From Pseudomonadota bacterium (GTDB taxonomy: Bacteria; Pseudomonadota; Alphaproteobacteria; Caulobacterales; Caulobacteraceae): 60,303 bases of DNA. A model generated the notes under the pieces. That model was not told the origin of the DNA and searched no databases. It worked only from the letters and a program-made list of their open reading frames with translations. The position numbers were made by a program, and so were the translations under genes. The stretch spans positions 1 to 60,303 of the forward strand of contig JAKBBV010000013.1 of NCBI GenBank assembly GCA_021808285.1, in the 5' to 3' direction. Each line of letters starts with the position of its first letter. Positions within the stretch are counted from its first letter, which is position 1. Positions 1-60,303 of this stretch are shown in pieces.

Positions 1-595
1 CCAAGAGCCCTAAGGTCGAGAGTACGAGAACCACGGCCGACAACAGCATCAGCAAGGACTCAAACCCCGCCCGGCCCAGGAGCGTCGACAACTGGCCGGC
101 GCCGGCGGCGATGGCGACGCCTCCCGCCGCGACAGGCGCGCCGCCCCCGCCGGGCGGAGTGGCTGGCGAGAAGGCGGTCAGATCGGTGAAGGCGCGTTGC
201 AGTCCGTCAAGCACGTCACCGCCGGCGAAGGCCTGTCCCCAAAGCGGTCTGGCGATCAGATCGGCCAACTGCTGCGGTCCGAAAAAGAGCAGATGATAGA
301 CCAGTCTCTGATAGGGGGCCCATTGGGTCGTCAAGGTCAGAACGGCGCCGAGCTTCAGGGCGCTCATCGTCAGATCGCCGAGGCCGAGACCGCCTCGTCC
401 CAGGAGAAGGCGCCAGCCGATCAGCGCCACATAGACCGTCAAGCCCAGGGTGATGAGGGGGCCAAACGCGCCGCCGGACTGGAACAGCAAGGCGTAGGCG
501 GATTCGATCAGGTTCTGGACCCGGCAGTCCACAGCGCCCAGAAGTCCCCTCACCAGAGGCGAGTCGGCGTCGAACACCGGGCAGGCGTCCGCCAT
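1..595 (-). CDS. virB6: VirB6/TrbL-family type IV secretion inner-membrane protein (3' end outside window)
   Basis: I translated this by hand from the minus strand. The ATG (595-593) shares its A with the TGA of virB4, so the genes are translationally coupled. The visible ~198 residues begin MADACPVFDADSPLVRGLL. They contain hydrophobic stretches around residues 42-65 and 75-90 and again at the window edge, separated by a Gly/Pro/Ala-rich loop. VirB6/TrbL proteins are polytopic inner-membrane components of the secretion channel, and this topology and operon position fit that family. The stop codon lies outside the window, so total length is unknown. The call rests on membrane character and on position directly after virB4. 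No virB5 lies between the two genes. Confidence 0.75.
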   Translation of the reverse strand, partial: MADACPVFDADSPLVRGLLGAVDCRVQNLIESAYALLFQSGGAFGPLITLGLTVYVALIGWRLLLGRGGLGLGDLTMSALKLGAVLTLTTQWAPYQRLVYHLLFFGPQQLADLIARPLWGQAFAGGDVLDGLQRAFTDLTAFSPATPPGGGGAPVAAGGVAIAAGAGQLSTLLGRAGFESLLMLLSAVVLVLSTLGLL

Positions 596-2979
596 CAGAC
601 CGTCTCCAGGAACCGCGGCAGCCAGGCCTCCGGCTCATCGCCATGAAGCCGACGCAGCTCATCCAGGCGACGGACGCTGGACTCGCGTCCGGACAGCACC
701 GCCAGAAGGTCGCTCATGCCCTGCAGATTGAGCCGCGCAATCACGCTCTCGCCGCCGTGTTTGATGAGGAAGCAGCGGCTGGTGTCGGGCAGGCGGCGGA
801 TCAGGTCCAGTTCATGGGCCGTGAGGCCGAAACCCTGGCGGTAGTCTTCCTCCCGAGCCTTCGGGTTGACCATGAAGATCTGGGTCGCGGCCTGTTCAAT
901 GATGGCGCTCGAGATTCGGCTCTCCAAGGCGTCCTGGGCGCTCTGGGTGCAGAATCCGACCAGGCCGTTGCGTTTGCGGATGGTCTTCTCCCAGTCCTTC
1001 ACCCGACGCACGAACACCTCGTCATCCAGCGCCTTCCACCCCTCATCAATGACCAGGATCGTGGGGCTCCCATCGAGCCTCTGCTCCACACGGTGAAACA
1101 GATAGAGCAGGGCGGGCGTGCGGCTGGCGGGGTCGTCAAGGATCTGGGTCAGATCGAAGCCGAGGGTGCGAGCGCTGAGATCCAGCTCATCGATCTCGTT
1201 GTCGAACAGCCAGGCCTGAGCGCCTGAGGAGTGCCAGGGCGCGAGACGCGCGGCGAGATCGCCACTCGTGGGCCGTCGTCCCCCGCGGAACAGCTCAGCG
1301 AAATGACGAAGTCGACGATAGCTCTCCGGTTGGGCGAAGTTGGCGTCGATCGCCTCGGCGATGGCCGCCAGGTCCGCCGCATCCATGACCGCGCCCGGTC
1401 GGGCGACCAGGGCCGCCGTCCAATCGATCAGGAATTGCCGGTTGGCCGGGGTATCCTCCAGAAGGAGGGGATTGAGGCCGGTAGGCGTCCCGGGACGCAG
1501 GACATCGTATCGCCCGCCCATGGCGCGCAGAAAGATTTCGGCGCCGCGATCCTTGTCAAAATAGACGATCCGCGGGTTCAGCCTCTGCGCCTGGGCCAGG
1601 AGGAAGCCCAGGACCACGGTCTTGCCCGAGCCGGAGGGTCCGATGAGGGTGAAGTTTCCCAGATCGCCATGATGAAAATTGAAGTGGTAGGGTCCTGCGG
1701 CCGTGGTCTCCAGGACCGTGACCGCCGTTCCCCAATGCACGTCCTCGGCCTGTCCGACGGGAAAGTTGTGAAAGCTGGCGAGGCTCGCGAAATTGGCGCT
1801 GGAGACCAGGGCCCGGCGTCCGATGTCGCGGAAATTGCCTGGGAACTGGGCCCAGAACGCCGGCTCAAGCGCAACGTCTTCGCGCACGGCGATTGCCCCG
1901 GTTTCGGCGAAGGCCGCCTGAACCTCGGCGACGGCGTCATCGAGCGCAGCGAGGCTGGGCGCGCGCACCATGACCGAAAGATGATGTTCGCCAAAGGCGG
2001 CCCGGCCGGCGGCGACGTCGTCCTTGGCCGTAACCAGGCTGTCGCGCAAAGACATGGCCTCATCCTCAGCGGCGCGCATGCGGCGCAAGGTCAGGTTCAT
2101 GCGCTCCAGCGAGGCCGCTCGACCGACAAAGGCGAAGCTTTCGGTGAGGACCAATTCGTGCGGCAGGCGCAGAAGGTCGTCCAGCATGCCGGGCGAGGTA
2201 TGGCTGGGGTAATCCTTCAACGAGACGAGGGCGGCGAAGTCACGCGGACGTTCGCCGCCGGGGCCGAACTCCACGGCGCGAGCCCCGAACGCCACACGCC
2301 TGTAGGGAAGATAGAGTCCGATATCGCCGCAGGGAGCCAAAACCGGCCGTGTCTCGCCGTTGAACAACAGAGACAGGAACTCCAGGGGCTCCGAGCAAAG
2401 GCCAGCGGGCCCGTCGTAGGCGCTCAAGGTGCGGGCGCCGTAGGCCTCAAGGGACGCCAGAAGAGACTCGCGCGCGGCGTTCAAGGCCTGAAGGGCCGCC
2501 GATGAGGCCGCGGCGTCGGGCGGTGAGGCGATCCCCGCCAGGCCGCGCCACGCTCCCGCGACCAGACCGGCCCGTCCGGGGAGGGGCCGTCGCACGAGGG
2601 TCAGTACGAGGTCGTTCACGAACAGGCGACGCGTCGCCAGGCGCTCCGTCCAGGCCGTGTCCAGGGCACGGCTGAAGGGATCGTTGAACTTGCCCTCGAG
2701 GCGCGGATGGGCCGGGCGACGGACGATATGGTGATAGAGCGCGAACCGAGGGTCCGCGATGGACCTCAGCAGGGTCTCGCGAACCGACTTGCGATAGTTC
2801 AGCTCCTCCGCATCGCCGGTCTCGAACGGCAGACCCTTGAGCTGGATGAACTGCATCAGCCGGCCGTCGCGGGTCTCCAGGGTCAGGTCGTCCACATGCC
2901 GCGCGTAGGGGAGACGTCGCCCCGCCAAGGCTTCCCGCCCGGGCGGTGGCCCCGGACTTGTCGGAGACTTAGGACCCAT
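595..2979 (-). CDS. virB4: VirB4-family type IV secretion ATPase
   Basis: The protein has 794 residues, the usual VirB4 length. It is the conserved cytoplasmic/inner-membrane ATPase that powers pilus assembly and substrate transfer in VirB-type secretion systems. The N-terminal CagE/TrbE/VirB domain includes LAGRRLPYARHVDD near residue 20 and LNYRKSVRETLL near 60. The C-terminal P-loop domain has Walker A GPSGSGKT at about 447-454 and Walker B ILVIDEGW at about 641-648, both intact. The start at 2979 follows the virB3 stop by one base, and the stop overlaps the virB6 ATG. The protein appears complete and functional. The family is certain. Whether the system does conjugation or effector export cannot be told from here. 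Confidence 0.95.
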   Translation of the reverse strand: MGPKSPTSPGPPPGREALAGRRLPYARHVDDLTLETRDGRLMQFIQLKGLPFETGDAEELNYRKSVRETLLRSIADPRFALYHHIVRRPAHPRLEGKFNDPFSRALDTAWTERLATRRLFVNDLVLTLVRRPLPGRAGLVAGAWRGLAGIASPPDAAASSAALQALNAARESLLASLEAYGARTLSAYDGPAGLCSEPLEFLSLLFNGETRPVLAPCGDIGLYLPYRRVAFGARAVEFGPGGERPRDFAALVSLKDYPSHTSPGMLDDLLRLPHELVLTESFAFVGRAASLERMNLTLRRMRAAEDEAMSLRDSLVTAKDDVAAGRAAFGEHHLSVMVRAPSLAALDDAVAEVQAAFAETGAIAVREDVALEPAFWAQFPGNFRDIGRRALVSSANFASLASFHNFPVGQAEDVHWGTAVTVLETTAAGPYHFNFHHGDLGNFTLIGPSGSGKTVVLGFLLAQAQRLNPRIVYFDKDRGAEIFLRAMGGRYDVLRPGTPTGLNPLLLEDTPANRQFLIDWTAALVARPGAVMDAADLAAIAEAIDANFAQPESYRRLRHFAELFRGGRRPTSGDLAARLAPWHSSGAQAWLFDNEIDELDLSARTLGFDLTQILDDPASRTPALLYLFHRVEQRLDGSPTILVIDEGWKALDDEVFVRRVKDWEKTIRKRNGLVGFCTQSAQDALESRISSAIIEQAATQIFMVNPKAREEDYRQGFGLTAHELDLIRRLPDTSRCFLIKHGGESVIARLNLQGMSDLLAVLSGRESSVRRLDELRRLHGDEPEAWLPRFLETV

Positions 2980-2980
2980 T

Positions 2981-3268
2981 TCAGGGCGAATAGACGTTGC
3001 AACCCCAGAAGGCGAAGTTCTTCACCCTGGGGCAGCGGCTCACGCGAATGAGCCAGAGATCAAACATTCGCGGCTCATTCAGACAGGCGAGGTAGCCCGC
3101 GAGGTGGATCAGGGGCGCGACCAGAAGAGCCAGGAAGGATCGGCTGATGAGAAAAAGCTCTATCGTCAGCACCGCGTTGACGACGAAATAGCTGTAGGTG
3201 ACGCCGGCGAACATCTGCGGGCGGGTCATGGCCTGAAACACAAGATCCCGATCGAGCGGGGCGGTCAT
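2981..3268 (-). CDS. virB3: VirB3-family type IV secretion membrane protein
   Basis: This is a 95-residue protein beginning MTAPLDRDLVFQAMTRPQMF. VirB3 proteins start with this kind of short soluble segment carrying an F-x-A-M-T-R-P motif, followed by one or two membrane helices (here about residues 22-60). They form part of the inner-membrane platform with VirB4, VirB6 and VirB8. The gene sits between virB2 (3 bp away) and virB4 (1 bp away), the standard order. Length and motif agree well with the family. Confidence 0.92.
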   Translation of the reverse strand: MTAPLDRDLVFQAMTRPQMFAGVTYSYFVVNAVLTIELFLISRSFLALLVAPLIHLAGYLACLNEPRMFDLWLIRVSRCPRVKNFAFWGCNVYSP

Positions 3269-3271
3269 GGT

Positions 3272-3601
3272 TCAGGTCCCCGCGAGGCTTCGGATGCCGG
3301 CCACGATGGCCGCGGCGCCAAAGACGATGAAGCAGCCCAGAATCACAGTGGCGCCGCGCCGCCAGTCGATCCGTCCGGTCAGCATCATCAGCCCTGTGGC
3401 GGCCACGGCGATCACCGCCACGCCGGTGGCCACATTGCCCAGAAGGGTGCCCTCAAGCCAGGCGACCGCATTGAAGATCACGTTCGATCCCGCGGGATCA
3501 AGCGGCGCGGCCTGGGCCCACAACGGCGTTGGCGCCATAAGGGCCGCTGCGAGGCTGGCGACCCGCCGCTTCGTTTGTCCTGCGCTTGGGCGGGTGCTCA
3601 T
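3272..3601 (-). CDS. virB2: VirB2/TrbC-family pilin
   Basis: The 109-residue product has a signal sequence (basic start, then LAAALMAPTPLWAQA around residues 17-31). Two hydrophobic segments follow, separated by a short polar loop (GRIDWRR), which is the two-helix layout of VirB2/TrbC pilins. After cleavage the subunit would polymerise into the extracellular pilus of the secretion system. The ATG overlaps the virB1 stop by 4 nt (ATGA), indicating coupled translation. VirB2 sequences are poorly conserved, so the call rests on topology and operon position. Confidence 0.85.
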   Translation of the reverse strand: MSTRPSAGQTKRRVASLAAALMAPTPLWAQAAPLDPAGSNVIFNAVAWLEGTLLGNVATGVAVIAVAATGLMMLTGRIDWRRGATVILGCFIVFGAAAIVAGIRSLAGT

Positions 3602-4233
3602 CTCATCTCCACAGCCGACTCGCCTGCATTCTCCCGACTCGCCGAAGCGCTTAGCCGATCGAGAACGGCGGCGACATAGGCCCGGGTCTCCTTGTACGGC
3701 GGAACTCCGCCGAAGCGGTCGACGACGGCGGGGCCGGCGTTGTAGGCCGCCAGCGCCTTGGGGATATCCCCCTGGTAGCGGTCGATCATTTTGCGAAGGT
3801 AGCGGGCCCCGCCGCGAAGATTGTCCGCCTTGTGGAGGGGATCGACATCAAACGCCGCCGCCGTTCCCGGCATGAGCTGCATTTCCCCGATGGCGCCCTT
3901 GGGCGATACGGCTCCGTCCCGAAAGCCGGATTCCCGCCAGGCCACGGCCGCCACCAGATCCGGGCTTAGCCCCGCTTCGCGCGCCGCCTGCACCAGCGCG
4001 GCGCTGTGGCCCGCTTCACCAGGCGAGGGGGGGGCGTGTCCGACCGGCGTGATCGGCGACGCGCCGGCATCGGTGAAAATCTCCGGCCGGTCATAGACGG
4101 TCGCCGACCCGCTCGCATCGAGACTGATCACCTCGGCCACCGCCGATCCCGCCGTGAGCGCCAGGGCGACAACTCCCATCGCCAATCCCATGGCGCGGGC
4201 CCGGATAGCTTTGCGCCTCCACCGATCTCGCAT
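3598..4233 (-). CDS. virB1: VirB1-family lytic transglycosylase
   Basis: I place the start at ATG 4233, giving 211 residues. It is preceded by a good ribosome site (GGGAG about 8 nt upstream) and followed by a basic N-region and hydrophobic core (residues ~13-34) typical of an export signal. Longer in-frame versions would lack these features. The C-terminal half is a soluble lytic transglycosylase (SLT) domain with the catalytic-Glu motif AVAWRESGF, then GAIGEMQLMPGTA and AYNAGP, all family hallmarks. The enzyme cleaves peptidoglycan glycan strands to let the secretion apparatus through the wall. It is the first gene of the visible virB operon and is transcribed divergently from rpsJ. Confidence 0.92.
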   Translation of the reverse strand: MRDRWRRKAIRARAMGLAMGVVALALTAGSAVAEVISLDASGSATVYDRPEIFTDAGASPITPVGHAPPSPGEAGHSAALVQAAREAGLSPDLVAAVAWRESGFRDGAVSPKGAIGEMQLMPGTAAAFDVDPLHKADNLRGGARYLRKMIDRYQGDIPKALAAYNAGPAVVDRFGGVPPYKETRAYVAAVLDRLSASASRENAGESAVEMR

Positions 4234-4447
4234 GCGTCTGTCTCTCCCTCGGGTCCCTTCGAGGTCCGTCTTGACGCGGACACCCGCAAATCGAAGTGAG
4301 AGCATGGGTGAGAGAGGGCCGCAAGTCGCCAGGGGCCCGCGGTCGAAGGGGCGCGATCCGTTCGCCATGGCGACCAGGCTTGGATCAGACGCGTCGCGAG
4401 CCTGAGCGCCCCGCGAGGTTGTCTTGCCTCCACAGGGTTGCAACGCC

Positions 4448-4476
4448 TTGACGGCGACGATCCCGGCGACTAGTAA
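4448..4476 (+). promoter_or_regulatory. Predicted sigma70-type promoter of the S10 operon
   Basis: TTGACG (4448-4453) is followed after exactly 17 nt by TAGTAA (4471-4476), a close match to the housekeeping consensus. Transcription would begin near 4483, leaving a leader of about 250 nt before rpsJ. The 502-bp stretch between virB1 and rpsJ has no other convincing gene. Start site inferred, not measured. Confidence 0.6.
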
Positions 4477-4561
4477 CCGCGCCTCTTGATGAGAACCGGC
4501 TGTGCTTCGCCTTTGAGAAAGGGACGAGGCAGACGCGGTTCGCAAGGCGAATCGGCGCCTC

Positions 4562-4635
4562 TGCGGTGGAAATCCGCAAAGGTGGGCGATTTAGGCCCTC
4601 GCGGGTTTCCGCGTGGGCCCTTCGTTTTTTGCGGA
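4562..4635 (+). promoter_or_regulatory. Attenuator-like leader element upstream of rpsJ
   Basis: The core is an intrinsic-terminator hairpin. GGCCC (4594-4598) pairs with GGGCC (4615-4619) and CGCGG (4600-4604) with CCGCG (4609-4613) around a GTTT loop, and CTTCGTTTTTT follows. The segment TCCGCAAA (4573-4580) is perfectly complementary to TTTGCGGA (4628-4635), which covers half of the T-run, but part of it can instead pair with TGCGG (4562-4566). Mutually exclusive pairings around a terminator are typical of attenuation. The element lies between the predicted promoter and rpsJ, and no plus-strand gene upstream needs terminating. Confidence 0.55.
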
Positions 4636-4735
4636 CTTACGCGTTCGGCCGCCCTTCCGGGGGCAGCGGGTTGGTCTTTGAAAAGTTGGGCGCTTCAGGG
4701 CTCGGTCGGCCTGGGCATTTGTGAAGACAGACGAG

Positions 4736-5044
4736 ATGGATCGGCAAAACATTCGCATCCGGCTCAAAGCCTTCGATCACCGGGTTCTCGATCATTCGAC
4801 CCGGGAGATCGTAAACACCGCCAAGCGCACCGGCGCGACCGTACGCGGGCCTATTCCGCTGCCCACTCTCATCGAACGCTTCACCGTCAACCGTTCGCCT
4901 CACATCGACAAGAAGTCCCGTGAGCAATTCGAGATCCGCACCCACAAGCGCGTTCTCGACATTGTCGACCCGACGCCACAGACCGTCGACGCCCTGATGA
5001 AACTCGACCTTTCCGCCGGGGTCGACGTTGAGATCAAGCTCTGA
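4736..5044 (+). CDS. rpsJ: 30S ribosomal protein S10
   Basis: S10 is a 30S head protein; with NusB it also takes part in transcription antitermination. The 102-residue product starts [15 protein letters not shown] and matches the alphaproteobacterial S10 length. I choose ATG 4736 over an in-frame GTG 15 nt upstream because the N-terminus then matches the family. It is the first gene of the S10 operon. In related genomes tuf commonly precedes it, but here the neighbouring upstream gene is virB1 on the opposite strand. Confidence 0.98.
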
Positions 5045-5056
5045 GGGCCGCCGAAC

Positions 5057-5830
5057 ATGCGTACCGGCATCATCGCCAAGAAACTCGGGATGACTCGCTT
5101 CTTCGATGAAGCGGGGACCCACGTTCCGGTCACTGTCCTCAGCCTTGATGGCTGCCAGGTGACGGGTCAGCGCACGAAGGCGCGTGACGGCTATGTCGCG
5201 CTGCAACTGGGGGCGGGTTCCCGGAAGGCCAAAAACGCCACTCAAGCCCTGCGCGGCCAGTTCGCCAAGGCTGAGGTCGAGCTCAAGCGCCACCTGGCGG
5301 AGTTCCGGGTCACCGAAGACAACCTGATCGATGTCGGCGCGGAGTTCACCGCCGACCATTTCGTGCCCGGACAGAAGGTCGATGTGTCCGGAATCACGGT
5401 CGGCAAGGGCTTCGCGGGCGCGATGAAGCGTTGGAACTTCGGCGGCATGCGCGCCACCCACGGCGTGTCGGTGTCGCACCGGGCCCACGGTTCGACGGGT
5501 CAGCGTCAGGATCCGGGCAAGGTCTTCAAGAACAAGAAGATGGCCGGTCACATGGGTCAGGACACGGTCACGACGCTCAACCTGACTATTTACAAGGTGG
5601 ACGTCGAGCGCGGGCTGATCCTGGTCAAGGGCGCGGTGCCGGGGTCCGAGGGCGGATATGTCCGCATCCGCGATGCGCTCAAAGCGCCGCCGCCCGCGGA
5701 AATTCCATATCCCGGGGCGGTCAGGCTGCGCGGCGCGTCGTCGGTCAAGGATGCGGAATCTGAGGACTCTGTCGCCGTCGAGGCGGCCGTGGACACCGCT
5801 CCGGAAGCCGCTGTCGAGGGAGAAGCCTGA
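5057..5830 (+). CDS. rplC: 50S ribosomal protein L3
   Basis: L3 binds 23S rRNA near the peptidyl transferase centre and is an early assembly protein. The product has 257 residues, with the typical start [16 protein letters not shown] and the conserved loop [20 protein letters not shown] around residue 150. A tail of about 45 residues rich in Ala and Glu extends beyond the usual end; such tails are seen in alphaproteobacterial L3. The stop overlaps the rplD start (TGATG). Confidence 0.98.
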
Positions 5831-6468
5831 TGAAACTCAAGGCCGTCACTCTGGATGGCGGCTCGGCCAAGACGGTCGAGCTTCGCGACGATATCTTCGG
5901 CATCGCCGAGATCCGGGACGACATTTTGCAGCGGTGCGTGACGTGGCAGTTGGCCAAGCGTCGAGCCGGCACGCACAAGATTCAGGTGCGCAACGAGGTC
6001 TCTCGCACGGGCAAGAAGATGTACAAGCAGAAGGGCACGGGCGGGGCTCGCCACGGCTCGCGTCGGGCGGCTCAGTTTGTCGGCGGGGCCAAGGCGCACG
6101 GCCCGGTCGTGCGCAGCCACGCCTTCTCTTTGCCCAAGCAGGTGCGCGCCCTGGCGCTGCGGCACGCCCTTTCGGCCAAGGCCAAGAGCGGACAGCTCAT
6201 GGTGCTTGAAGCCGCCTCGCTTGAAGCGCCCAAAACCGCCGCCCTCAAGGGAAGCTTCGCCAAGCTCGGCCTGACCAATGCGCTGATCATCGCGGGTTCG
6301 CAGGTGGAGGCCAATTTTGGCCTGGCCGCCCGCAACATTCCTAATATCGATGTCCTGCCCAATGCGGGTCTGAACGTCTATGACGTGTTGCGCCGTGACA
6401 CCCTGGTCCTCACCCGCGATGCGGTGGACGCCATCCAGGCGCGCTTCCCGGCCGAGGAGGCCGCCTGA
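5830..6468 (+). CDS. rplD: 50S ribosomal protein L4
   Basis: L4 lines the exit tunnel, and in Escherichia coli it also represses the S10 operon through the mRNA leader. The 212-residue protein has the conserved tunnel-loop region [20 protein letters not shown] near residues 58-77. The start is coupled to the rplC stop by a one-base overlap. If the leader structure before rpsJ is regulatory, L4 is the first candidate effector; that is inference only. Confidence 0.98.
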
Positions 6469-6470
6469 TC

Positions 6471-6767
6471 ATGGCCCTTACCCCTCGTCACTATGACACC
6501 ATCCTGGCGCCGCTCATCACCGAGAAGGCGACCCAGCTCTCCGAACAGAACAAGGTCGTCTTCAAGGTCGCGCTCGACGCTGACAAGGAAGCCATCGCTG
6601 TCGCCGTCGAGGAGCTGTTCAAGGTCAAGGTCGTCAAGGTCAACACCCTCGTCCAGAAGGGCAAGACCAAGCGTTTCCGCGGTCGGCCCGGCCGGCGTTC
6701 CGACATCAAGAAGGCGATCGTGACCCTGCAAGAGGGCCAATCGATCGACATCACGACGGGGCTCTGA
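6471..6767 (+). CDS. rplW: 50S ribosomal protein L23
   Basis: L23 sits at the tunnel exit and is the docking site for trigger factor and the signal recognition particle. The 98-residue product opens with [17 protein letters not shown] and contains [20 protein letters not shown], both typical. It begins 2 bp after the rplD stop in standard S10 operon order. Confidence 0.98.
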
Positions 6768-6772
6768 GGTCT

Positions 6773-7609
6773 ATGGCGCTCAAGCAATTCAATCCGACCT
6801 CCCCGGCGCGGCGCGGCCTTGTGCTGGTCGATCGCTCGGAACTGCACAAAGGCCGTCCCGAGAAGAGCCTGGTCGAGGGACTGACCAAGTCCGGCGGTCG
6901 CGGCGGCGGCGGACGGATTTCCACGCGTTTCCGCGGCGGTGGGGCAAAGCGCCTCTATCGCGTGATCGATTTCAAGCGTCGCAAGTGGGGTGTGAGCGCG
7001 GTCGTCGACCGCCTCGAATACGATCCCAATCGCACCGCCTTCATCGCCCTCATCCGGTATGCCGACGGCGAGCTGGCCTATATCCTTGCGCCTCAGCGGC
7101 TGAAGGTCGGCGATGAGATCGTCGCCGGAGAGAAAGTGGACGTGAAGCCCGGCAACGCCTCGCCTCTGCGCGGTCTGCCCATCGGCACGATCATTCACAA
7201 TGTGGAGCTGAAGCCGCAGAAGGGCGGTCAGATCGCCCGCTCAGCGGGCGCCTACGCCCAACTCGTCGGTCGGGATGCCGGCTATGCCCAGATCCGCCTG
7301 AACTCGGGTGAGCTCCGCATGGTGCCGGACAGCTGCATGGCCACGGTGGGGGCGGTGTCGAACCCCGATCACATGAACGAGGTTCTCGGCAAGGCGGGAC
7401 GCGTGCGGCACAAAGGTCGCCGGCCCCACGTCCGCGGCGTCGCCATGAACCCGATCGATCACCCGCACGGCGGCGGCGAAGGCCGCACCTCCGGCGGCCG
7501 TCATCCTGTGACGCCTTGGGGCAAACCCACCAAGGGCCGCAAGACCCGCGTCAACAAGACGACGGACAAGTTCATCATTCGCTCCCGCCACGTCAGGAAG
7601 GCGCGCTAA
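6773..7609 (+). CDS. rplB: 50S ribosomal protein L2
   Basis: L2 is a large primary 23S rRNA-binding protein needed for subunit association and peptidyl transferase activity. The 278-residue product shows the glycine-rich [18 protein letters not shown] segment near residue 40 and the C-terminal [19 protein letters not shown], which carries the conserved His important for peptide-bond formation. Full length. Confidence 0.98.
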
Positions 7610-7613
7610 GTCT

Positions 7614-7892
7614 ATGACCCGTTCAGTCTGGAAAGGCCCGTTCGTCGACGGCTACCTCCTGAAAAAGGCGGATGCCGCCCAGTCGTCCGGCCGCAAGGAA
7701 GTCATCAAGACCTGGTCGCGCCGTTCGACCATCATGCCGCAGTTCGTCGGCCTGACCTTTGGGGTCCATAACGGTCAAAAGCATGTCCCGGTCCTCGTTA
7801 GCGAGGACATGGTGGGCATGAAGTTCGGCGAGTTCGCCCCGACCCGGTATTTTCCGGGCCACGCTGCGGACAAGAAAGCCAAGAGGAAGTAA
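7614..7892 (+). CDS. rpsS: 30S ribosomal protein S19
   Basis: S19 is a 30S head protein contacting S13 and the A-site finger. The 92-residue product begins [19 protein letters not shown] and contains [15 protein letters not shown], the S19 signature area. It starts 4 bp after rplB. Length and motifs are standard. Confidence 0.98.
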
Positions 7893-7894
7893 CC

Positions 7895-8275
7895 ATGGGC
7901 AAGCCGGTGAATCCGCGCCGCGTGGGCCAGACCGAAGCCATGAGCAAGGTTCGGAGTCTGCGCACCAGCGCCCGTAAACTCAACCTGGTGGCCCAGTCGA
8001 TCCGGGGCCTCAAGGTCCAGCGGGCCCTCAACGAACTTGAGTTCAGCCCCAAGCGCATCGCGGGCGATGTGCGCAAGGCGCTCTATGCGGCCATCTCCAA
8101 TGCGGAGAACAACCACGGTCTCGACATCGACAATCTGGTGGTGGCTCAGGCCTATGTCGGCCGCAACCTGGTGATGAAGCGCTTCTCGGCGCGGGCGCGC
8201 GGACGCGCCTCCCGGATCGAGAAGCCGTTCTCGGAGATCACGATCGTGGTGCGTGAAATGGGCGAGGCGGTCTGA
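7895..8275 (+). CDS. rplV: 50S ribosomal protein L22
   Basis: L22 lines the nascent-peptide tunnel with L4, and its beta-hairpin tip is a site of macrolide resistance mutations. The 126-residue product includes [17 protein letters not shown] and the hairpin region [18 protein letters not shown]. The stop overlaps the rpsC start (TGATG). Confidence 0.98.
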
Positions 8276-9030
8276 TGGGTCAGAAAGTCAATCCGGTCGG
8301 CCTGCGCCTGGGCGTCAATCGCACCTGGGACAGTCGTTGGTTCGCCAGCGGCGACGATTATTCGCGTCTGCTGCACGACGATATCCGGCTTCGCAAGGAG
8401 CTCAAGAAGCGCCTGGCCCAGGCGGGGGTGTCGCGCATCATCATCGAGCGGCCTCACAAGAAGTGCCGGGTGACCATCTATTCGGCCCGCCCCGGCGTGA
8501 TCATCGGCAAGAAGGGCGCCGATATCGATAAGTTGCGCGCGGATCTCGCCGCGATGACCGAGGGCGAGGTTCACCTGAATATCGTCGAGGTGCGCAAGCC
8601 CGAGACCGACGCCCAGCTGGTGGCGGAAAACATCGCCCAGCAGCTTGAGCGCCGGATCGCCTTCCGTAGGGCCATGAAGCGGGCCATGCAGTCGGCGATG
8701 CGCCTGGGCGCCAAGGGGGTTCGAGTGGAGGTCGCCGGTCGCCTTGGCGGCGCCGAGATCGCCCGTGCGGAGAGCTATCACGAAGGTCGTGTGCCGCGTC
8801 ACACCCTGCGCGCGGATATCGACTTCGGGTTCGCCGAGGCCCGGACAACCTACGGCATCATCGGCGTGAAGACCTGGATCTTCAAAGGTGAGGTCCTCGA
8901 GCACGACCCCATGGCGCTCGATAAGCGCCTGGCCAGTGAATCCGGGCCCGCCGGCGAAGGGGCGGGTCGCGATGGCCCGGGCCGCGACCGCGCGCCCCGC
9001 CGCGAACGCCGCGAAACGGCGGCCGCCTGA
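8275..9030 (+). CDS. rpsC: 30S ribosomal protein S3
   Basis: S3 forms part of the mRNA entry channel and its helicase activity. The 251-residue product begins [20 protein letters not shown] and has the KH domain motif [15 protein letters not shown] near residue 75. The C-terminal ~35 residues are a basic, Gly/Arg-rich tail, longer than in enteric S3 but common in alphaproteobacteria. Translation is coupled to rplV. Confidence 0.98.
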
Positions 9031-9047
9031 CGCATTAGGATCTGGTC

Positions 9048-9476
9048 ATGCTCTCCCCCAAGAAAACCAAGCATCGCAAGCAGTTCAAGGGACGCATTCA
9101 TGGCGTCGCTAAGGGCGGCTTCTCGCTGAACTTCGGTTCGCACGGGCTGAAGTCGTTGCAGCCGGAACGCGTGACGGCGCGCCAGATCGAGGCCGCCCGC
9201 CGGGCCATCACCCGTCAGATGAAACGCCAGGGACGGGTCTGGATCCGGATCTTCCCGGACCTGCCCGTCTCTGACAAGCCGGCGGAAGTCCGCATGGGCA
9301 AGGGTAAGGGCGCCGTGGATTATTGGGCGGCGCGCGTGGCGCCCGGCCGGATCATGTTCGAGGTCGACGGCGTTCCTGACGATGTCGCGCGCGAGGCGCT
9401 GCGCCTGGGCGCCGCCAAGCTCCCGGTGAAGACCCGGATCGTCACGCGCCTGGGCGAAACGGCGGAGGCGGCGTGA
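9048..9476 (+). CDS. rplP: 50S ribosomal protein L16
   Basis: L16 organises the A-site region of the 50S subunit. The 142-residue product begins [19 protein letters not shown] and contains the signature [16 protein letters not shown]. The stop overlaps the rpmC start. Full length and ordinary. Confidence 0.98.
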
Positions 9477-9673
9477 TGACGATTGAAGACATTCGCAGGT
9501 TGAGCGCCGATCAGCTCGGCGACGAGCTCCTCTCGCTCAAGAAGGAGCAGTTCAATCTACGCTTTCAGGCCGCCACGGGGCAGCTTGAGAAGACTCACCG
9601 CGTGGCCGAGGTCCGTCGCGACATCGCCCGCATCAGGACGGTCATGCGCGCCAAGCAGGCCAAGGCGAGCTGA
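9476..9673 (+). CDS. rpmC: 50S ribosomal protein L29
   Basis: L29 is a small protein at the tunnel exit beside L23. I take ATG 9476, which overlaps the rplP TGA by one base, rather than the GTG three bases upstream; this gives 65 residues ([18 protein letters not shown]). The family motif [19 protein letters not shown] is present. Confidence 0.96.
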
Positions 9674-9700
9674 GCCGGAACGAGATCGCGAGTACAGACG

Positions 9701-9958
9701 ATGCCAAAGCGAATCCTTGAAGGCGTGGTGGTCTCCGACAAAGGGGACAAGACCGTGGTGGTGCGCGTGGAGCGCACGTTCCTCCACCCGCTGCTGAAGA
9801 AGACCGTCCGCCGGTCCAAGCGCTATCACGCGCACGATGAGGCCAACGCCTATCGCGAAGGCGAGATGGCCCGGATCATCGAATGCGCGCCGCGCTCCAA
9901 GCTGAAGACCTGGGAGGTCCTTCCGAAGGACGCCCATGCGGCCGTTCAGGGGGCCTGA
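9701..9958 (+). CDS. rpsQ: 30S ribosomal protein S17
   Basis: S17 is a primary 16S rRNA-binding protein with an OB fold, required early in 30S assembly. The 85-residue product begins [20 protein letters not shown] and contains [16 protein letters not shown]. It lies 27 bp after rpmC in standard order. Confidence 0.98.
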
Positions 9959-9964
9959 CCGCAG

Positions 9965-10333
9965 ATGATCCAGATGCAAACCAATCTCGACGTGGCCGAT
10001 AATTCCGGCGCCCGTCGCGTGATGTGCGTGAAGGTCCTGGGCGGCGCCAAGCGTCGTTATGCCGGCGTCGGCGACAAGATCGTGGTGTCGGTCAAGGAAG
10101 CCATCCCGCGGGGCCGGGTCAAGAAGGGCGACGTCCTTCAGGCTGTCGTGGTGCGCACCTCAGCGCCGATAAAGCGCAAGGACGGGTCCGTGATCCGTTT
10201 CGACCGCAACGCCGCGGTGATCGTCAACAAGCAGGCCGAGCCGATCGGAACCCGGATCTTTGGCCCGGTGCCGCGCGAGCTGCGCGCCAAGAGCCACATG
10301 AAGATCATCTCCCTCGCCCCGGAGGTGCTGTGA
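9965..10333 (+). CDS. rplN: 50S ribosomal protein L14
   Basis: L14 binds 23S rRNA at the subunit interface and is the docking site of the silencing factor RsfS. The 122-residue product starts [20 protein letters not shown] and ends [18 protein letters not shown]. It is the first gene of the spc segment. The stop overlaps the rplX start (TGATG). Confidence 0.98.
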
Positions 10334-10647
10334 TGGCCGCTAAAATCAAGAAGGGCGATCAGGTGATCCTCCTTACCGGCAAGGACAAGGGCAGGACCGG
10401 TAAGGTCGAGCGCGTCCTCCCCAAGGACCAGCGGGTGGTCGTCGCGGGTCTCAATCTGGTGCAGCGTCACACGCGTCCTAGCCAGTCTGATCCCCAGGGG
10501 GGCAAGAAGACGCACTCCGCCAGCATTCATCTCTCCAACGTCGCCATCGTCGATTCCCATGGCAAGCCGACCCGGGTCGGTTTCAGGATCGAGGGCGACA
10601 AGAAGGTTCGGGTGGCCAAGACCACCGGGGAAGTCATCGATGGCTAA
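10333..10647 (+). CDS. rplX: 50S ribosomal protein L24
   Basis: L24 is an assembly initiator protein of the 50S subunit. The 104-residue product begins [20 protein letters not shown], with a KOW motif in that segment. The start at 10333 is fixed by its one-base overlap with the rplN stop. The 3' end overlaps the rplE start by 8 nt. Confidence 0.97.
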
Positions 10648-11203
10648 GACTGAAACCGCTTACACGCCGCGGATGAAGACCGAGTACCTCGAGCGGATCC
10701 GCGCTGCGCTGAAAAATGAGTTTAGCTACTCCAATGAGATGCAGATTCCCCGCCTCGACAAGATCGTGGTGAACATGGGCATCGGCGAAGCTGTGGGCGA
10801 CTCCAAGAAGAGCGCCGCGGCGATGAAGGACTTGGCCGCTATTACGGGCCAGAAGCCTGTGCCGACAAAGGCGCGCAAGTCGATCGCCGGGTTCAAACTG
10901 CGTGAAGGGATGGTGATCGGCGCCAAGGTCACGCTGCGCAAGGATCGCATGTATGAGTTCCTCGATCGGCTGATCACCGTGGCTCTGCCGCGGGTGAAGG
11001 ATTTCCGGGGACTGAAGGCCACGAGCTTCGACGGACGCGGCAACTACGCCATGGGCCTGCGCGAGCATCTCGTCTTCCCTGAGATCAACTACGACGAAAT
11101 CGACCAGATCTGGGGCATGGACATCATCGTCTGCACCACGGCGAAGACCGACGACGAGGCGCGTGCGCTTCTCAAAGGCTTCCAATTCCCGTTCGCCGCC
11201 TGA
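10640..11203 (+). CDS. rplE: 50S ribosomal protein L5
   Basis: L5 binds 5S rRNA and contacts P-site tRNA. The 187-residue product begins [20 protein letters not shown], matching related alphaproteobacterial L5. It contains the signatures [14 protein letters not shown] and [13 protein letters not shown]. The start lies 8 nt inside rplX; a later ATG at 10673 would shorten the conserved N-terminus, so I reject it. Confidence 0.97.
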
Positions 11204-11234
11204 GATCGCGGCGAAAGGATATCCGGAGAACACC

Positions 11235-11540
11235 ATGGCCAAAAAAAGCGCCGTGAACCGCAACGCCCACGTCCGCCGCCTTGTGGCGAAGTTCGCCGCC
11301 AAGCGAGCCGAGCTCAAGGCCACCGCTGAGAACGATGCTCTGTCCCTGGAGGAACGTTTCCAGGCGCGGCTGGAGCTCGCCAAGCTGCCGCGCAACTCGG
11401 CGCCGGGCCGCATTCGCAACCGCTGCGAGGTGACGGGGCGTCCGCGCGCCTTCTATCGCAAGCTGAAGATGAGCCGGATCGCCCTGCGCGAATTGGGCTC
11501 AGCCGGGCAGATCCCCGGTCTTGTCAAGTCGAGCTGGTAA
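11235..11540 (+). CDS. rpsN: 30S ribosomal protein S14 (zinc-free type)
   Basis: S14 is a 30S head protein. ATG 11235 gives 101 residues beginning [17 protein letters not shown] and ending [13 protein letters not shown]. It is the long form without the CxxC zinc ribbon; only one Cys is seen, in [21 protein letters not shown] sequence precedes the start. Confidence 0.97.
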
Positions 11541-11552
11541 GGGGAGGGACTG

Positions 11553-11948
11553 ATGGTCAACGACCCTTTGGGCGATATGATCGCCCGCATCCGCAACGCG
11601 GCGCAGCGCCACCGCTCCAAGGTCCGCACTCCGGCCTCCCGGATGCGTGAGCGCGTGCTCGATGTGCTGCAGTCCGAAGGTTATATCCGCGGATACAGCC
11701 TTATCCAGGAGCCCGGCGCCTTCCCGCAATTCGAGGTCGAGCTGAAGTATTTCGACGGTCAGCCCGTGATCGCGGAGATCAGCCGCGTGTCCAAGCCCGG
11801 CCGCCGCGTTTACGCGTCCATCGCTGACCTTAAGCCAGTGAAGAACGGGCTTGGGATCTCGATCCTGTCCACGCCCAAGGGCGTGATGTCTGACACCGCC
11901 GCCCGAACCGCCAATGTCGGCGGCGAAGTTCTCTGTCAGGTGTACTGA
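11553..11948 (+). CDS. rpsH: 30S ribosomal protein S8
   Basis: S8 is a primary 16S rRNA binder and in E. coli the translational repressor of the spc operon. The 131-residue product begins [20 protein letters not shown] and ends [20 protein letters not shown] plus a short tail, both family-typical. A GGGGAGGG ribosome site lies just upstream. Confidence 0.98.
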
Positions 11949-11949
11949 G

Positions 11950-12483
11950 ATGTCCCGCATCGGTAAGAAGCCTGTCGCCATTCCCAGCGGCGTCAACGTC
12001 ACCATCGACGGCCAGACTGTGGCGGTGAAGGGCCCCAAGGGGCAGCTGAGCTGGACGGTGAGCGAGGAGATCGCCATCTCCCAGGACGCGGGGTCCCTGA
12101 TCCTGGCGCCGCGGTCCGACACCCAGCGCGCGCGAGCCATGTGGGGTCTGTCCCGCACGCTGGTGAACAACATGGTGGTGGGTGTCACCAGCGGCTATGA
12201 GGAAACCCTCGAGCTGGTGGGCGTGGGCTATCGCGCCGCCATGAAGGGCCAGGCTCTGAATATGCAGCTTGGCTTTTCGCACGAGATCGACCTGGAGCCG
12301 CCCGCCGGAATCACCTTCGCGGTGCCTCGCCCGGTGGAGATCAAGATCGCCGGCGTGGACAAGCAACTGGTTGGCGAGATCGCCGCGCGGATCCGTAAGC
12401 TGCGGCCGCCGGAGCCCTATAAGGGCAAAGGTGTGCGTTATGTGAACGAGGTCGTGCGTCGCAAAGAAGGCAAGAAGAAATAA
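11950..12483 (+). CDS. rplF: 50S ribosomal protein L6
   Basis: L6 lies near the GTPase-associated centre. The ATG at 11950, one base after the rpsH stop, gives 177 residues starting [20 protein letters not shown] and ending with the signature region [16 protein letters not shown]. An in-frame upstream start would overlap rpsH and is not needed. Confidence 0.98.
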
Positions 12484-12486
12484 GCC

Positions 12487-12840
12487 ATGTCCGTCTCCCC
12501 CCGTGACTCAGCGAAAAAGCGCGCCGAACGCGTGCGTCGCCGCCTCAAGGCGGTGTCGGGCGGGCGGCCGCGCCTGTCGGTCTTCCGTTCCTCCAAGAAT
12601 ATCTACGCCCAGATCATCGATGATCAGCGTGGCGTGACCCTGGCGGCCGCATCCTCGCTCGAGGCCGAGGTCGAGAAGGGCTCGGACAAGGCCGCCGCCG
12701 CCAAGGTGGGGGCGATGGTCGCCAAGCGCGCCCTGGACAAGGGCTGCAAGGACGTCGTTTTCGATCGCGGCGGCTACATTTATCACGGCCGGGTCAAGGC
12801 CCTGGCCGAGGCGGCCCGCGAAGCCGGCCTCAACTTCTAA
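12487..12840 (+). CDS. rplR: 50S ribosomal protein L18
   Basis: L18 binds 5S rRNA with L5 and L25. The 117-residue product contains [20 protein letters not shown] and the C-terminal [19 protein letters not shown], both hallmark segments. It starts 3 bp after rplF. Confidence 0.98.
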
Positions 12841-12857
12841 GGAAGGTTAGGAACAGC

Positions 12858-13451
12858 ATGGCCCGTGGCGAACAACAACGCGGCGGCGAGCGTCGGGATC
12901 GGCGGGAGCGCGCCAAACCCGAAGAGCGCGTCGAGAGCGACGTCGTCGAGAAGCTGGTGCACATCAACCGTGTCGCGGCGACTGTGAAGGGCGGCCGACG
13001 CTTTTCCTTCGCCGCCCTGATGGTGGTCGGCGATCAGAAGGGACGGGTCGGTTACGGTCATGGCAAGGCCCGCGAGGTGCCCGAGGCCATCCGGAAGGCG
13101 ACTGAAGAAGCCAAGAAATCCATGATCCGCGTGCCCTTGCGGGAGTCGCGGACCCTGCATCACGACGGCGATGGTCGTTGGGGCGCGGGCAAGATCACCA
13201 TGCGCTCAGCGCCTCCCGGCACAGGCGTCATCGCCGGCGGCCCCATGCGCGCCGTGCTTGAGACCCTGGGCGTCCAGGACGTCGTCGCCAAGTCGGTCGG
13301 GTCTTCGAACCCCTACAACATGGTGCGCGCCACTTTCGAAGCCCTGAAAAGGCAGTCATCCCCCCGTCAGGTGGCGGCGAAGCGCGGCAAGAAGGTCAGC
13401 GACATCGTCGAGCGTCGCTCCGACTCGGCGATGGCCGAGGCCGACGCCTGA
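12858..13451 (+). CDS. rpsE: 30S ribosomal protein S5
   Basis: S5 is part of the mRNA entry site and influences decoding accuracy. The 197-residue product has a basic N-terminus (residues 1-25), then [20 protein letters not shown] and the glycine loop [15 protein letters not shown]. Ordinary for alphaproteobacteria. Confidence 0.98.
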
Positions 13452-13468
13452 TCGTAACGAGGTCCCCA

Positions 13469-13645
13469 ATGTCGAAAGTCACCGTCCGTCAGGTCGCCAG
13501 CCCCATCCGACGCAAGTCGGACCAGCGGGCCACCCTCGTGGGTCTGGGTCTCAACCGGATCGGCCGCACGTCGGTGCTCGAGGATACGCCCGCCGTGCGC
13601 GGCATGATCGCCAAGGTCGCCCACCTGATCGAGGTCGTGGCCTGA
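13469..13645 (+). CDS. rpmD: 50S ribosomal protein L30
   Basis: This 58-residue gene is easily missed because of its size. Translation from ATG 13469 gives [20 protein letters not shown], then [20 protein letters not shown], ending with KVAHLIEV plus VA and TGA at 13643-13645. These are the conserved L30 segments. Its place between rpsE and rplO is the standard one. The stop codon lies inside a 15-bp tandem duplication. Confidence 0.96.
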
Positions 13646-13663
13646 GACGTCGTGGCCTGAGAC
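13634..13663 (+). repeat. 15-bp perfect tandem duplication over the rpmD stop codon
   Basis: GTCGTGGCCTGAGAC occurs at 13634-13648 and again, without a gap, at 13649-13663. The unit is a multiple of three, so the second copy repeats the end of rpmD (VV-A-stop) in frame. It leaves the L30 protein unchanged and looks like a recent slippage event. Confidence 0.9.
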
Positions 13664-13678
13664 CCTGAGTTCATCGAG

Positions 13679-13707
13679 GCTTCGCCCGACGGCGAGGCGC
13701 ACTTTTT
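13679..13707 (+). terminator. Terminator-like hairpin inside the spc operon
   Basis: GCTTCGCC (13679-13686) pairs with GGCGAGGC (13691-13698) around a CGAC loop, an 8-bp stem with one G-T pair, and is followed by GCACTTTTT (13699-13707). It lies in the unusually long 120-bp rpmD-rplO gap. In this position it could act as a partial terminator setting rplO-secY-adk levels. Strength is not known. Confidence 0.5.
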
Positions 13708-13765
13708 ACCAGCCGAGTCGGATGTCCCATCCGGCGCCTGACCATCCGCTCCGGAGAGGCGAACC

Positions 13766-14248
13766 ATGAAGCTCAACGAACTTTCCCCGCGCGACGGCTC
13801 GACCAAAGGCCGCATGCGCATCGGTCGCGGCCCGGGCTCTGGCAAGGGCAAGACGGGCGGCCGCGGCGTGAAGGGCCAGAAGGCCCGCACCGGCGTCTCC
13901 ATCGCCGGCTTCGAGGGCGGTCAGATGCCGCTCCACATGCGTATGCCCAAGCGCGGCTTTCGCCATGCCCCGAACGCCGATCTCGCCGAGGTCAATTTCT
14001 GGCGTCTTGAGCAGGCGATCGCGGCGGGCAAGCTCGACGCGGCGGCGCCGATAGACGCGACGGCTCTGGTCGCGGCCGGGGTCATTCGGCGGGTGAAGGA
14101 TGGGGTCAAGCTTCTGGCCAAGGGCGAGCTCAAGTCGAAGCTCGATATCACTGTGCATTCCGCTTCGCAGTCGGCGATCGCCGCCATCGAAAAGGCGGGC
14201 GGCAAGATCACCTTGACCCGTCCGGCGGCCGTGTCGGCGGAAGCCTGA
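13766..14248 (+). CDS. rplO: 50S ribosomal protein L15
   Basis: L15 is a late-assembly 50S protein. The 160-residue product begins [20 protein letters not shown], followed by the Gly-rich [20 protein letters not shown] typical of L15. A GGAGAGG site precedes the ATG. It is separated from rpmD by 120 bp containing a terminator-like hairpin. Confidence 0.98.
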
Positions 14249-14354
14249 TTTCGCCAAGAGAGGCGACTCCATGGGTTTGCGATCTCGCAGCTACGCCTCT
14301 AGCTTCCTACATGTCCGTCTGGTTTCAAGCCGCTGGGAAAAGGTGAGATAGCGC

Positions 14355-15698
14355 ATGGCCTCGGCCGCCGAACAGCTCGCCGCAAACATGAATTTCGCCG
14401 CCTTTCAGAAGGCGACGGATCTTCAGAAGCGCATCGTCTTCACCTTGGTGGCGATGCTGATTTTCCGTGTCGGCACCTATGTCCCGATTCCCGGCGTCAA
14501 CATCGCCGCGTTCACCCAGGCCTTCGAGGGACAGTCCAAGGGCATACTGGGCATGTTCAACATGTTCTCGGGCGGCGCGGTTCAGCGCATGGCGATCTTC
14601 TCGCTCAACGTCATGCCCTACATCTCCGCGTCAATCATCGTGCAGCTCCTGGGGTCGGCCTATCCGCCCTGGGAAAAGCTGCGAAAGGAAGGCGGCGAGG
14701 CGGGGCGCAAGCAGCTGAATCAATACACCCGCTATCTCACGGTCGCCCTGGCCCTGTTCCAATCATTTGGCATTGCTGTGGGCCTCTCCAACGCCCAGCA
14801 TGTCGTCGACGATCCCGGCATCTTCTTCATTGTCTCGACCATGATCACCCTCACGGGCGGCACCATCTTCCTGATGTGGCTGGGCGAGCAGGTGACGAGC
14901 CGCGGGATCGGCAATGGCTCCTCGCTGATTATCTTCGCCGGGATCGTCGCCCGTCTGCCCGCCGCCCTCTGGGACATGCTTCAGGAAGCGCGGCTCGACC
15001 CCTCGAAGACGACAGCGATATTCGGCTACATGATCCTGGCCATGGCGGTGATCCTTTGCATCGTGTTCATGGAGCGGGCGCAGCGACGCCTCCTGGTGGT
15101 GTATCCCAAGCGACAAGTCGGCAACCGGATGACGGGTGGGGAGAACTCTTTTCTTCCACTCAAGATCAACGTCTCCGGCGTGATCCCGCCAATCTTCGCC
15201 TCCTCGCTGTTGCTGCTCCCGGCCACGGCCATGGGCTTTCTGGCCACGGCGAAGCTCCCGGCCTGGGCGCAATGGCTCCCGGTGGTGGTGGGGCAGCTCA
15301 CCCACGGCAAGCCCCTCTTCATGGTGCTCTATGGGGTGCTGATCCTGTTCTTCTGTTTCTTTTACACCTCGGTGGTCTTCAATCCCGAGGACACGGCGGA
15401 GAACCTGCGCAAATACGGTGGCAATCTTCCGGGTATTCGGCCTGGGCGTCGCACGGCGGAATATATCGACTATGTGCTGACCCGACTGACCGTCATCGGC
15501 GCGATCTATATCTCGGTCGTCTGCCTGGTGCCGGAGTTCCTGGCGGGACCCAGCGGCTCGTACATGTTCGGGGGAACATCGATCCTCATCGTCGTCTCGG
15601 TGATGATGGATATCGTGGCCCAGATTCAGGCCCAACTTCTCGCGCACCAGTATGAAGGGCTGATCAAGAAATCGCGGCTGCGCGGCGGACGTCGGTAA
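14355..15698 (+). CDS. secY: Protein translocase subunit SecY
   Basis: SecY is the channel of the general secretion pathway, working with SecE, SecG and SecA. The 447-residue product has about ten hydrophobic segments. It contains the plug region VPIPGVNI, the early loop NMFSGGAVQRMAIFSLNVMP and the cytoplasmic loop ENLRKYGGNLPGIRPG contacted by SecA and the ribosome. The start at 14355 has AAGGTGAG just upstream. The 106-bp gap to rplO holds a 26-codon open frame of doubtful significance. Confidence 0.98.
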   Translation: MASAAEQLAANMNFAAFQKATDLQKRIVFTLVAMLIFRVGTYVPIPGVNIAAFTQAFEGQSKGILGMFNMFSGGAVQRMAIFSLNVMPYISASIIVQLLGSAYPPWEKLRKEGGEAGRKQLNQYTRYLTVALALFQSFGIAVGLSNAQHVVDDPGIFFIVSTMITLTGGTIFLMWLGEQVTSRGIGNGSSLIIFAGIVARLPAALWDMLQEARLDPSKTTAIFGYMILAMAVILCIVFMERAQRRLLVVYPKRQVGNRMTGGENSFLPLKINVSGVIPPIFASSLLLLPATAMGFLATAKLPAWAQWLPVVVGQLTHGKPLFMVLYGVLILFFCFFYTSVVFNPEDTAENLRKYGGNLPGIRPGRRTAEYIDYVLTRLTVIGAIYISVVCLVPEFLAGPSGSYMFGGTSILIVVSVMMDIVAQIQAQLLAHQYEGLIKKSRLRGGRR

Positions 15699-15774
15699 GG
15701 AGTCGCGTCTGGACTCGGCACGACGCGGCGAGTCGCTCCATGTTGGCCGGAAACGACGCGGGGGAGAGCGTGTC

Positions 15775-16344
15775 ATGAATCTGATCCTGTTCGGGCCCCC
15801 GGCGGCAGGGAAGGGGACCCAGGCCCAGCGACTCGTGGAAGGTCGCGGCATGGTGCAGTTGTCCACGGGGGATATGCTGCGCGCCGCCATCGCCAGCGGC
15901 TCGGCGCTTGGCCGGAGGGTCGAGGGCATCATTCAGCGCGGCGAACTGGTCTCTGACGATATCGTCATCTCCCTCATCCGCGATCGCCTGCCGGGACTTG
16001 CCGGCTCAGGGGGCGCGATCTTCGACGGCTTTCCGCGCACCGTGGCCCAGGCCGAGGCGCTCGACGCGATGTTGGTCCAAGCGGGGCAGGGCATCGACAC
16101 CGTGATCCGTCTGGTTGTCGACGATCTCGTCCTCACCGCCCGGGTCGAGGGACGTTTTCGCGAATCGGGGCGTCCCGACGACAACCCTCAGTCTTTCGCC
16201 AAGAGGCTGGCGGCTTATAATCGCGATACCGCGCCGCTCATTCCGTACTATCGGGCTCAGGGCAAACTGGTCGAGGTCGACGGCATGGCCGACATCCAGG
16301 CCGTTGCGGCGCAGATCGCGCAGGCCCTGGACTCGCTTGGTTGA
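15775..16344 (+). CDS. adk: Adenylate kinase (short form)
   Basis: Adk interconverts ATP + AMP and 2 ADP. The 189-residue product has the P-loop GPPAAGKGTQAQ near the N-terminus, the AMP-site segment STGDMLRAAI and the FDGFPRT motif. Its length indicates the short form without the extended LID domain, as in many alphaproteobacteria. It follows secY by 76 bp, the usual alphaproteobacterial position. Confidence 0.97.
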   Translation: MNLILFGPPAAGKGTQAQRLVEGRGMVQLSTGDMLRAAIASGSALGRRVEGIIQRGELVSDDIVISLIRDRLPGLAGSGGAIFDGFPRTVAQAEALDAMLVQAGQGIDTVIRLVVDDLVLTARVEGRFRESGRPDDNPQSFAKRLAAYNRDTAPLIPYYRAQGKLVEVDGMADIQAVAAQIAQALDSLG

Positions 16345-16396
16345 GATGTCACGCCCCGTTTCAATCCGGCCACGCCGAAATTTTCCGCGCGCGGCA

Positions 16397-16424
16397 TTGA
16401 CGCCGGGGGCGCGGAGCTTATAAA
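16397..16424 (+). promoter_or_regulatory. Predicted sigma70-type promoter of the alpha operon (rpsM-rplQ)
   Basis: TTGACG (16397-16402), a 16-nt spacer and TATAAA (16419-16424) make a near-consensus promoter in the 185-bp adk-rpsM gap. Transcription would start near 16431, about 100 nt before rpsM. It would uncouple rpsM-rpsK-rpoA-rplQ from the operon upstream. Confidence 0.65.
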
Positions 16425-16529
16425 CGCGCCTTCCGCGATCAAGGCGTGAACGACGTCCGGCTCAATTGGCCCAGAGGACGCGTTCGCGCGTTGTCGCGTC
16501 CGGCCTACCGCCTAAGGAGAGACGAGAGC

Positions 16530-16898
16530 TTGGCCCGTATCGCAGGCGTCAATATTCCGACGAACAAGCGTGTCGTCGTCGCCCTTCAATATATCCACGG
16601 CATCGGCGCGGCCAAGGCTCGCGAGATCGTGGATCGGGTGGGCGTTCCCGATGATCGACGGGTTAACCAGCTCACCGATCAGGAGGTCATCCAGATCCGG
16701 GAGGTCATTGATCGCGACTATGTCGTGGAGGGTGATCTTCGCCGCGACACTTCGGTCAACATCAAGCGTCTGATGGATCTGGCCTGTTACCGCGGTCTTC
16801 GCCATCGCAAGGGCCTGCCCGTTCGCGGTCAGCGCACTCACACCAATGCCCGCACCCGCAAGGGTCCGGCGAAGCCGATCGCCGGCAAGAAGAAGTAA
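16530..16898 (+). CDS. rpsM: 30S ribosomal protein S13
   Basis: S13 lies in the 30S head and contacts P-site tRNA and S19. The conserved N-terminus ([20 protein letters not shown]) begins at a TTG at 16530. A strong AAGGAGA site at 16514-16520 has the right spacing, and no ATG or GTG fits, so TTG is the likely start. This gives 122 residues ending [15 protein letters not shown] longer frame from a GTG at 16446 would add an unrelated N-terminal segment. Confidence 0.95.
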
Positions 16899-16910
16899 GA
16901 GAGGCGTCGC

Positions 16911-17300
16911 ATGGCCAAGGAGCCGGCTCGCGTCAAAAAGCGCGAGCGTAAGAACATCACTTCGGGCGTGGCGCATGTGAACGCCTCGTTCAACAACACG
17001 ATGATCACCATCACCGACGCTCAGGGAAACGCCATTTCCTGGTCCAGCGCCGGGGCCATGGGCTTCAAGGGATCGCGCAAGTCGACCCCGTTCGCCGCCC
17101 AGATGGCGGCCGAGGATGCGGGCCGCAAGGCACAGGAGCATGGCGTTCGCACCCTGGAGGTGAACGTGTCTGGCCCGGGTTCGGGGCGGGAGTCCGCGCT
17201 CCGGGCCCTGCAGGCCGTGGGCATGTCCATCACCACCATCCGCGATGTGACGCCAATGCCCCATAACGGCTGCCGTCCGCCCAAGCGCCGCCGAGTCTGA
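16911..17300 (+). CDS. rpsK: 30S ribosomal protein S11
   Basis: S11 forms part of the mRNA exit channel on the 30S platform. The 129-residue product contains [20 protein letters not shown] and the C-terminal [18 protein letters not shown], both diagnostic. It starts 12 bp after rpsM. Confidence 0.98.
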
Positions 17301-17393
17301 TCTTCAACCGAACCGTCCCGAAGGGTCGCCGGCCTCGTCACCCGCGACCCGATTTTCGACGGTACGTCGAGCCCGCGACGAGGGAACCGATCC

Positions 17394-18410
17394 GTGATTG
17401 AACGCAACTGGAACGAACTGATCCGCCCTGAAAAGCCCCAGATCGAGGCTGGCGCCGATGGCGCTCGCCGCGCGCGCCTGATCGCCGAGCCGCTCGAGCG
17501 CGGCTTTGGCGTGACTTTGGGCAACGCGCTGCGCCGCGTGCTGCTCTCTTCGCTCCAGGGCGCCGCCGTGACCGCGATTCAGATTGATGGCGTGGTGCAC
17601 GAGTTTTCCTCCATGGAAGGCGTGCGCGAGGACGTCGTCGACATCGTCCTCAACATCAAGCAACTGGCCTTGCGCATGCATGCCGAAGGCCCGAAGCGCA
17701 TGACCTTGCGGGCCACGGGGCCAGGTCCGGTGACCGCCGCGCAGATCGAAGCGCCTTCGGACATTGAGATTCTCAATCCCAAGCACGTGCTTCTGACCCT
17801 CGACGACGGCGCCTCGGTTCGCATCGAGTTCACGGTCCAGAACGGCAAGGGTTATGTGCCGTCCGAGCGCAACCGCCCGGAAGATGCGCCGATCGGCCTC
17901 ATCGCAGTGGACGCGCTCTACAGCCCGGTGAAGCGCGTTGCCTATCGCGTCGAGCCGACCCGTCAGGGCCAGAGCCTCGACTATGACAAGCTGATCATGG
18001 AAGTGGAGACCAACGGCGCGGTGTCCCCGGTGGACGCCGTGGCCTACGCCGCACGCATCCTTCAGGACCAGCTTCAGGTTTTCATCACCTTCGAAGAGCC
18101 GAAGAAAAAGCTGGAAGGCGAGGCCAAGCCGGACTTGCCGTTCAACCCAGCGCTGCTGAAGAAGGTGGATGAGCTGGAGCTCTCCGTGCGCTCGGCTAAC
18201 TGCCTGAAGAACGACAACATCGTCTATATCGGCGACCTGATCCAGAAGACCGAGGCGGAGATGCTCCGGACCCCGAACTTCGGGCGCAAGTCGCTCAACG
18301 AGATCAAGGAGGTCCTGACCAATATGGGCCTGCACCTCGGCATGGACGTGCCCAACTGGCCGCCTGAAAACATTGAGGAACTGGCCAAGAAGTTCGAAGA
18401 TCAGATCTAA
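17394..18410 (+). CDS. rpoA: DNA-directed RNA polymerase subunit alpha
   Basis: The alpha subunit nucleates RNA polymerase assembly, and its C-terminal domain contacts UP elements and activators. The 338-residue product starts at GTG 17394 ([14 protein letters not shown] follows), preceded by GAGGG. The N-terminal dimer domain includes [19 protein letters not shown]. The C-terminal domain includes [15 protein letters not shown] and [11 protein letters not shown]. The sequence is very close to what I recall of Caulobacterales RpoA, one basis for the taxonomic guess. Confidence 0.98.
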
Positions 18411-18483
18411 GGTCGCCGAACGGCCTTCGTCGGAGTATAGGACCCGGCCTTCCGATACGGGTCGGGACTGTGGAGATACGAAC

Positions 18484-18894
18484 ATGCGCCACGGATACGC
18501 GCACCGCAAACTCGGCCGCACCTCGGCCCATCGCACCGCTATGTTCGCCAATATGTCGGCGAGTCTGATCAAGCACGAGCAGATCGTTACGACCCTGCCC
18601 AAGGCCAAGGAGCTGCGCCCCTTCGTCGAGAAGCTGGTCACCCTGGCCAAGCGCGGCGATCTTCACGCTCGCCGAATCGCCATTTCCCGCGTGCGCGACG
18701 TGGATCAGGTGGGCAAGCTCTTCGCGACCCTCGGCCCGCGCTATAAGTCCCGCGAGGGCGGCTATATCCGGGTGCTCAAGGCGGGTTTCCGTCACGGCGA
18801 CAATGCGCCCATGGCGGTGATCGAGTTCGTTGACCGCGACGTCTCGGCCAAGGGCAAGGACTCCGGCCCGGTCCAGGCCGCTAGCGCCGAATAA
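18484..18894 (+). CDS. rplQ: 50S ribosomal protein L17
   Basis: L17 lies near the tunnel exit. ATG 18484 gives 136 residues starting [17 protein letters not shown], the family signature. It includes [17 protein letters not shown]. It is the last gene of the ribosomal block and is followed by a terminator 24 bp downstream. Confidence 0.97.
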
Positions 18895-18917
18895 GGCGTC
18901 TTTTATCGTCGGTCATT

Positions 18918-18950
18918 ACGCCGCCTTCGGATCGAGGGCGGCGTTTCATT
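18918..18950 (+). terminator. Intrinsic terminator after rplQ
   Basis: ACGCCGCC (18918-18925) and GGCGGCGT (18937-18944) form a perfect 8-bp stem with an 11-nt loop, followed by the T-rich TTCATT. It is well placed to end the alpha operon transcript. Confidence 0.75.
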
Positions 18951-18957
18951 TGACTCT

Positions 18958-18981
18958 ATAGTTGCAAGAGAGCGCAATTAT
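18958..18981 (+). promoter_or_regulatory. Inverted repeat, probable ArsR-family operator
   Basis: ATAGTTGC (18958-18965) and GCAATTAT (18974-18981) form an 8-8-8 inverted repeat, matching at 7 of 8 positions. It lies directly upstream of the small ORF / VOC / ArsR / SRPBCC / MFS genes. ArsR-type repressors bind such dyads and usually control their own operon. Assignment to the ArsR gene at 19619 is inference. Confidence 0.45.
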
Positions 18982-19000
18982 TGTGTAGAAGGGAAAGATC

Positions 19001-19153
19001 ATGCCCGGTGAGGGACGCCCGCGCATCCGATCGTCGCGACTGGCGTTTTGCTATCGCGACCCTAGGGCGGCGTCCGCAGGGCTTGAGGCTGACAGGGATG
19101 ACCTCCTGCGCAGTCCGAACCTTTTGCGATACGTAACGAGGCCTGGTTCATGA
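19001..19153 (+). CDS. Small 50-residue ORF coupled to the VOC gene
   Basis: ATG 19001 follows a good ribosome site (AAGGGA, about 7 nt upstream) and opens a 50-codon frame. The frame ends in a TGA overlapping the VOC start as ATGA, so it is positioned as a translated leader. The peptide begins MPGEGRPRIRSS and contains FCYRDPRAASAGLE. This resembles LFYRDPLAALSWLE at the start of the VOC protein, and 13 bases (CTATCGCGACCCT) are identical at 19051 and 19179 in the same reading phase. It may be a decayed partial duplication of the VOC 5' end, a leader peptide or both. No function is recognised. Confidence 0.4.
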   Translation: MPGEGRPRIRSSRLAFCYRDPRAASAGLEADRDDLLRSPNLLRYVTRPGS

Positions 19154-19617
19154 GTTCGACATTTAGACCGACGCTCTTCTATCGCGACCCTCTGGCGGCC
19201 TTGTCCTGGCTCGAGGAGGCCTTCGGCTTTGAGACCACCCTTCTTGTGACCGACAGCGAGGGACGCGCGTCTCACGTCGAAATGCGATTTGGAGATGGCG
19301 TTCTGAGCCTTGGGGCGGAACTCGAGTCTCGCGCCTTTCTCGGGTCGGCGGTCATGAAGAGCCCGGCGTCGCTGAAGGGACAGGGCACGCAGTTCGTACG
19401 CGTCTCGCTTGACGGCGGAATTGACGAGCACTGCCGGCGCGCCGAGACGGCCGGCGCGCAAATCGTCCAAAGACCCGAAAATCAGTTCTATGGGGCGAGG
19501 GTCTATCGGGCGCTCGACCCGGAAGGGCATGTCTGGGCCTTCGAACAGGAGATGTCGGAGGTTTCGATTCCGGAGATGGAGCGGGCCAGCGGACTGAAGA
19601 TCCAGGCCTCGCTCTGA
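19150..19617 (+). CDS. VOC-family (glyoxalase/PhnB-like) protein
   Basis: This 155-residue protein has the beta-alpha-beta-beta-beta architecture of the vicinal oxygen chelate superfamily. An N-terminal FYRDPLAALSWLEEAFGFE is followed by later strands such as VYRALDPEGHVWAFEQE. Family members include glyoxalase I, bleomycin/fosfomycin resistance proteins and PhnB-like proteins of unknown substrate. A substrate cannot be assigned. It is followed at 1 bp by an ArsR-type regulator and then an SRPBCC gene, a recurrent trio in proteobacteria, and its start overlaps a small upstream ORF. Confidence 0.85.
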   Translation: MSSTFRPTLFYRDPLAALSWLEEAFGFETTLLVTDSEGRASHVEMRFGDGVLSLGAELESRAFLGSAVMKSPASLKGQGTQFVRVSLDGGIDEHCRRAETAGAQIVQRPENQFYGARVYRALDPEGHVWAFEQEMSEVSIPEMERASGLKIQASL

Positions 19618-19618
19618 T

Positions 19619-19942
19619 ATGACGGCGCTGGACCAGACCCTTGCGGCGCTGGCTGATCCCTCACGTCGGGCGATCGTGGATGTTTTGCGTCAGGGGCCGC
19701 GTCCGGCGGGAGAACTGGCCCGGGAGATGGGCATGTCTCCGCCGACCATGAGCCGCGCCTTGCGCGCCCTTCGGGAGGCGGGGTTGGTGGCCGAAAGCCA
19801 TCCTGTGCACGACGCGCGCGTGCGGATTTACGAGCTGCGCGCGGCGCCGATGCAGGAACTCCGCGCCTGGCTTGAAGCCGTGGAGGAGAACTGGGCGACG
19901 CAACTGAGCGCGTTCAAGGCTCACCTGGAGCGGAGGGGCTGA
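19619..19942 (+). CDS. ArsR-family winged-helix transcriptional regulator
   Basis: This 107-residue protein begins MTALDQTLAALADPSRRAIV, followed by LRQGPRPAGELAREM and PTMSRALRALREAGLV, the recognition-helix region of ArsR-type winged helices. No cysteine metal-site motif (CxCxxC) is visible, so a metal ligand is unlikely. The family usually represses its own operon. The inverted repeat at 18958-18981 is a candidate operator. It is sandwiched between VOC and SRPBCC genes with near-zero spacing. Confidence 0.92.
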   Translation: MTALDQTLAALADPSRRAIVDVLRQGPRPAGELAREMGMSPPTMSRALRALREAGLVAESHPVHDARVRIYELRAAPMQELRAWLEAVEENWATQLSAFKAHLERRG

Positions 19943-19943
19943 G

Positions 19944-20438
19944 GTGGCGTCCCGCGTGCTGGTGTCCTTGCGGGTGGCGTCTGATCCCGCACGGGCCTTC
20001 GAGGCGTTCACCGCCGAGATCGGGACCTGGTGGCGGCCAAATCCTCTGTTCGCCTTCACGCCGCGCAGTCCGGGGGTTCTGGCGTTTGAAGGCGGTGCTG
20101 AAGGGCGGCTTATAGAGCGCCTGCCCAGCGGGAAGGCGTTTGAGATCGGGCGGGTGAAGGTCTGGGCGCCGCCTAGGCGACTTGTCTTCTCCTGGCGTCA
20201 GGCAAGCTTCGCCGAGGACCAGGAGACCGAGGTTGAAGTGCGATTCGACCAGGTCGATGACCAGACTCGCGTCACGATAGAGCATCGCGGCTGGGATGGG
20301 GTTCCTCAGGAACATGTGGCCCGGCATGGTTTTCCGCCGGCGGCCTTTCTGCAACGGCACGCGGAGTGGTGGCGCGATCTGCTGGGAAGCCTCAGAGCCT
20401 TCATCGGTCCGGATTCAGGCGAAGAGGGGAAACATTGA
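19944..20438 (+). CDS. SRPBCC-family (AHSA1-like) protein
   Basis: This 164-residue protein starts at GTG 19944, one base after the ArsR gene. It shows the START-like fold pattern of the SRPBCC/AHSA1 family. Segments are PARAFEAFTAEIGTWWRPN near residue 13, then VKVWAPPRRLVFSWR, and a C-terminal helix with WRDLLGSLRAFI. Such proteins bind hydrophobic ligands in a deep cavity. The pairing with ArsR and VOC genes suggests a small-molecule stress response, but the ligand is unknown. The stop overlaps the MFS start. Confidence 0.88.
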   Translation: MASRVLVSLRVASDPARAFEAFTAEIGTWWRPNPLFAFTPRSPGVLAFEGGAEGRLIERLPSGKAFEIGRVKVWAPPRRLVFSWRQASFAEDQETEVEVRFDQVDDQTRVTIEHRGWDGVPQEHVARHGFPPAAFLQRHAEWWRDLLGSLRAFIGPDSGEEGKH

Positions 20439-21706
20439 TGTCAGGGGACGTGGGGCCGCCGGAGAGGCCGATGGGGCGAGGGCGCGCGGCCTTCGGCTTC
20501 ATTTTCGCCGCGTCGCTGATCAATTCCATTTCGTTCGGCATTATGATTCCGATCCTGCCCAACCTCATAAAGGCCATGAGCGGGGGCGATACGGCCTCGG
20601 CCTCGACCTGGAACGCGCTCTTCGCCACGGCCTGGGGACTGATGCAGTTCCTCTGCGGCCCGATTCTGGGCGCCCTGTCAGACCGTTATGGCCGCCGTCC
20701 GGTTCTGCTCATTTCCATTTTTGGACTCTTTGGCGATTTCCTTTTCATGGCCTTCGCGCCCACTCTGGCCTGGCTGTTCCTGGGTCGTCTCCTCAACGGC
20801 ATCACCGCCTCGAGCTTCTCGACTGCGAACGCCTATGTGGCGGATATCATTCCACCCGAGAAACGCGCCCGACGGTTTGGTCTTCTGGGATCCGCCTTCG
20901 GCGTCGGATTCATCGTCGGCCCCACAATCGGGGGGCTCCTTGGAGAGCACAATCTGCGCCTGCCATTCCTCGCGGCCGCGGGACTTTGCCTCATCAACGG
21001 CCTCTATGGCCTGTTGGTCCTTCCCGAGTCTCTGCCGGTTGAGCGCCGCTCTTCGCGTGTGAACTGGAGCCGGGCCAATCCGATGGGGGCGCTGGATTTC
21101 CTGCGACGGGCCCGGGGCGTGCGGGGAATGGCGGCGGTCAATCTCTGCCAGCAGCTCGGATTCAACGTCCTGCCGACGATCTTCGTTCTCTATACCGGCT
21201 ACCGTTACGGTTGGACGCCCCGGACTCTGGGCTTCGTCTTCATGGCCACGGGCATCAGCCAGATCCTGGTTCAGGCGGTCCTGGTCGGGCCCGTTGTCAA
21301 TCGCATCGGCGAACGCGGCGCGGTGCTGCTCGGCGCGGGGATGGGTTCGCTTGCCTTCGTTGTCTACGCCCTGGCGCCGAATGGCCTTGTCTATCTGGTT
21401 GGCATACCGATTTACGCCATGTCGGGCTTTCTGCAGCCCGGCCTCATGGGCCTCATGACCGCGCGCGTCGGGCCGGCGCAGCAGGGGCGGCTGCAGGGCG
21501 CGCTGCAGAGTCTTCAGGGCATAGCCTCCTTCACCGCCCCCTCGTTCTTTGGCCTCACCTTCGCCTGGGCCGTGCGTCACAATGCGACACTGCATCTGCC
21601 GGGCCTGCCTATTCTCGCCTCGGCCCTCCTCTTCGCCCTGGGGTTCTGCATAAGCCTTGTCGTGGCCAGGTCCGCCCCCTCCCCAGAGGCCGTGGCTCTG
21701 GGCTAA
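20438..21706 (+). CDS. MFS transporter, TetA-like drug:H+ antiporter family
   Basis: The ATG at 20438 overlaps the SRPBCC stop (TGATG) and is preceded by GAGGGG, giving 422 residues. The protein has about 12 hydrophobic segments. Motif A is seen as [16 protein letters not shown] between helices 2 and 3. The early segment [11 protein letters not shown] resembles TetA-type antiporters. It is probably an inner-membrane exporter co-transcribed with the VOC-ArsR-SRPBCC genes. Tetracycline as substrate is not implied; related chromosomal copies have various or unknown substrates. Confidence 0.9.
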
Positions 21707-21801
21707 AGATAGGTCGCGGCAGGCGTCGGAGGGCTCGCATCCTGGCTGCAGATGACGGAACCGCGTTGTCGCCAGTGCGGCGAGGAAGGGATTGTGGCGC
21801 C

Positions 21802-23199
21802 ATGACCTTAGCGAATTGGGCTCAGAGACACGGAGCCGTTCTTGGGGGCGCCTTGATCCTGGCCGGAGCCGTGCCGGGGTATGCCGACCCGCCGGGCGTT
21901 CCTGTAAGCCGCGCTGAGATCGCGCTCAGTTTTGCGCCCCTCGTCAAGTCCGCCGCTCCGGCTGTGGTCAATGTCTACTCAAAGCGTATGGTGCGGGCCC
22001 AGGTGGATCCTTTCTGGTCGCTGTTCATGGGCGGCGCCCTAGAGCGATCGCGCATGGAGCAGTCCCTCGGATCAGGGTCCATCGTCCGGTCGGATGGCGT
22101 CATCCTCACCAATCACCACAATATCGCCAATGCGACCGAGATTCGCGTGGTGACGGCGGACCGGCGCGAATGGCCCGCCAAGGTTCTGCTTGATGACCCG
22201 CGCGCCGACCTCGCCGTGCTCAAGATCGACTCCAAGGGCGAAAAGCTGCCGGTCATTCCCATCGACGCCTCGGGTCATCCTGCGGTGGGCGATCTGGTTC
22301 TAGCTATCGGCGATCCGTTTGGCGTGGGACAGACCGTGACCAACGGCATCGTCTCGGCGCTGGCGCGTTCGGATGTGGGCATCAACGACTATGCCTTTTT
22401 CATTCAGACCGATGCGGCCATCAATCCGGGCAATTCCGGCGGCCCGCTCGTGGATATGAAGGGCGATCTCATCGGCGTGAACACGGCCATTCTGTCCAGC
22501 TCCGGCGCCTCCGCCGGCATCGGCTTCGCCATCCCCGCGGCCATGGCCCAACAGGTTCTCGACGCAGCTCTGGCGGGCGAGTCCCATGTGGTGCGCCCCT
22601 GGCTTGGCGCGCGCACTCAGAGCCTCACCGCGGAGATGGCCCAGAGCTTCGGCCTCGCCGCCGCCATGGGGGTGGTGGTCGCCGATATCTGGCCCGAGGG
22701 ACCGGCGGCGCGGGCAGGTCTGAAGTCCGGCGACGTGATCCTGGCGGTGGATGGCGAGCCGGTCGATGACGCCGGAGCGCTCAACTACATGATCGGCACG
22801 CGTCGCCCGGGAGAGACCGCCAGGCTCAAGGTCCGGCGCGACGGCCGCACGCTCGATCTCCCCCTGATGATCGCCCGGCCGCCGGCGACGCCGCCCCGCG
22901 ATGAACGGGTCCTGCAGGGGGCCAATCCGCTGGCCGGCGCCACAGTGGTCAATCTCTCGCCGCTGACGGCGCAGGAAGAGGGCGTCGATCCCTTTGTCCA
23001 CGGTGTGATCGTCACAGCCCTCGGTGATGGCTATGCGCAGTCCATCGGCCTCAAGGTCGGCGACATCGTCCGCGCGGTCAATGGAACGCCGACGCAGACG
23101 ACGGGCGCACTGGCCGCCGCGCTCGCCGAGCGAGGGCGCGGCTGGTCGTTGACGATTCAGCGCGGCGATCAGGTCATCCACGCCCAGTTCGGCGGCTGA
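21802..23199 (+). CDS. Periplasmic HtrA/DegP-like serine protease with two PDZ domains
   Basis: ATG 21802 gives 465 residues with an N-terminal export signal (hydrophobic residues ~11-28). Upstream extension of the frame would run antiparallel to sense through the MFS gene and is rejected. The trypsin-like domain has the triad His106 (ILTNHHNI), Asp136 (RADLAVLK) and Ser212 (NPGNSGGPL). Two PDZ regions follow, about 265-355 (AGLKSGDVILAVDGEP) and 390-460 (IGLKVGDIVRAVNGTP). HtrA proteases degrade or chaperone misfolded periplasmic proteins. The 95-bp gap after the MFS gene leaves it unclear whether they share a transcript. Confidence 0.93.
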   Translation: MTLANWAQRHGAVLGGALILAGAVPGYADPPGVPVSRAEIALSFAPLVKSAAPAVVNVYSKRMVRAQVDPFWSLFMGGALERSRMEQSLGSGSIVRSDGVILTNHHNIANATEIRVVTADRREWPAKVLLDDPRADLAVLKIDSKGEKLPVIPIDASGHPAVGDLVLAIGDPFGVGQTVTNGIVSALARSDVGINDYAFFIQTDAAINPGNSGGPLVDMKGDLIGVNTAILSSSGASAGIGFAIPAAMAQQVLDAALAGESHVVRPWLGARTQSLTAEMAQSFGLAAAMGVVVADIWPEGPAARAGLKSGDVILAVDGEPVDDAGALNYMIGTRRPGETARLKVRRDGRTLDLPLMIARPPATPPRDERVLQGANPLAGATVVNLSPLTAQEEGVDPFVHGVIVTALGDGYAQSIGLKVGDIVRAVNGTPTQTTGALAAALAERGRGWSLTIQRGDQVIHAQFGG

Positions 23200-23205
23200 A
23201 CTCGC

Positions 23206-24726
23206 TCAGGACGCCTGAACGATCTGTCGCAGCTCGGAATACGGGTCCGCGATGACCCGGCTTTCGATGTCAAAGACCAGGGTGGCGCGGCGGTTCGCAT
23301 CGTACCTTGGCCACGGCGTCAGGCCGGCGACGTTGGGATCTCCTGTGCGGGCGAAGGCCAGCCAGGCGCTGGACATCTGATCGGCGAGGCGCTGGGGATC
23401 CTCGCCGCGGCCGACGAAGTTGCGCGCCACCTCCACATTGTCGAAGACCAGTGGAATCTCGATCGCATGGGGCGAACGGAGGCGGCCTCGCGCCACGGGT
23501 GTCTCCCAGGTCAGCAGATACATCCAGACGCCGGCGTCTTGGGCCGCCTTGCGCTCGGCAAGGGTGATCGAGCCCTTCCACATGCCGCCCGCCGTGGCCG
23601 CCGCCGTGGCGAGGTGAGTCTCCGAATAGTCCGGGAAGGCGCGCCTTAGGGCCGCAAGAAGCTGAACGCCGCGGCCCGGCGCGGCCGCCTCGGCATGTTT
23701 GAGCGCATCCTCCTCGGTGAAGGCCCCGAACCGCGGATGGGTGAACATGAACAGCGTCGACTCGTCCTTGTTGGTCCCGATGATCAGAGGGATGTCCGCC
23801 GCCAAGGGTGTGGCGTCGGGATCGAAGGGATCGCGGGTGAGGGCGGCGCCGTCCAGGACCGGCGCAAACAGGCGCATGACATCGCCAGGGAGCGCCGCGC
23901 TGGTGCGCGAGAGAACCTCGGCGGGAACAGCGGCCAGGGCCTCGGGCGTCGACACATCCAGAGCCTGAAGAAGCACCCGCGCGGTGGCCGCCGCGTCCGC
24001 CCTCGGCTTGGCCCGAAGACCGGGGCCGCTCTGGATGATGGCCTTGTGGAACAGGCCCTTCGCCGCAGGCATGGCCATGAGCAGTGAGACCTTCCAGCCG
24101 CCGCCGCTCTCGCCGAACAGGGTGACGTTCGCCGGATCGCCGCCAAAGGCCGCGATATTGTCGCGCACCCATTCCAGGGCCAGGACGAGGTCGAGCATCC
24201 CGGCCATGCCAGAGGAGGCGTAGTCCGGTCCGAACGCCTCGCCCAGGTGCAGATATCCGAACACATTGAGACGATGGTTGACGGTGACGATCACGGCATC
24301 GCCCTTCCGGGCCAGCGCGCCTCCATCGTACATCGCCGCCCCGCCAGACCCATTGGCGAAGCCGCCGCCATGGAGCCAGACCATGACCGGACGCTTGGCC
24401 TCGTCCAGGCCCGGTGTCCAGAGGTTGAGGAACAGGCAGTCTTCGGAAGAGGCCGGCTCGTCGGGCGCTGGCGGATCGCCAGGGGAGGTCCGTCGCTCGC
24501 CGGGGGCGAGGCCTGACTGGATCGCCGGGGCGCCATAGGCCACCGCAGGAAGGGGCTCCTTCCAGGGTCCGGGAGGCGAGGGCGGCTTGAACCGGGCGAG
24601 GCCCGTGGGCGCCGCGCCGTAGCGCAGCCCTTTGAAGACCTTCAAGCCGGGGTCCTCGTAGCCGACGACCGGTCCGTTCCGAGTGGAGACCGGCGGTGTG
24701 TGCGCCGCCGCCAGATCATTCGCCAT
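23206..24726 (-). CDS. Type-B carboxylesterase/lipase family protein
   Basis: This 506-residue alpha/beta hydrolase has the oxyanion-hole motif MVWLHGGGFANGSGG and the nucleophile elbow VTLFGESGGG. A C-terminal SPHAIEIPLVFDN supplies the catalytic His as in the carboxylesterase family. No signal peptide is obvious, so it is probably cytoplasmic. It would hydrolyse carboxylic esters of unknown structure. It is convergent with the HtrA-like gene (6 bp apart) and upstream of a GST-like gene on the same strand. Confidence 0.93.
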   Translation of the reverse strand: MANDLAAAHTPPVSTRNGPVVGYEDPGLKVFKGLRYGAAPTGLARFKPPSPPGPWKEPLPAVAYGAPAIQSGLAPGERRTSPGDPPAPDEPASSEDCLFLNLWTPGLDEAKRPVMVWLHGGGFANGSGGAAMYDGGALARKGDAVIVTVNHRLNVFGYLHLGEAFGPDYASSGMAGMLDLVLALEWVRDNIAAFGGDPANVTLFGESGGGWKVSLLMAMPAAKGLFHKAIIQSGPGLRAKPRADAAATARVLLQALDVSTPEALAAVPAEVLSRTSAALPGDVMRLFAPVLDGAALTRDPFDPDATPLAADIPLIIGTNKDESTLFMFTHPRFGAFTEEDALKHAEAAAPGRGVQLLAALRRAFPDYSETHLATAAATAGGMWKGSITLAERKAAQDAGVWMYLLTWETPVARGRLRSPHAIEIPLVFDNVEVARNFVGRGEDPQRLADQMSSAWLAFARTGDPNVAGLTPWPRYDANRRATLVFDIESRVIADPYSELRQIVQAS

Positions 24727-24847
24727 TCCGCGTCTCCATGCCGTTCGCCTCTCAACCGGGCGCTGGCATCATCTGGGCTTGGAAATGCGAGCCTGACAAG
24801 GTCAGAGCGGTGACGTCGAGGCGCTCCAAGCCGATGTGCGATCAGGC

Positions 24848-25774
24848 TCAGCCCGGGTGGGCGACATAGCCGACGCGTGGGAAATGCAGCTGTATCCGGC
24901 CGAGCTCAGAGGTTTCACGCGACATCACCAGGCGATCTGGGGTCGTGGCGACGAGCGTCCCGGCTATGGGGTCTCGGCCGTAGTCATCGGCGGCGACGAT
25001 CACGGCGGCGCCCGGAGCCAGCCCCAGAGGATCGCGCGGATCATGAATGGGGGCCGGTCCGGGTTCGGCGTCCCGGGCGGCGGCCAGGGCCTCGGCGCCG
25101 CTGGCCTCTGAGCGCAGGCCATAGCCTAAAGCGGCGATCCGCCGACGCCAGACGGCCAAGTGGTCGAAACCGTCAAGCAATTCCGATGCGACCGCGGGAA
25201 AGGCCCCGCCCAGCCACCAGATGTTCATGTGCGCGCAGACGTCCGCCAGGGTCGGGGTCTCTCCCAGCAGGAAGGCCGTCCCGGCGGTGGTCAGGGCCTG
25301 CTCGATCCAGGCGGCGTGTCCGCGCCACTGGGCGCGCATCGGCGTCGCCGCAGCCTTCATAGCCGCCACGTCGAAGGGACGTCCGGAGAGTTTCTCGCGA
25401 TCGGCGACGAAGGCGGGGTCGATGCGATCCCCAATCAGGCCAAAGACCACCGCGACCGTGGTCTGGAACCACAGCCGGTCGCTCCACAGATTGATCGCGA
25501 AGGCGGGGCCGACGACGCCAGGAGGCTCTGGCAGGCGCCGCTCAATCTCAGCGAGCGCCATCTGACTGTCGATATAGATGTCGGCGCCGATCTGCATAAC
25601 CGGCGCCCGGCGATAGCCCCCGGTCAGGGGCGTCAGATCCGGTTTGGGCGCCATGTTGGGGGTAACGACCGAACGCCAAGCCGCGCCCTTCAGCCCCAGA
25701 AAGGCGCGAACCTTTTCGGAAAAGGGCGAGGCGTCATAGTGGTGCAGGACGATCTCGTCCGGTCCGATGGTCAC
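24848..25774 (-). CDS. Glutathione S-transferase-like protein with C-terminal extension
   Basis: I place the start at GTG 25774 because the thioredoxin-fold N-terminus (IVLHHYDASPFSEKVRAFL) follows immediately, and longer frames run through the ferritin-like gene. The 308-residue protein has a GST N-domain (residues ~5-80, with SPFSEKVR at the glutathione-site position) and an all-helical C-domain (~90-225, ETPTLADVCAHMNIWWLG). About 75 extra residues beyond the GST fold contain AAVIVAADDYGRDPIAG; I do not recognise that part. It follows the diiron gene by 34 bp, so may be in its operon. Confidence 0.82.
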   Translation of the reverse strand: MTIGPDEIVLHHYDASPFSEKVRAFLGLKGAAWRSVVTPNMAPKPDLTPLTGGYRRAPVMQIGADIYIDSQMALAEIERRLPEPPGVVGPAFAINLWSDRLWFQTTVAVVFGLIGDRIDPAFVADREKLSGRPFDVAAMKAAATPMRAQWRGHAAWIEQALTTAGTAFLLGETPTLADVCAHMNIWWLGGAFPAVASELLDGFDHLAVWRRRIAALGYGLRSEASGAEALAAARDAEPGPAPIHDPRDPLGLAPGAAVIVAADDYGRDPIAGTLVATTPDRLVMSRETSELGRIQLHFPRVGYVAHPG

Positions 25775-25808
25775 GGCTCGCGGGTCCTTGAAGCGTGGCG
25801 CCGCAGGA

Positions 25809-26897
25809 TCAGGCGGTCTGCAGGGTGCGGGCGCGGTCGGCGACGCTCGCGACATAGGCGCGACGGGCGTCGAAGTCCTTGGCGATGTCGTTGTCCGCAT
25901 CCTGAAGGGCCTGAACGTCGCTGTCGGCATAGGCCAAGATGCCCATGGTCTCGTAGCCATTGCGGATGGTGTCACCCCAAAGCCCGATGTCCTTCACGAT
26001 CGGCACGATGCGCGTGAACAGGCTGGAGCGGAACAGCTGCATGAAGCCGGAGTCATACATGTGCTCGGCGCACTTGACGGGATCGAGGCCGAGGCGCTTC
26101 CACACCTCCACGGCGTCGAACCGGTCTCTCATCAGGTAACAGGCCTCCAGAAGGAACTCTTCGCGTTCGTCGCGTTCCGCCTGGGTCAAGGTGGGGTAAT
26201 AGTCGCGCAGGGCCAGACGTCCGAAGGCCACATGCCGGCTCTCATCCTGCATCACATTGGCCTTGACCGCCGCCGCCAGAGGGTTCTGGGCATGGTCGCG
26301 GATCTGCTGGAAGGCCGCGAGGGCCAGGCCCTCGATCACCACCTGCATGCCCAGATAGGTCATGTCCCAACGGCTGTCGCGCAGGACCTGATCGATCAAC
26401 TCCTGAAGCGGCGCCGTCATGGGATAGGCCACGCGGAATTTTTCCAGGAGACGCTTATAGCTTTCCACATGGCGCGCCTCGTCGATCACCTGGGTCGAGG
26501 CGTAGAACTTGGAATCGATATCGGGAACCTGGGTGACGATCTTGGCCGCGCAGATCAGGGCGCCCTGTTCGCCCTGCATGAACTGGGAAATCTGCCAGCC
26601 CTGGAAGTGCCGGCGCACGGTCGCCTTTTCCTGGCGCGACATGGCCTCGTACTGAGCCATTCCGGAGATCGGCAGCATGGCCTCGGGAAGCTGCTCGGGA
26701 TTGTCCTCATCCAGCTCTTGCGACCAGTCGATCCGGCTCTCGGCGTTCCACTGCATCTCTATCCCCTTGCGATAGAGACCCATCATGGCCGCCCGGCCGT
26801 CGTCGTAATCCCAGTTGAAATTGACATCGAAATCCTGCGGGACGGCGTAGGTCGAGCCTTCGGGCGGGATCGCGTAGATCTGTTTCAAGGCGGGCAT
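25809..26897 (-). CDS. Ferritin-like diiron-carboxylate protein (probable oxygenase or oxidase)
   Basis: The ATG at 26897 follows an AAGGGAG site and gives 362 residues. The helical core carries carboxylate/histidine motifs arranged as in ferritin-like diiron oxygenases: GEQGALICAA, later DEARHVESY, then IEGLALAAF and DESRHVAF, i.e. two ExxH motifs plus two lone Glu. R2-like oxidases, AurF and related hydroxylases use this layout. It lies 107 bp downstream of a CYP153 gene on the same strand. The substrate is unknown; oxidation of a lipid or hydrocarbon is plausible from context only. Confidence 0.82.
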   Translation of the reverse strand: MPALKQIYAIPPEGSTYAVPQDFDVNFNWDYDDGRAAMMGLYRKGIEMQWNAESRIDWSQELDEDNPEQLPEAMLPISGMAQYEAMSRQEKATVRRHFQGWQISQFMQGEQGALICAAKIVTQVPDIDSKFYASTQVIDEARHVESYKRLLEKFRVAYPMTAPLQELIDQVLRDSRWDMTYLGMQVVIEGLALAAFQQIRDHAQNPLAAAVKANVMQDESRHVAFGRLALRDYYPTLTQAERDEREEFLLEACYLMRDRFDAVEVWKRLGLDPVKCAEHMYDSGFMQLFRSSLFTRIVPIVKDIGLWGDTIRNGYETMGILAYADSDVQALQDADNDIAKDFDARRAYVASVADRARTLQTA

Positions 26898-27004
26898 GGT
26901 CGCTCCCTTCGCCGGCGCCCCCCGGTCGCGTGCGGGCGCTCTTGAGGGCATTGATACGCTGTTGATGACGGCTGTCACGCGGCGCCGCACAAAGCTCGCG
27001 GTCC

Positions 27005-28306
27005 TCAGATCCGGCGCGGGATCAGAACCTTCATCTCCTCATAGCCCTTGATGAAGATGGAATAGCTCCGCCTTGGCTCTTCCAGGACACGGATCTCGGG
27101 GAAGCGTTTGAGAATCTCCTCCCAGATGATCGTGAGTTGAAGCTCGGCCAGGCGGTTGCCGACGCAGCGATGAATCCCATAGCCGAAGGACAGATGCTGC
27201 CGCGGTCGGGGGCGGTCGATGAGGTAGGCGTCCGGGTCCTCAATGGCGGCCTCGTCCCGATTGCCGGAGACGTACCACATCACCACCCGGTCGCCCTCGC
27301 GGATGCGCCTTCCCTGGAAATCATAGTCCTGGGTCGCCGTGCGGGACATATGCGCCAGCGGGGTCTGCCAGCGGATGGTTTCGGAGACCATGGCGGGGAT
27401 GAGCGCGGGTTCCGCGCGCAGCTTGAGGTTCTGGTCGGGGAAGACGTTCAGCGCATAGACGCTGCCGGACAGGGTGTTGCGCGTCGTATCGTTGCCGCCG
27501 ATGATCAGCAGAGTCACATTGGCGAAGAACTCCTCCATGCTGCAGGCCCGGGTCTGGGGGCCATGGGCGAGCATGGAGATCAGGTCGCCGCGCGGCTCGG
27601 CGTTGACCCTCTCGTTCCAGAGCCTGACGAAATAGGCCTTGCAGTCGGCCAGAGCGGCGCGGCGTTCGGCATAGGTCGCCACCGGCCCCACGCCCGGCGC
27701 GGTGGTCATCGCGTCCGACCAGAAAGTCAGCTTGCGACGCTCCTCGAAAGGGAAGTCGAACAAGGTCGCCAGAGTCATGGTGGTCAGCTCTTTGGACACG
27801 AGGTCCACCCAGTCGAATGGGTCGCCGATGGGCAGGCTGTCGAGGATGGCGCCGGCGCGCTCGCGGATCTGGGGCGCCATATTGGCGAGATTGGCGGGAG
27901 CCACGACCGGGCTCACCGTCTTGCGCTGAATGTCGTGCAGCGGCGGGTCCATGCCAATGAAACTCGGCGCCGCAGCCTCCGTGCTTTCCTCGAGCTTTGC
28001 GTCCGGCGGCAGCACGCTGGCCTTGGGAGGCAGGCCGATGCCCTGGGCCGAGGAAAACACCTGATGGTTCGTGTCCACCGCCATGATGTCGTCGTAGCGG
28101 GTGATCGACCAGAAGGCGCCGTAATTGCTGTCGGGCGTCCAGTGGACCGGGTCCTCCGCCCTCAGGCGTGCAAAAAACGGCCAGTGCGCGTCGTCGCGGA
28201 AAGCGGATGCCCAGGCTGGGTTGAGAACCTCAAGCGGCGTCTCATAGGCGCGGCGGCGCCAAAGGGCCCGGCGCTCTTCGCGAAAGCTGGCGGCCGTGTC
28301 GGCCAT
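27005..28306 (-). CDS. Cytochrome P450, CYP153-like (terminal alkane/fatty acid hydroxylase)
   Basis: This 433-residue soluble P450 has the I-helix oxygen-binding motif GGNDTTR, the ExxR segment ETIRWQTPLAHMSR and the heme loop SFGYGIHRCVGNRLAE, with Cys381 as axial ligand. The N-terminal text (TPLEVLNPAWASAFRDD-like), DPPLHDIQRKTVSP, TLFDFPFEERRKL and VVMWYVSGNRD match what I know of CYP153, a family of terminal alkane hydroxylases found in Caulobacter and sphingomonads. No ferredoxin or reductase gene is adjacent, so electrons must come from elsewhere. A GGAG site precedes the ATG. Confidence 0.9.
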   Translation of the reverse strand: MADTAASFREERRALWRRRAYETPLEVLNPAWASAFRDDAHWPFFARLRAEDPVHWTPDSNYGAFWSITRYDDIMAVDTNHQVFSSAQGIGLPPKASVLPPDAKLEESTEAAAPSFIGMDPPLHDIQRKTVSPVVAPANLANMAPQIRERAGAILDSLPIGDPFDWVDLVSKELTTMTLATLFDFPFEERRKLTFWSDAMTTAPGVGPVATYAERRAALADCKAYFVRLWNERVNAEPRGDLISMLAHGPQTRACSMEEFFANVTLLIIGGNDTTRNTLSGSVYALNVFPDQNLKLRAEPALIPAMVSETIRWQTPLAHMSRTATQDYDFQGRRIREGDRVVMWYVSGNRDEAAIEDPDAYLIDRPRPRQHLSFGYGIHRCVGNRLAELQLTIIWEEILKRFPEIRVLEEPRRSYSIFIKGYEEMKVLIPRRI

Positions 28307-28414
28307 GGCGGTCTCCGTGCCCTGGTTGCAGTCCCCGCAGCATCCGCCCGTCTGGGCGGGAAGATCAAGAGACCCTCCCGCCCCGGCGCCGCGATTGGCG
28401 CCCCGAGCCCCGAT

Positions 28415-29236
28415 TCAACGGACTGCGGGCGGGCTTTTCGCTGCGATGCGTGCGGAGATACGGCCGACAAAGGCGAAGATTTCCGGTCCCACAGGCAGAC
28501 GCGGGGCCAGATCCGGATCGGCCATGGCGTCGGTCCAGACGGCCCGAGCCTTCTGGTCCTGACCGGCGTCCCCGCCGCTGAACAGGTCAACGAGCGCGCG
28601 CCAGCGTCGGGCCAGCTCGAACGCCCGGGCCGAGGTCTCGTCGCCGCGGTCATGAAGCCGCCTCGCCTCGGCGAACAGCGCCTCCCATTCGCGAGAGACC
28701 GCCTCCTGGTCATAACCGTCCATGTCCGCGTCCGCACCGCGACTTGGGAGGTCCAGGGCCTCCTGGTCTTCAGGATTGAAATGCCGGTCTATGAGGGGCT
28801 TGAAGGCGGCGCCGAAGGCCGGATCGTCGAGTTTTAGGGGGTCGCTCATCACGGTTTCCTTGGTCAGTGTGGTCAGAGCGTCGAGCGAGAGGGCGCCGTT
28901 GCGCTGGAGCGTGGCCCGCGCCGTGGCGACAAGGGACAGAGCCCGCGCCGCCGCGTTGCGGTGAAGTTCGAGCGCCTGTTCCTGAACCGCGAGGACGGCG
29001 TCCAGGCTGGCCAGATCGCCAGCCAGAACTTCGCCGATGCGACTGAGGGACAGGCCCAGGGCCTTGAGCGCCAGGATTTGATGCAGACGGGCCGCCTGGA
29101 CCGGGCCATAGACCCGCCAGCCTTTGGCCGTGCGCAGAGGAGCCACCAGATCCCGGCTCTCGTAGACGCGCAAAGCCTTGGGGCTGACCCCCAGACGCCT
29201 CGCCATCTCTGCTGGACCCAGCCATTCCTGGCGCAC
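28415..29236 (-). CDS. MerR-family regulator with TipAS-like effector domain
   Basis: This 273-residue protein has an N-terminal MerR winged helix (MARRLGVSPKALRVYESRDL, then WRVYGPVQAARLHQI) and a coiled dimerisation helix (~residues 80-115). The C-terminal helical domain, ~150-265, resembles the antibiotic-binding TipAS domain, with DPAFGAAFKPLIDRHFNPED and a WRALVDLFSGG segment. TipA-type activators sense small molecules. Its position 108 bp upstream of the CYP153 gene on the same strand makes that gene a possible target, which is inference. It is divergent from rarA. Confidence 0.87.
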   Translation of the reverse strand: MRQEWLGPAEMARRLGVSPKALRVYESRDLVAPLRTAKGWRVYGPVQAARLHQILALKALGLSLSRIGEVLAGDLASLDAVLAVQEQALELHRNAAARALSLVATARATLQRNGALSLDALTTLTKETVMSDPLKLDDPAFGAAFKPLIDRHFNPEDQEALDLPSRGADADMDGYDQEAVSREWEALFAEARRLHDRGDETSARAFELARRWRALVDLFSGGDAGQDQKARAVWTDAMADPDLAPRLPVGPEIFAFVGRISARIAAKSPPAVR

Positions 29237-29372
29237 GGAAAGCTCCTCTCATCCGACCCGTCTCTCATCGGGCCGGCCCCTGGGGCCGGGTCAAGAGCGA
29301 TTCGATCGCCGCCGGGCGAGGCTCTGGAAGGCCGCACGACGGCGGGGCCAAAACGGCCTAGACTGGAGCCGC

Positions 29373-30704
29373 ATGAACGACCTCTTTGAAGCCGCGGGTC
29401 TGGAACCCACCCAGCCGCGCCCCTTGGCGGAGCGCCTCCGGCCGGCAAGCCTTGGCGAGGTGGTGGGACAGGAGCATCTGCTCGGCCCCGACGGCCCGAT
29501 CGCGCGCATGGCGGTCGCTGGGCGACTGACCTCGATGATCCTCTGGGGGCCGCCGGGCACGGGCAAGACAACCATCGCCCGGCTCCTGGCCAGCCAGGCC
29601 GGCTACGACTTCGCCCAGCTCTCGGCGGTGTTCTCCGGTGTCGCTGATCTGCGCAAAGCGTTCGAGACCGCCCGCGTCCGCCGCGCCCAGGGCCGCGCGA
29701 CTCTGTTGTTCGTGGATGAGATCCACCGCTTCAATCGCGCTCAACAGGACGGCTTTCTGCCCTATGTGGAGTCGGGCGACGTCACCCTCATCGGCGCCAC
29801 CACCGAGAACCCGTCGTTCGAGCTCAACGGCGCCCTGCTCTCGCGCTGCCAGGTCTTCGTTCTACGGCGTCTCGATGCGCGCTCCCTGGATCGCCTTGTT
29901 GAGCGGGCCGAAGCGGCGGAGAAGGCCGATCTGCCGCTTGAGCGGGCGGCGCGCGAAGCGCTGCTCGCCATGGCGGACGGCGACGGACGTTATCTGTTGA
30001 ACCTGGTCGAGGCCCTGATAGCCCTGGCCCCTCCCGCTCCGCTGTCGCTCGAGGGGCTGGCCCAGGCGATGCAGAAACGCAGCCCCGCCTATGACAAGAA
30101 TCGCGAGGGTCACTACAATCTTGTCTCCGCCCTGCACAAATCTGTGCGCGGCTCGGACCCGGACGCCGCCCTCTACTGGCTGGCGCGCATGCTCTGCGGC
30201 GGGGAAGACCCGCTGTTCATCGCACGGCGTCTGATCCGCATGGCCAGCGAGGACATCGGCGCCGCCGACCCCGCGGCCCTGCCCCTGGCCCTGGCCGCCC
30301 GTGAGGCTTACGAAACCCTGGGAAGCCCCGAGGGGGAACTGGCGCTCGCCCAGGCCTGCGTTCACCTCGCCTGCGCCCCCAAGTCCGTGGCCGTCTACAA
30401 AGCCTTCGGCGCCGCCATGGCGCTGGCGCGGGAGACCGGATCGCTGGAACCGCCGTCCCACATCCTCAACGCCCCGACGCGGTTGATGAAGGAACTGGGC
30501 TATGGCCGTGACTATGTTTATGACCCTGACACCGAGGATGGCTTTTCCGGCCAGTCCTATTTTCCGGATGGAATGGCCCGACGTCGTCTCTACAACCCAC
30601 GCGGCGAGGGCGCGGAGGCGGAGGTGAAGGTGCGGCTCGAGCGCTGGGCCGCCCTTCGCCAGGCGAAGTCCGGGCGCAGCGATCCAGGCGGGGAGGGCGG
30701 CTGA
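29373..30704 (+). CDS. rarA: Replication-associated recombination protein A (MgsA/RarA AAA+ ATPase)
   Basis: ATG 29373 gives 443 residues starting MNDLFEAAGLEPTQPRPLAE. RarA is an AAA+ ATPase acting at stalled replication forks and gapped DNA. Seen: LAERLRPASLGEVVGQEHLL, Walker A WGPPGTGKTTIARLLA, Walker B LLFVDEIHRFNRAQQD, sensor 1 GATTENPSFEL and the C-terminal tetramerisation region AYDKNREGHYNLVSALHKS. The stop overlaps the start of a pseudouridine synthase gene, so the two are cotranslated. Confidence 0.96.
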   Translation: MNDLFEAAGLEPTQPRPLAERLRPASLGEVVGQEHLLGPDGPIARMAVAGRLTSMILWGPPGTGKTTIARLLASQAGYDFAQLSAVFSGVADLRKAFETARVRRAQGRATLLFVDEIHRFNRAQQDGFLPYVESGDVTLIGATTENPSFELNGALLSRCQVFVLRRLDARSLDRLVERAEAAEKADLPLERAAREALLAMADGDGRYLLNLVEALIALAPPAPLSLEGLAQAMQKRSPAYDKNREGHYNLVSALHKSVRGSDPDAALYWLARMLCGGEDPLFIARRLIRMASEDIGAADPAALPLALAAREAYETLGSPEGELALAQACVHLACAPKSVAVYKAFGAAMALARETGSLEPPSHILNAPTRLMKELGYGRDYVYDPDTEDGFSGQSYFPDGMARRRLYNPRGEGAEAEVKVRLERWAALRQAKSGRSDPGGEGG

Positions 30705-31444
30705 TGGCGCGCACCAAGCCGGTCAATCTGAGCCCGCAGGAGATCGCGTTCGTCGAGGGACTGGTCATCCACAAGGACGCCGACCTTCTGGCCGTGAACA
30801 AGCCGGCCGGCCTCTCCAGTCAGGGAGGCAGGATCGACGTCAATACGCTCGATGAGCTTCTCGCCGCCTTCGCCAAGCCAAGCGGATCCCGGCCGCGCCT
30901 CATCCATCGCCTCGATCGCGATACCTCCGGCGTTCTCCTGGCGGCCCGTTCCCAACCTGCCGCCGCCTATCTGGGCAAGGCGATGATGGCCCGCCGATTT
31001 CGCAAGATCTACTGGGCCGTGGTCGGAGGCGGCGCGCCCTCGCCAACGGAGGGGGTGATTGCGGCGGCGCTACGGCGCGAGGATATAGGGCGCGAGTCCC
31101 GCGTGCTTGTGGCGAGTGAAGATCATCCGGAGGCCAAGGCCTCCCAGACTCGCTATCGCACTCTCTCCGCGACCTCGAACGTCGCTCTGCTGGAGATGGA
31201 GCCGCGTACGGGCCGGATGCACCAGATCCGCGTCCATCTCGCCCATCTGGGGCGCCCGATCCTGGGCGACGCGCGCTACGGAGGCGCTCTCATGGCCGAT
31301 GGGGTCCCGGTCTCCAGGCTCATGCTGCACGCCCGTTCGCTCGCCTTTCCCCATCCGCAAGGGGGCGCAGCGACCTCGATCGAGGCGCCGCCCCCGGCGG
31401 ATTTCATGGATCTGGTCGCGCGCCTTGGCCTGGAGGCGCCGTGA
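30704..31444 (+). CDS. RluA-family rRNA/tRNA pseudouridine synthase (no S4 domain)
   Basis: This 246-residue enzyme of the RluA family converts uridine to pseudouridine in RNA. The catalytic motif RLIHRLDRDTSGVLL near residue 66 contains the catalytic Asp. LAVNKPAGLSSQGG precedes it, and EPRTGRMHQIRVHLAHLGRP follows. An N-terminal S4 RNA-binding domain is absent. The gene overlaps rarA by one base upstream and a second, S4-containing paralogue downstream. The target base is unknown. Confidence 0.93.
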   Translation: MARTKPVNLSPQEIAFVEGLVIHKDADLLAVNKPAGLSSQGGRIDVNTLDELLAAFAKPSGSRPRLIHRLDRDTSGVLLAARSQPAAAYLGKAMMARRFRKIYWAVVGGGAPSPTEGVIAAALRREDIGRESRVLVASEDHPEAKASQTRYRTLSATSNVALLEMEPRTGRMHQIRVHLAHLGRPILGDARYGGALMADGVPVSRLMLHARSLAFPHPQGGAATSIEAPPPADFMDLVARLGLEAP

Positions 31445-32403
31445 TGGCGGAGGTGAAGATCGTGCCTGTGGCGCCGGCGGAGGAGGGCATGCGGCTCGAC
31501 CGCTGGCTGCGCCGTCGCTGGCCGCATCTCAGTCAGGTCCAGATTCAGAAGCTCGCCCGCACTGGCCAGCTCCGCCAGGACGGGGCGCGGGTCAAGGCGG
31601 ATACGCGGCTTAGCGCCGGGGCCATGATCCGTGTGCCGCCCTTGCCGGAGGGCGCCGCGCCGTCCGAGCGGGGCCAGCGCACCTTGTCCGCCGCCGATAT
31701 CGCCTTCGCCAAGGGCCTGGTGTTGTACGAGGACGATGAGATTCTGATTCTCAACAAGCCATCAGGCTTGGCGGTGCAGGGCGGCACCAAGACCACGCGC
31801 CATGTGGATGGCCTGCTGAGCGCCTGGGGTGAGGGGCCGGGCCGGCCCCGCCTCACCCATCGTCTGGATCGCGACACGTCCGGGGTGCTGCTGCTCGCCA
31901 AGACCGCGGAGGCCGCGGCCTTTCTTGCCGGGGGGTTCGCCAAGCGGCGGGCGGAAAAGACCTATTGGGCCCTTGTCGAAGGCAACCCCAAGCCAGCCGA
32001 GGGCCGAATCGATCTGCCGCTAGCCAAGGTCGGGATCGATGATCGCGAGCGCATCGTCCCCACCACGGCCAAGGATCCCGCCGGCCGGCCCGCCGCCACG
32101 CTGTATCGCACCGTTTCTCGCGCCGGCCCCCGCGCCGCCTGGCTTGAGCTCCATCCCCTGACCGGACGAACCCATCAGCTTCGCGCTCACATGCTGGCAA
32201 TAGGTCATCCCATGCTCGGCGATCCGAAATACGCTACGGACGCGTCGCGCGATGCCTCGGGGGACCTGAAGCTCCAGCTGCATGCGCGTCGCCTGCGTAC
32301 GCCACATCCGTCTGGCGGCATGATCGATATTGAGGCGCCGCTAAGCCGAGAGATGAAGGAAGGCTTCGCCCGGTTTGGGTTCGAGCTGTCTGAAGCGCTC
32401 TGA
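31444..32403 (+). CDS. RluC/RluD-type pseudouridine synthase with S4 domain
   Basis: The start is ATG 31444, overlapping the previous stop (TGATG); the GTG just before it is less likely. The 319-residue protein has an N-terminal S4 RNA-binding domain (MRLDRWLRRRWPHLSQVQIQ, residues ~15-70). The RluA catalytic domain follows, with RLTHRLDRDTSGVLLLAKTA and LHPLTGRTHQLRAHMLAIGH. It probably modifies 23S rRNA as RluC does, but the position cannot be read from sequence. It is a tandem paralogue of the preceding gene and convergent with the amidohydrolase gene. Confidence 0.94.
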   Translation: MAEVKIVPVAPAEEGMRLDRWLRRRWPHLSQVQIQKLARTGQLRQDGARVKADTRLSAGAMIRVPPLPEGAAPSERGQRTLSAADIAFAKGLVLYEDDEILILNKPSGLAVQGGTKTTRHVDGLLSAWGEGPGRPRLTHRLDRDTSGVLLLAKTAEAAAFLAGGFAKRRAEKTYWALVEGNPKPAEGRIDLPLAKVGIDDRERIVPTTAKDPAGRPAATLYRTVSRAGPRAAWLELHPLTGRTHQLRAHMLAIGHPMLGDPKYATDASRDASGDLKLQLHARRLRTPHPSGGMIDIEAPLSREMKEGFARFGFELSEAL

Positions 32404-32435
32404 GCGCCTCGTGGGGCTCGCTTCGCAGCCCCGGC

Positions 32436-34151
32436 TCAGGAGGCCCAGCTCCACTCCCCCGCGCTCGACCGGCAACCGCCGCCTGGAGCGCCGGTCCAGG
32501 CCCGGCCGCGCACCACTTCGCCGGGACGCGCGCTCGTGGGTTTGCCATCCTCGAAGGCGAGTTGGCCATTCACCAGGACGTCGACGACGCCCGTGGCCAG
32601 CTGATGGGGCTGGGCATAGGTGGCATGGTCCTGGATGGTCGCGGGATCGAAGATGACGAGGTCGGCGAAGTCGCCAGACGCGAGATGTCCGCGATTCTTG
32701 AGTGAGAGCGTGTCAGCCGGAAGGGCTGAGAGCTTTCGCACGGCCTCCTGCACCGAAAGCGCGTGATCCTTGCGCACATAGGTGGCGAAGACCTTGGCGA
32801 AATTGCCGTAGGCTCGGGGATGGGGATTGGATTTCAGGAATACACCTTGGGGCGCCGGGGCGGCTTCATCGGAACCGAAACTCATCCAGGGGAGCGCCAC
32901 CTCGCGGCGGATATTGTCTTCACTCATCAGGAAGTAGGCGACACCCACGCGCGAGCCGTCCTCTATGACCAGATCGATGGCGGTGTCCTCCGGGCTTTCA
33001 CCGCGTAGTCTTGCCGCTTCGGCCAGGGTCTTCCCTGTGAGCGGCTTGAGCTTGTCGTTCTTGAAGGCCAGCAGAAGGGTGCGGTCCGGTCCGGCCGCCC
33101 AGTAGAGGTTTTCCCAATCCTTGGGCCGCTCGCGCATTTCGGCGGCGACCCTGGCGCGAATGGCGGGGTCCTTGAGCCGGGCGATCCAGGCCTCCAGTCC
33201 ACCCGACTGCACCCAGGGCGGCATGGCCGCGTCGAGGCCTGTGGCGCCGGCCGTATAGACGTACATGTCCGCCGTGATCCGGGTTCCCGAAGCCCGCGCC
33301 GCCTCGATCCTGGCCACCACAGGATCGAGCTTGCTCCAGTTGTCCTGGCCGCTTTGCTTGAAATGATAGATCTCGGCTGGCGCCCCGGAGGCGCGGGCGA
33401 TGTCGAGGGTCTCATCCACGGCCTCCATGAGGCGATCACCCTCGCTGCGTATATGGGCGATATAGAGGCCTCCACATTTCGCCGACTCCTGCGCCAGCGC
33501 GATGAGCTCCGGGGTCCGGGCATAGTCATTGGGGCTGTAGATCAGGGCCGTCGTGACGCCCAGGGCGCCGTCCTCCATGGCCTGCCGCACAAGACCCCGC
33601 ATGGCCGCGAGTTGTTCGGGATTAGGTTGGACGTCGCCTTCGCCCAGAACATCGGCCCGGACGGTTCCCGCGCCGACGAAACTGGCCAGGTTCACGCTCA
33701 TTCTGCGGTGCTGCATTTCCCGGAAATACCCGTCGAGCGTGGTCCAGGTTACCGGAAAGCGGATATCGCCCTGGCGGGCCTGCATCAGCCGGGCCATCTC
33801 CGGCGTCAAAGGCGCCATGCTGTCTTCACCCACGACCTCCAGGGTGACGCCCTGGGCCAGATCGCTGAGTGCGCTGTTGTCGGCCATCAGGCTCTCTTCA
33901 GGGTGGGCCAGCATGTTGATAAAGCCCGGCGCCACGGCCAGGCCGTGGGCGTCGATTGTGCGCACGGCCTCGCGCAGCGGCGCATGGGGCCCGACATAGA
34001 TGATCCTCTGGCCGCGGATGGCCACCTCACCGGCGAAGGGCGCGCCGCCGGACCCGTCGTAGATCAAGCCATGGGTGATCAGCAGGTCATAGGACGGCGC
34101 CTGGGCGCCGATGAGAACCAGACCTGAAAGCAGTGTCAGCCAAATTCTCAC
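32436..34151 (-). CDS. N-acyl-D-amino-acid deacylase-like amidohydrolase, exported
   Basis: This 571-residue protein has a signal peptide (residues 1-17, LTLLSGLVLIGAQA) followed by a metal-dependent hydrolase fold (YDLLITHGLIYDGSGG near the start). Overall it matches the D-aminoacylase/DAN subfamily, including a metal-lysine-region EIYHFKQSG and ALGVTTALIYSPNDY. The usual metal-binding HxH after PGFI is altered: here PGFINMLAHPEES has Leu81 instead of the first His and retains His83. Subfamily members lacking HxH are known to me, so the protein may still be active with fewer metals. Divergent from the epimerase gene. Confidence 0.85.
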   Translation of the reverse strand: MRIWLTLLSGLVLIGAQAPSYDLLITHGLIYDGSGGAPFAGEVAIRGQRIIYVGPHAPLREAVRTIDAHGLAVAPGFINMLAHPEESLMADNSALSDLAQGVTLEVVGEDSMAPLTPEMARLMQARQGDIRFPVTWTTLDGYFREMQHRRMSVNLASFVGAGTVRADVLGEGDVQPNPEQLAAMRGLVRQAMEDGALGVTTALIYSPNDYARTPELIALAQESAKCGGLYIAHIRSEGDRLMEAVDETLDIARASGAPAEIYHFKQSGQDNWSKLDPVVARIEAARASGTRITADMYVYTAGATGLDAAMPPWVQSGGLEAWIARLKDPAIRARVAAEMRERPKDWENLYWAAGPDRTLLLAFKNDKLKPLTGKTLAEAARLRGESPEDTAIDLVIEDGSRVGVAYFLMSEDNIRREVALPWMSFGSDEAAPAPQGVFLKSNPHPRAYGNFAKVFATYVRKDHALSVQEAVRKLSALPADTLSLKNRGHLASGDFADLVIFDPATIQDHATYAQPHQLATGVVDVLVNGQLAFEDGKPTSARPGEVVRGRAWTGAPGGGCRSSAGEWSWAS

Positions 34152-34246
34152 GCCATCCCCCGATCCGCATACCTGGACTTTACGCCGCTGAGACGCCCGC
34201 TCAAGTTGCGATCCGGCGAGTTGCGGAAATGGGGGGTGACGCGAGG

Positions 34247-35392
34247 ATGGATCGGCGGCGTGTTTTGGCGGGCGCGGCGGCGCTCTCGACTTTGTCGGTC
34301 ATTGAGCCCGGCGCCGCGATGACGCGGGAGGTGGGCAAAGCCGCCACGCCCCTGCGCATCCTGATCCTGGGCGGCACAGGCTTCATTGGGCCGCACGAAG
34401 TCGATTACGCGCTGGCCCGGGGTCACAGTCTGACCCTCTTCAATCGCGGCCGGTCGCCCCACGCTTGGCCCGCCCCTGTGGAGGAGCTGGTCGGCGACCG
34501 CAGCACCGGCGATCTCAAGTCTCTGGAGGGTCGGGAATGGGACGTCTGCATCGACAATCCCACGACCTTTCCCTTCTGGGTCCGGGACGCCGGCAGGGTT
34601 CTGGCCGGGAAGGTGGGGCGCTACATCTTCGTCTCGACGATCTCGGTCTATCGCGACAACGACCAGCCCGGCGCCGATGAAACCGCAGCCCTGGCGTCCT
34701 ACGCCGGCGACGATCCTCTGGGCGAGACGCCCGCCAGCCAGGCGCAGGGTCATGCCGCGCTTTACGGGCCCTACAAGGCGCTCAGCGAGGCCCAGGCTCA
34801 AATCTGGTTTCCTGGCCGAACCGCCATCGTCCGGCCTGGCCTGATCGTGGGTCCCGGCGACCAGACCGATCGCTTCACCTTCTGGCCGGCGCGTCTGGCG
34901 CGCGGCGGCCAGGTCGCCGCTCCAGGAAGCGGAACCGATCCGGTGCAGTATATCGATGCGCGCGATCTCGCCGGCTGGATCATCCGACTGGCGGAGGCCC
35001 GCGCGCGGGGCGTCTTCAACGCCACGGGGCCGGCAAGGCCGCTGACCATGACGTCTTTCCTGGAGGACACCTCTGACGGCGTTGGCGGGCGCCCGAGCCT
35101 CGTCTGGATCCCCGCCGCCTTTCTCGAACATCAAAAGGTTGAGCCCTGGACTGACATGCCCGTCTGGGTTCCGGGCGTCGGCGAGACTGCGGGATTCGCC
35201 CGACGCGATATCGCTCGCGCTCTGGCCGCGGGTCTGACATTTCGCCCGCTCACGACCACCGCCTCCGACACTCTGGCCTGGTTCCGGACCCTTCCCGCCG
35301 CGCGCCAGTCCAAGCTGCGGTCCGGCTTGAGCGCCGAGCGTGAGGCCGCGCTGCTGGCCGCATGGCGGTCGACGCCATCCTCGGAGGGATAG
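34247..35392 (+). CDS. Tat-exported NAD-dependent epimerase/dehydratase-family protein
   Basis: ATG 34247, with GCGAGG just upstream, gives 381 residues. The N-terminus MDRRRVLAGAAALSTLSVIE is a twin-arginine-type signal. A Rossmann nucleotide site follows (ILILGGTGFIGPHEV, ~residues 37-51). The YGPYK segment provides the YxxxK pair of extended short-chain dehydrogenases. Tat export fits a protein folded with its cofactor in the cytoplasm. The substrate is unknown. The 95-bp space to the divergent amidohydrolase gene should hold both promoters. Confidence 0.82.
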   Translation: MDRRRVLAGAAALSTLSVIEPGAAMTREVGKAATPLRILILGGTGFIGPHEVDYALARGHSLTLFNRGRSPHAWPAPVEELVGDRSTGDLKSLEGREWDVCIDNPTTFPFWVRDAGRVLAGKVGRYIFVSTISVYRDNDQPGADETAALASYAGDDPLGETPASQAQGHAALYGPYKALSEAQAQIWFPGRTAIVRPGLIVGPGDQTDRFTFWPARLARGGQVAAPGSGTDPVQYIDARDLAGWIIRLAEARARGVFNATGPARPLTMTSFLEDTSDGVGGRPSLVWIPAAFLEHQKVEPWTDMPVWVPGVGETAGFARRDIARALAAGLTFRPLTTTASDTLAWFRTLPAARQSKLRSGLSAEREAALLAAWRSTPSSEG

Positions 35393-35477
35393 GCCTCTTC
35401 CGCCACACGGCGGCGGCGGGCTAGATCAGGTTCGGGCCAGTGCAGGTCCCTCGGCGGGAGTTCAGGGAGAAACGCGA

Positions 35478-36248
35478 ATGGATATGAATCTCAAGGGCCG
35501 CAATGCCGTGATCCTAGGCGGAACGAGGGGCATCGGCCGCGCCATCGCTGAAACCTTCGCGGCTGAGGGCGCCAATGTCGCCGTATGCGCCCGTAACGCG
35601 GATCAGGTGAAGGAGGCGGTGTCGACGCTCTCCGCTCGGGGCGTCATGGCGACCGGTGCGGCGGTGGACGTCACCGACGGCGCCGCTGTCAGGGCGTGGG
35701 TCGATACGGTCGCCGGCGCGCTGGGCGGCGTCGACATCCTCGTCTCCAACGCCGGCGCCATGGCGCAGGGCGGCGATCCCGCGTCTTGGGAGCAGAACTT
35801 CCGTCTCGACGTCCTGGCCGCGGTCAATGCTTTTGACGCCGCCAAGCCACACCTGCTGCAGTCGGCCGCGGCGAAGGGCGACGCTTCACTGGTTCTGATC
35901 TCCTCGGTCTCCGCCGCCGAGACCGATACGGCGGGCAGCTACGGGCCGATCAAGGCCGCCCTGATCCACTGGGCGAAGGGAGTGGCGCGGCAATATGCGT
36001 CCAAGGGTCTGCGCGCCAATGTCGTCTCGCCCGGCGCGATCTATTTCGAGGGCGGTGTGTGGAACATGATCGAGACCAATATGCCGGACATGTTCAAGGG
36101 CATGCTCGCTCGCATCCCTCTGGGCCGCTTCGGCGCCCCGCAAGAGATCGCCAACGCCGCCGTGTTTTTGGCGAGCCCGGCCTCGTCCTACACGACGGGC
36201 GTGAATCTGGTGGTTGACGGGGCCACCAGTCGGCGGGTGAACTTCTAG
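35478..36248 (+). CDS. Short-chain dehydrogenase/reductase (SDR)
   Basis: This 256-residue classical SDR has the NAD(P) site GGTRGIGRAIAETF (residues ~14-27), LVSNAGAMAQ, and the catalytic Ser142/143, Tyr155 and Lys159 (SYGPIK). The C-terminus has PLGRFGAPQEIANAAVFLAS and TGVNLVVDGA, usual for the family. ATG 35478 follows AGGGAGA. The glycine motif begins GG instead of the common TG. The oxidised or reduced substrate is unknown. Confidence 0.92.
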   Translation: MDMNLKGRNAVILGGTRGIGRAIAETFAAEGANVAVCARNADQVKEAVSTLSARGVMATGAAVDVTDGAAVRAWVDTVAGALGGVDILVSNAGAMAQGGDPASWEQNFRLDVLAAVNAFDAAKPHLLQSAAAKGDASLVLISSVSAAETDTAGSYGPIKAALIHWAKGVARQYASKGLRANVVSPGAIYFEGGVWNMIETNMPDMFKGMLARIPLGRFGAPQEIANAAVFLASPASSYTTGVNLVVDGATSRRVNF

Positions 36249-36274
36249 GGCGCCGGGCGGGGCGAGCCCAACTT

Positions 36275-37561
36275 TCAGGCGACAAGGCCTTCGATTGGCC
36301 GGGCGGCGGCGCTATCCGGGAAGACCAGGGCTTCCAGCGCCCGGCGATCCACGCCCAGGTGATCGCGCAAAGCGGCCTTGAACAGGGCGCGCATGTCCAG
36401 AGTCGGCCGAGTGTCGCGGTTCTCGAAGAGCGCCGCCGGCGCCAGGGTCGGCCAGTCGCCGACGATCCCGCCGCGCGTCAGGGCCCCGCCCATGATCAGC
36501 GCCGTCGAGGCGGTGCCGTGGTCTGTCCCGCCCGTGCCGTTGACGCGTGCGGTGCGGCCAAACTCGGTGGCCGTGATGACCAGGGTCCGCGACCACTCCG
36601 CTCCCAGCCCCTCGTGCAGGCCCGCGATGACAGCGTCCAGATAGGCAAGGCGCGCGGCCAGCTGGCCAGCGGAGGCGCCCTGATTGGCGTGAGTGTCGAA
36701 GTTGTCCACCGAGATGGCCGCGACCTGTTGGCCGCCAGGGGCGGTCATGAAGGCCGCCAAGGTGAGTCCGATCTTGCGCGCCTCGGGGAGCCCGCGGCGC
36801 AGGTAGCCGGCCGCCGCCGGGCCATTGGTCAGCCCCTGCGGCGCGCTCTCCGAGAAGGATGAGTTTGCGTTCGCCATCTCCTGGTTCACCTCGGCATTTG
36901 CGGCCCGCGCCATGCCTTGCGTCGCCAGGCCCTGGGCGAGGGCGGGACCCAGAAGGGGGTCTTGGGCGTAGAGATCCTGCAGGATGGCGGGCAGGCGATG
37001 ATCCGGCTCCGCGCCGCCTCCCGGCGACCACGAGGCGCTTTCGACGGCCCCTTTGAGAATCAGCGGGGCAGTGGGAGCGACGGCGATGGCGGTGACGCCC
37101 GAACGCGGTCCCAGGGCCTGCAGGGCGCGGTTCAGCCAGCCGGTGGAGATGGCGTAGGGCGAGGTTGCACCGTTCTCGAGCACATCCTGGGCTTCGAAAT
37201 GAGAGCGTTCCCGGTCCGGTGTGGCCACGGCAGGGGCGATCCGGGCCTCACCTTTGAGGGCCAGGGCGTGGACCGTCTGCAGGGCCGGGTGCAGGCCGAA
37301 GGTGTCGTCCAGCCGCAGGGCGCCGTTGGCGGCCTCGAAGCCCGGAATGGCGATAGCCCCGCGCAGGGCGGCGTAATGGGCGTCCCCCACCGGCGGTGAG
37401 ACCGAGAGGCCGTCCTGGCCGCCGCGACAGACGATGATCACGAGCTTGCGGGACTGACTATGCGGGTCGGCCAGAGCCTGGCGTCCCAGAAACTCGACGC
37501 TGACGCCCAGGGCGAAGGCGGACGCCAGGGCGCGTCGACGGGTGAGAAGGGTCGCGGTCAT
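36275..37561 (-). CDS. DUF1501-family secreted protein
   Basis: ATG 37561 overlaps the stop of the DUF1800 gene by ATGA and gives 428 residues. The N-terminus LLTRRRALASAFALGVSVEF is a twin-arginine-type signal. The body has KLVIIVCRGGQDGLS, SVDNFDTHANQG and TATEFGRTARVNGTGGTDHG, hallmarks of DUF1501, a family with an alkaline-phosphatase-like fold seen beside DUF1800 in many bacteria. The biochemical role is not known. The pair is almost certainly co-expressed. Confidence 0.9.
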   Translation of the reverse strand: MTATLLTRRRALASAFALGVSVEFLGRQALADPHSQSRKLVIIVCRGGQDGLSVSPPVGDAHYAALRGAIAIPGFEAANGALRLDDTFGLHPALQTVHALALKGEARIAPAVATPDRERSHFEAQDVLENGATSPYAISTGWLNRALQALGPRSGVTAIAVAPTAPLILKGAVESASWSPGGGAEPDHRLPAILQDLYAQDPLLGPALAQGLATQGMARAANAEVNQEMANANSSFSESAPQGLTNGPAAAGYLRRGLPEARKIGLTLAAFMTAPGGQQVAAISVDNFDTHANQGASAGQLAARLAYLDAVIAGLHEGLGAEWSRTLVITATEFGRTARVNGTGGTDHGTASTALIMGGALTRGGIVGDWPTLAPAALFENRDTRPTLDMRALFKAALRDHLGVDRRALEALVFPDSAAARPIEGLVA

Positions 37562-38952
37562 CGGCGTTGGAACTCCGGCGTCATCAGGAGAATGGCGAGG
37601 CCCTCGCCCCGCGTCTCGGCCCGGGCGATGGTTCTCCCGGCGAGCGGCGACAGCCGCGGGCCCAGCGCCGCGTCGGCGAGCGCCATGGGATCTCGCTCCG
37701 CGATCACCTGCCGAGCGTAGGAATCGCTCCATGAGAGGCGCTTGAAAACGTCGTCCCCGTCAGCCCAGGACGCAGCGTCGTCAGGCCAGCCCTTGGGCGA
37801 GGGCGCGGCAAAGGGGCGTTGGCCCATGGACGCCAGAACGGGTCCGATACGTTCGGGCCGGGCGCCAAATCCGCCGCCGATCCGGGCGCTCGAGACGACG
37901 AACTCATAGGGGGTCTTGAACTTGACCGGGCTTGGATCCCAGGTCTCCGGCGCCCCCACAAGCGCCCGCGCCACCTCACCAAGGTCGCCCTCCGAGCGCA
38001 GATAGGCCGCCTTGAGGGTTTGTACGAGGCTGTCCGGGGGCGTGTCGGAGACGAAGTGGCGGGCGATCTTGGTCGCCAAATGATGGGCGGTGTGAGGACT
38101 GACCGCCAGATCGTGCAGGATGCGGTGGCCCTGAAAATAGCCGTCATCGGCGTAACGTCGACCCATCACGGCGCGTACGCCAGGTTCGTGGGCATTGGGG
38201 CGAAACAGGAACTGGCCCTCCCGGTCTGGCATATTGGGACCGGCCAGGCTCCATCCGGTGAGCGCCCGGGCGAATTCGGTGACGTCCGCCTGGCTGTAAC
38301 CGGCCTCCACGCCAACGGTGTGCAGCTCCAGAATCTCCCGACCGAGGTTCTCGTTCAGCCCCGGCTTGCGTCCGCTGCGGGCCAGGAATGCAGCGGCGCG
38401 GCTGTTGGGGCCGATGGACTGGGCCTGATCCAGATAGAGCAGCATGGCGGGATGGGTCGAGGAGGCGACCAGCATGTCTTCGAACTTGCCGAAGACGTGC
38501 GGGCGGATGGCCTCCTGCTCAAACGGGCCGATCAGATTGGCGGCCTGGGGTTTGAGACCCGAGACGGTGAAGTGGTTGGACCAGAACAGCGCCCAGCGCT
38601 CCTGGAAGCCGGCGTCCGTGGCGGCGGCGAATTGAATGCGACGCAAAAAGTCGACTCCGGCATCCTGGCGGATCAGGGCGCGAATCTGCACGACCGGGTC
38701 AGGCGCGGGCTGGCCGGTCTTGGCGGCCGCGGCCGCAGCGGTCCGGCGTTCCTGACGCGCGGCGGCGAACTGGATAAACCGCGTCGCCGCGGATGGCATC
38801 TCCGGCCAATAGGGCGGCGCGCCCATGGGGGTGATCTGGTCCAGGACCCAGCCTTTTGGATCGGCGCTTGCCGCCGCTATCTCGCCCGGCCGTGCGCCCA
38901 GGCCCAATCGGGTCACGGCGATGGCGCCTTGAAGGCTCGTCTTGGCGGTCAT
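37558..38952 (-). CDS. DUF1800-family protein
   Basis: This 464-residue protein has the DUF1800 features: RLGLGARPGEIA near the N-terminus, then ERWALFWSNHFTVSG, NENLGREILELHTVGV and ALTGWSLAGP. It is partnered with the downstream DUF1501 gene, overlapping it by 4 nt, as in many proteobacteria and planctomycetes. No clear classical signal peptide is seen at the chosen start. Function is unknown. Confidence 0.9.
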   Translation of the reverse strand: MTAKTSLQGAIAVTRLGLGARPGEIAAASADPKGWVLDQITPMGAPPYWPEMPSAATRFIQFAAARQERRTAAAAAAKTGQPAPDPVVQIRALIRQDAGVDFLRRIQFAAATDAGFQERWALFWSNHFTVSGLKPQAANLIGPFEQEAIRPHVFGKFEDMLVASSTHPAMLLYLDQAQSIGPNSRAAAFLARSGRKPGLNENLGREILELHTVGVEAGYSQADVTEFARALTGWSLAGPNMPDREGQFLFRPNAHEPGVRAVMGRRYADDGYFQGHRILHDLAVSPHTAHHLATKIARHFVSDTPPDSLVQTLKAAYLRSEGDLGEVARALVGAPETWDPSPVKFKTPYEFVVSSARIGGGFGARPERIGPVLASMGQRPFAAPSPKGWPDDAASWADGDDVFKRLSWSDSYARQVIAERDPMALADAALGPRLSPLAGRTIARAETRGEGLAILLMTPEFQRR

Positions 38953-39082
38953 GGGCAGCCTCCAAGCGGGTCGTCCGCGCGGTGTTCCCCTTTTGCATCT
39001 TTATACGTCGGCTTAGTGAGGACCCGTCGCGGCCGCGCCGCCCCACACGCGCGCCGCGCCCGTTCGGACTTTGGGATCAATC

Positions 39083-39802
39083 ATGACGTCAGCCGCTCCA
39101 CCACGCGCTTTCAAGGAGGTTCTCGTCGCCGAAAAGGGCGACGGGTTCGCGGTGACCCTCGATGGACGCCAGGCGCGCACACCGGGCGGCGCACCGCTGA
39201 TCCTGCCGACCCGGCGTCTGGCCGAGATCATCAGGGCCGAATGGCAGGCCCTGGGCGCCTCCCTGGACTGGCGAGCCCTGCCGCTGACGCGTCTCGCCTC
39301 GCCTGGCCTGGACGGAGCCGAGGAGGGTCGTGCCCGCGCCGCCGCGACCCTTCGCAACTATGCCGGAGCGGACCTCCTCTGTTACTTCGCCGATGGCCCC
39401 TCGGCGCTAGTGGAGCGTCAGCAACACGTGTGGGGCGAACTGCTCGACTGGGCGCGTCGGGCCCACGGTCTCGCCTTCGAGCGCGCCCGAGGCATCGTTC
39501 ATCGCGATCAGCCGGAGGCGCTGTTCGTTCGGCTGGAGGAGGTGGTCTCGGCTCGTGACGCCTTCCACCTTTCGGGACTGGCGTTCGGCGCGGCCCTGCT
39601 CGGATCCACCATCCTCGCCCTGGCCCTGGAGGACGCACGCCTCGACGCCGCCGCCGCCGTCGCCGCCGCGCGCCTGGACGAGGCGTTTCAGGAGGAGATC
39701 TGGGGTATCGACGCCGAGGCGGCCCTCCGAACTGAGCGGCTTCACGCCGAGGCGCGCCTCCTGGAGAGCTATTTTCGGGCGCTCAGCGCAGGGCGGGATT
39801 GA
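39083..39802 (+). CDS. ATP12-family F1-ATPase assembly chaperone
   Basis: ATG 39083 is preferred over an in-frame TTG 12 nt upstream and gives 239 residues. ATP12 in mitochondria protects the F1 alpha subunit during assembly, and alphaproteobacteria carry homologues. Seen: FAVTLDGRQARTPGGAPLIL near residue 25, LIRAEWQALG-like helix and the YAGADLLCYFADGP segment typical of the family, and a C-terminal DEAFQEEIWGIDAEAALR. It is divergent from the DUF1800 gene. Its substrate role here is inferred from the family. Confidence 0.92.
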   Translation: MTSAAPPRAFKEVLVAEKGDGFAVTLDGRQARTPGGAPLILPTRRLAEIIRAEWQALGASLDWRALPLTRLASPGLDGAEEGRARAAATLRNYAGADLLCYFADGPSALVERQQHVWGELLDWARRAHGLAFERARGIVHRDQPEALFVRLEEVVSARDAFHLSGLAFGAALLGSTILALALEDARLDAAAAVAAARLDEAFQEEIWGIDAEAALRTERLHAEARLLESYFRALSAGRD

Positions 39803-40012
39803 GGCGATCCAAACTCGCCGCAGCGGTGACGATGCCGGGCGCAGCGGCGGATCCCGCGTCGTCCGCGCCTGTCGGAGGGTCATGCTTGTCTTGGCCCGGC
39901 GTCGCCTATACCCGGAAAAGCACCGAGCCGATGGAAGGGTCAGCTTCGAGCGTCCGGGCGAATGGCCTCGGCGACGGAGCTGAAGCGATCGCCAGGCGCT
40001 CTGGAGCATATG

Positions 40013-40044
40013 GGATTCCGGGGCAACACAGGATTCCGGGGCAA
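40013..40044 (+). repeat. Two 14-bp direct repeats just upstream of pccB
   Basis: GGATTCCGGGGCAA occurs at 40013-40026 and 40031-40044, an 18-bp period, ending 14 nt before the pccB ATG. The surrounding 256-bp ATP12-pccB gap holds no other gene. The spacing of nearly two helical turns could suit a regulator, or it may be a simple duplication. Confidence 0.6.
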
Positions 40045-40058
40045 ATGGGAAAGAGGCC

Positions 40059-41591
40059 ATGACGAACATCATCGAGGAGCTGGAGCGCCGCCGCGCCGGG
40101 GCTCGGGCCGGCGGCGGCGAGAGGCGGATCGCCTCGCAACACGCCAAGGGCAAACTCACTGCGCGGGAGCGTCTGAGCCTGCTGCTCGATGAGGACTCCT
40201 TCGAGGAGTTCGACATGTTCGTGGAGCATCGCAGCCACGACTTCGGCATGGAGGCGCAACGCATCCCCGGCGATGGCGTCGTCACTGGGCAGGGCGCGAT
40301 CAACGGCCGTCTGGTCTATGTGTTCTCAAAGGATTTCACAGTCTTTGGAGGCTCCCTCTCGAAAGCTCACGCGGAGAAGATCGTCAAAGTCCAGGAGATG
40401 GCCATGCGCAATGGCGCGCCGGTCATCGGCCTCTTCGACGCCGGCGGCGCGCGCATCCAGGAAGGCGTGGACTCCCTGGCCGGTTATGCGGACATCTTCT
40501 TGCAGAACGTGCTCGCCTCGGGCGTCGTGCCCCAGATCAGCGTCATCATGGGCCCCTGCGCCGGGGGCGATGTCTATTCGCCGGCCATCACCGACTTCAT
40601 CTTCATGGTGAAGGACACCTCTTACATGTACGTGACCGGCCCGGACGTGGTGAAGACGGTTATAAATGAGGATGTCAGTCACGAGGAGCTGGGCGGCTAT
40701 CGCGTCCACGCCCTGAAGTCCGGGGTCGCCGACGGCGCCTTCGACAACGACCTTGAGGCGCTCAGTCAGATCCGTCGGCTGGTGGACTTTCTGCCCCAGT
40801 CGAACCGCGACCGTCCCCCTGTTCGTGAAAGCTTCGATCTCCCGGACCGGGAAGAGCCCTCGTTGGACACCCTCGTTCCGTCCAACCCTAACAAGCCCTA
40901 TGACATGCGCGAGCTGATCCTCAAGGTGGTGGACGAGGCTGATTTCTTCGAGATTTCGCCTGACTTCGCCAAAAACATCATCGTCGGCTTCGCGCGCATG
41001 GACGGCTCTACGGTAGGCGTGGTCGCCAACCAGCCCCAGGTTCTCGCCGGCGTGCTCGATATCGACGCCTCGCGCAAGGCGGCTCGCTTTGTGCGCTTTT
41101 GCGACGCCTTCAACATCCCGCTGATGACCTTCGTCGACGTCCCGGGCTTCATGCCGGGCACACGTCAGGAGCAGGGGGCTCTGATCAAGCACGGCGCCAA
41201 GCTGCTCTTCGCCTATGCCGAGGCGACCGTGCCCAAGGTCACGGTCATCACCCGAAAAGCCTATGGCGGCGCCTTCGACGTGATGAGCTCAAAGAACATC
41301 CGTGGCGATTTCAACTATGCCTGGCCCACGGCCGAGATCGCGGTGATGGGCCCCAAACAGGCAGTGGAAATCATCTTCCGGGCCGACATCGGCGATGCCG
41401 AACGTCTGGCCGCGCGGGAGGCCGAATACAAGTCGCACTTCGCCAATCCGTTCGTGGCGGCCTCGCGCGGATATATCGACGATGTGATCATGCCCCATGG
41501 CACTCGCCGTCGGCTGATCCGGGCCTTGGCCTCCCTGCGTCACAAGAAGGTCGATAATCCCACCAAGAAGCACGACAACATCCCGCTTTGA
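40059..41591 (+). CDS. pccB: Propionyl-CoA carboxylase beta subunit
   Basis: This 510-residue carboxyltransferase subunit transfers carboxyl from biotin to propionyl-CoA, giving methylmalonyl-CoA. Seen: [40 protein letters not shown], the acyl-CoA site [17 protein letters not shown], and the biotin-side [20 protein letters not shown] with [13 protein letters not shown]. The match to PccB rather than acetyl-CoA carboxylase is clear by length and motifs. The alpha (biotin) subunit gene is not in this window. A good AAAGAGG site precedes the ATG. Confidence 0.95.
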
Positions 41592-41604
41592 GCGTTCGCA
41601 CGCC

Positions 41605-42363
41605 GTGACCGTATCCCCGCTCATGCTGGCTCTGCTGTTCGTGGCCGGACTCTGGGCTGGCATGCAGAACGCCTTGGCCGGAGGCGGCTCCTTCGTCACC
41701 CTGCCGGCCCTCATGCTGAGCGGCCTTGACGCCCGAGCCGCCAACATCGCCTCCACCCTGGCCCTGTTTCCTGGCCAGGCGACCACCGGGTGGTTTGGCC
41801 GCAGCATGGTCAGCGGGGCGCAGGGGCTCAGCTTCCGCGCCCTCGTCGCCATAAGTCTGCTGGGCGGGCTGGTCGGAGCAGGCGTCCTGCTCCTGACCCC
41901 GTCGAGCGTGTTCGGTCGGATGGTTCCTTTTCTGGTGCTGTTCGCCACCAGTCTTTTCGCCTGGGGCAGCTTCGGGCCGAAACGGGCGCGCGAAGCCCCC
42001 CGCTTGGGCCCGCGAGGGGCCATGGCTGCGCAGTTCGGCATCGCCGTTTATGGCGGCTATTTCGGCGGCGGGATCGGCTTCCTCATGCTGGCTGCGCTCA
42101 CCGCTGCGGGGCTCTCTGTGCGTCCTGCGGGGGCGACGAAGAATGTTCTGGCCGCGGTTATGAACGCCGCCGCCGTCGCCGTCTTCGTATTCACGCCCCA
42201 CGCACCATGGCCGCGCATTGTCGCGCTGGGCCTCGGCGCCATTCTTGGCGGATGGATCGGCGCTCAGCTTCTGCGTCGTGCCCCCGAGACCCTCATTCGA
42301 GTCTTCGTCGTGGTGTTGGGCTCGGCTTTGACCGTGGGCCTGTTCTGGCGCGCCTACGCCTGA
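41605..42363 (+). CDS. TauE/SafE-family inner-membrane permease
   Basis: This 252-residue protein has about eight hydrophobic segments and the family pattern of two related halves: GMQNALAGGGSFVTLPALML near residue 19 and YGGYFGGGIGFLMLAALTAA near 148. TauE/SafE proteins are implicated in export or import of sulfonates and other organic anions; the substrate here is unknown. The start is a GTG 14 nt after pccB; an ATG six codons later is an alternative. Confidence 0.9.
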   Translation: MTVSPLMLALLFVAGLWAGMQNALAGGGSFVTLPALMLSGLDARAANIASTLALFPGQATTGWFGRSMVSGAQGLSFRALVAISLLGGLVGAGVLLLTPSSVFGRMVPFLVLFATSLFAWGSFGPKRAREAPRLGPRGAMAAQFGIAVYGGYFGGGIGFLMLAALTAAGLSVRPAGATKNVLAAVMNAAAVAVFVFTPHAPWPRIVALGLGAILGGWIGAQLLRRAPETLIRVFVVVLGSALTVGLFWRAYA

Positions 42364-42389
42364 ACCGCGACTTGGCTTAGAACGGGGCC

Positions 42390-42767
42390 ATGCGCGAAGA
42401 CCATTTCGAGCTGCGGGCCCTCGATCATGTCCAACTCGCCATGCCGCCGGGCGAGGAGGCCAAGGCCCGGGCCTTCTATGTCCAGGTTCTGGGCCTGAGC
42501 GAAAGCCCCAAGCCTCCGCGCCTCGCGGCCCGGGGCGGGTGCTGGTTCGAGCGCGGCGCGCTCAAGCTGCATCTGGGCGTTGAATCGGATTTCCGCCCCG
42601 CCAGAAAGGCACATCCGGCCCTCCTGGTCGCCGGGCTGCCGGCGTTTCGTCGACGTCTCCTGGATCTCGGCTATCCGCCCGCCGAGGATGAACCGCTGGA
42701 AGGCTATGACCGCTGTTACGTCACCGACCCCTTTGGCAACCGAATCGAGCTGATGGAGCCCCTGTGA
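42390..42767 (+). CDS. VOC-family (glyoxalase-like) protein
   Basis: This 125-residue single-module VOC protein has RALDHVQLAMPPGEEAKARA with FYVQVLGL at the N-terminus and VTDPFGNRIELMEP at the C-terminus, which supply the usual metal-ligand His and Glu. It is unrelated in detail to the VOC protein at 19150. The stop overlaps the start of the Cdh-like gene, so the two are coupled. The substrate is unknown. Confidence 0.9.
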   Translation: MREDHFELRALDHVQLAMPPGEEAKARAFYVQVLGLSESPKPPRLAARGGCWFERGALKLHLGVESDFRPARKAHPALLVAGLPAFRRRLLDLGYPPAEDEPLEGYDRCYVTDPFGNRIELMEPL

Positions 42768-43561
42768 TGGCCTCTCGCCTCGCCTCGTTCGTCCTGGTTC
42801 TCGGCCTCCTCGCCTGCCACGGCCGCGCGTCCCCGGCGCCCGACCTGCCGCCGCCGCCACCCCATCCCCATGGTCAGGCGCTGTGGCGCATCGTGCATGG
42901 CGAATGCGTCCCCGGGGAGGTCGCCACACGCCAGCCCGCGCCCTGTATCGCGGTCGATCTCTCGGAGGGTGAGGCGAGGGGATACGCCGTGCTCAAGGAC
43001 CTGCACGGGGCGGAGCAATTTCTGGTCATGCCCACCGCCGATGTCACCGGTATCGAAGACCCGCGACTTCTGCAGGTCCAAGCGCCGGCCTATTTCGTCG
43101 ATGCCTGGAGCTCACGTCATTTCGTCGAGGCCCGGCTCGGCAAGGCCATGCCTCGCCAGGACATGGCGGTGTCGGTCAACTCCCTCTATGGGCGGTCCCA
43201 GGACCTCCTGCACCTGCATGTGGACTGCCTGACGCCCGAGGCAAAAACCGCCATCGCCGCCCTGGTCCCTCGCCTAGGCCAGAACTGGTCGAAGAGCCCC
43301 ATCACCCTGAACGGCCATCCCTATTTCGCTCTGCGCCTGGAGGGGGAGACACCGCCCGCCGACCCTTTTCGGCTGCTGGCCGACGGCATGGTCGGGGCGC
43401 GGCAGGCCATGGGAGCCTGGACCCTAGTGCTGGCGGGGGCCGAGGTCGATGGTCAGCCGGGCTTTGTGCTGCTGGCCAACCGCGCCGATCCCGTCCGGCT
43501 CGATTTCGCTTCGGGAGAGGAACTCCAGGATCACGAATGCGCCCTGGCCCGGATCGGGTGA
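42767..43561 (+). CDS. cdh: CDP-diacylglycerol pyrophosphatase-like lipoprotein
   Basis: Cdh cleaves CDP-diacylglycerol to phosphatidate and CMP. ATG 42767 (TGATG overlap with the VOC gene) gives 264 residues. Segments align with E. coli Cdh as I remember it: LWRIVHGECVPGEVA, GYAVLKDLHGAEQFLVMPTA, VNSLYGRSQDLLHLHVDCL and EELQDHECALARIG. LHLHVDC carries the histidine motif of this HIT-like family. The N-terminus VLVLGLLAC is a signal with a lipobox and Cys17, predicting a lipoprotein, whereas the E. coli enzyme is anchored by a membrane helix. Confidence 0.87.
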   Translation: MASRLASFVLVLGLLACHGRASPAPDLPPPPPHPHGQALWRIVHGECVPGEVATRQPAPCIAVDLSEGEARGYAVLKDLHGAEQFLVMPTADVTGIEDPRLLQVQAPAYFVDAWSSRHFVEARLGKAMPRQDMAVSVNSLYGRSQDLLHLHVDCLTPEAKTAIAALVPRLGQNWSKSPITLNGHPYFALRLEGETPPADPFRLLADGMVGARQAMGAWTLVLAGAEVDGQPGFVLLANRADPVRLDFASGEELQDHECALARIG

Positions 43562-43752
43562 GTCCGGGGCGTTTCACGGCATTTCCATTCGCCCGAACGG
43601 CCTGGCGGTCGCCGGTCGCTGCGCAGCGGGAATTGATGGGCGCCTGGGAAGGAGCGGTCGGTTCCCATCTCTTCGGGCGTCGACCCTAGGCGTGACCGCA
43701 GGTTTGGGTTAGGCCTCTCATCGTTTTTCGACCGGTCCCAGAAAGGCTCCCC

Positions 43753-44385
43753 ATGCCGGATATCGTTCTGACTCGTCGTCTGGCGCTCGTCGGTCTCGGC
43801 GCAAGCGCCCTGGCGGCCTGCGGCAAGACGGGCTCGGGCGGCGGCGCGGCGGGCGCCATGCCCGACGACATGTCGCTGGGCAATCCCAAGGCCAAGGTGA
43901 CGGTGGTGGAGTATGCCAGCGTCTCCTGCCCGGTCTGCGGTCGCTGGTACCGGGACAACTGGGACACATTTAAAGCCAAGTATGTCGACACCGGGAAGAT
44001 CCACTTCATCTATCGCGAGATGCTGGTCGGCGGCACGGACGAGATGGCCGCGGCGGCGTCGGGCTTCCTGCTCGCCCGCTGCGCCGGAGCGGGGAACTAT
44101 TTCAAGGTCGTGGACGCGATCTATAACGACCAGACCGCGCTCTTCGCCGATCCGCGCGGAACCCTGCTCAATGTGGCCAAGAGCATGGGCATGACGGAAG
44201 CCCAGTTCGATTCTTGCACCCGCGACTCCGCGTCGCTGGACGCCCTGACCAAACGCGTTCAAGCCAACGCCGCCAAGGACAACATCTCGGCGACGCCAAC
44301 CTTCGTCATCAACGGCAAAGCCTTGGAGGCCGGCTATCAGCCGCTTTCGGCGATCGAGGCCGCTATCGCCGCGGCCGGGGGCTGA
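43753..44385 (+). CDS. DsbA-like thiol oxidoreductase, lipoprotein
   Basis: This 210-residue thioredoxin-fold protein has a signal ending in the lipobox ALAAC (Cys23), so it is probably lipid-anchored in the periplasm. The active site is CPVC (Cys59-Cys62) in VEYASVSCPVCGRWY, and the cis-proline motif is SATPTFVING. DsbA/BdbD-type proteins form or rearrange disulfides in exported proteins. A 191-bp gap separates it from the Cdh-like gene, and I see no other feature in that gap. Confidence 0.92.
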   Translation: MPDIVLTRRLALVGLGASALAACGKTGSGGGAAGAMPDDMSLGNPKAKVTVVEYASVSCPVCGRWYRDNWDTFKAKYVDTGKIHFIYREMLVGGTDEMAAAASGFLLARCAGAGNYFKVVDAIYNDQTALFADPRGTLLNVAKSMGMTEAQFDSCTRDSASLDALTKRVQANAAKDNISATPTFVINGKALEAGYQPLSAIEAAIAAAGG

Positions 44386-44400
44386 GGAGGGCCGCCGATC

Positions 44401-45276
44401 ATGGACCCGCTCGATCTGGGGCCGACGTCGCACAGCTATATTTCTCAGCGCCTGCGCCTGCATTTCGTCGACTGGGGCAATCGCGACGCCCCGCCCCTCG
44501 TCCTGGTGCATGGAGGGCGGGATCACTGCCGCAACTGGGACTGGGTCGCGAGACGCCTCCGACACCGGTTCCATATCATCGCGCCCGATCTGAGGGGGCA
44601 CGGGGACAGCGCGCCTTCACCCAGCGGCGACTATTCCATGAGCGCGTTCGTCTATGATCTGGCCCAGCTCATTCACGGCCAGAAGCTCGCGCCGGTGCGG
44701 ATCATCTCCCATTCCCTGGGTGGCTCCATCGCCCTTCGCTATGCAGGAATTTATCCCGAACTCGTGGAAAAAATCGTCGCCATCGAAGGGCTGGGTCCCT
44801 CGCCGGCCATGCTCGCCCAGCGTCGCGAACAAGGTGTCGCCGACCGCCTGCGGGGCTGGATCCAGGCCGAGCGAGACCTGGCCGCCCGTCTTCCTCGGCG
44901 CTACGCCTCCGTTGACGAAGCCGTGGCGCGCATGAAGGCCGAGAACGGACACCTCAGCGATGAACAGGCCCGTTATCTCACCGTTCATGGCGTGGCCCAG
45001 AACGAGGATGGGACCTACAGCTGGAAGTTCGACAACTATGTCCGCTCCTTCTCGCCCGTGGATATCTCGCCCCAGGACAATTGGGAGCTGTGGTCGCGCA
45101 TCGCGTGCCCGACCTTGTTGATCAACGGCAAGGAGAGTTGGGCCTCCGACCCGGTCGCGGACGGGCGCTTCGCCCACTTCAAACACGCCAAAGCCTTGGC
45201 TTTCGAGAATGCCGGCCACTGGGTCCATCACGATCAACTCGACGCCTTTGTCGAGGCTGTGGACGCGTTTCTGTAG
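44401..45276 (+). CDS. Alpha/beta hydrolase
   Basis: This 291-residue protein has the oxyanion region LVLVHGGRDHCRNWDWVA, then IAPDLRGHGDSAPSPSGDYS, and the nucleophile elbow ISHSLGGSIALRYAG (GxSxG-like, Ser in SHSLG). A C-terminal CPTLLINGKESWASDP and ENAGHWVHHDQ provide acid and histidine positions, so the triad looks intact. It lies 15 bp after the DsbA-like gene. The substrate (ester, epoxide or C-C bond) cannot be told. Confidence 0.92.
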   Translation: MDPLDLGPTSHSYISQRLRLHFVDWGNRDAPPLVLVHGGRDHCRNWDWVARRLRHRFHIIAPDLRGHGDSAPSPSGDYSMSAFVYDLAQLIHGQKLAPVRIISHSLGGSIALRYAGIYPELVEKIVAIEGLGPSPAMLAQRREQGVADRLRGWIQAERDLAARLPRRYASVDEAVARMKAENGHLSDEQARYLTVHGVAQNEDGTYSWKFDNYVRSFSPVDISPQDNWELWSRIACPTLLINGKESWASDPVADGRFAHFKHAKALAFENAGHWVHHDQLDAFVEAVDAFL

Positions 45277-45297
45277 GCCGGTGGAGCGCGGTGAGAT

Positions 45298-46131
45298 CTA
45301 GCCGGGCGTCAGGGTTTCGGCGTCCATGAGCGTCTGGAGCGTCGCGGCGTTACGCTCACCGCGAAACCAGGCGATCAGTGTCGCGGCCACCGCCCGCGGC
45401 TGTTCCGGCAAGATCGCATGGCTGGCGTGGGCGAGACGCACGAGCCGGAGACGTTCGCCGATCGCGCGTGAGAGGGCCTCGGCGTTTCCAGGCGGGGCCA
45501 CGGGGTCTTCAAGGGCCTGGACCAGCAGGACCGGCGCCTCCGGGCCCGCAGCCCACCAGCGGGCGGTGTCCGTGGCGGTTCCCGCCGCGACCTGCGCCTC
45601 CGCCGCCGCGGGAAACCAGCCCCCCAGCCAAACGCGGGGGTCATGACCGGCGGCGAAGAAGGCGAGCGCAAGGTCTTCCAGGCGCTGCACGTCCGGCTTC
45701 AGTCCCTGGCGGGTGGCGCCGCGCACAGCGTCCCGAACCTCTGGCGTCGGCGGAGAGGCCCCGCCGCCAGCCAGGAGCACGATGCTCGCCGCGAGGTCCG
45801 GCCTCAGGGCCGCCGCGGCCCGCGCCACCCGATTTCCGAAGGCATGACCGACGAGGTGCGCGGGGCCCGCGGAGGCGTGTTCGATCACCGCCACGACGTC
45901 GCGGGCGAGGTCGAAGAGATCCGTTGGAGCCGGCCCCGCCGAGCCGCCGATTCCGCGAGGCTGGGGCAGCAGGGCCAGATAGCCGGCCCGCGCCGTCCGC
46001 GCCGCCAGATCGTCAAAATCCGCCACGTTGCGCCCGAGCGAGGGGATGAAGAGGACTGGCGGGCCCTCGCCCACCGTTCGCAGGGCGAGGGTTACGCCGA
46101 GCGGTGTTTGAATGCGTTCTTCGAGTTCCAT
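45298..46131 (-). CDS. Alpha/beta hydrolase fold protein lacking the nucleophilic serine
   Basis: ATG 46131 with a GGAG site 9 nt upstream is preferred over GTG 46149, giving 277 residues. The fold is clear: VLFIPSLGRNVADFDDLA, LLPQPRGIGGSAGP, a C-terminal VQALEDPVAPPGNAE (acid) and LAHASHAILPEQP (His). The nucleophile elbow reads HLVGHAFGNRVAR, so Ala97 replaces the expected Ser. Acid and His positions remain. It may be a non-catalytic homologue, or use another chemistry. Convergent with the previous hydrolase gene. Confidence 0.85.
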   Translation of the reverse strand: MELEERIQTPLGVTLALRTVGEGPPVLFIPSLGRNVADFDDLAARTARAGYLALLPQPRGIGGSAGPAPTDLFDLARDVVAVIEHASAGPAHLVGHAFGNRVARAAAALRPDLAASIVLLAGGGASPPTPEVRDAVRGATRQGLKPDVQRLEDLALAFFAAGHDPRVWLGGWFPAAAEAQVAAGTATDTARWWAAGPEAPVLLVQALEDPVAPPGNAEALSRAIGERLRLVRLAHASHAILPEQPRAVAATLIAWFRGERNAATLQTLMDAETLTPG

Positions 46132-46242
46132 GTCCTGGCTCTCCAACACAGCCGACCGCTATCACGTTCAGGCGGGGATCGCGCCCTGGCTTGACGCCGT
46201 CGTCGGCGCTGACCCAAGGTCGTCATCGCCCTGGGAGGGACC

Positions 46243-47778
46243 ATGCTTGAAGTCTATGCCGCCCGCACCAGCCTCTTTCCGGGCGAAAGCTTGTCTCTGC
46301 GCGCCTCCTCGGATGTCCGGCCCTGCCGTCTTGAGATCGCTCGCGTGGGAGCCTCGCGGGAGGTCGTCTACGTCGCGGACATTGAGGTCGGAGAACATCC
46401 GGCGCCTTCCAATGCCGATACCGCGGGCTGCAACTGGCCCGAGGCTGCGAGCATCCCCGTCGATGCGGCCTGGCCCAGCGGCTATTACGATGTCCGACTG
46501 GAGGCCGAGGGCGAGCACGAGGCTCACGCCTTCATGGTCGTCAAGTCGGCCCCTGCGGCGCCGCGCGCGCGCCTCGTCCTGGTTCTCTCGACCAACACCT
46601 GGCACGCCTACAACTCTTGGGGCGGCGCAAGCGCCTATGCCCACGTGGAATCGTTCATGGCCCGTCGCGCCAGTCTGGCCGAAGCCATGGAGAACGCCAT
46701 CGGCGTCCTCTCCACCCAGCGACCGTTTCCACCCCTGCTCCTGGCCCCACCGCCCGACATGCCGCGCCTGGTCAATCTTCGGCCGCGCGGGTTCGAGGAG
46801 CGGCCCTGGGCGGGCGCCGACCCGGCCTGGTCGCGCGCCCATCGCCAGAGTCCCTATGACGGCTCCGCCGGCTTCCTCAACAAGTGGGAGCACAAATTCG
46901 CCGCCTGGCTAGAGGCGGAAGGCCAGGCCGTGGACTATCTCACGGATTACGACCTCGACGCCGATCCGCATGCGCTCGACGGCTATGAAGCGATGCTCCT
47001 GGCGGGCCACAGCGAGTACTGGTCCGGCCCTCAGCGCCGGGCGGTCGACGCCTTCGTCGCGCGGGGCGGGCGCCTGGCCTGCTTCTCCGGCAATACCGCC
47101 TTCTGGAAGGTGCGCTGGGAGGCGGGGGGCGAGCGACTGATCTGCCATAAGTGGCGCGGCTTCGACGACGACCCGGTCGCTGCGACCGATCCGTCCCAGG
47201 CGACACATCTTTGGTCGCACCCGGCCTTTGGCGCGCCAGAGGCCCAGACCACGGGGCTCAGCTTCATATTCGGGGGCTACCATCGGCTGGGCCTGTGCGC
47301 GGCCCGCGGCGCAGGCGGCTATACGGTCCATCGCGCGGACCATTGGGCCCTTGAGGGGTGCGACCTCTATTATGGCGATGTGTTCGGCGCTGACGTCCCG
47401 CTCCTGGGTTACGAGAACGACGGTTGCGTGCTGACGTTGGGCGAGGACGGTTTGCCCGCGGCCGCGCCCGTTCTGGGGACGCCCCCGAATTTGGAGGTGA
47501 TCGCTTCGGCGCCCGCCGCCTTCGCCGAGGCTCCTAGCCCCTATCGCCCGGTGATTCCGCCCGAGCAGCTCGACATCGTCGCCCAGATCGCATTCGGCTC
47601 ATCGGACCCAAAGGCCCAGGCACGCGTTCTGCGCGGTCACGCGGTCATGGCCAGCTTTCGCAAGGGCGAGGGCGAGGTGTTCAACGGGGGCACGACCGAA
47701 TGGGCCCACGCCCTGGCCGCGGACGACCCCTTTGTCACGCGCATCACCCGCAATGTGCTGAAGCGGTTTCTGACATGA
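46243..47778 (+). CDS. N,N-dimethylformamidase large-subunit-like protein
   Basis: This 511-residue protein resembles the large subunit of N,N-dimethylformamidase, an iron amidohydrolase. Segments are LVLVLSTNTWHAYNSWGG (residues ~110-127), EGQAVDYLTDYDLDADP, LAGHSEYWSGPQRRAVDAF and the glutamine-amidotransferase-like GGRLACFSGNTAFW. An N-terminal beta-rich region (1-100) precedes it. Genuine dimethylformamide hydrolysis is not implied, because such homologues are widespread and mostly uncharacterised, and no small-subunit gene is adjacent. The stop overlaps the DUF402 remnant. Confidence 0.8.
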   Translation: MLEVYAARTSLFPGESLSLRASSDVRPCRLEIARVGASREVVYVADIEVGEHPAPSNADTAGCNWPEAASIPVDAAWPSGYYDVRLEAEGEHEAHAFMVVKSAPAAPRARLVLVLSTNTWHAYNSWGGASAYAHVESFMARRASLAEAMENAIGVLSTQRPFPPLLLAPPPDMPRLVNLRPRGFEERPWAGADPAWSRAHRQSPYDGSAGFLNKWEHKFAAWLEAEGQAVDYLTDYDLDADPHALDGYEAMLLAGHSEYWSGPQRRAVDAFVARGGRLACFSGNTAFWKVRWEAGGERLICHKWRGFDDDPVAATDPSQATHLWSHPAFGAPEAQTTGLSFIFGGYHRLGLCAARGAGGYTVHRADHWALEGCDLYYGDVFGADVPLLGYENDGCVLTLGEDGLPAAAPVLGTPPNLEVIASAPAAFAEAPSPYRPVIPPEQLDIVAQIAFGSSDPKAQARVLRGHAVMASFRKGEGEVFNGGTTEWAHALAADDPFVTRITRNVLKRFLT

Positions 47779-48369
47779 CGAGATGGGCCCAAGGCGAGAC
47801 GGTGACCGTGCGTCACGTCTGGGGCGGACAGGTGCGCTTTGCGCACCCGGCTATCGTTGTTGCAGATGAGCCGGATCAACTAGCCCTTTTCGAGCCTGTG
47901 GGCGCGGTGCGTCGGTGGAGTGCGTTCGACTTCGAGACCGGCGAGATGCCGTCGCCCGTCGAGCGATCCAGATATTTCACGGACGCCTTGATCCGATGAA
48001 GCCCGGAGCGGCCCACGCCGTCTCTCTGTTTTGGAGCCAGGGACGTTCCTCTGTTGGTATGTCGATCTGCAGGAACCGATACGTCGCGTCGACGACGGCA
48101 TAGTGACGATGGACCAGCAGCTCGACATTGTGGTTGGGCCGGATCTGGCATGGCGCTGGAAGGATGAGGACCATCTGAAGCGGTCTGTCGAGTTGGGTTG
48201 GATAACCCCTGATGAAGCGAGCGGCGTTTGGCGGGAAGGTGAGCGGGTCATCTCTCTGATAGAGGCGCGCGCCCCTCCGTTTGATAATTCATGGACCCAC
48301 TGGCGGCCGGACCCGGCCTGGGCGATTCCCCAGCTGGACAAGAATTGGAACGCCATTCCGCCCGCTTGA
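47775..48369 (+). pseudogene. DUF402-family gene broken by two frameshifts
   Basis: Three consecutive reading frames together rebuild a DUF402 protein. The first (47775-47999) encodes TVTVRHVWGGQVRFAHPAIV and ends FTDALIR-stop. The second carries MKPGAAHAVSLFW from 47996. The third carries PGTFLCWYVDLQEPIRR, LDIVVGPDLAWRWKDEDHLK and APPFDNSWTHWRPDPAW to the stop at 48367-48369. Each junction is what a single-base deletion would give, one near 47988-47999 and one in the TTTTGGAGCCAGGG tract near 48029-48042. DUF402 includes nucleoside phosphatase-like proteins. Decay in the genome or sequencing error are both possible. It is joined to the dimethylformamidase-like gene by ATGA. Confidence 0.8.
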
Positions 48370-48394
48370 CGAGAGAACATAAGCGGAACATAAA
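48366..48394 (+). promoter_or_regulatory. Predicted sigma70-type promoter of sidA (and possibly dnaE)
   Basis: TTGACG (48366-48371) overlaps the DUF402 stop codon. After 17 nt comes CATAAA (48389-48394), one base from TATAAA. Transcription would begin near 48401. One LexA box fills the spacer and a second sits at the predicted start site, a typical layout for tight repression. Confidence 0.6.
48375..48389 (+). promoter_or_regulatory. LexA (SOS) box 1
   Basis: GAACATAAGCGGAAC is a perfect GAAC-N7-GAAC, the reverse complement of GTTC-N7-GTTC, the established LexA site of alphaproteobacteria. It lies between the predicted -35 and -10, so LexA binding would block RNA polymerase. Confidence 0.8.
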
Positions 48395-48399
48395 GGAGA

Positions 48400-48414
48400 G
48401 AACGAAACCAGAAC
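48400..48414 (+). promoter_or_regulatory. LexA (SOS) box 2
   Basis: GAACGAAACCAGAAC is a second perfect GAAC-N7-GAAC in the same orientation, 10 nt after box 1 (25 bp start to start), at the predicted transcription start. Two perfect sites within 40 bp are unlikely by chance and suggest strong SOS control. Confidence 0.8.
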
Positions 48415-48439
48415 CACAAAGTCATTCGAGGTTGTCCCC

Positions 48440-48529
48440 ATGGTTCAGTTCTGTCGCGACTCTCTGGCCCTTGCCTCGGTGGCGGGGTTCGTCTGGATGG
48501 TGTGCCAAGCTACGGTTCTGTTGAGCTGA
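48440..48529 (+). CDS. sidA: Probable SOS-induced cell division inhibitor SidA (29 residues)
   Basis: This small ORF reads [16 protein letters not shown], then [13 protein letters not shown] and TGA. It is a short amphipathic start followed by one hydrophobic segment (~residues 9-28), i.e. a single-pass inner-membrane peptide. A GAGG site lies about 9 nt upstream of the ATG, and two perfect LexA boxes lie 26-65 nt upstream. In Caulobacter crescentus, SidA is a 29-residue LexA-controlled inner-membrane protein that halts division after DNA damage by acting on FtsW/FtsN. Identical length, predicted membrane location and SOS control support homology; I could not align it to the known sequence. 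dnaE starts 32 bp after its stop. Confidence 0.75.
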
Positions 48530-48561
48530 GTCGGAGCGCGGTCTGGCGCGGGAGTGATCGG

Positions 48562-51500
48562 ATGAGCGGCGAGTCGACGGAGGATCGGTTCGTGCACCTC
48601 AAGGTGCGCTCAGCCTATTCCGTGCTTGAAGGCGCCCTTCGGTGCGGGCAGATCGCCGCCTTGGCCAAGGCCGGCGGAATGCCGGCTGTGGCGATGACCG
48701 ATCGGGCCAATCTCTTTGGCGCTCTGGAGTTTTCGGCCGCGGCCAGCGCAGCAGGGGTGCAGCCGATCATCGGTTGTCTTCTGCCGCTGACGGGGCTGGG
48801 CGGACAGTCGCCTGTGCGCTGGGCGCCGCTCCCGGCCATCACCCTGTTGGCCCAGGACGAGACGGGTTGGCGTCATCTCTGCGAACTTTCTTCCGCGGCT
48901 TATCTTGAGAATGACGGCGTTCAGGCCCCGCATGTGACCTGGGAAATGATCGCCGCCCACTCCGACGGATTGATCGCGCTCAGCGGGGGAACGGATGGGC
49001 CGGTCGATCCCTTGTTCGCGGCGGGGCGTCCCGCCGAAGCTCGCACGGCGCTGGATGAATTGCTGCGGGTGTTTGGCGATCGTCTCTATGTGGAGCTTCA
49101 GCGGCATGGCCTGGCGGCGCAGACTGCGGCTGAGCCCGGGCTTGTCGGCTGGGCCTATGACAGGGATGTCCCGCTCGTCGCCGTCAACGATGTCTATTTC
49201 GCCGGTCCCGAAGCCTATGCGGCGCACGACGCCCTGCTGTGCATCGCCGACGGCGCCTTCGTTGGCGAGGCGGATCGCCGTCGCGTGACGCCGGAACACG
49301 GACTGAAGAGCGCAGCCGATATGCGACGGCTGTTCGCAGACCTGCCCGAAGCCTGTGACAGCACGCTCGAGATCGCGCGCCGTTGCGCCTTTCTGGTCAA
49401 AAAGCGGGATCCGATTTTGCCGCGGTTTCCCACCCGCGATGGGGCGACGGAGGAGGAGGAATTGGCCCGTCAGGCCCGCGAGGGGCTGCGCCGGAGGCTG
49501 GAGGTCAATGCGCCCGAGGCGCCAGAGGCGTCCTATTGGGCGCGACTGGAGCTTGAGATCGGCGTCATCCAGAAGATGGGCTTCTCCGGGTATTTTCTGA
49601 TCGTCTCAGACTTTATGAAATGGGCGGTGGCTCATGGCATTCCGGTAGGCCCGGGACGCGGCTCCGGCGCCGGCTCGCTCGTGGCCTGGTCATTATGGAT
49701 CACGGGCGTTGATCCGCTCAAATACGGCCTGTTCTTCGAGCGGTTTCTCAATCCCGAACGCGTCTCCATGCCGGACTTCGATATCGACTTCTGCCAGGAG
49801 CGGCGGGACGAGGTCATCGCCTATGTCCAGAACCGCTATGGCGCCGACCGGGTTGCTCAGATCATCACCTTCGGCAGCTTGCAGGCCCGCGCGGTGCTCC
49901 GCGATGTGGGGCGCGTCATGCAACTCCCCTTGGGTCAGGTCGATCGCCTGGCCAAAATGATCCCCAACAACCCCGCGAAACCGGTGACCCTGGCTCAGGC
50001 CATAGACATGGAGCCGCGTCTCCAGGCGGCCCGCGATGAGGATGAGGCGGTCGCCCGCGCTCTGGAGATCGCGCAGGAATTGGAGGGGCTCTATCGCAAC
50101 GCTTCGACCCACGCGGCGGGCATCGTCATCGCCGATCGGCCTCTGACGGAGCTAGCTCCGCTTTATCGGGACCCGCGATCCTCCCTTCCGGCCACTCAGT
50201 TCAACATGAAGTGGGTGGAGAGCGCAGGGCTGGTCAAGTTCGATTTCCTTGGCCTGAAGACCCTGACCGTCGTCGATCGGGCGATGAAGTTCCTGGAGCG
50301 ACGCGGCGCAGGCTTCGATCTCGATAAGCTCGATCTGGACGATGCGCCCACCTACGAACTTCTGGCGAGCGGCCAGACCGTCGGCGTGTTTCAGATGGAA
50401 GGTCAGGGGATGCGCGATACTTTGCGTAAACTCCGACCCTCGTCTGTGGAGGAGATCTGCGCGCTGATTTCCTTGTATCGGCCCGGGCCGATGGACTCCA
50501 TCGACGAGTATGTGGATTGCAAGATGGGCCGACGGCCCGTGATCATCCTGCCGGGCCTTGAGGAGGCGCTCGCCGAGACCTACGGCGTGATCGTCTATCA
50601 GGAGCAGGTGATGAAGATCGCCCAGATCCTGGCGGGCTACTCTCTTGGAGAGGCCGACCTTCTTCGCCGGGCTATGGGCAAGAAGAAGCAGGAGGAGATG
50701 GACCAGCAGCGGGCTCGTTTTCTCTCGGGCGCCGCCGCGCGGGGTCTCGATCCTGAGCGTGCTGAGGATATGTTCGAGCGGATGGCCAAATTTGCGGGCT
50801 ATGGCTTCAACAAGAGCCATGCCGCGCCCTATGCCGTGATCGCCTACCAGACTGCCTGGCTGAAGACCAATGCTCCGGTGGAGTTCTACGCCGCCTCCAT
50901 GAGCCTGGATCTGTCAAATACCGACAAGCTCGCCCAGTTCTATCAGGATGCCCGGCGTTCGGGCGTGGTGATCCTGCCCCCTGATATCAACCGATCGTCC
51001 GCGGACTTCGATGTGGAGGACGGCAAAGTGCTTTATGCCCTGGGCGCCATTCGCAATGTCGGTCTCGCGGCGATGCAGCATGTGGTCGGGGTGCGTCAGA
51101 CGTCGGGCCGGTTTGTCGATCTGTTTGATTTTCTGGAGCGCATAGACCCGCGGGTGGTCAATCGGCGAGCCCTGGAGGGACTGGCCAGAGCGGGCGCCTT
51201 CGATTCGATCCACCCGGGCCGGTCGCAGATCCTGGAGGCTGCCGACACCTTGATGGCCTACGCGCAGGCCTCCGCGTCGGATCGGGCCAGTGCGCAGGAA
51301 AGCCTGTTTGGCGAGGCGGAGATCGCTTCGAGGCCACGCCTCGCGCGCACGGCGGCCTGGGATCCGGCGCGTCAGCTCGATGAGGAACTCTCGGCTGTGG
51401 GCTTCTACCTCTCCGGCCATCCTCTTGACGCCGTGGCCGATGTGTTGGGGCGTCGCGTCACCTTTGTAGCCGACGCTTTGCCGCGCGCCCGGGCCGGGGC

Positions 51501-51987
51501 AGAGGCGTTTCGCATGGGGGGAGTGGTGCGTCGACGCCAGGAGCGCACCTCGGCAAGGGGCGGCAAATTTGCCTTCGTCACCCTTTCGGATCCGACCGGT
51601 GAGTTCGAAGTCATGGTCCAACCGGAAGGATTGCGTCGGTGGCGCGATCTCATCGAACCGGGTCGGTCGGTGGTGATGAAGATGCGGGTCAAGGCGTCGG
51701 AGGGCGAAGTCCGGTTTTATGCCGATGACGTCGAGCCGTTGGAGAAAATCATCGACGCCGCGGGTGGTGAACTGCGTATCCATGTCTCTCCCGAGACGGC
51801 CGATCTCGATGTTCTGCGCGAAAGGCTGAAACCGGCGGAGACGGGTGGAGGGGAGGTGGCGCTCATGGCCGCTTTCCCGGGTGGGCGCGAGGTGAAGCTG
51901 AAGCTGCCTGGCCGTTGGCGTCTCGACGCCGCCACCCGCGGCGCCCTGCGCATGGCGCCTGGCGTCGCCTATCTGGAAGACGCCTGA
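48562..51987 (+). CDS. dnaE: DNA polymerase III alpha subunit (DnaE1, replicative)
   Basis: ATG 48562, with GGGAG upstream, gives 1141 residues, close to alphaproteobacterial DnaE1. The N-terminal PHP domain begins [15 protein letters not shown]; the second His found in the E. coli HLRVHS motif is Arg here. The palm has [15 protein letters not shown] with catalytic Asp407 and Asp409, and a third Asp near 561 ([10 protein letters not shown]). [16 protein letters not shown] is also typical. The C-terminal OB-fold region includes [16 protein letters not shown]. The DIDF context indicates DnaE1, not the error-prone DnaE2/ImuC. It sits 32 bp after sidA and could share its LexA-controlled transcript. 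Confidence 0.96.
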
Positions 51988-52013
51988 CGCCGAGGCGAGA
52001 GGCATGGCCGGCC

Positions 52014-52042
52014 TTGCTTTCAGGTCCGCCTCAGCCTATTTG
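52014..52042 (+). promoter_or_regulatory. Possible promoter of rpsB-tsf
   Basis: TTGCTT (52014-52019), a 17-nt spacer and TATTTG (52037-52042) lie in the 195-bp dnaE-rpsB gap. The match is moderate. It would give a leader of about 135 nt containing the hairpin at 52048-52067. Confidence 0.35.
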
Positions 52043-52047
52043 CGCGT

Positions 52048-52067
52048 CCATCTCACACGCGAGATGG
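52048..52067 (+). other. Hairpin in the rpsB leader
   Basis: CCATCTC (52048-52054) and GAGATGG (52061-52067) form a perfect 7-bp stem with a 6-nt loop. No T-run follows, so it is not a terminator. In other bacteria S2 regulates its own operon through the rpsB leader, and this hairpin could be part of such an element; unproven. Confidence 0.4.
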
Positions 52068-52182
52068 CTCGGCGTGGCGTTTGGCGTTTGTCGGACGCGG
52101 TGTCGTTTCCGGTCTTCTTTCGTCATGTGACGGAAGGGGAAGGTCTCGCGGCGGTCAAACCGGAACAAGGATAGTCGACCCC

Positions 52183-53067
52183 ATGGCACTGCCTGATTTT
52201 TCCATGCGCCAGCTGCTCGAGGCGGGTGCGCACTTCGGCCACCAGACCCATCGCTGGAACCCGAAGATGGAGCGGTACATCTTCGGATCGCGCTCCAACA
52301 TTCACATCATCGACCTCTCCCAGACCATGCCGCTTCTTCACCAGGCCCTGGTCAAGGTGCGCGAGGTCGCCGCCTCTGGCGGTCGTGTGCTGTTTGTGGG
52401 AACCAAGCGCCAGGCGTCGGACCCGGTGGCTACGGCGGCGAAACGCTGCGCGCAGTATTACGTCAATCACCGCTGGCTCGGCGGCACCCTGACCAACTGG
52501 CGGACGATTTCCGGCTCGATCGCGCGGCTGCGCGAGCTGGAGGCCGTGCTCGACGGCGCTGAGTCCGGTGGGCGCACCAAGAAGGAGCTGCTCCAGATGA
52601 CCCGGGAGCGGGAGAAGCTGGAGCTATCCCTGGGCGGCATCAAGGACATGGGCGGCATTCCTGACCTTATGTTCGTGATCGACACCAACAAGGAGGCGAT
52701 CGCGATCCAGGAGGCCCGCAAGCTGAATATCCCCGTGGTGTCCATCCTCGACACCAATTGCAGCCCGGACGGGATCGCTTTCCCGATACCGGGCAACGAT
52801 GACGCGGCCCGGGCGATCCAGCTCTATTGCGATCTGATCGCCGACGCCGTCCTCGATGGCCTGACCGAGGGGCAGGTGGCCATGGGCGTGGACCTTGGCG
52901 CGGCGATCGCTCCCGTGGAGCCGATGCTGGCCGCTGCTCCCGCCCCCGTTGAGGCAGCCGCGCCAGTCGTCCCAGAGGAGACTGAGACGGTGCTGGCGGC
53001 GACTGTTGACGCGTCCGTCGCAGAGGGGCTCACGGCCGAATCGGCGGAGACTTCGACCGAAGCCTGA
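52183..53067 (+). CDS. rpsB: 30S ribosomal protein S2
   Basis: ATG 52183 follows AAGGATAG and gives 294 residues. S2 joins the 30S subunit late and helps recruit S1. Seen: [51 protein letters not shown] and the C-terminal [17 protein letters not shown]. About 60 extra residues rich in Ala, Glu, Val and Thr form a C-terminal tail, as is common in alphaproteobacterial S2. The rpsB-tsf order is standard. Confidence 0.97.
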
Positions 53068-53184
53068 GATGGGCGGTAACGGGCTTGGGCCGCCAGTCGC
53101 GGCCGGGGCCCATGGCGCCAGTCGGCATCGGGACGGAATCGTGGCTCAGGGCCGCCGGCAGCCGGCGTGAGCGCGGCACGTGCG

Positions 53185-53200
53185 GTCCAGCTGGACTTTT
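53185..53200 (+). other. Palindrome plus T-run before tsf (possible weak attenuator)
   Basis: GTCCAGCTGGAC (53185-53196) is a perfect 12-bp palindrome followed by TTTT, 31 nt before the tsf start in the 163-bp rpsB-tsf gap. As RNA it could form only a 4-bp stem with an AGCT loop, so any termination would be weak. E. coli has a partial terminator in the equivalent gap. Confidence 0.3.
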
Positions 53201-53230
53201 AGATGTGTGAAAGACGATCGGAGACATCCC

Positions 53231-54169
53231 ATGGCTGAGATCACAGCCTCACTCGTGAAGGCGCTGCGCGAGAAGTCGGGCGTCGGCATGATGGATTGCA
53301 AGAAGGCGCTCCAGGAGACCGCTGGGGACATGGAGGCGGCTATCGATTGGCTGCGCGCCAAAGGCCTTTCCAAGGCGGCCAAGAAGGCGGACCGCGTCGC
53401 TGCGGAAGGCGCCGTAGCCCTGGCGATGCGTGACGCCGGCGCGGGCGCTGTGGCTGCGGTCATCGAGCTCAACGCCGAGACCGACTTCGTGGCCCGGAAC
53501 GATCAATTCCAGGCGGCGGCCCGCAGGATCGCGACCCGGGCCCTCGACGTGACCGGCGATGTGGAGGTTCTGCGCGGCGCCGAGCTCGACGGCTCGACCG
53601 TGGCCGATCAAATCACCCATCTGGTCGCCACCATCGGCGAGAACATGCTGCTGCGGCGTTTTGCCCGCTTTGAAGTGGAGCAGGGCGCAATCGGCGCCTA
53701 TGTCCATGGCGCCATGGCCGACGCCAAAGACCTGGGTCGCATCGGCGTAGTTGTGGCCGTCGAAGGCGCGGGCGCGAAGTCGAAGCTCGCCGAGCTTGCG
53801 CGCAACATCGCCCTGCACGCGGCGGCCGCTGCGCCTTTGTCCCTGTCCGTGGAGGAACTGGACCCCACGGTGATCGAGCGGGAGCGGGCGATCTTCACGG
53901 AGCAGGCTCTGGCCTCGGGCAAACCCCAAGCCGTCGCGGAAAAGATGGTCGAGGGGCGCTTGCGCAAGTTCTATGAGGAGTCGGTGCTGCTCAAGCAGGC
54001 CTACGTCCGGGATCCGGAGGTCACGATTGAACAGCTTGTCGCCGATACGGCGAAGGCTGTGGGGTCGCCGGTTAAGGTCGTCGGCTTCGCCCGCTTCGCA
54101 CTTGGAGAGGGCGTGGAAAAGGAAAGCGCCGATTTCGCCGCCGAGGTCGCGGCGATGACCGGAAACTGA
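53231..54169 (+). CDS. tsf: Elongation factor Ts
   Basis: EF-Ts exchanges GDP for GTP on EF-Tu. ATG 53231 gives 312 residues: [40 protein letters not shown] and the signature [15 protein letters not shown] near residue 80, followed by the two core subdomains. Full length. The 98-bp gap to pyrH is normal. Confidence 0.97.
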
Positions 54170-54267
54170 TCGGCGGGGGCGTTTCCGACCGTCGTCATCG
54201 TCGACTCATGGCACTCTTCCGACGATAACATACCGCCCTGACATCCCTCGCGGAGTTCGACTGACCG

Positions 54268-54993
54268 ATGTCCGATACCGCGCGTCCCTATCGCCGGATT
54301 CTCCTCAAGGTGTCCGGCGAGGTGCTGATGGGCGAAGCGCCCTTCGGGATCGACATGGCGACGCTCGAGCAGGTGGCTGAGGATATCTCGCAGGTCGTCG
54401 AGGCCGGCTTTGAGCTTTGTCTCGTGGTGGGAGGCGGCAATATCTTCCGTGGCGTCTCCGTCGCCGGCCAGGGGATGGAGCGGGCCAGCGCCGACTATAT
54501 GGGTATGCTCGCCACCGTCATGAACGCCCTGGCGGTGCAGAGCGCGCTTGAGCGACGCGGCGTCCATACGCGAGTGCAGTCGGCCATCCCCATGGATACG
54601 GTGTGCGAGCCCTATATTCGCCGCCGCGCCCTGCGACACCTTGAGAAGGGCCGGGTGGTGATCTTCGCGGCCGGCCTTGGCGCTCCCTATTTCACCACCG
54701 ATACGCCCGCGGCTCTGCGCGCCGCCGAGATGGGCTGCGACGCCATCTTCAAAGGCACCAGCGTTGACGGTGTCTATACGGCAGACCCCAAAACCCACGC
54801 CGCCGCCGAACGCTATGAGCGCGTGGGCTATCAGGAGGTCTTGGCGAGAAACCTCCGGGTGATGGACACCTCCGCCATCAGTCTGGCCCGAGACAACCAT
54901 ATCCCCATCGTCGTCTTCTCGATCCGTGAGCGTGGCAATCTCTTGAAGGTGCTGCGCGGTGAGGGCGTGCACACCACCATCGAAGACATGTAA
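54268..54993 (+). CDS. pyrH: Uridylate kinase
   Basis: PyrH phosphorylates UMP to UDP and supplies pyrimidines for nucleic acid and envelope synthesis. The 241-residue product of the amino acid kinase family has [30 protein letters not shown], the [14 protein letters not shown] helix and [14 protein letters not shown]. It starts the pyrH-frr-uppS-cdsA-dxr-rseP-bamA series conserved across proteobacteria. Confidence 0.97.
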
Positions 54994-55035
54994 AGAGAGC
55001 GGCCCACGGACGCCGCACGAGGAGACAAGGCCGAT

Positions 55036-55602
55036 ATGTCCACCCAGGAGAAGCCGCAGGTCGCGCGCTATCGCGATCGCATGGACAAGGCCGTTGCCGC
55101 TCTCAAGGACGAATTTGGCGCCCTGCGGACGGGGCGGGCCAACGCTTCCCTCCTCGATCAGGTCGTCGTCGACGCCTATGGCTCGCGCATGCCCATCAAT
55201 CAGGTCGGGGCCATCTCCGTCCCGGAGCCGCGGTCGATCACTGTTTCGGTATGGGACAAGGGTCTGGTGGTCTCGGTGGAAAAGGCGATCCGAAACGCCG
55301 GACTCGGCCTCAACCCGGTCGTCGAGGGCCAGAACCTTCGCATTCCGATCCCCCCGTTGACTGAGGAACGTCGCAAGGACCTGGCCAAGGTCGCCGGCAA
55401 ATATGCCGAGCAGCAGCGCATTGCCGTTCGCAATGTGCGCCGAGACGCCATGGATGACCTGAAGAAGGCGGAGAAGGCGGCGGTCATCAGTCAGGATGAG
55501 CAAAAGCGCCTTGAAGCGGAGATCCAAAAGATCACGGATGAGGCGATCAAGCGCGTGGACGAGGCCTTGAAAACCAAAGAACAGGAGATCATGCAGGTCT
55601 GA
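55036..55602 (+). CDS. frr: Ribosome recycling factor
   Basis: RRF splits the post-termination ribosome with EF-G. The 188-residue product has [39 protein letters not shown] and the C-terminal helix region [12 protein letters not shown] with EEIQKITDE-type repeats. A GAGGAG site precedes the start. Its stop codon falls within a hairpin that also covers the uppS ribosome site. Confidence 0.97.
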
Positions 55603-55618
55603 TCCGGGGGAGGATCAG
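55599..55618 (+). promoter_or_regulatory. Hairpin masking the uppS ribosome binding site
   Basis: CTGATCC (55599-55605) pairs perfectly with GGATCAG (55612-55618) around the loop GGGGGA. The stem contains the frr stop TGA (55600-55602), and the loop plus 3' arm contains the uppS Shine-Dalgarno (GGGGGAGG) right up to the ATG at 55619. Ribosomes finishing frr would open it, coupling uppS translation to frr. Confidence 0.5.
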
Positions 55619-56395
55619 ATGTCGTCGCCTGGGGGGCTGTCCCCCCCATATCAAAGGTCGCTCCCCGGAGGAGCAAGCGGGCTCCATGTGGCCATCATCA
55701 TGGATGGCAATGGTCGCTGGGCGAAAGCGCGCGGCCTGCCGCGAAGCTTTGGTCATCGCGAAGGCGTCGCCGCTCTGAGGCGAACGGTCGAGAGCGCGGC
55801 GGAACTTGGCGTCTCCTGTCTCACCGTGTTCGGCTTCTCAACCGAGAACTGGCGTCGGCCCAAGACTGAGGTGCTGGAGCTCTTTGGCCTCATGCGCGCC
55901 TATTTCGAGAGCGATCTTAAGCGGCTTGAACGGCGCGGCGTGCGCGTGCGTGTGGTCGGGCGGCGCACGGGCCTGGATTCCGATATCCTCAACATGATCA
56001 ACAATGCTGAGACGCGGACGGCGGGGAACAGGGCTTTTCAACTGCAGGTCGCGTTCAACTATGGCGGACAGGCTGACATCGTTGATTCGGCCCGCGCCTT
56101 CGCGGAAGCCGCCGCCAGGGGCGAGGTCGACCCGTCCGCTCTGGACGAGCGCACATTTGAGGAACGACTCTCAACCGCCGGCGCCCCGGCGTTGGATGTG
56201 GTGATTCGCACCGGATTCGAGCGTCGATTGTCGAATTTTCTGCTCTGGGAATGCGCCTATGCCGAGCTGATCTTTCAGGATGTCTACTGGCCGGACTACG
56301 GGCCCGACCATCTACGCGCCGCATTGGCGGAGTTCGGGTCTCGTCAGCGTCGATTCGGCGGCCTGGCGCCTGGCGAGAGCCTTGCGGCGAGTTGA
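55619..56395 (+). CDS. uppS: Undecaprenyl diphosphate synthase
   Basis: UppS adds isoprene units to farnesyl diphosphate to make the undecaprenyl carrier for peptidoglycan. The 258-residue product has the catalytic VAIIMDGNGRWAKARGL (Asp at residue ~29), FGHREGVAALRR, CLTVFGFSTENWRRP and SNFLLWECAYAELIF. The usual TGGE/TSGE before the C-terminal Arg pair reads RTGFERRLSNF, a Gly/Ser to Phe change near the substrate region. A ~20-residue Gly/Pro/Ser-rich N-terminus precedes the core. Confidence 0.96.
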   Translation: MSSPGGLSPPYQRSLPGGASGLHVAIIMDGNGRWAKARGLPRSFGHREGVAALRRTVESAAELGVSCLTVFGFSTENWRRPKTEVLELFGLMRAYFESDLKRLERRGVRVRVVGRRTGLDSDILNMINNAETRTAGNRAFQLQVAFNYGGQADIVDSARAFAEAAARGEVDPSALDERTFEERLSTAGAPALDVVIRTGFERRLSNFLLWECAYAELIFQDVYWPDYGPDHLRAALAEFGSRQRRFGGLAPGESLAAS

Positions 56396-56433
56396 ACGGG
56401 CGGGGTCAACCGCACTCCGGACAACGGCCTCCA

Positions 56434-57309
56434 ATGTCGGACGAGGCCGCACCGGACCCGGACCTGGGGAGAGGGCGTCGGCGCGGTCGCTTCGACTGGC
56501 GCAATCTGTCGCGGCGCGTGGTTTCGGGCTCGATACTCGCAGGCGGCGCCCTGTGGGCCATATGGGTGTTTCCGCCTGAACCCACGCTATGGCGCGCGCC
56601 ATTCATCCTGCTCGTCTCCATAGGCGCGGTTCTTCTCGCCTCTGAATGGTCGGCCATGGCCACGCCTCGTGGCGGCCCGATCGCGCTGGCCACGGCGGCG
56701 CTCTGCATTCTCGTGACCACGGTGCTCGCCTTTTCCGGGCTTTTCGCCCTGGCCTGGGCTTCGGTCGTCGCCGGCGCCGGGGCGGCCGGGCTTGCCGCCC
56801 GAAGGGGCGGCGATCCGTTCCGTGACGGCGCCTATGGCATCCTCTATATCGCGCCGGCCTGTCTGGTGCTGGCCTGGCTGATTCAGACGCCGCAGGGCGT
56901 CGGCTGGGCGCTGATGCTGTTCACTTGCACCTGGGCGGCGGATATCTCCGCCTATGGCGTCGGCAACGCGCTGGGCGGCCCCAAGCTCTGGCCGCGCTAT
57001 TCGCCCAACAAGACCTGGGCGGGGTTTATCGGCGGGCTTGCGGGCGCGACGGCCATGGCGACTCTCACCGCGGCGCTGTTCATGCGGCTCTCTCTTGCGG
57101 GCGCGGCCCTGATCGGCTTTGTCGGCGGCTTGGCCACCATGGCCGGCGATCTGTGGGAATCCATGTTGAAGCGTAGATTTGGCGTTAAAGACTCCGGGGA
57201 TCTCATTCCCGGGCACGGGGGACTTCTCGATCGGGTCGACGGCATGATGTTCGCGGTCATGGTGTTCGCCCTGGCCCGCCTCGTGGTTCATCTCGGGTGG
57301 GCTCACTGA
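56434..57309 (+). CDS. cdsA: Phosphatidate cytidylyltransferase
   Basis: CdsA makes CDP-diacylglycerol, the precursor of all phospholipid head groups. ATG 56434 gives 291 residues with a basic N-terminus and about 7-8 membrane segments. The family signature is complete in [20 protein letters not shown] followed by GLLDRVD. The stop overlaps the dxr ATG. A Cdh-like enzyme that would reverse this step is encoded at 42767. Confidence 0.96.
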
Positions 57310-58499
57310 TGTCGCCACGACGCGTTGTCGTCCTGGGCTCTACGGGTTCGGTGGGAGCCAATACGCTCGATCTCCTCTCCCATGTCCGGGACGATGTGGA
57401 GGTGCTCGCCCTGACCGCCGGCCGCAATGTCGAGAAGCTCGCTGAGCAGGCTCTGGCCTGGCGACCAGACCGCGCCGTGATCGAGGATGAAAGCCTGCTC
57501 GCGGAATTGCGACATCGCCTGGCCGGCAGCGGAGTGGAGGCGCAGGCCGGTCGTGCTGCGGTGATCGAAGCGGCGGCGACGGGAGCGGACTGGGTCATGT
57601 CGTCGATTGTCGGCGTCGCGGGTCTCGCCCCGACCCTCGCGGCGGCCCGCACCGGCGCCGTCATCGGTCTCGCCAATAAGGAAAGCCTGATCTGCGCCGG
57701 GCCGGCCCTGATCGCTATTTCACGCGCCGCGGGCGGTCAGATCATTCCGGTGGACTCGGAACATTCCGCGATCTTCCAGGTGTTCGCGCCTGAGGACCGG
57801 GATCGCGTGCGACGGCTCATCCTGACGGCCTCCGGCGGCCCGTTCCGCACCTGGAGCGTCGAGGCCATGGCCACGGTCACTGCGGCCCAGGCAGTGGCCC
57901 ACCCCAACTGGAGCATGGGGGCGAAAATCTCGGTGGACTCCGCGACCATGATGAACAAGGGCCTGGAGATGATCGAAGCGGCCTATCTGTTCGGCATGGC
58001 CTCTGACAGGGTCGACGTTGTCGTTCACCCGCAGAGTGTGGTGCACAGCCTCGTGGAGTATGCCGACGGCTCGACCTTAGCTCAGCTGGGTCCTCCGGAT
58101 ATGCGCACGCCGATCGCCTGCGCCTGGTCCTGGCCGAGACGCATGTCCTGGCCCGCGCCCGGTCTCGACCTCGCGAAGGTGGGGCAGCTGACTTTCGAGG
58201 CCCCGGATCCGGAGCGTTTTCCAGCCCTCTCGATCGCACGCGAGTGCCTGGAGGCGGGCGGAGGGGCCCCCGCGGTCATGAACGCGGCCAATGAATCGGC
58301 CGTTCACGCCTTCCTGGGCGGACAGTTGGCCTTCCTCGATATTGCCCGGGCGGTTCGCGAAACTCTGTCGCGGATGAATGATCGCGGCGATCTGGCCCAT
58401 GCGAGCCATGATCAAGCCGTGGAGTGGGCTCTCGAACTTGATCGCAACGGCCGGGCTGTGGCCGCCCAAGTCCTGTCGAGATTGGGGTCCATGTCATGA
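57309..58499 (+). CDS. dxr: 1-deoxy-D-xylulose 5-phosphate reductoisomerase
   Basis: Dxr makes methylerythritol phosphate from DXP using NADPH, the second step of the isoprenoid route that feeds UppS. ATG 57309 overlaps the cdsA stop, giving 396 residues. Seen: [18 protein letters not shown] (NADPH), [28 protein letters not shown]-type loop [10 protein letters not shown], and the metal/substrate segment [14 protein letters not shown] with [12 protein letters not shown]. All expected catalytic residues are visible. Confidence 0.96.
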
Positions 58500-58530
58500 T
58501 CGACACAATCCTGGAGCGTCAGTACGAACG

Positions 58531-59739
58531 ATGATCGCCATCTGTCACGCGCTCCTGGTCTCCCTTGTCCCGTTCGCGGTCGTCATCAGCCTGATCGTGA
58601 CGGTGCATGAGCTCGGCCACTTTCTCACGGCCAAGGCCTGCGACGTAGCCATCGAGCGGTTCTCGATCGGCTTCGGAGCCGCGCTGGCGAAATGGTCCGA
58701 TAGATCGGGGGTGGAGTGGCGAATCGGCTGGATGCCCTTGGGCGGCTATGTGAAGTTCGCCGGCGATGAAAACGCCGCCAGTGCGCCCGATCGTCGCGGT
58801 CTGGCGGCTCTGAAGCTCGAGATCGAGGCCCGTGAAGGACCGGGGGCGTCCCGGCGCTATCTCGCCTTCAAGCCGCTTTGGCAGCGCGCCCTCATCGTCG
58901 TGGCGGGCCCGGCGGCGAATCTCCTTCTCGCAATCCTGATCTTCGCCGGCTTCTTCATGGCGTTCGGCGAATCGGCGACGCCGCCGGTCATCCGGGCAGT
59001 GATCCCCGCCGAGGCAGGGGCGCAGGCGGGCCTTCTTCCCGGGGACAGGATCACCGCCCTCGACGGGCGGGCCGTGTCGACTTTCGAGGATGTCCAGTTT
59101 TACGTGCAGTACCGGGTGGGCGTGCCGGTGAATGTCACCGTGGATCGGTCCGGGCGGGCTCTGACCCTCCGGGTAAGGCCTGAAGGGGCCCGGGAGGCGA
59201 GCCTGTTTGGCGGAAGCCAGTCGGTTGGGCGGCTTGGGCTGGTCGCTGCTGCGGCGCCGCCTCGTGCTGTGTCAGCGCCCAGGGCCCTTTGGCTGGGGGT
59301 CTCCCGCACCTACGACGTGGCGGCGACCACGCTCTACTATCTGGGACGCATCCTGAGCGGTCAGGTCAGCCCAGCGCAACTGCACAGCGTGGTCGGCATG
59401 GTCCATGCTTCGGGGGCCCTGACCCATCAGGCTGACCTGGCTTCCCGCGATTCCGGAGTGAACTGGGTTGAGGCGGAAGTGTTCCTGCTCAGCCAGCTCG
59501 CGGCGGTGATGAGCATCAGCATCGGTCTGATGAATCTGCTCCCAGTGCCGACCCTGGATGGGGGACATCTGATGTTTTATGCCTATGAAGCCCTGGCGCG
59601 GAAACCGGCCAACGCGGCCGTTCAGGCGGCTGGATATCGCGCCGGGCTTGCTTTGCTCGTGGGTTTGATGTTGTTCGCCACCTGGAACGATCTTGCACGG
59701 CTTCGCCTGTTCCAGGTCTTCGGCAGCTTGTTTTCGTAA
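58531..59739 (+). CDS. rseP: Site-2 intramembrane zinc protease RseP
   Basis: RseP cleaves membrane-embedded anti-sigma factors and remnant signal peptides. ATG 58531 gives 402 residues. The first membrane helix carries the zinc motif VHELGHFLTAKA. A PDZ domain follows, with AGAQAGLLPGDRITALDGRA near 175, and a C-terminal helix has NLLPVPTLDGGHLMFYAYEA supplying the third ligand Asp. One PDZ region is evident where the E. coli protein has two. It sits between dxr and bamA as in most proteobacteria. Confidence 0.95.
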   Translation: MIAICHALLVSLVPFAVVISLIVTVHELGHFLTAKACDVAIERFSIGFGAALAKWSDRSGVEWRIGWMPLGGYVKFAGDENAASAPDRRGLAALKLEIEAREGPGASRRYLAFKPLWQRALIVVAGPAANLLLAILIFAGFFMAFGESATPPVIRAVIPAEAGAQAGLLPGDRITALDGRAVSTFEDVQFYVQYRVGVPVNVTVDRSGRALTLRVRPEGAREASLFGGSQSVGRLGLVAAAAPPRAVSAPRALWLGVSRTYDVAATTLYYLGRILSGQVSPAQLHSVVGMVHASGALTHQADLASRDSGVNWVEAEVFLLSQLAAVMSISIGLMNLLPVPTLDGGHLMFYAYEALARKPANAAVQAAGYRAGLALLVGLMLFATWNDLARLRLFQVFGSLFS

Positions 59740-59755
59740 GGCGAACCTCCTCTTG

Positions 59756-60303
59756 ATGGCTGTATCGAAGTCAGGCCGACGCGTCTTCCGCGCCATGCGC
59801 GCTTCGATGTGGCTCGCCCTCGCCCTGGCCATGGCCGGAGCTCCCACCCTGAGCCAAGCTCAGTCCGCGGTTCAGGCTGCGCCTCCGACAGGATCTCAGG
59901 GGGCGTCTGCGGCCACCTCCGCGTCATCACGGGCCGCCGTGGATCAGGCCGATGCCGCTCTGGCTGCGACAAATCAGGTTCCGGGCGTGGCTCCGGCGGC
60001 TGGCGGGGCCGGGATCAATCTGGCTGTCGGCGAGCAGCAGGTGGTCCGCCACATTCAGGTTATCGGCAACGAACGAATCGATCCTCAGACGATCACCGCC
60101 TATTTCGGCATCCACGACGGCGATACGATCGACCAGGCGCGCCTCGATCGCGCGGTGAAGGGCCTGTTCGCCACAGAGCTGTTCTCAGACGTGAAGGTCG
60201 ATCTTCACGACGGGACCCTGACCGTGCAGGTGGTGGAGAACCCGATCGTGAATGAGGTCACGTTCGAGGGCAATTCGAACATCAAGACCGATAAAGATCG
60301 GAA
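59756..60303 (+). CDS. bamA: Outer membrane assembly factor BamA (3' end outside window)
   Basis: Read by hand from ATG 59756 to the window edge, giving ~182 residues with no stop. BamA is the outer-membrane beta-barrel insertase. The N-terminus is a signal peptide (basic MAVSKSGRRVFRAMR, then a hydrophobic core to SQAQ at ~36). A ~50-residue linker rich in Ala, Ser and Gln follows. POTRA domain 1 begins VVRHIQVIGNERIDPQTITA and includes FATELFSDVKVDLHDG, and POTRA 2 starts VNEVTFEGNSNIK. The 17-bp gap from rseP and the gene order support the call. Confidence 0.93.
   Translation, partial: MAVSKSGRRVFRAMRASMWLALALAMAGAPTLSQAQSAVQAAPPTGSQGASAATSASSRAAVDQADAALAATNQVPGVAPAAGGAGINLAVGEQQVVRHIQVIGNERIDPQTITAYFGIHDGDTIDQARLDRAVKGLFATELFSDVKVDLHDGTLTVQVVENPIVNEVTFEGNSNIKTDKDR

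Follow-up and report, generated by a model that had tools for sequence, protein, structure and literature searches.

The window analysed here, a stretch of 60,303 nucleotides from a member of the Caulobacteraceae, carries just ahead of dnaE an open reading frame (ORF) of 29 codons. The question raised by this locus is whether the ORF encodes SidA, which in C. crescentus is described as a 29-residue, SOS-induced peptide (PMC4211646), and how far such an arrangement extends beyond the genus in which SidA was characterized.

The ORF spans positions 48440..48529 of the forward strand, with an ATG at 48440 and a TGA stop at 48527-48529 that is included in the span as read directly from the sequence. 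A ribosome-site-like GAGG lies on the same strand at 48428..48431, 8 nt 5' of the ATG. The peptide has a single hydrophobic segment, residues 9-28, which gives the top 20-residue Kyte-Doolittle mean of 2.0. These readings confirm an earlier note on this DNA, which had described the 29 codons, the ribosome site and the single hydrophobic segment. The ORF is coding, since all 10 codon changes relative to the nearest relative examined (G016) are synonymous and 0 are non-synonymous, a signature of purifying selection. Pairwise differences among ten members of the genus number 575, 272 and 181 at codon positions 3, 1 and 2, respectively.

The NCBIfam equivalog model for SidA (NF033228, div_inhib_SidA) matches residues 1-28 of the peptide with 50.1 bits (E 1.8e-13), well over its cut-off of 35. 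Judged from its sequence, the ORF is homologous to the SidA family, and the equivalog score is accompanied by the length (about 29 residues), the lone hydrophobic segment, the LexA-like boxes and the position upstream of dnaE. Annotation need not miss the ORF because the NCBI model detects it above cut-off, which contradicts the earlier claim that standard annotation would fail to see a gene of this size. A Pfam search of the ORF returned no match over cut-off, and PsaJ, to which there was only a weak Pfam match (E 0.1), was rejected as its identity. The peptide shares with C. crescentus SidA, as represented by NF033228, the length of 29 residues, the single hydrophobic segment, a core around SLALxSVxGFVWM, the LexA-like boxes and the position before dnaE, while its N- and C-terminal residues differ and its boxes are 25 nt apart versus the usual 17-18 nt. 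Counted by eye, 15 of 29 residues are identical to the copy in a record named C. vibrioides OR37.

Two exact GAAC-N7-GAAC boxes, which the earlier note had also pointed out, are indeed found just 5' of the ORF on the forward strand: GAACATAAGCGGAAC at 48375..48389 and GAACGAAACCAGAAC at 48400..48414, starting 65 and 40 nt before the sidA ATG, respectively. A putative promoter, TTGACG-N17-CATAAA (48366..48394, forward strand) can be read by eye, with TTGACG at 48366-48371, CATAAA at 48389-48394 and the first box lying mostly within the 17-nt spacer, but a stricter sigma-70 consensus scan reported no promoter at sidA. TTGAC occurs within 110 nt upstream of sidA in 59 of the 108 family regions described below. 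A DUF402-like ORF (48031-48369; Pfam E 1.7e-7) terminates within the putative -35 element. A lone exact box is weak evidence, since the whole genome holds 73 of them compared with 47 for the reversed control pattern, and the count in the window (4, with 1.29 expected) is reached by 3 of 100 shuffles. The evidence from the boxes rests instead on their pairing, position and conservation. The remaining exact boxes of the window, at 17400-17414 and 17817-17831, fall inside a reading frame that we read as RpoA-like and are probably due to chance. The genome possesses lexA, the match to which is preceded at about 57 nt by an exact box. It also has two ftsW-family matches (328.9 and 269.6 bits); the better one lies below the model's cut-off of 337.5, as is likewise the case in 7 of 10 matching control genomes.

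The gene for the DNA polymerase III alpha subunit, dnaE, follows at 48562..51987 on the same strand (NF004226, 1401.2 bits; cut-off 1002), its ATG being 32 nt 3' of the sidA stop. An in-frame GTG occurs upstream at 48502, and the ATG at 48562, which is preceded by GGGAG, is the start preferred here. A terminator-like site was sought in the gap between the two genes and none was seen. Joint transcription of sidA and dnaE is likely, and given the short gap and the lack of a terminator-like site, derepression of sidA would probably raise dnaE transcription as well. In C. crescentus, dnaE is CC1926 (PMC1839093).

Within the family of the window, NF033228 matches 326 of 390 genomes at E <= 0.01, and 209 of these 326 (209 of 390 overall) exceed its cut-off. 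Among 14 control genomes the only match is in Caulobacter vibrioides. A sample of the order gave matches in 80 of 398 genomes, one of them outside the family; the latter (G396) covers only 8 residues and was rejected as noise; the peptide before dnaE of that genome lies elsewhere. The neighbourhood of dnaE was then compared in 141 genomes (134 from the family, 7 from other families), a set chosen with preference for genomes that lacked a match to NF033228. A dnaE match at E <= 1e-40 was obtained in 118 of the 141, and 115 upstream stretches were compared (G032, G229 and G262 were left out); together with the window, and less three genomes of other families, these constitute 113 Caulobacteraceae regions. 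A sidA gene of 28-31 residues precedes dnaE in 108 of the 113 as detected with an HMM grown from these same sequences, which also finds sidA in genomes missed by NF033228, such as G018-G021 of genus g3. The distance from the sidA stop to the dnaE match has a median of 55 nt and ranges from 22 to 340 nt. The five regions without sidA are those of G052, in which the gene has moved, G236, where the contig ends and a different contig carries the gene, and G276, G277 and G196, whose stretches of about 2 kb contain no sidA. A second match in G235 (L261) is a SidA-like ORF of 37 residues that lacks LexA boxes and may represent an additional copy with different regulation.

The boxes are conserved along with the gene. 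If one mismatch is allowed, all 108 regions contain a GAAC-type box in the 120 nt upstream of sidA (reversed control word, 14 of 108); an exact box occurs there in 72 of 108 (control, 0 of 108), and 26 of the 108 have two or more exact boxes in either orientation. Of the 104 regions with two or more boxes, 79 have the last two spaced by 17-18 nt, so the 25-nt spacing in the window is unusual. The boxes serve sidA first: in G052 they moved with the gene, which now sits on another contig with two boxes (one exact, one with one mismatch), and no GAAC-type box occurs within 350 nt before dnaE in G052 or in G276, G277 and G196. The gene ahead of the relocated sidA (L260) ends in a stretch resembling an ACT domain and is possibly RelA/SpoT. 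The earlier note had named a lack of similarity to SidA, or of conservation of the ORF among relatives, as grounds for giving up the identification; similarity was found with NF033228 above its cut-off, and conservation in 108 of 113 Caulobacteraceae regions. The homology with SidA that it proposed is supported by the score of 50.1 bits, the conserved place beside dnaE and the LexA-like boxes seen throughout the family.

Since the ORF so regularly precedes dnaE at a short distance, one could suppose that it is a leader peptide whose translation tunes dnaE expression and that no independent protein is made. Such a role is improbable, however, given that the distance between the sidA stop and dnaE is so variable, that sidA of G052 is located elsewhere together with its boxes, that the amino-acid sequence is conserved, and that C. 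crescentus SidA acts when overproduced alone (PMC4211646).

Hardly better placed is the idea that the ORF encodes an SOS-induced, membrane-active toxin of the TisB/DinQ type that disturbs the membrane rather than the divisome. TisB belongs to a class of small, hydrophobic, membrane-active toxins under SOS control, and the size, single hydrophobic segment and SOS control of the window ORF fit that class, of which DinQ is a further example; the ORF is nevertheless a member of the SidA equivalog, which makes this explanation very unlikely for the window ORF, though it may apply to the diverged peptides outside the family that are described below. That a chance ORF of about 29 codons happens to follow chance boxes, both being common in the genome, is scarcely conceivable in view of the NF033228 match, the conserved boxes and place beside dnaE, the synonymous-only changes and the conservation seen in relatives.

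We therefore assign the ORF at 48440-48529 to sidA, with a probability of roughly 0.94 for that identity together with a function carried over from C. crescentus. The window copy, an ordinary SidA, adds one more instance of a gene already known. By homology with C. crescentus, it would be induced in the SOS response, bind FtsW and cause filamentation. In C. crescentus, SidA contacts FtsW and FtsN in two-hybrid tests, and its effect is suppressed by mutations in FtsW and FtsI while FtsZ rings are unaffected (PMC4211646). Deletion of lexA leads to filamentation through sidA, and the lexA sidA double deletion is reported to abolish it (PMC12700426). Based on C. crescentus, LexA bound to the boxes would shut the sidA promoter until damaged replication forks expose single-stranded DNA, upon which RecA would be activated, LexA cleaved and the peptide made. 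SidA would then insert into the inner membrane and keep the septum-building complex of FtsW, FtsI and FtsN inactive, so that the FtsZ ring would stay intact and division would wait during repair.

Several known inhibitors resemble SidA. DidA of C. crescentus is likewise small, crosses the membrane once, is induced by damage and inhibits the same FtsW/I/N step (PMC4211646), but it has 71 residues, is induced by DriD independently of the SOS response, and binds FtsN. YneA of Bacillus, SosA of Staphylococcus and ChiZ of Mycobacterium are also small, damage-induced membrane inhibitors of late division, although YneA and ChiZ possess a LysM domain and SosA an extended helix. AlphaFold 3 places SidA, SosA and ChiZ on FtsW TM7, in complexes not of high confidence (PMC13396833), with SidA predicted on the opposite side of the helix from those inhibitors.

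Two of the three genomes of other families set aside above have tandem boxes before dnaE with a small hydrophobic ORF between. The arrangement was surveyed in 80 genomes from four other families of the order (f2-f5), all with a dnaE match. To count as a candidate, an ORF had to be 24-45 codons long, reach a hydropathy mean of 1.4 or more over 17 residues, lie within 600 nt before dnaE and begin 10-90 nt past a GAAC-type box carrying no more than one mismatch. Candidates occur in 0 of 21 genomes of f2, 11 of 20 of f3, 19 of 19 of f4 and 19 of 20 of f5, or 49 of 80 in all; the f5 count includes G397 and G433, whose loci are cut at contig ends and meet the same definition. Controls, run when the f5 count stood at 17 of 20 before these two were added, gave 0 of 80 on the opposite strand, 7 of 80 with the control word CAAG and 8 of 1600 dinucleotide shuffles. 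As a base rate, at 30 of the 69 other exact boxes of the window genome such an ORF follows once per orientation. The expectation that the same ORF would be seen upstream of dnaE in other Caulobacterales was borne out in the Caulobacteraceae and, as a SidA-like ORF, in these 49 genomes, but not in f2. The boxed small hydrophobic ORFs before dnaE outside the Caulobacteraceae are among loci L266-L344, which include f3, f4 and f5.

The last f5 genome (G452) has the ORF with no box within one mismatch. Among the nine f3 genomes that lack a candidate, G411 has an exact box and G419 and G442 a one-mismatch box near dnaE with no such ORF; in four more the one-mismatch boxes lie at a greater distance upstream, and the remaining two have no box. 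Boxes and peptide are not always together, as these f3 genomes with boxes near dnaE demonstrate. In f2, where no candidate ORF was found, an exact box of the opposite orientation occurs in 4 of 21 genomes and an exact GAAC-type box in two. An exact GTTC-N7-GTTC lies upstream of dnaE with no small hydrophobic ORF in genus g29 of that family (L332, L342, L341 and L340), and dnaE itself may be SOS-controlled in those four genomes.

A class-wide sample of 57 genomes was also searched, and the best 30 loci by E-value, 28 of them from other orders, were examined. By the original definition, four of these 28 (G696, G697, G723 and G734) have a candidate. After G701 had been seen, the length limit was relaxed to 48 codons and the hydropathy limit to 1.2, which gave five of the 28, all with exact boxes; with the relaxed limits, 0 of 560 shuffles qualified with an exact box and 3 of 560 when one mismatch was allowed, and the opposite strand and control word gave 0. 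The layout is shared by 3 of 3 genomes in the order of G696, the order of G734 is represented by one genome, and the layouts of G697, G701, G723 and G734 come from one genome each. Five families of other orders display the layout (L352, L375, L376, L350, L347, L356 and L367).

The wider peptides are termed SidA-like rather than SidA since NF033228 matched none of ten peptides from f3, f4, f5 and other orders. The same ten had no NCBIfam or Pfam match over cut-off, and their weak hits look like chance. When peptides were compared singly with the Caulobacteraceae profile, no more than 1 in 200 shuffles attained the observed score for 6 of 18 f4 peptides, and at least 11 in 200 did so for every one of 17 f5 peptides. 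Because most f4 and f5 peptides do no better than shuffles, single-sequence searches are insufficient for the wider family, and the case is carried by comparison of profiles, which was evaluated against 100 column permutations that kept the N-terminal and hydrophobic blocks. The Caulobacteraceae and f4 profiles score 32.9 (best permutation 21.9), f4 and f3 27.0 (20.7), and f3 and f5 26.0 (18.1), with 0 of 100 permutations reaching the score in each case. One permutation in 100 reaches the scores for f4 with f5 (21.4) and Caulobacteraceae with f3 (17.7), and 19 of 100 reach that for Caulobacteraceae with f5 (9.5). Among peptides of other orders, that of G696 scores 18.8 bits with the Caulobacteraceae profile and its two relatives 15.8 and 13.3, all with 0 of 200 shuffles. 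The G701 peptide scores 11.8 bits (1 of 200 shuffles), or 17.8 bits (0) when the profile includes f4, and the G734 peptide scores 4.2 bits, reached by 2 and 0 of 200 shuffles in two runs. The peptides of G697 and G723 score less than 1 bit, which 35 to 73 of 200 shuffles reach. The profile tests appear to link most groups to SidA, f5 only indirectly, and do not link the single peptides of G697 and G723.

A shared core may be visible in the placement of tryptophan, counted from an origin defined as the final acidic residue or Asn with no D, E, K, R or N among the 11 residues after it (two peptides without this origin were excluded). Of 93 Caulobacteraceae peptides, 76 have Trp at one of the positions +12 and +17 (always +12; maximum of 500 shuffles, 19), as do 16 of 17 from f4 (shuffle maximum 5) and 12 of 20 from f5 (always +17; shuffle maximum 4). 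The count for f3, 4 of 6, equals the maximum of 500 shuffles (4), and that for other orders is 5 of 7 (shuffle maximum 4), three of the seven peptides coming from one order. Trp is present at both positions in the peptides of the G696 group, G701 and G734.

Taken as a whole, SidA probably represents a single branch of an ancient SOS locus of the alphaproteobacteria, composed of one or more LexA boxes, a small single-pass division-arrest peptide and dnaE. Such a locus would tie a division brake to the gene for the replicative polymerase, would be present in at least four families of the order and further families of other orders, outside current models, and would have as its core an acidic residue or Asn ahead of the helix and Trp 12 and/or 17 residues later. 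The SidA literature covered concerns C. crescentus; in its titles and the opening lines of its abstracts, neither SidA outside Caulobacter nor a sidA-dnaE locus across the alphaproteobacteria is recognized, though Modell 2011 may mention the dnaE neighbourhood or relatives. While the window supplies one more well-supported SidA, it is the wider distribution that deserves to be pursued. Should the wider set prove sound, a SidA-type checkpoint overlooked by annotation would exist in many alphaproteobacteria, the diverged sequences would reveal which residues are required to touch FtsW, and it could be tested why a division brake is kept beside the gene for the replicative polymerase and is probably transcribed together with it.
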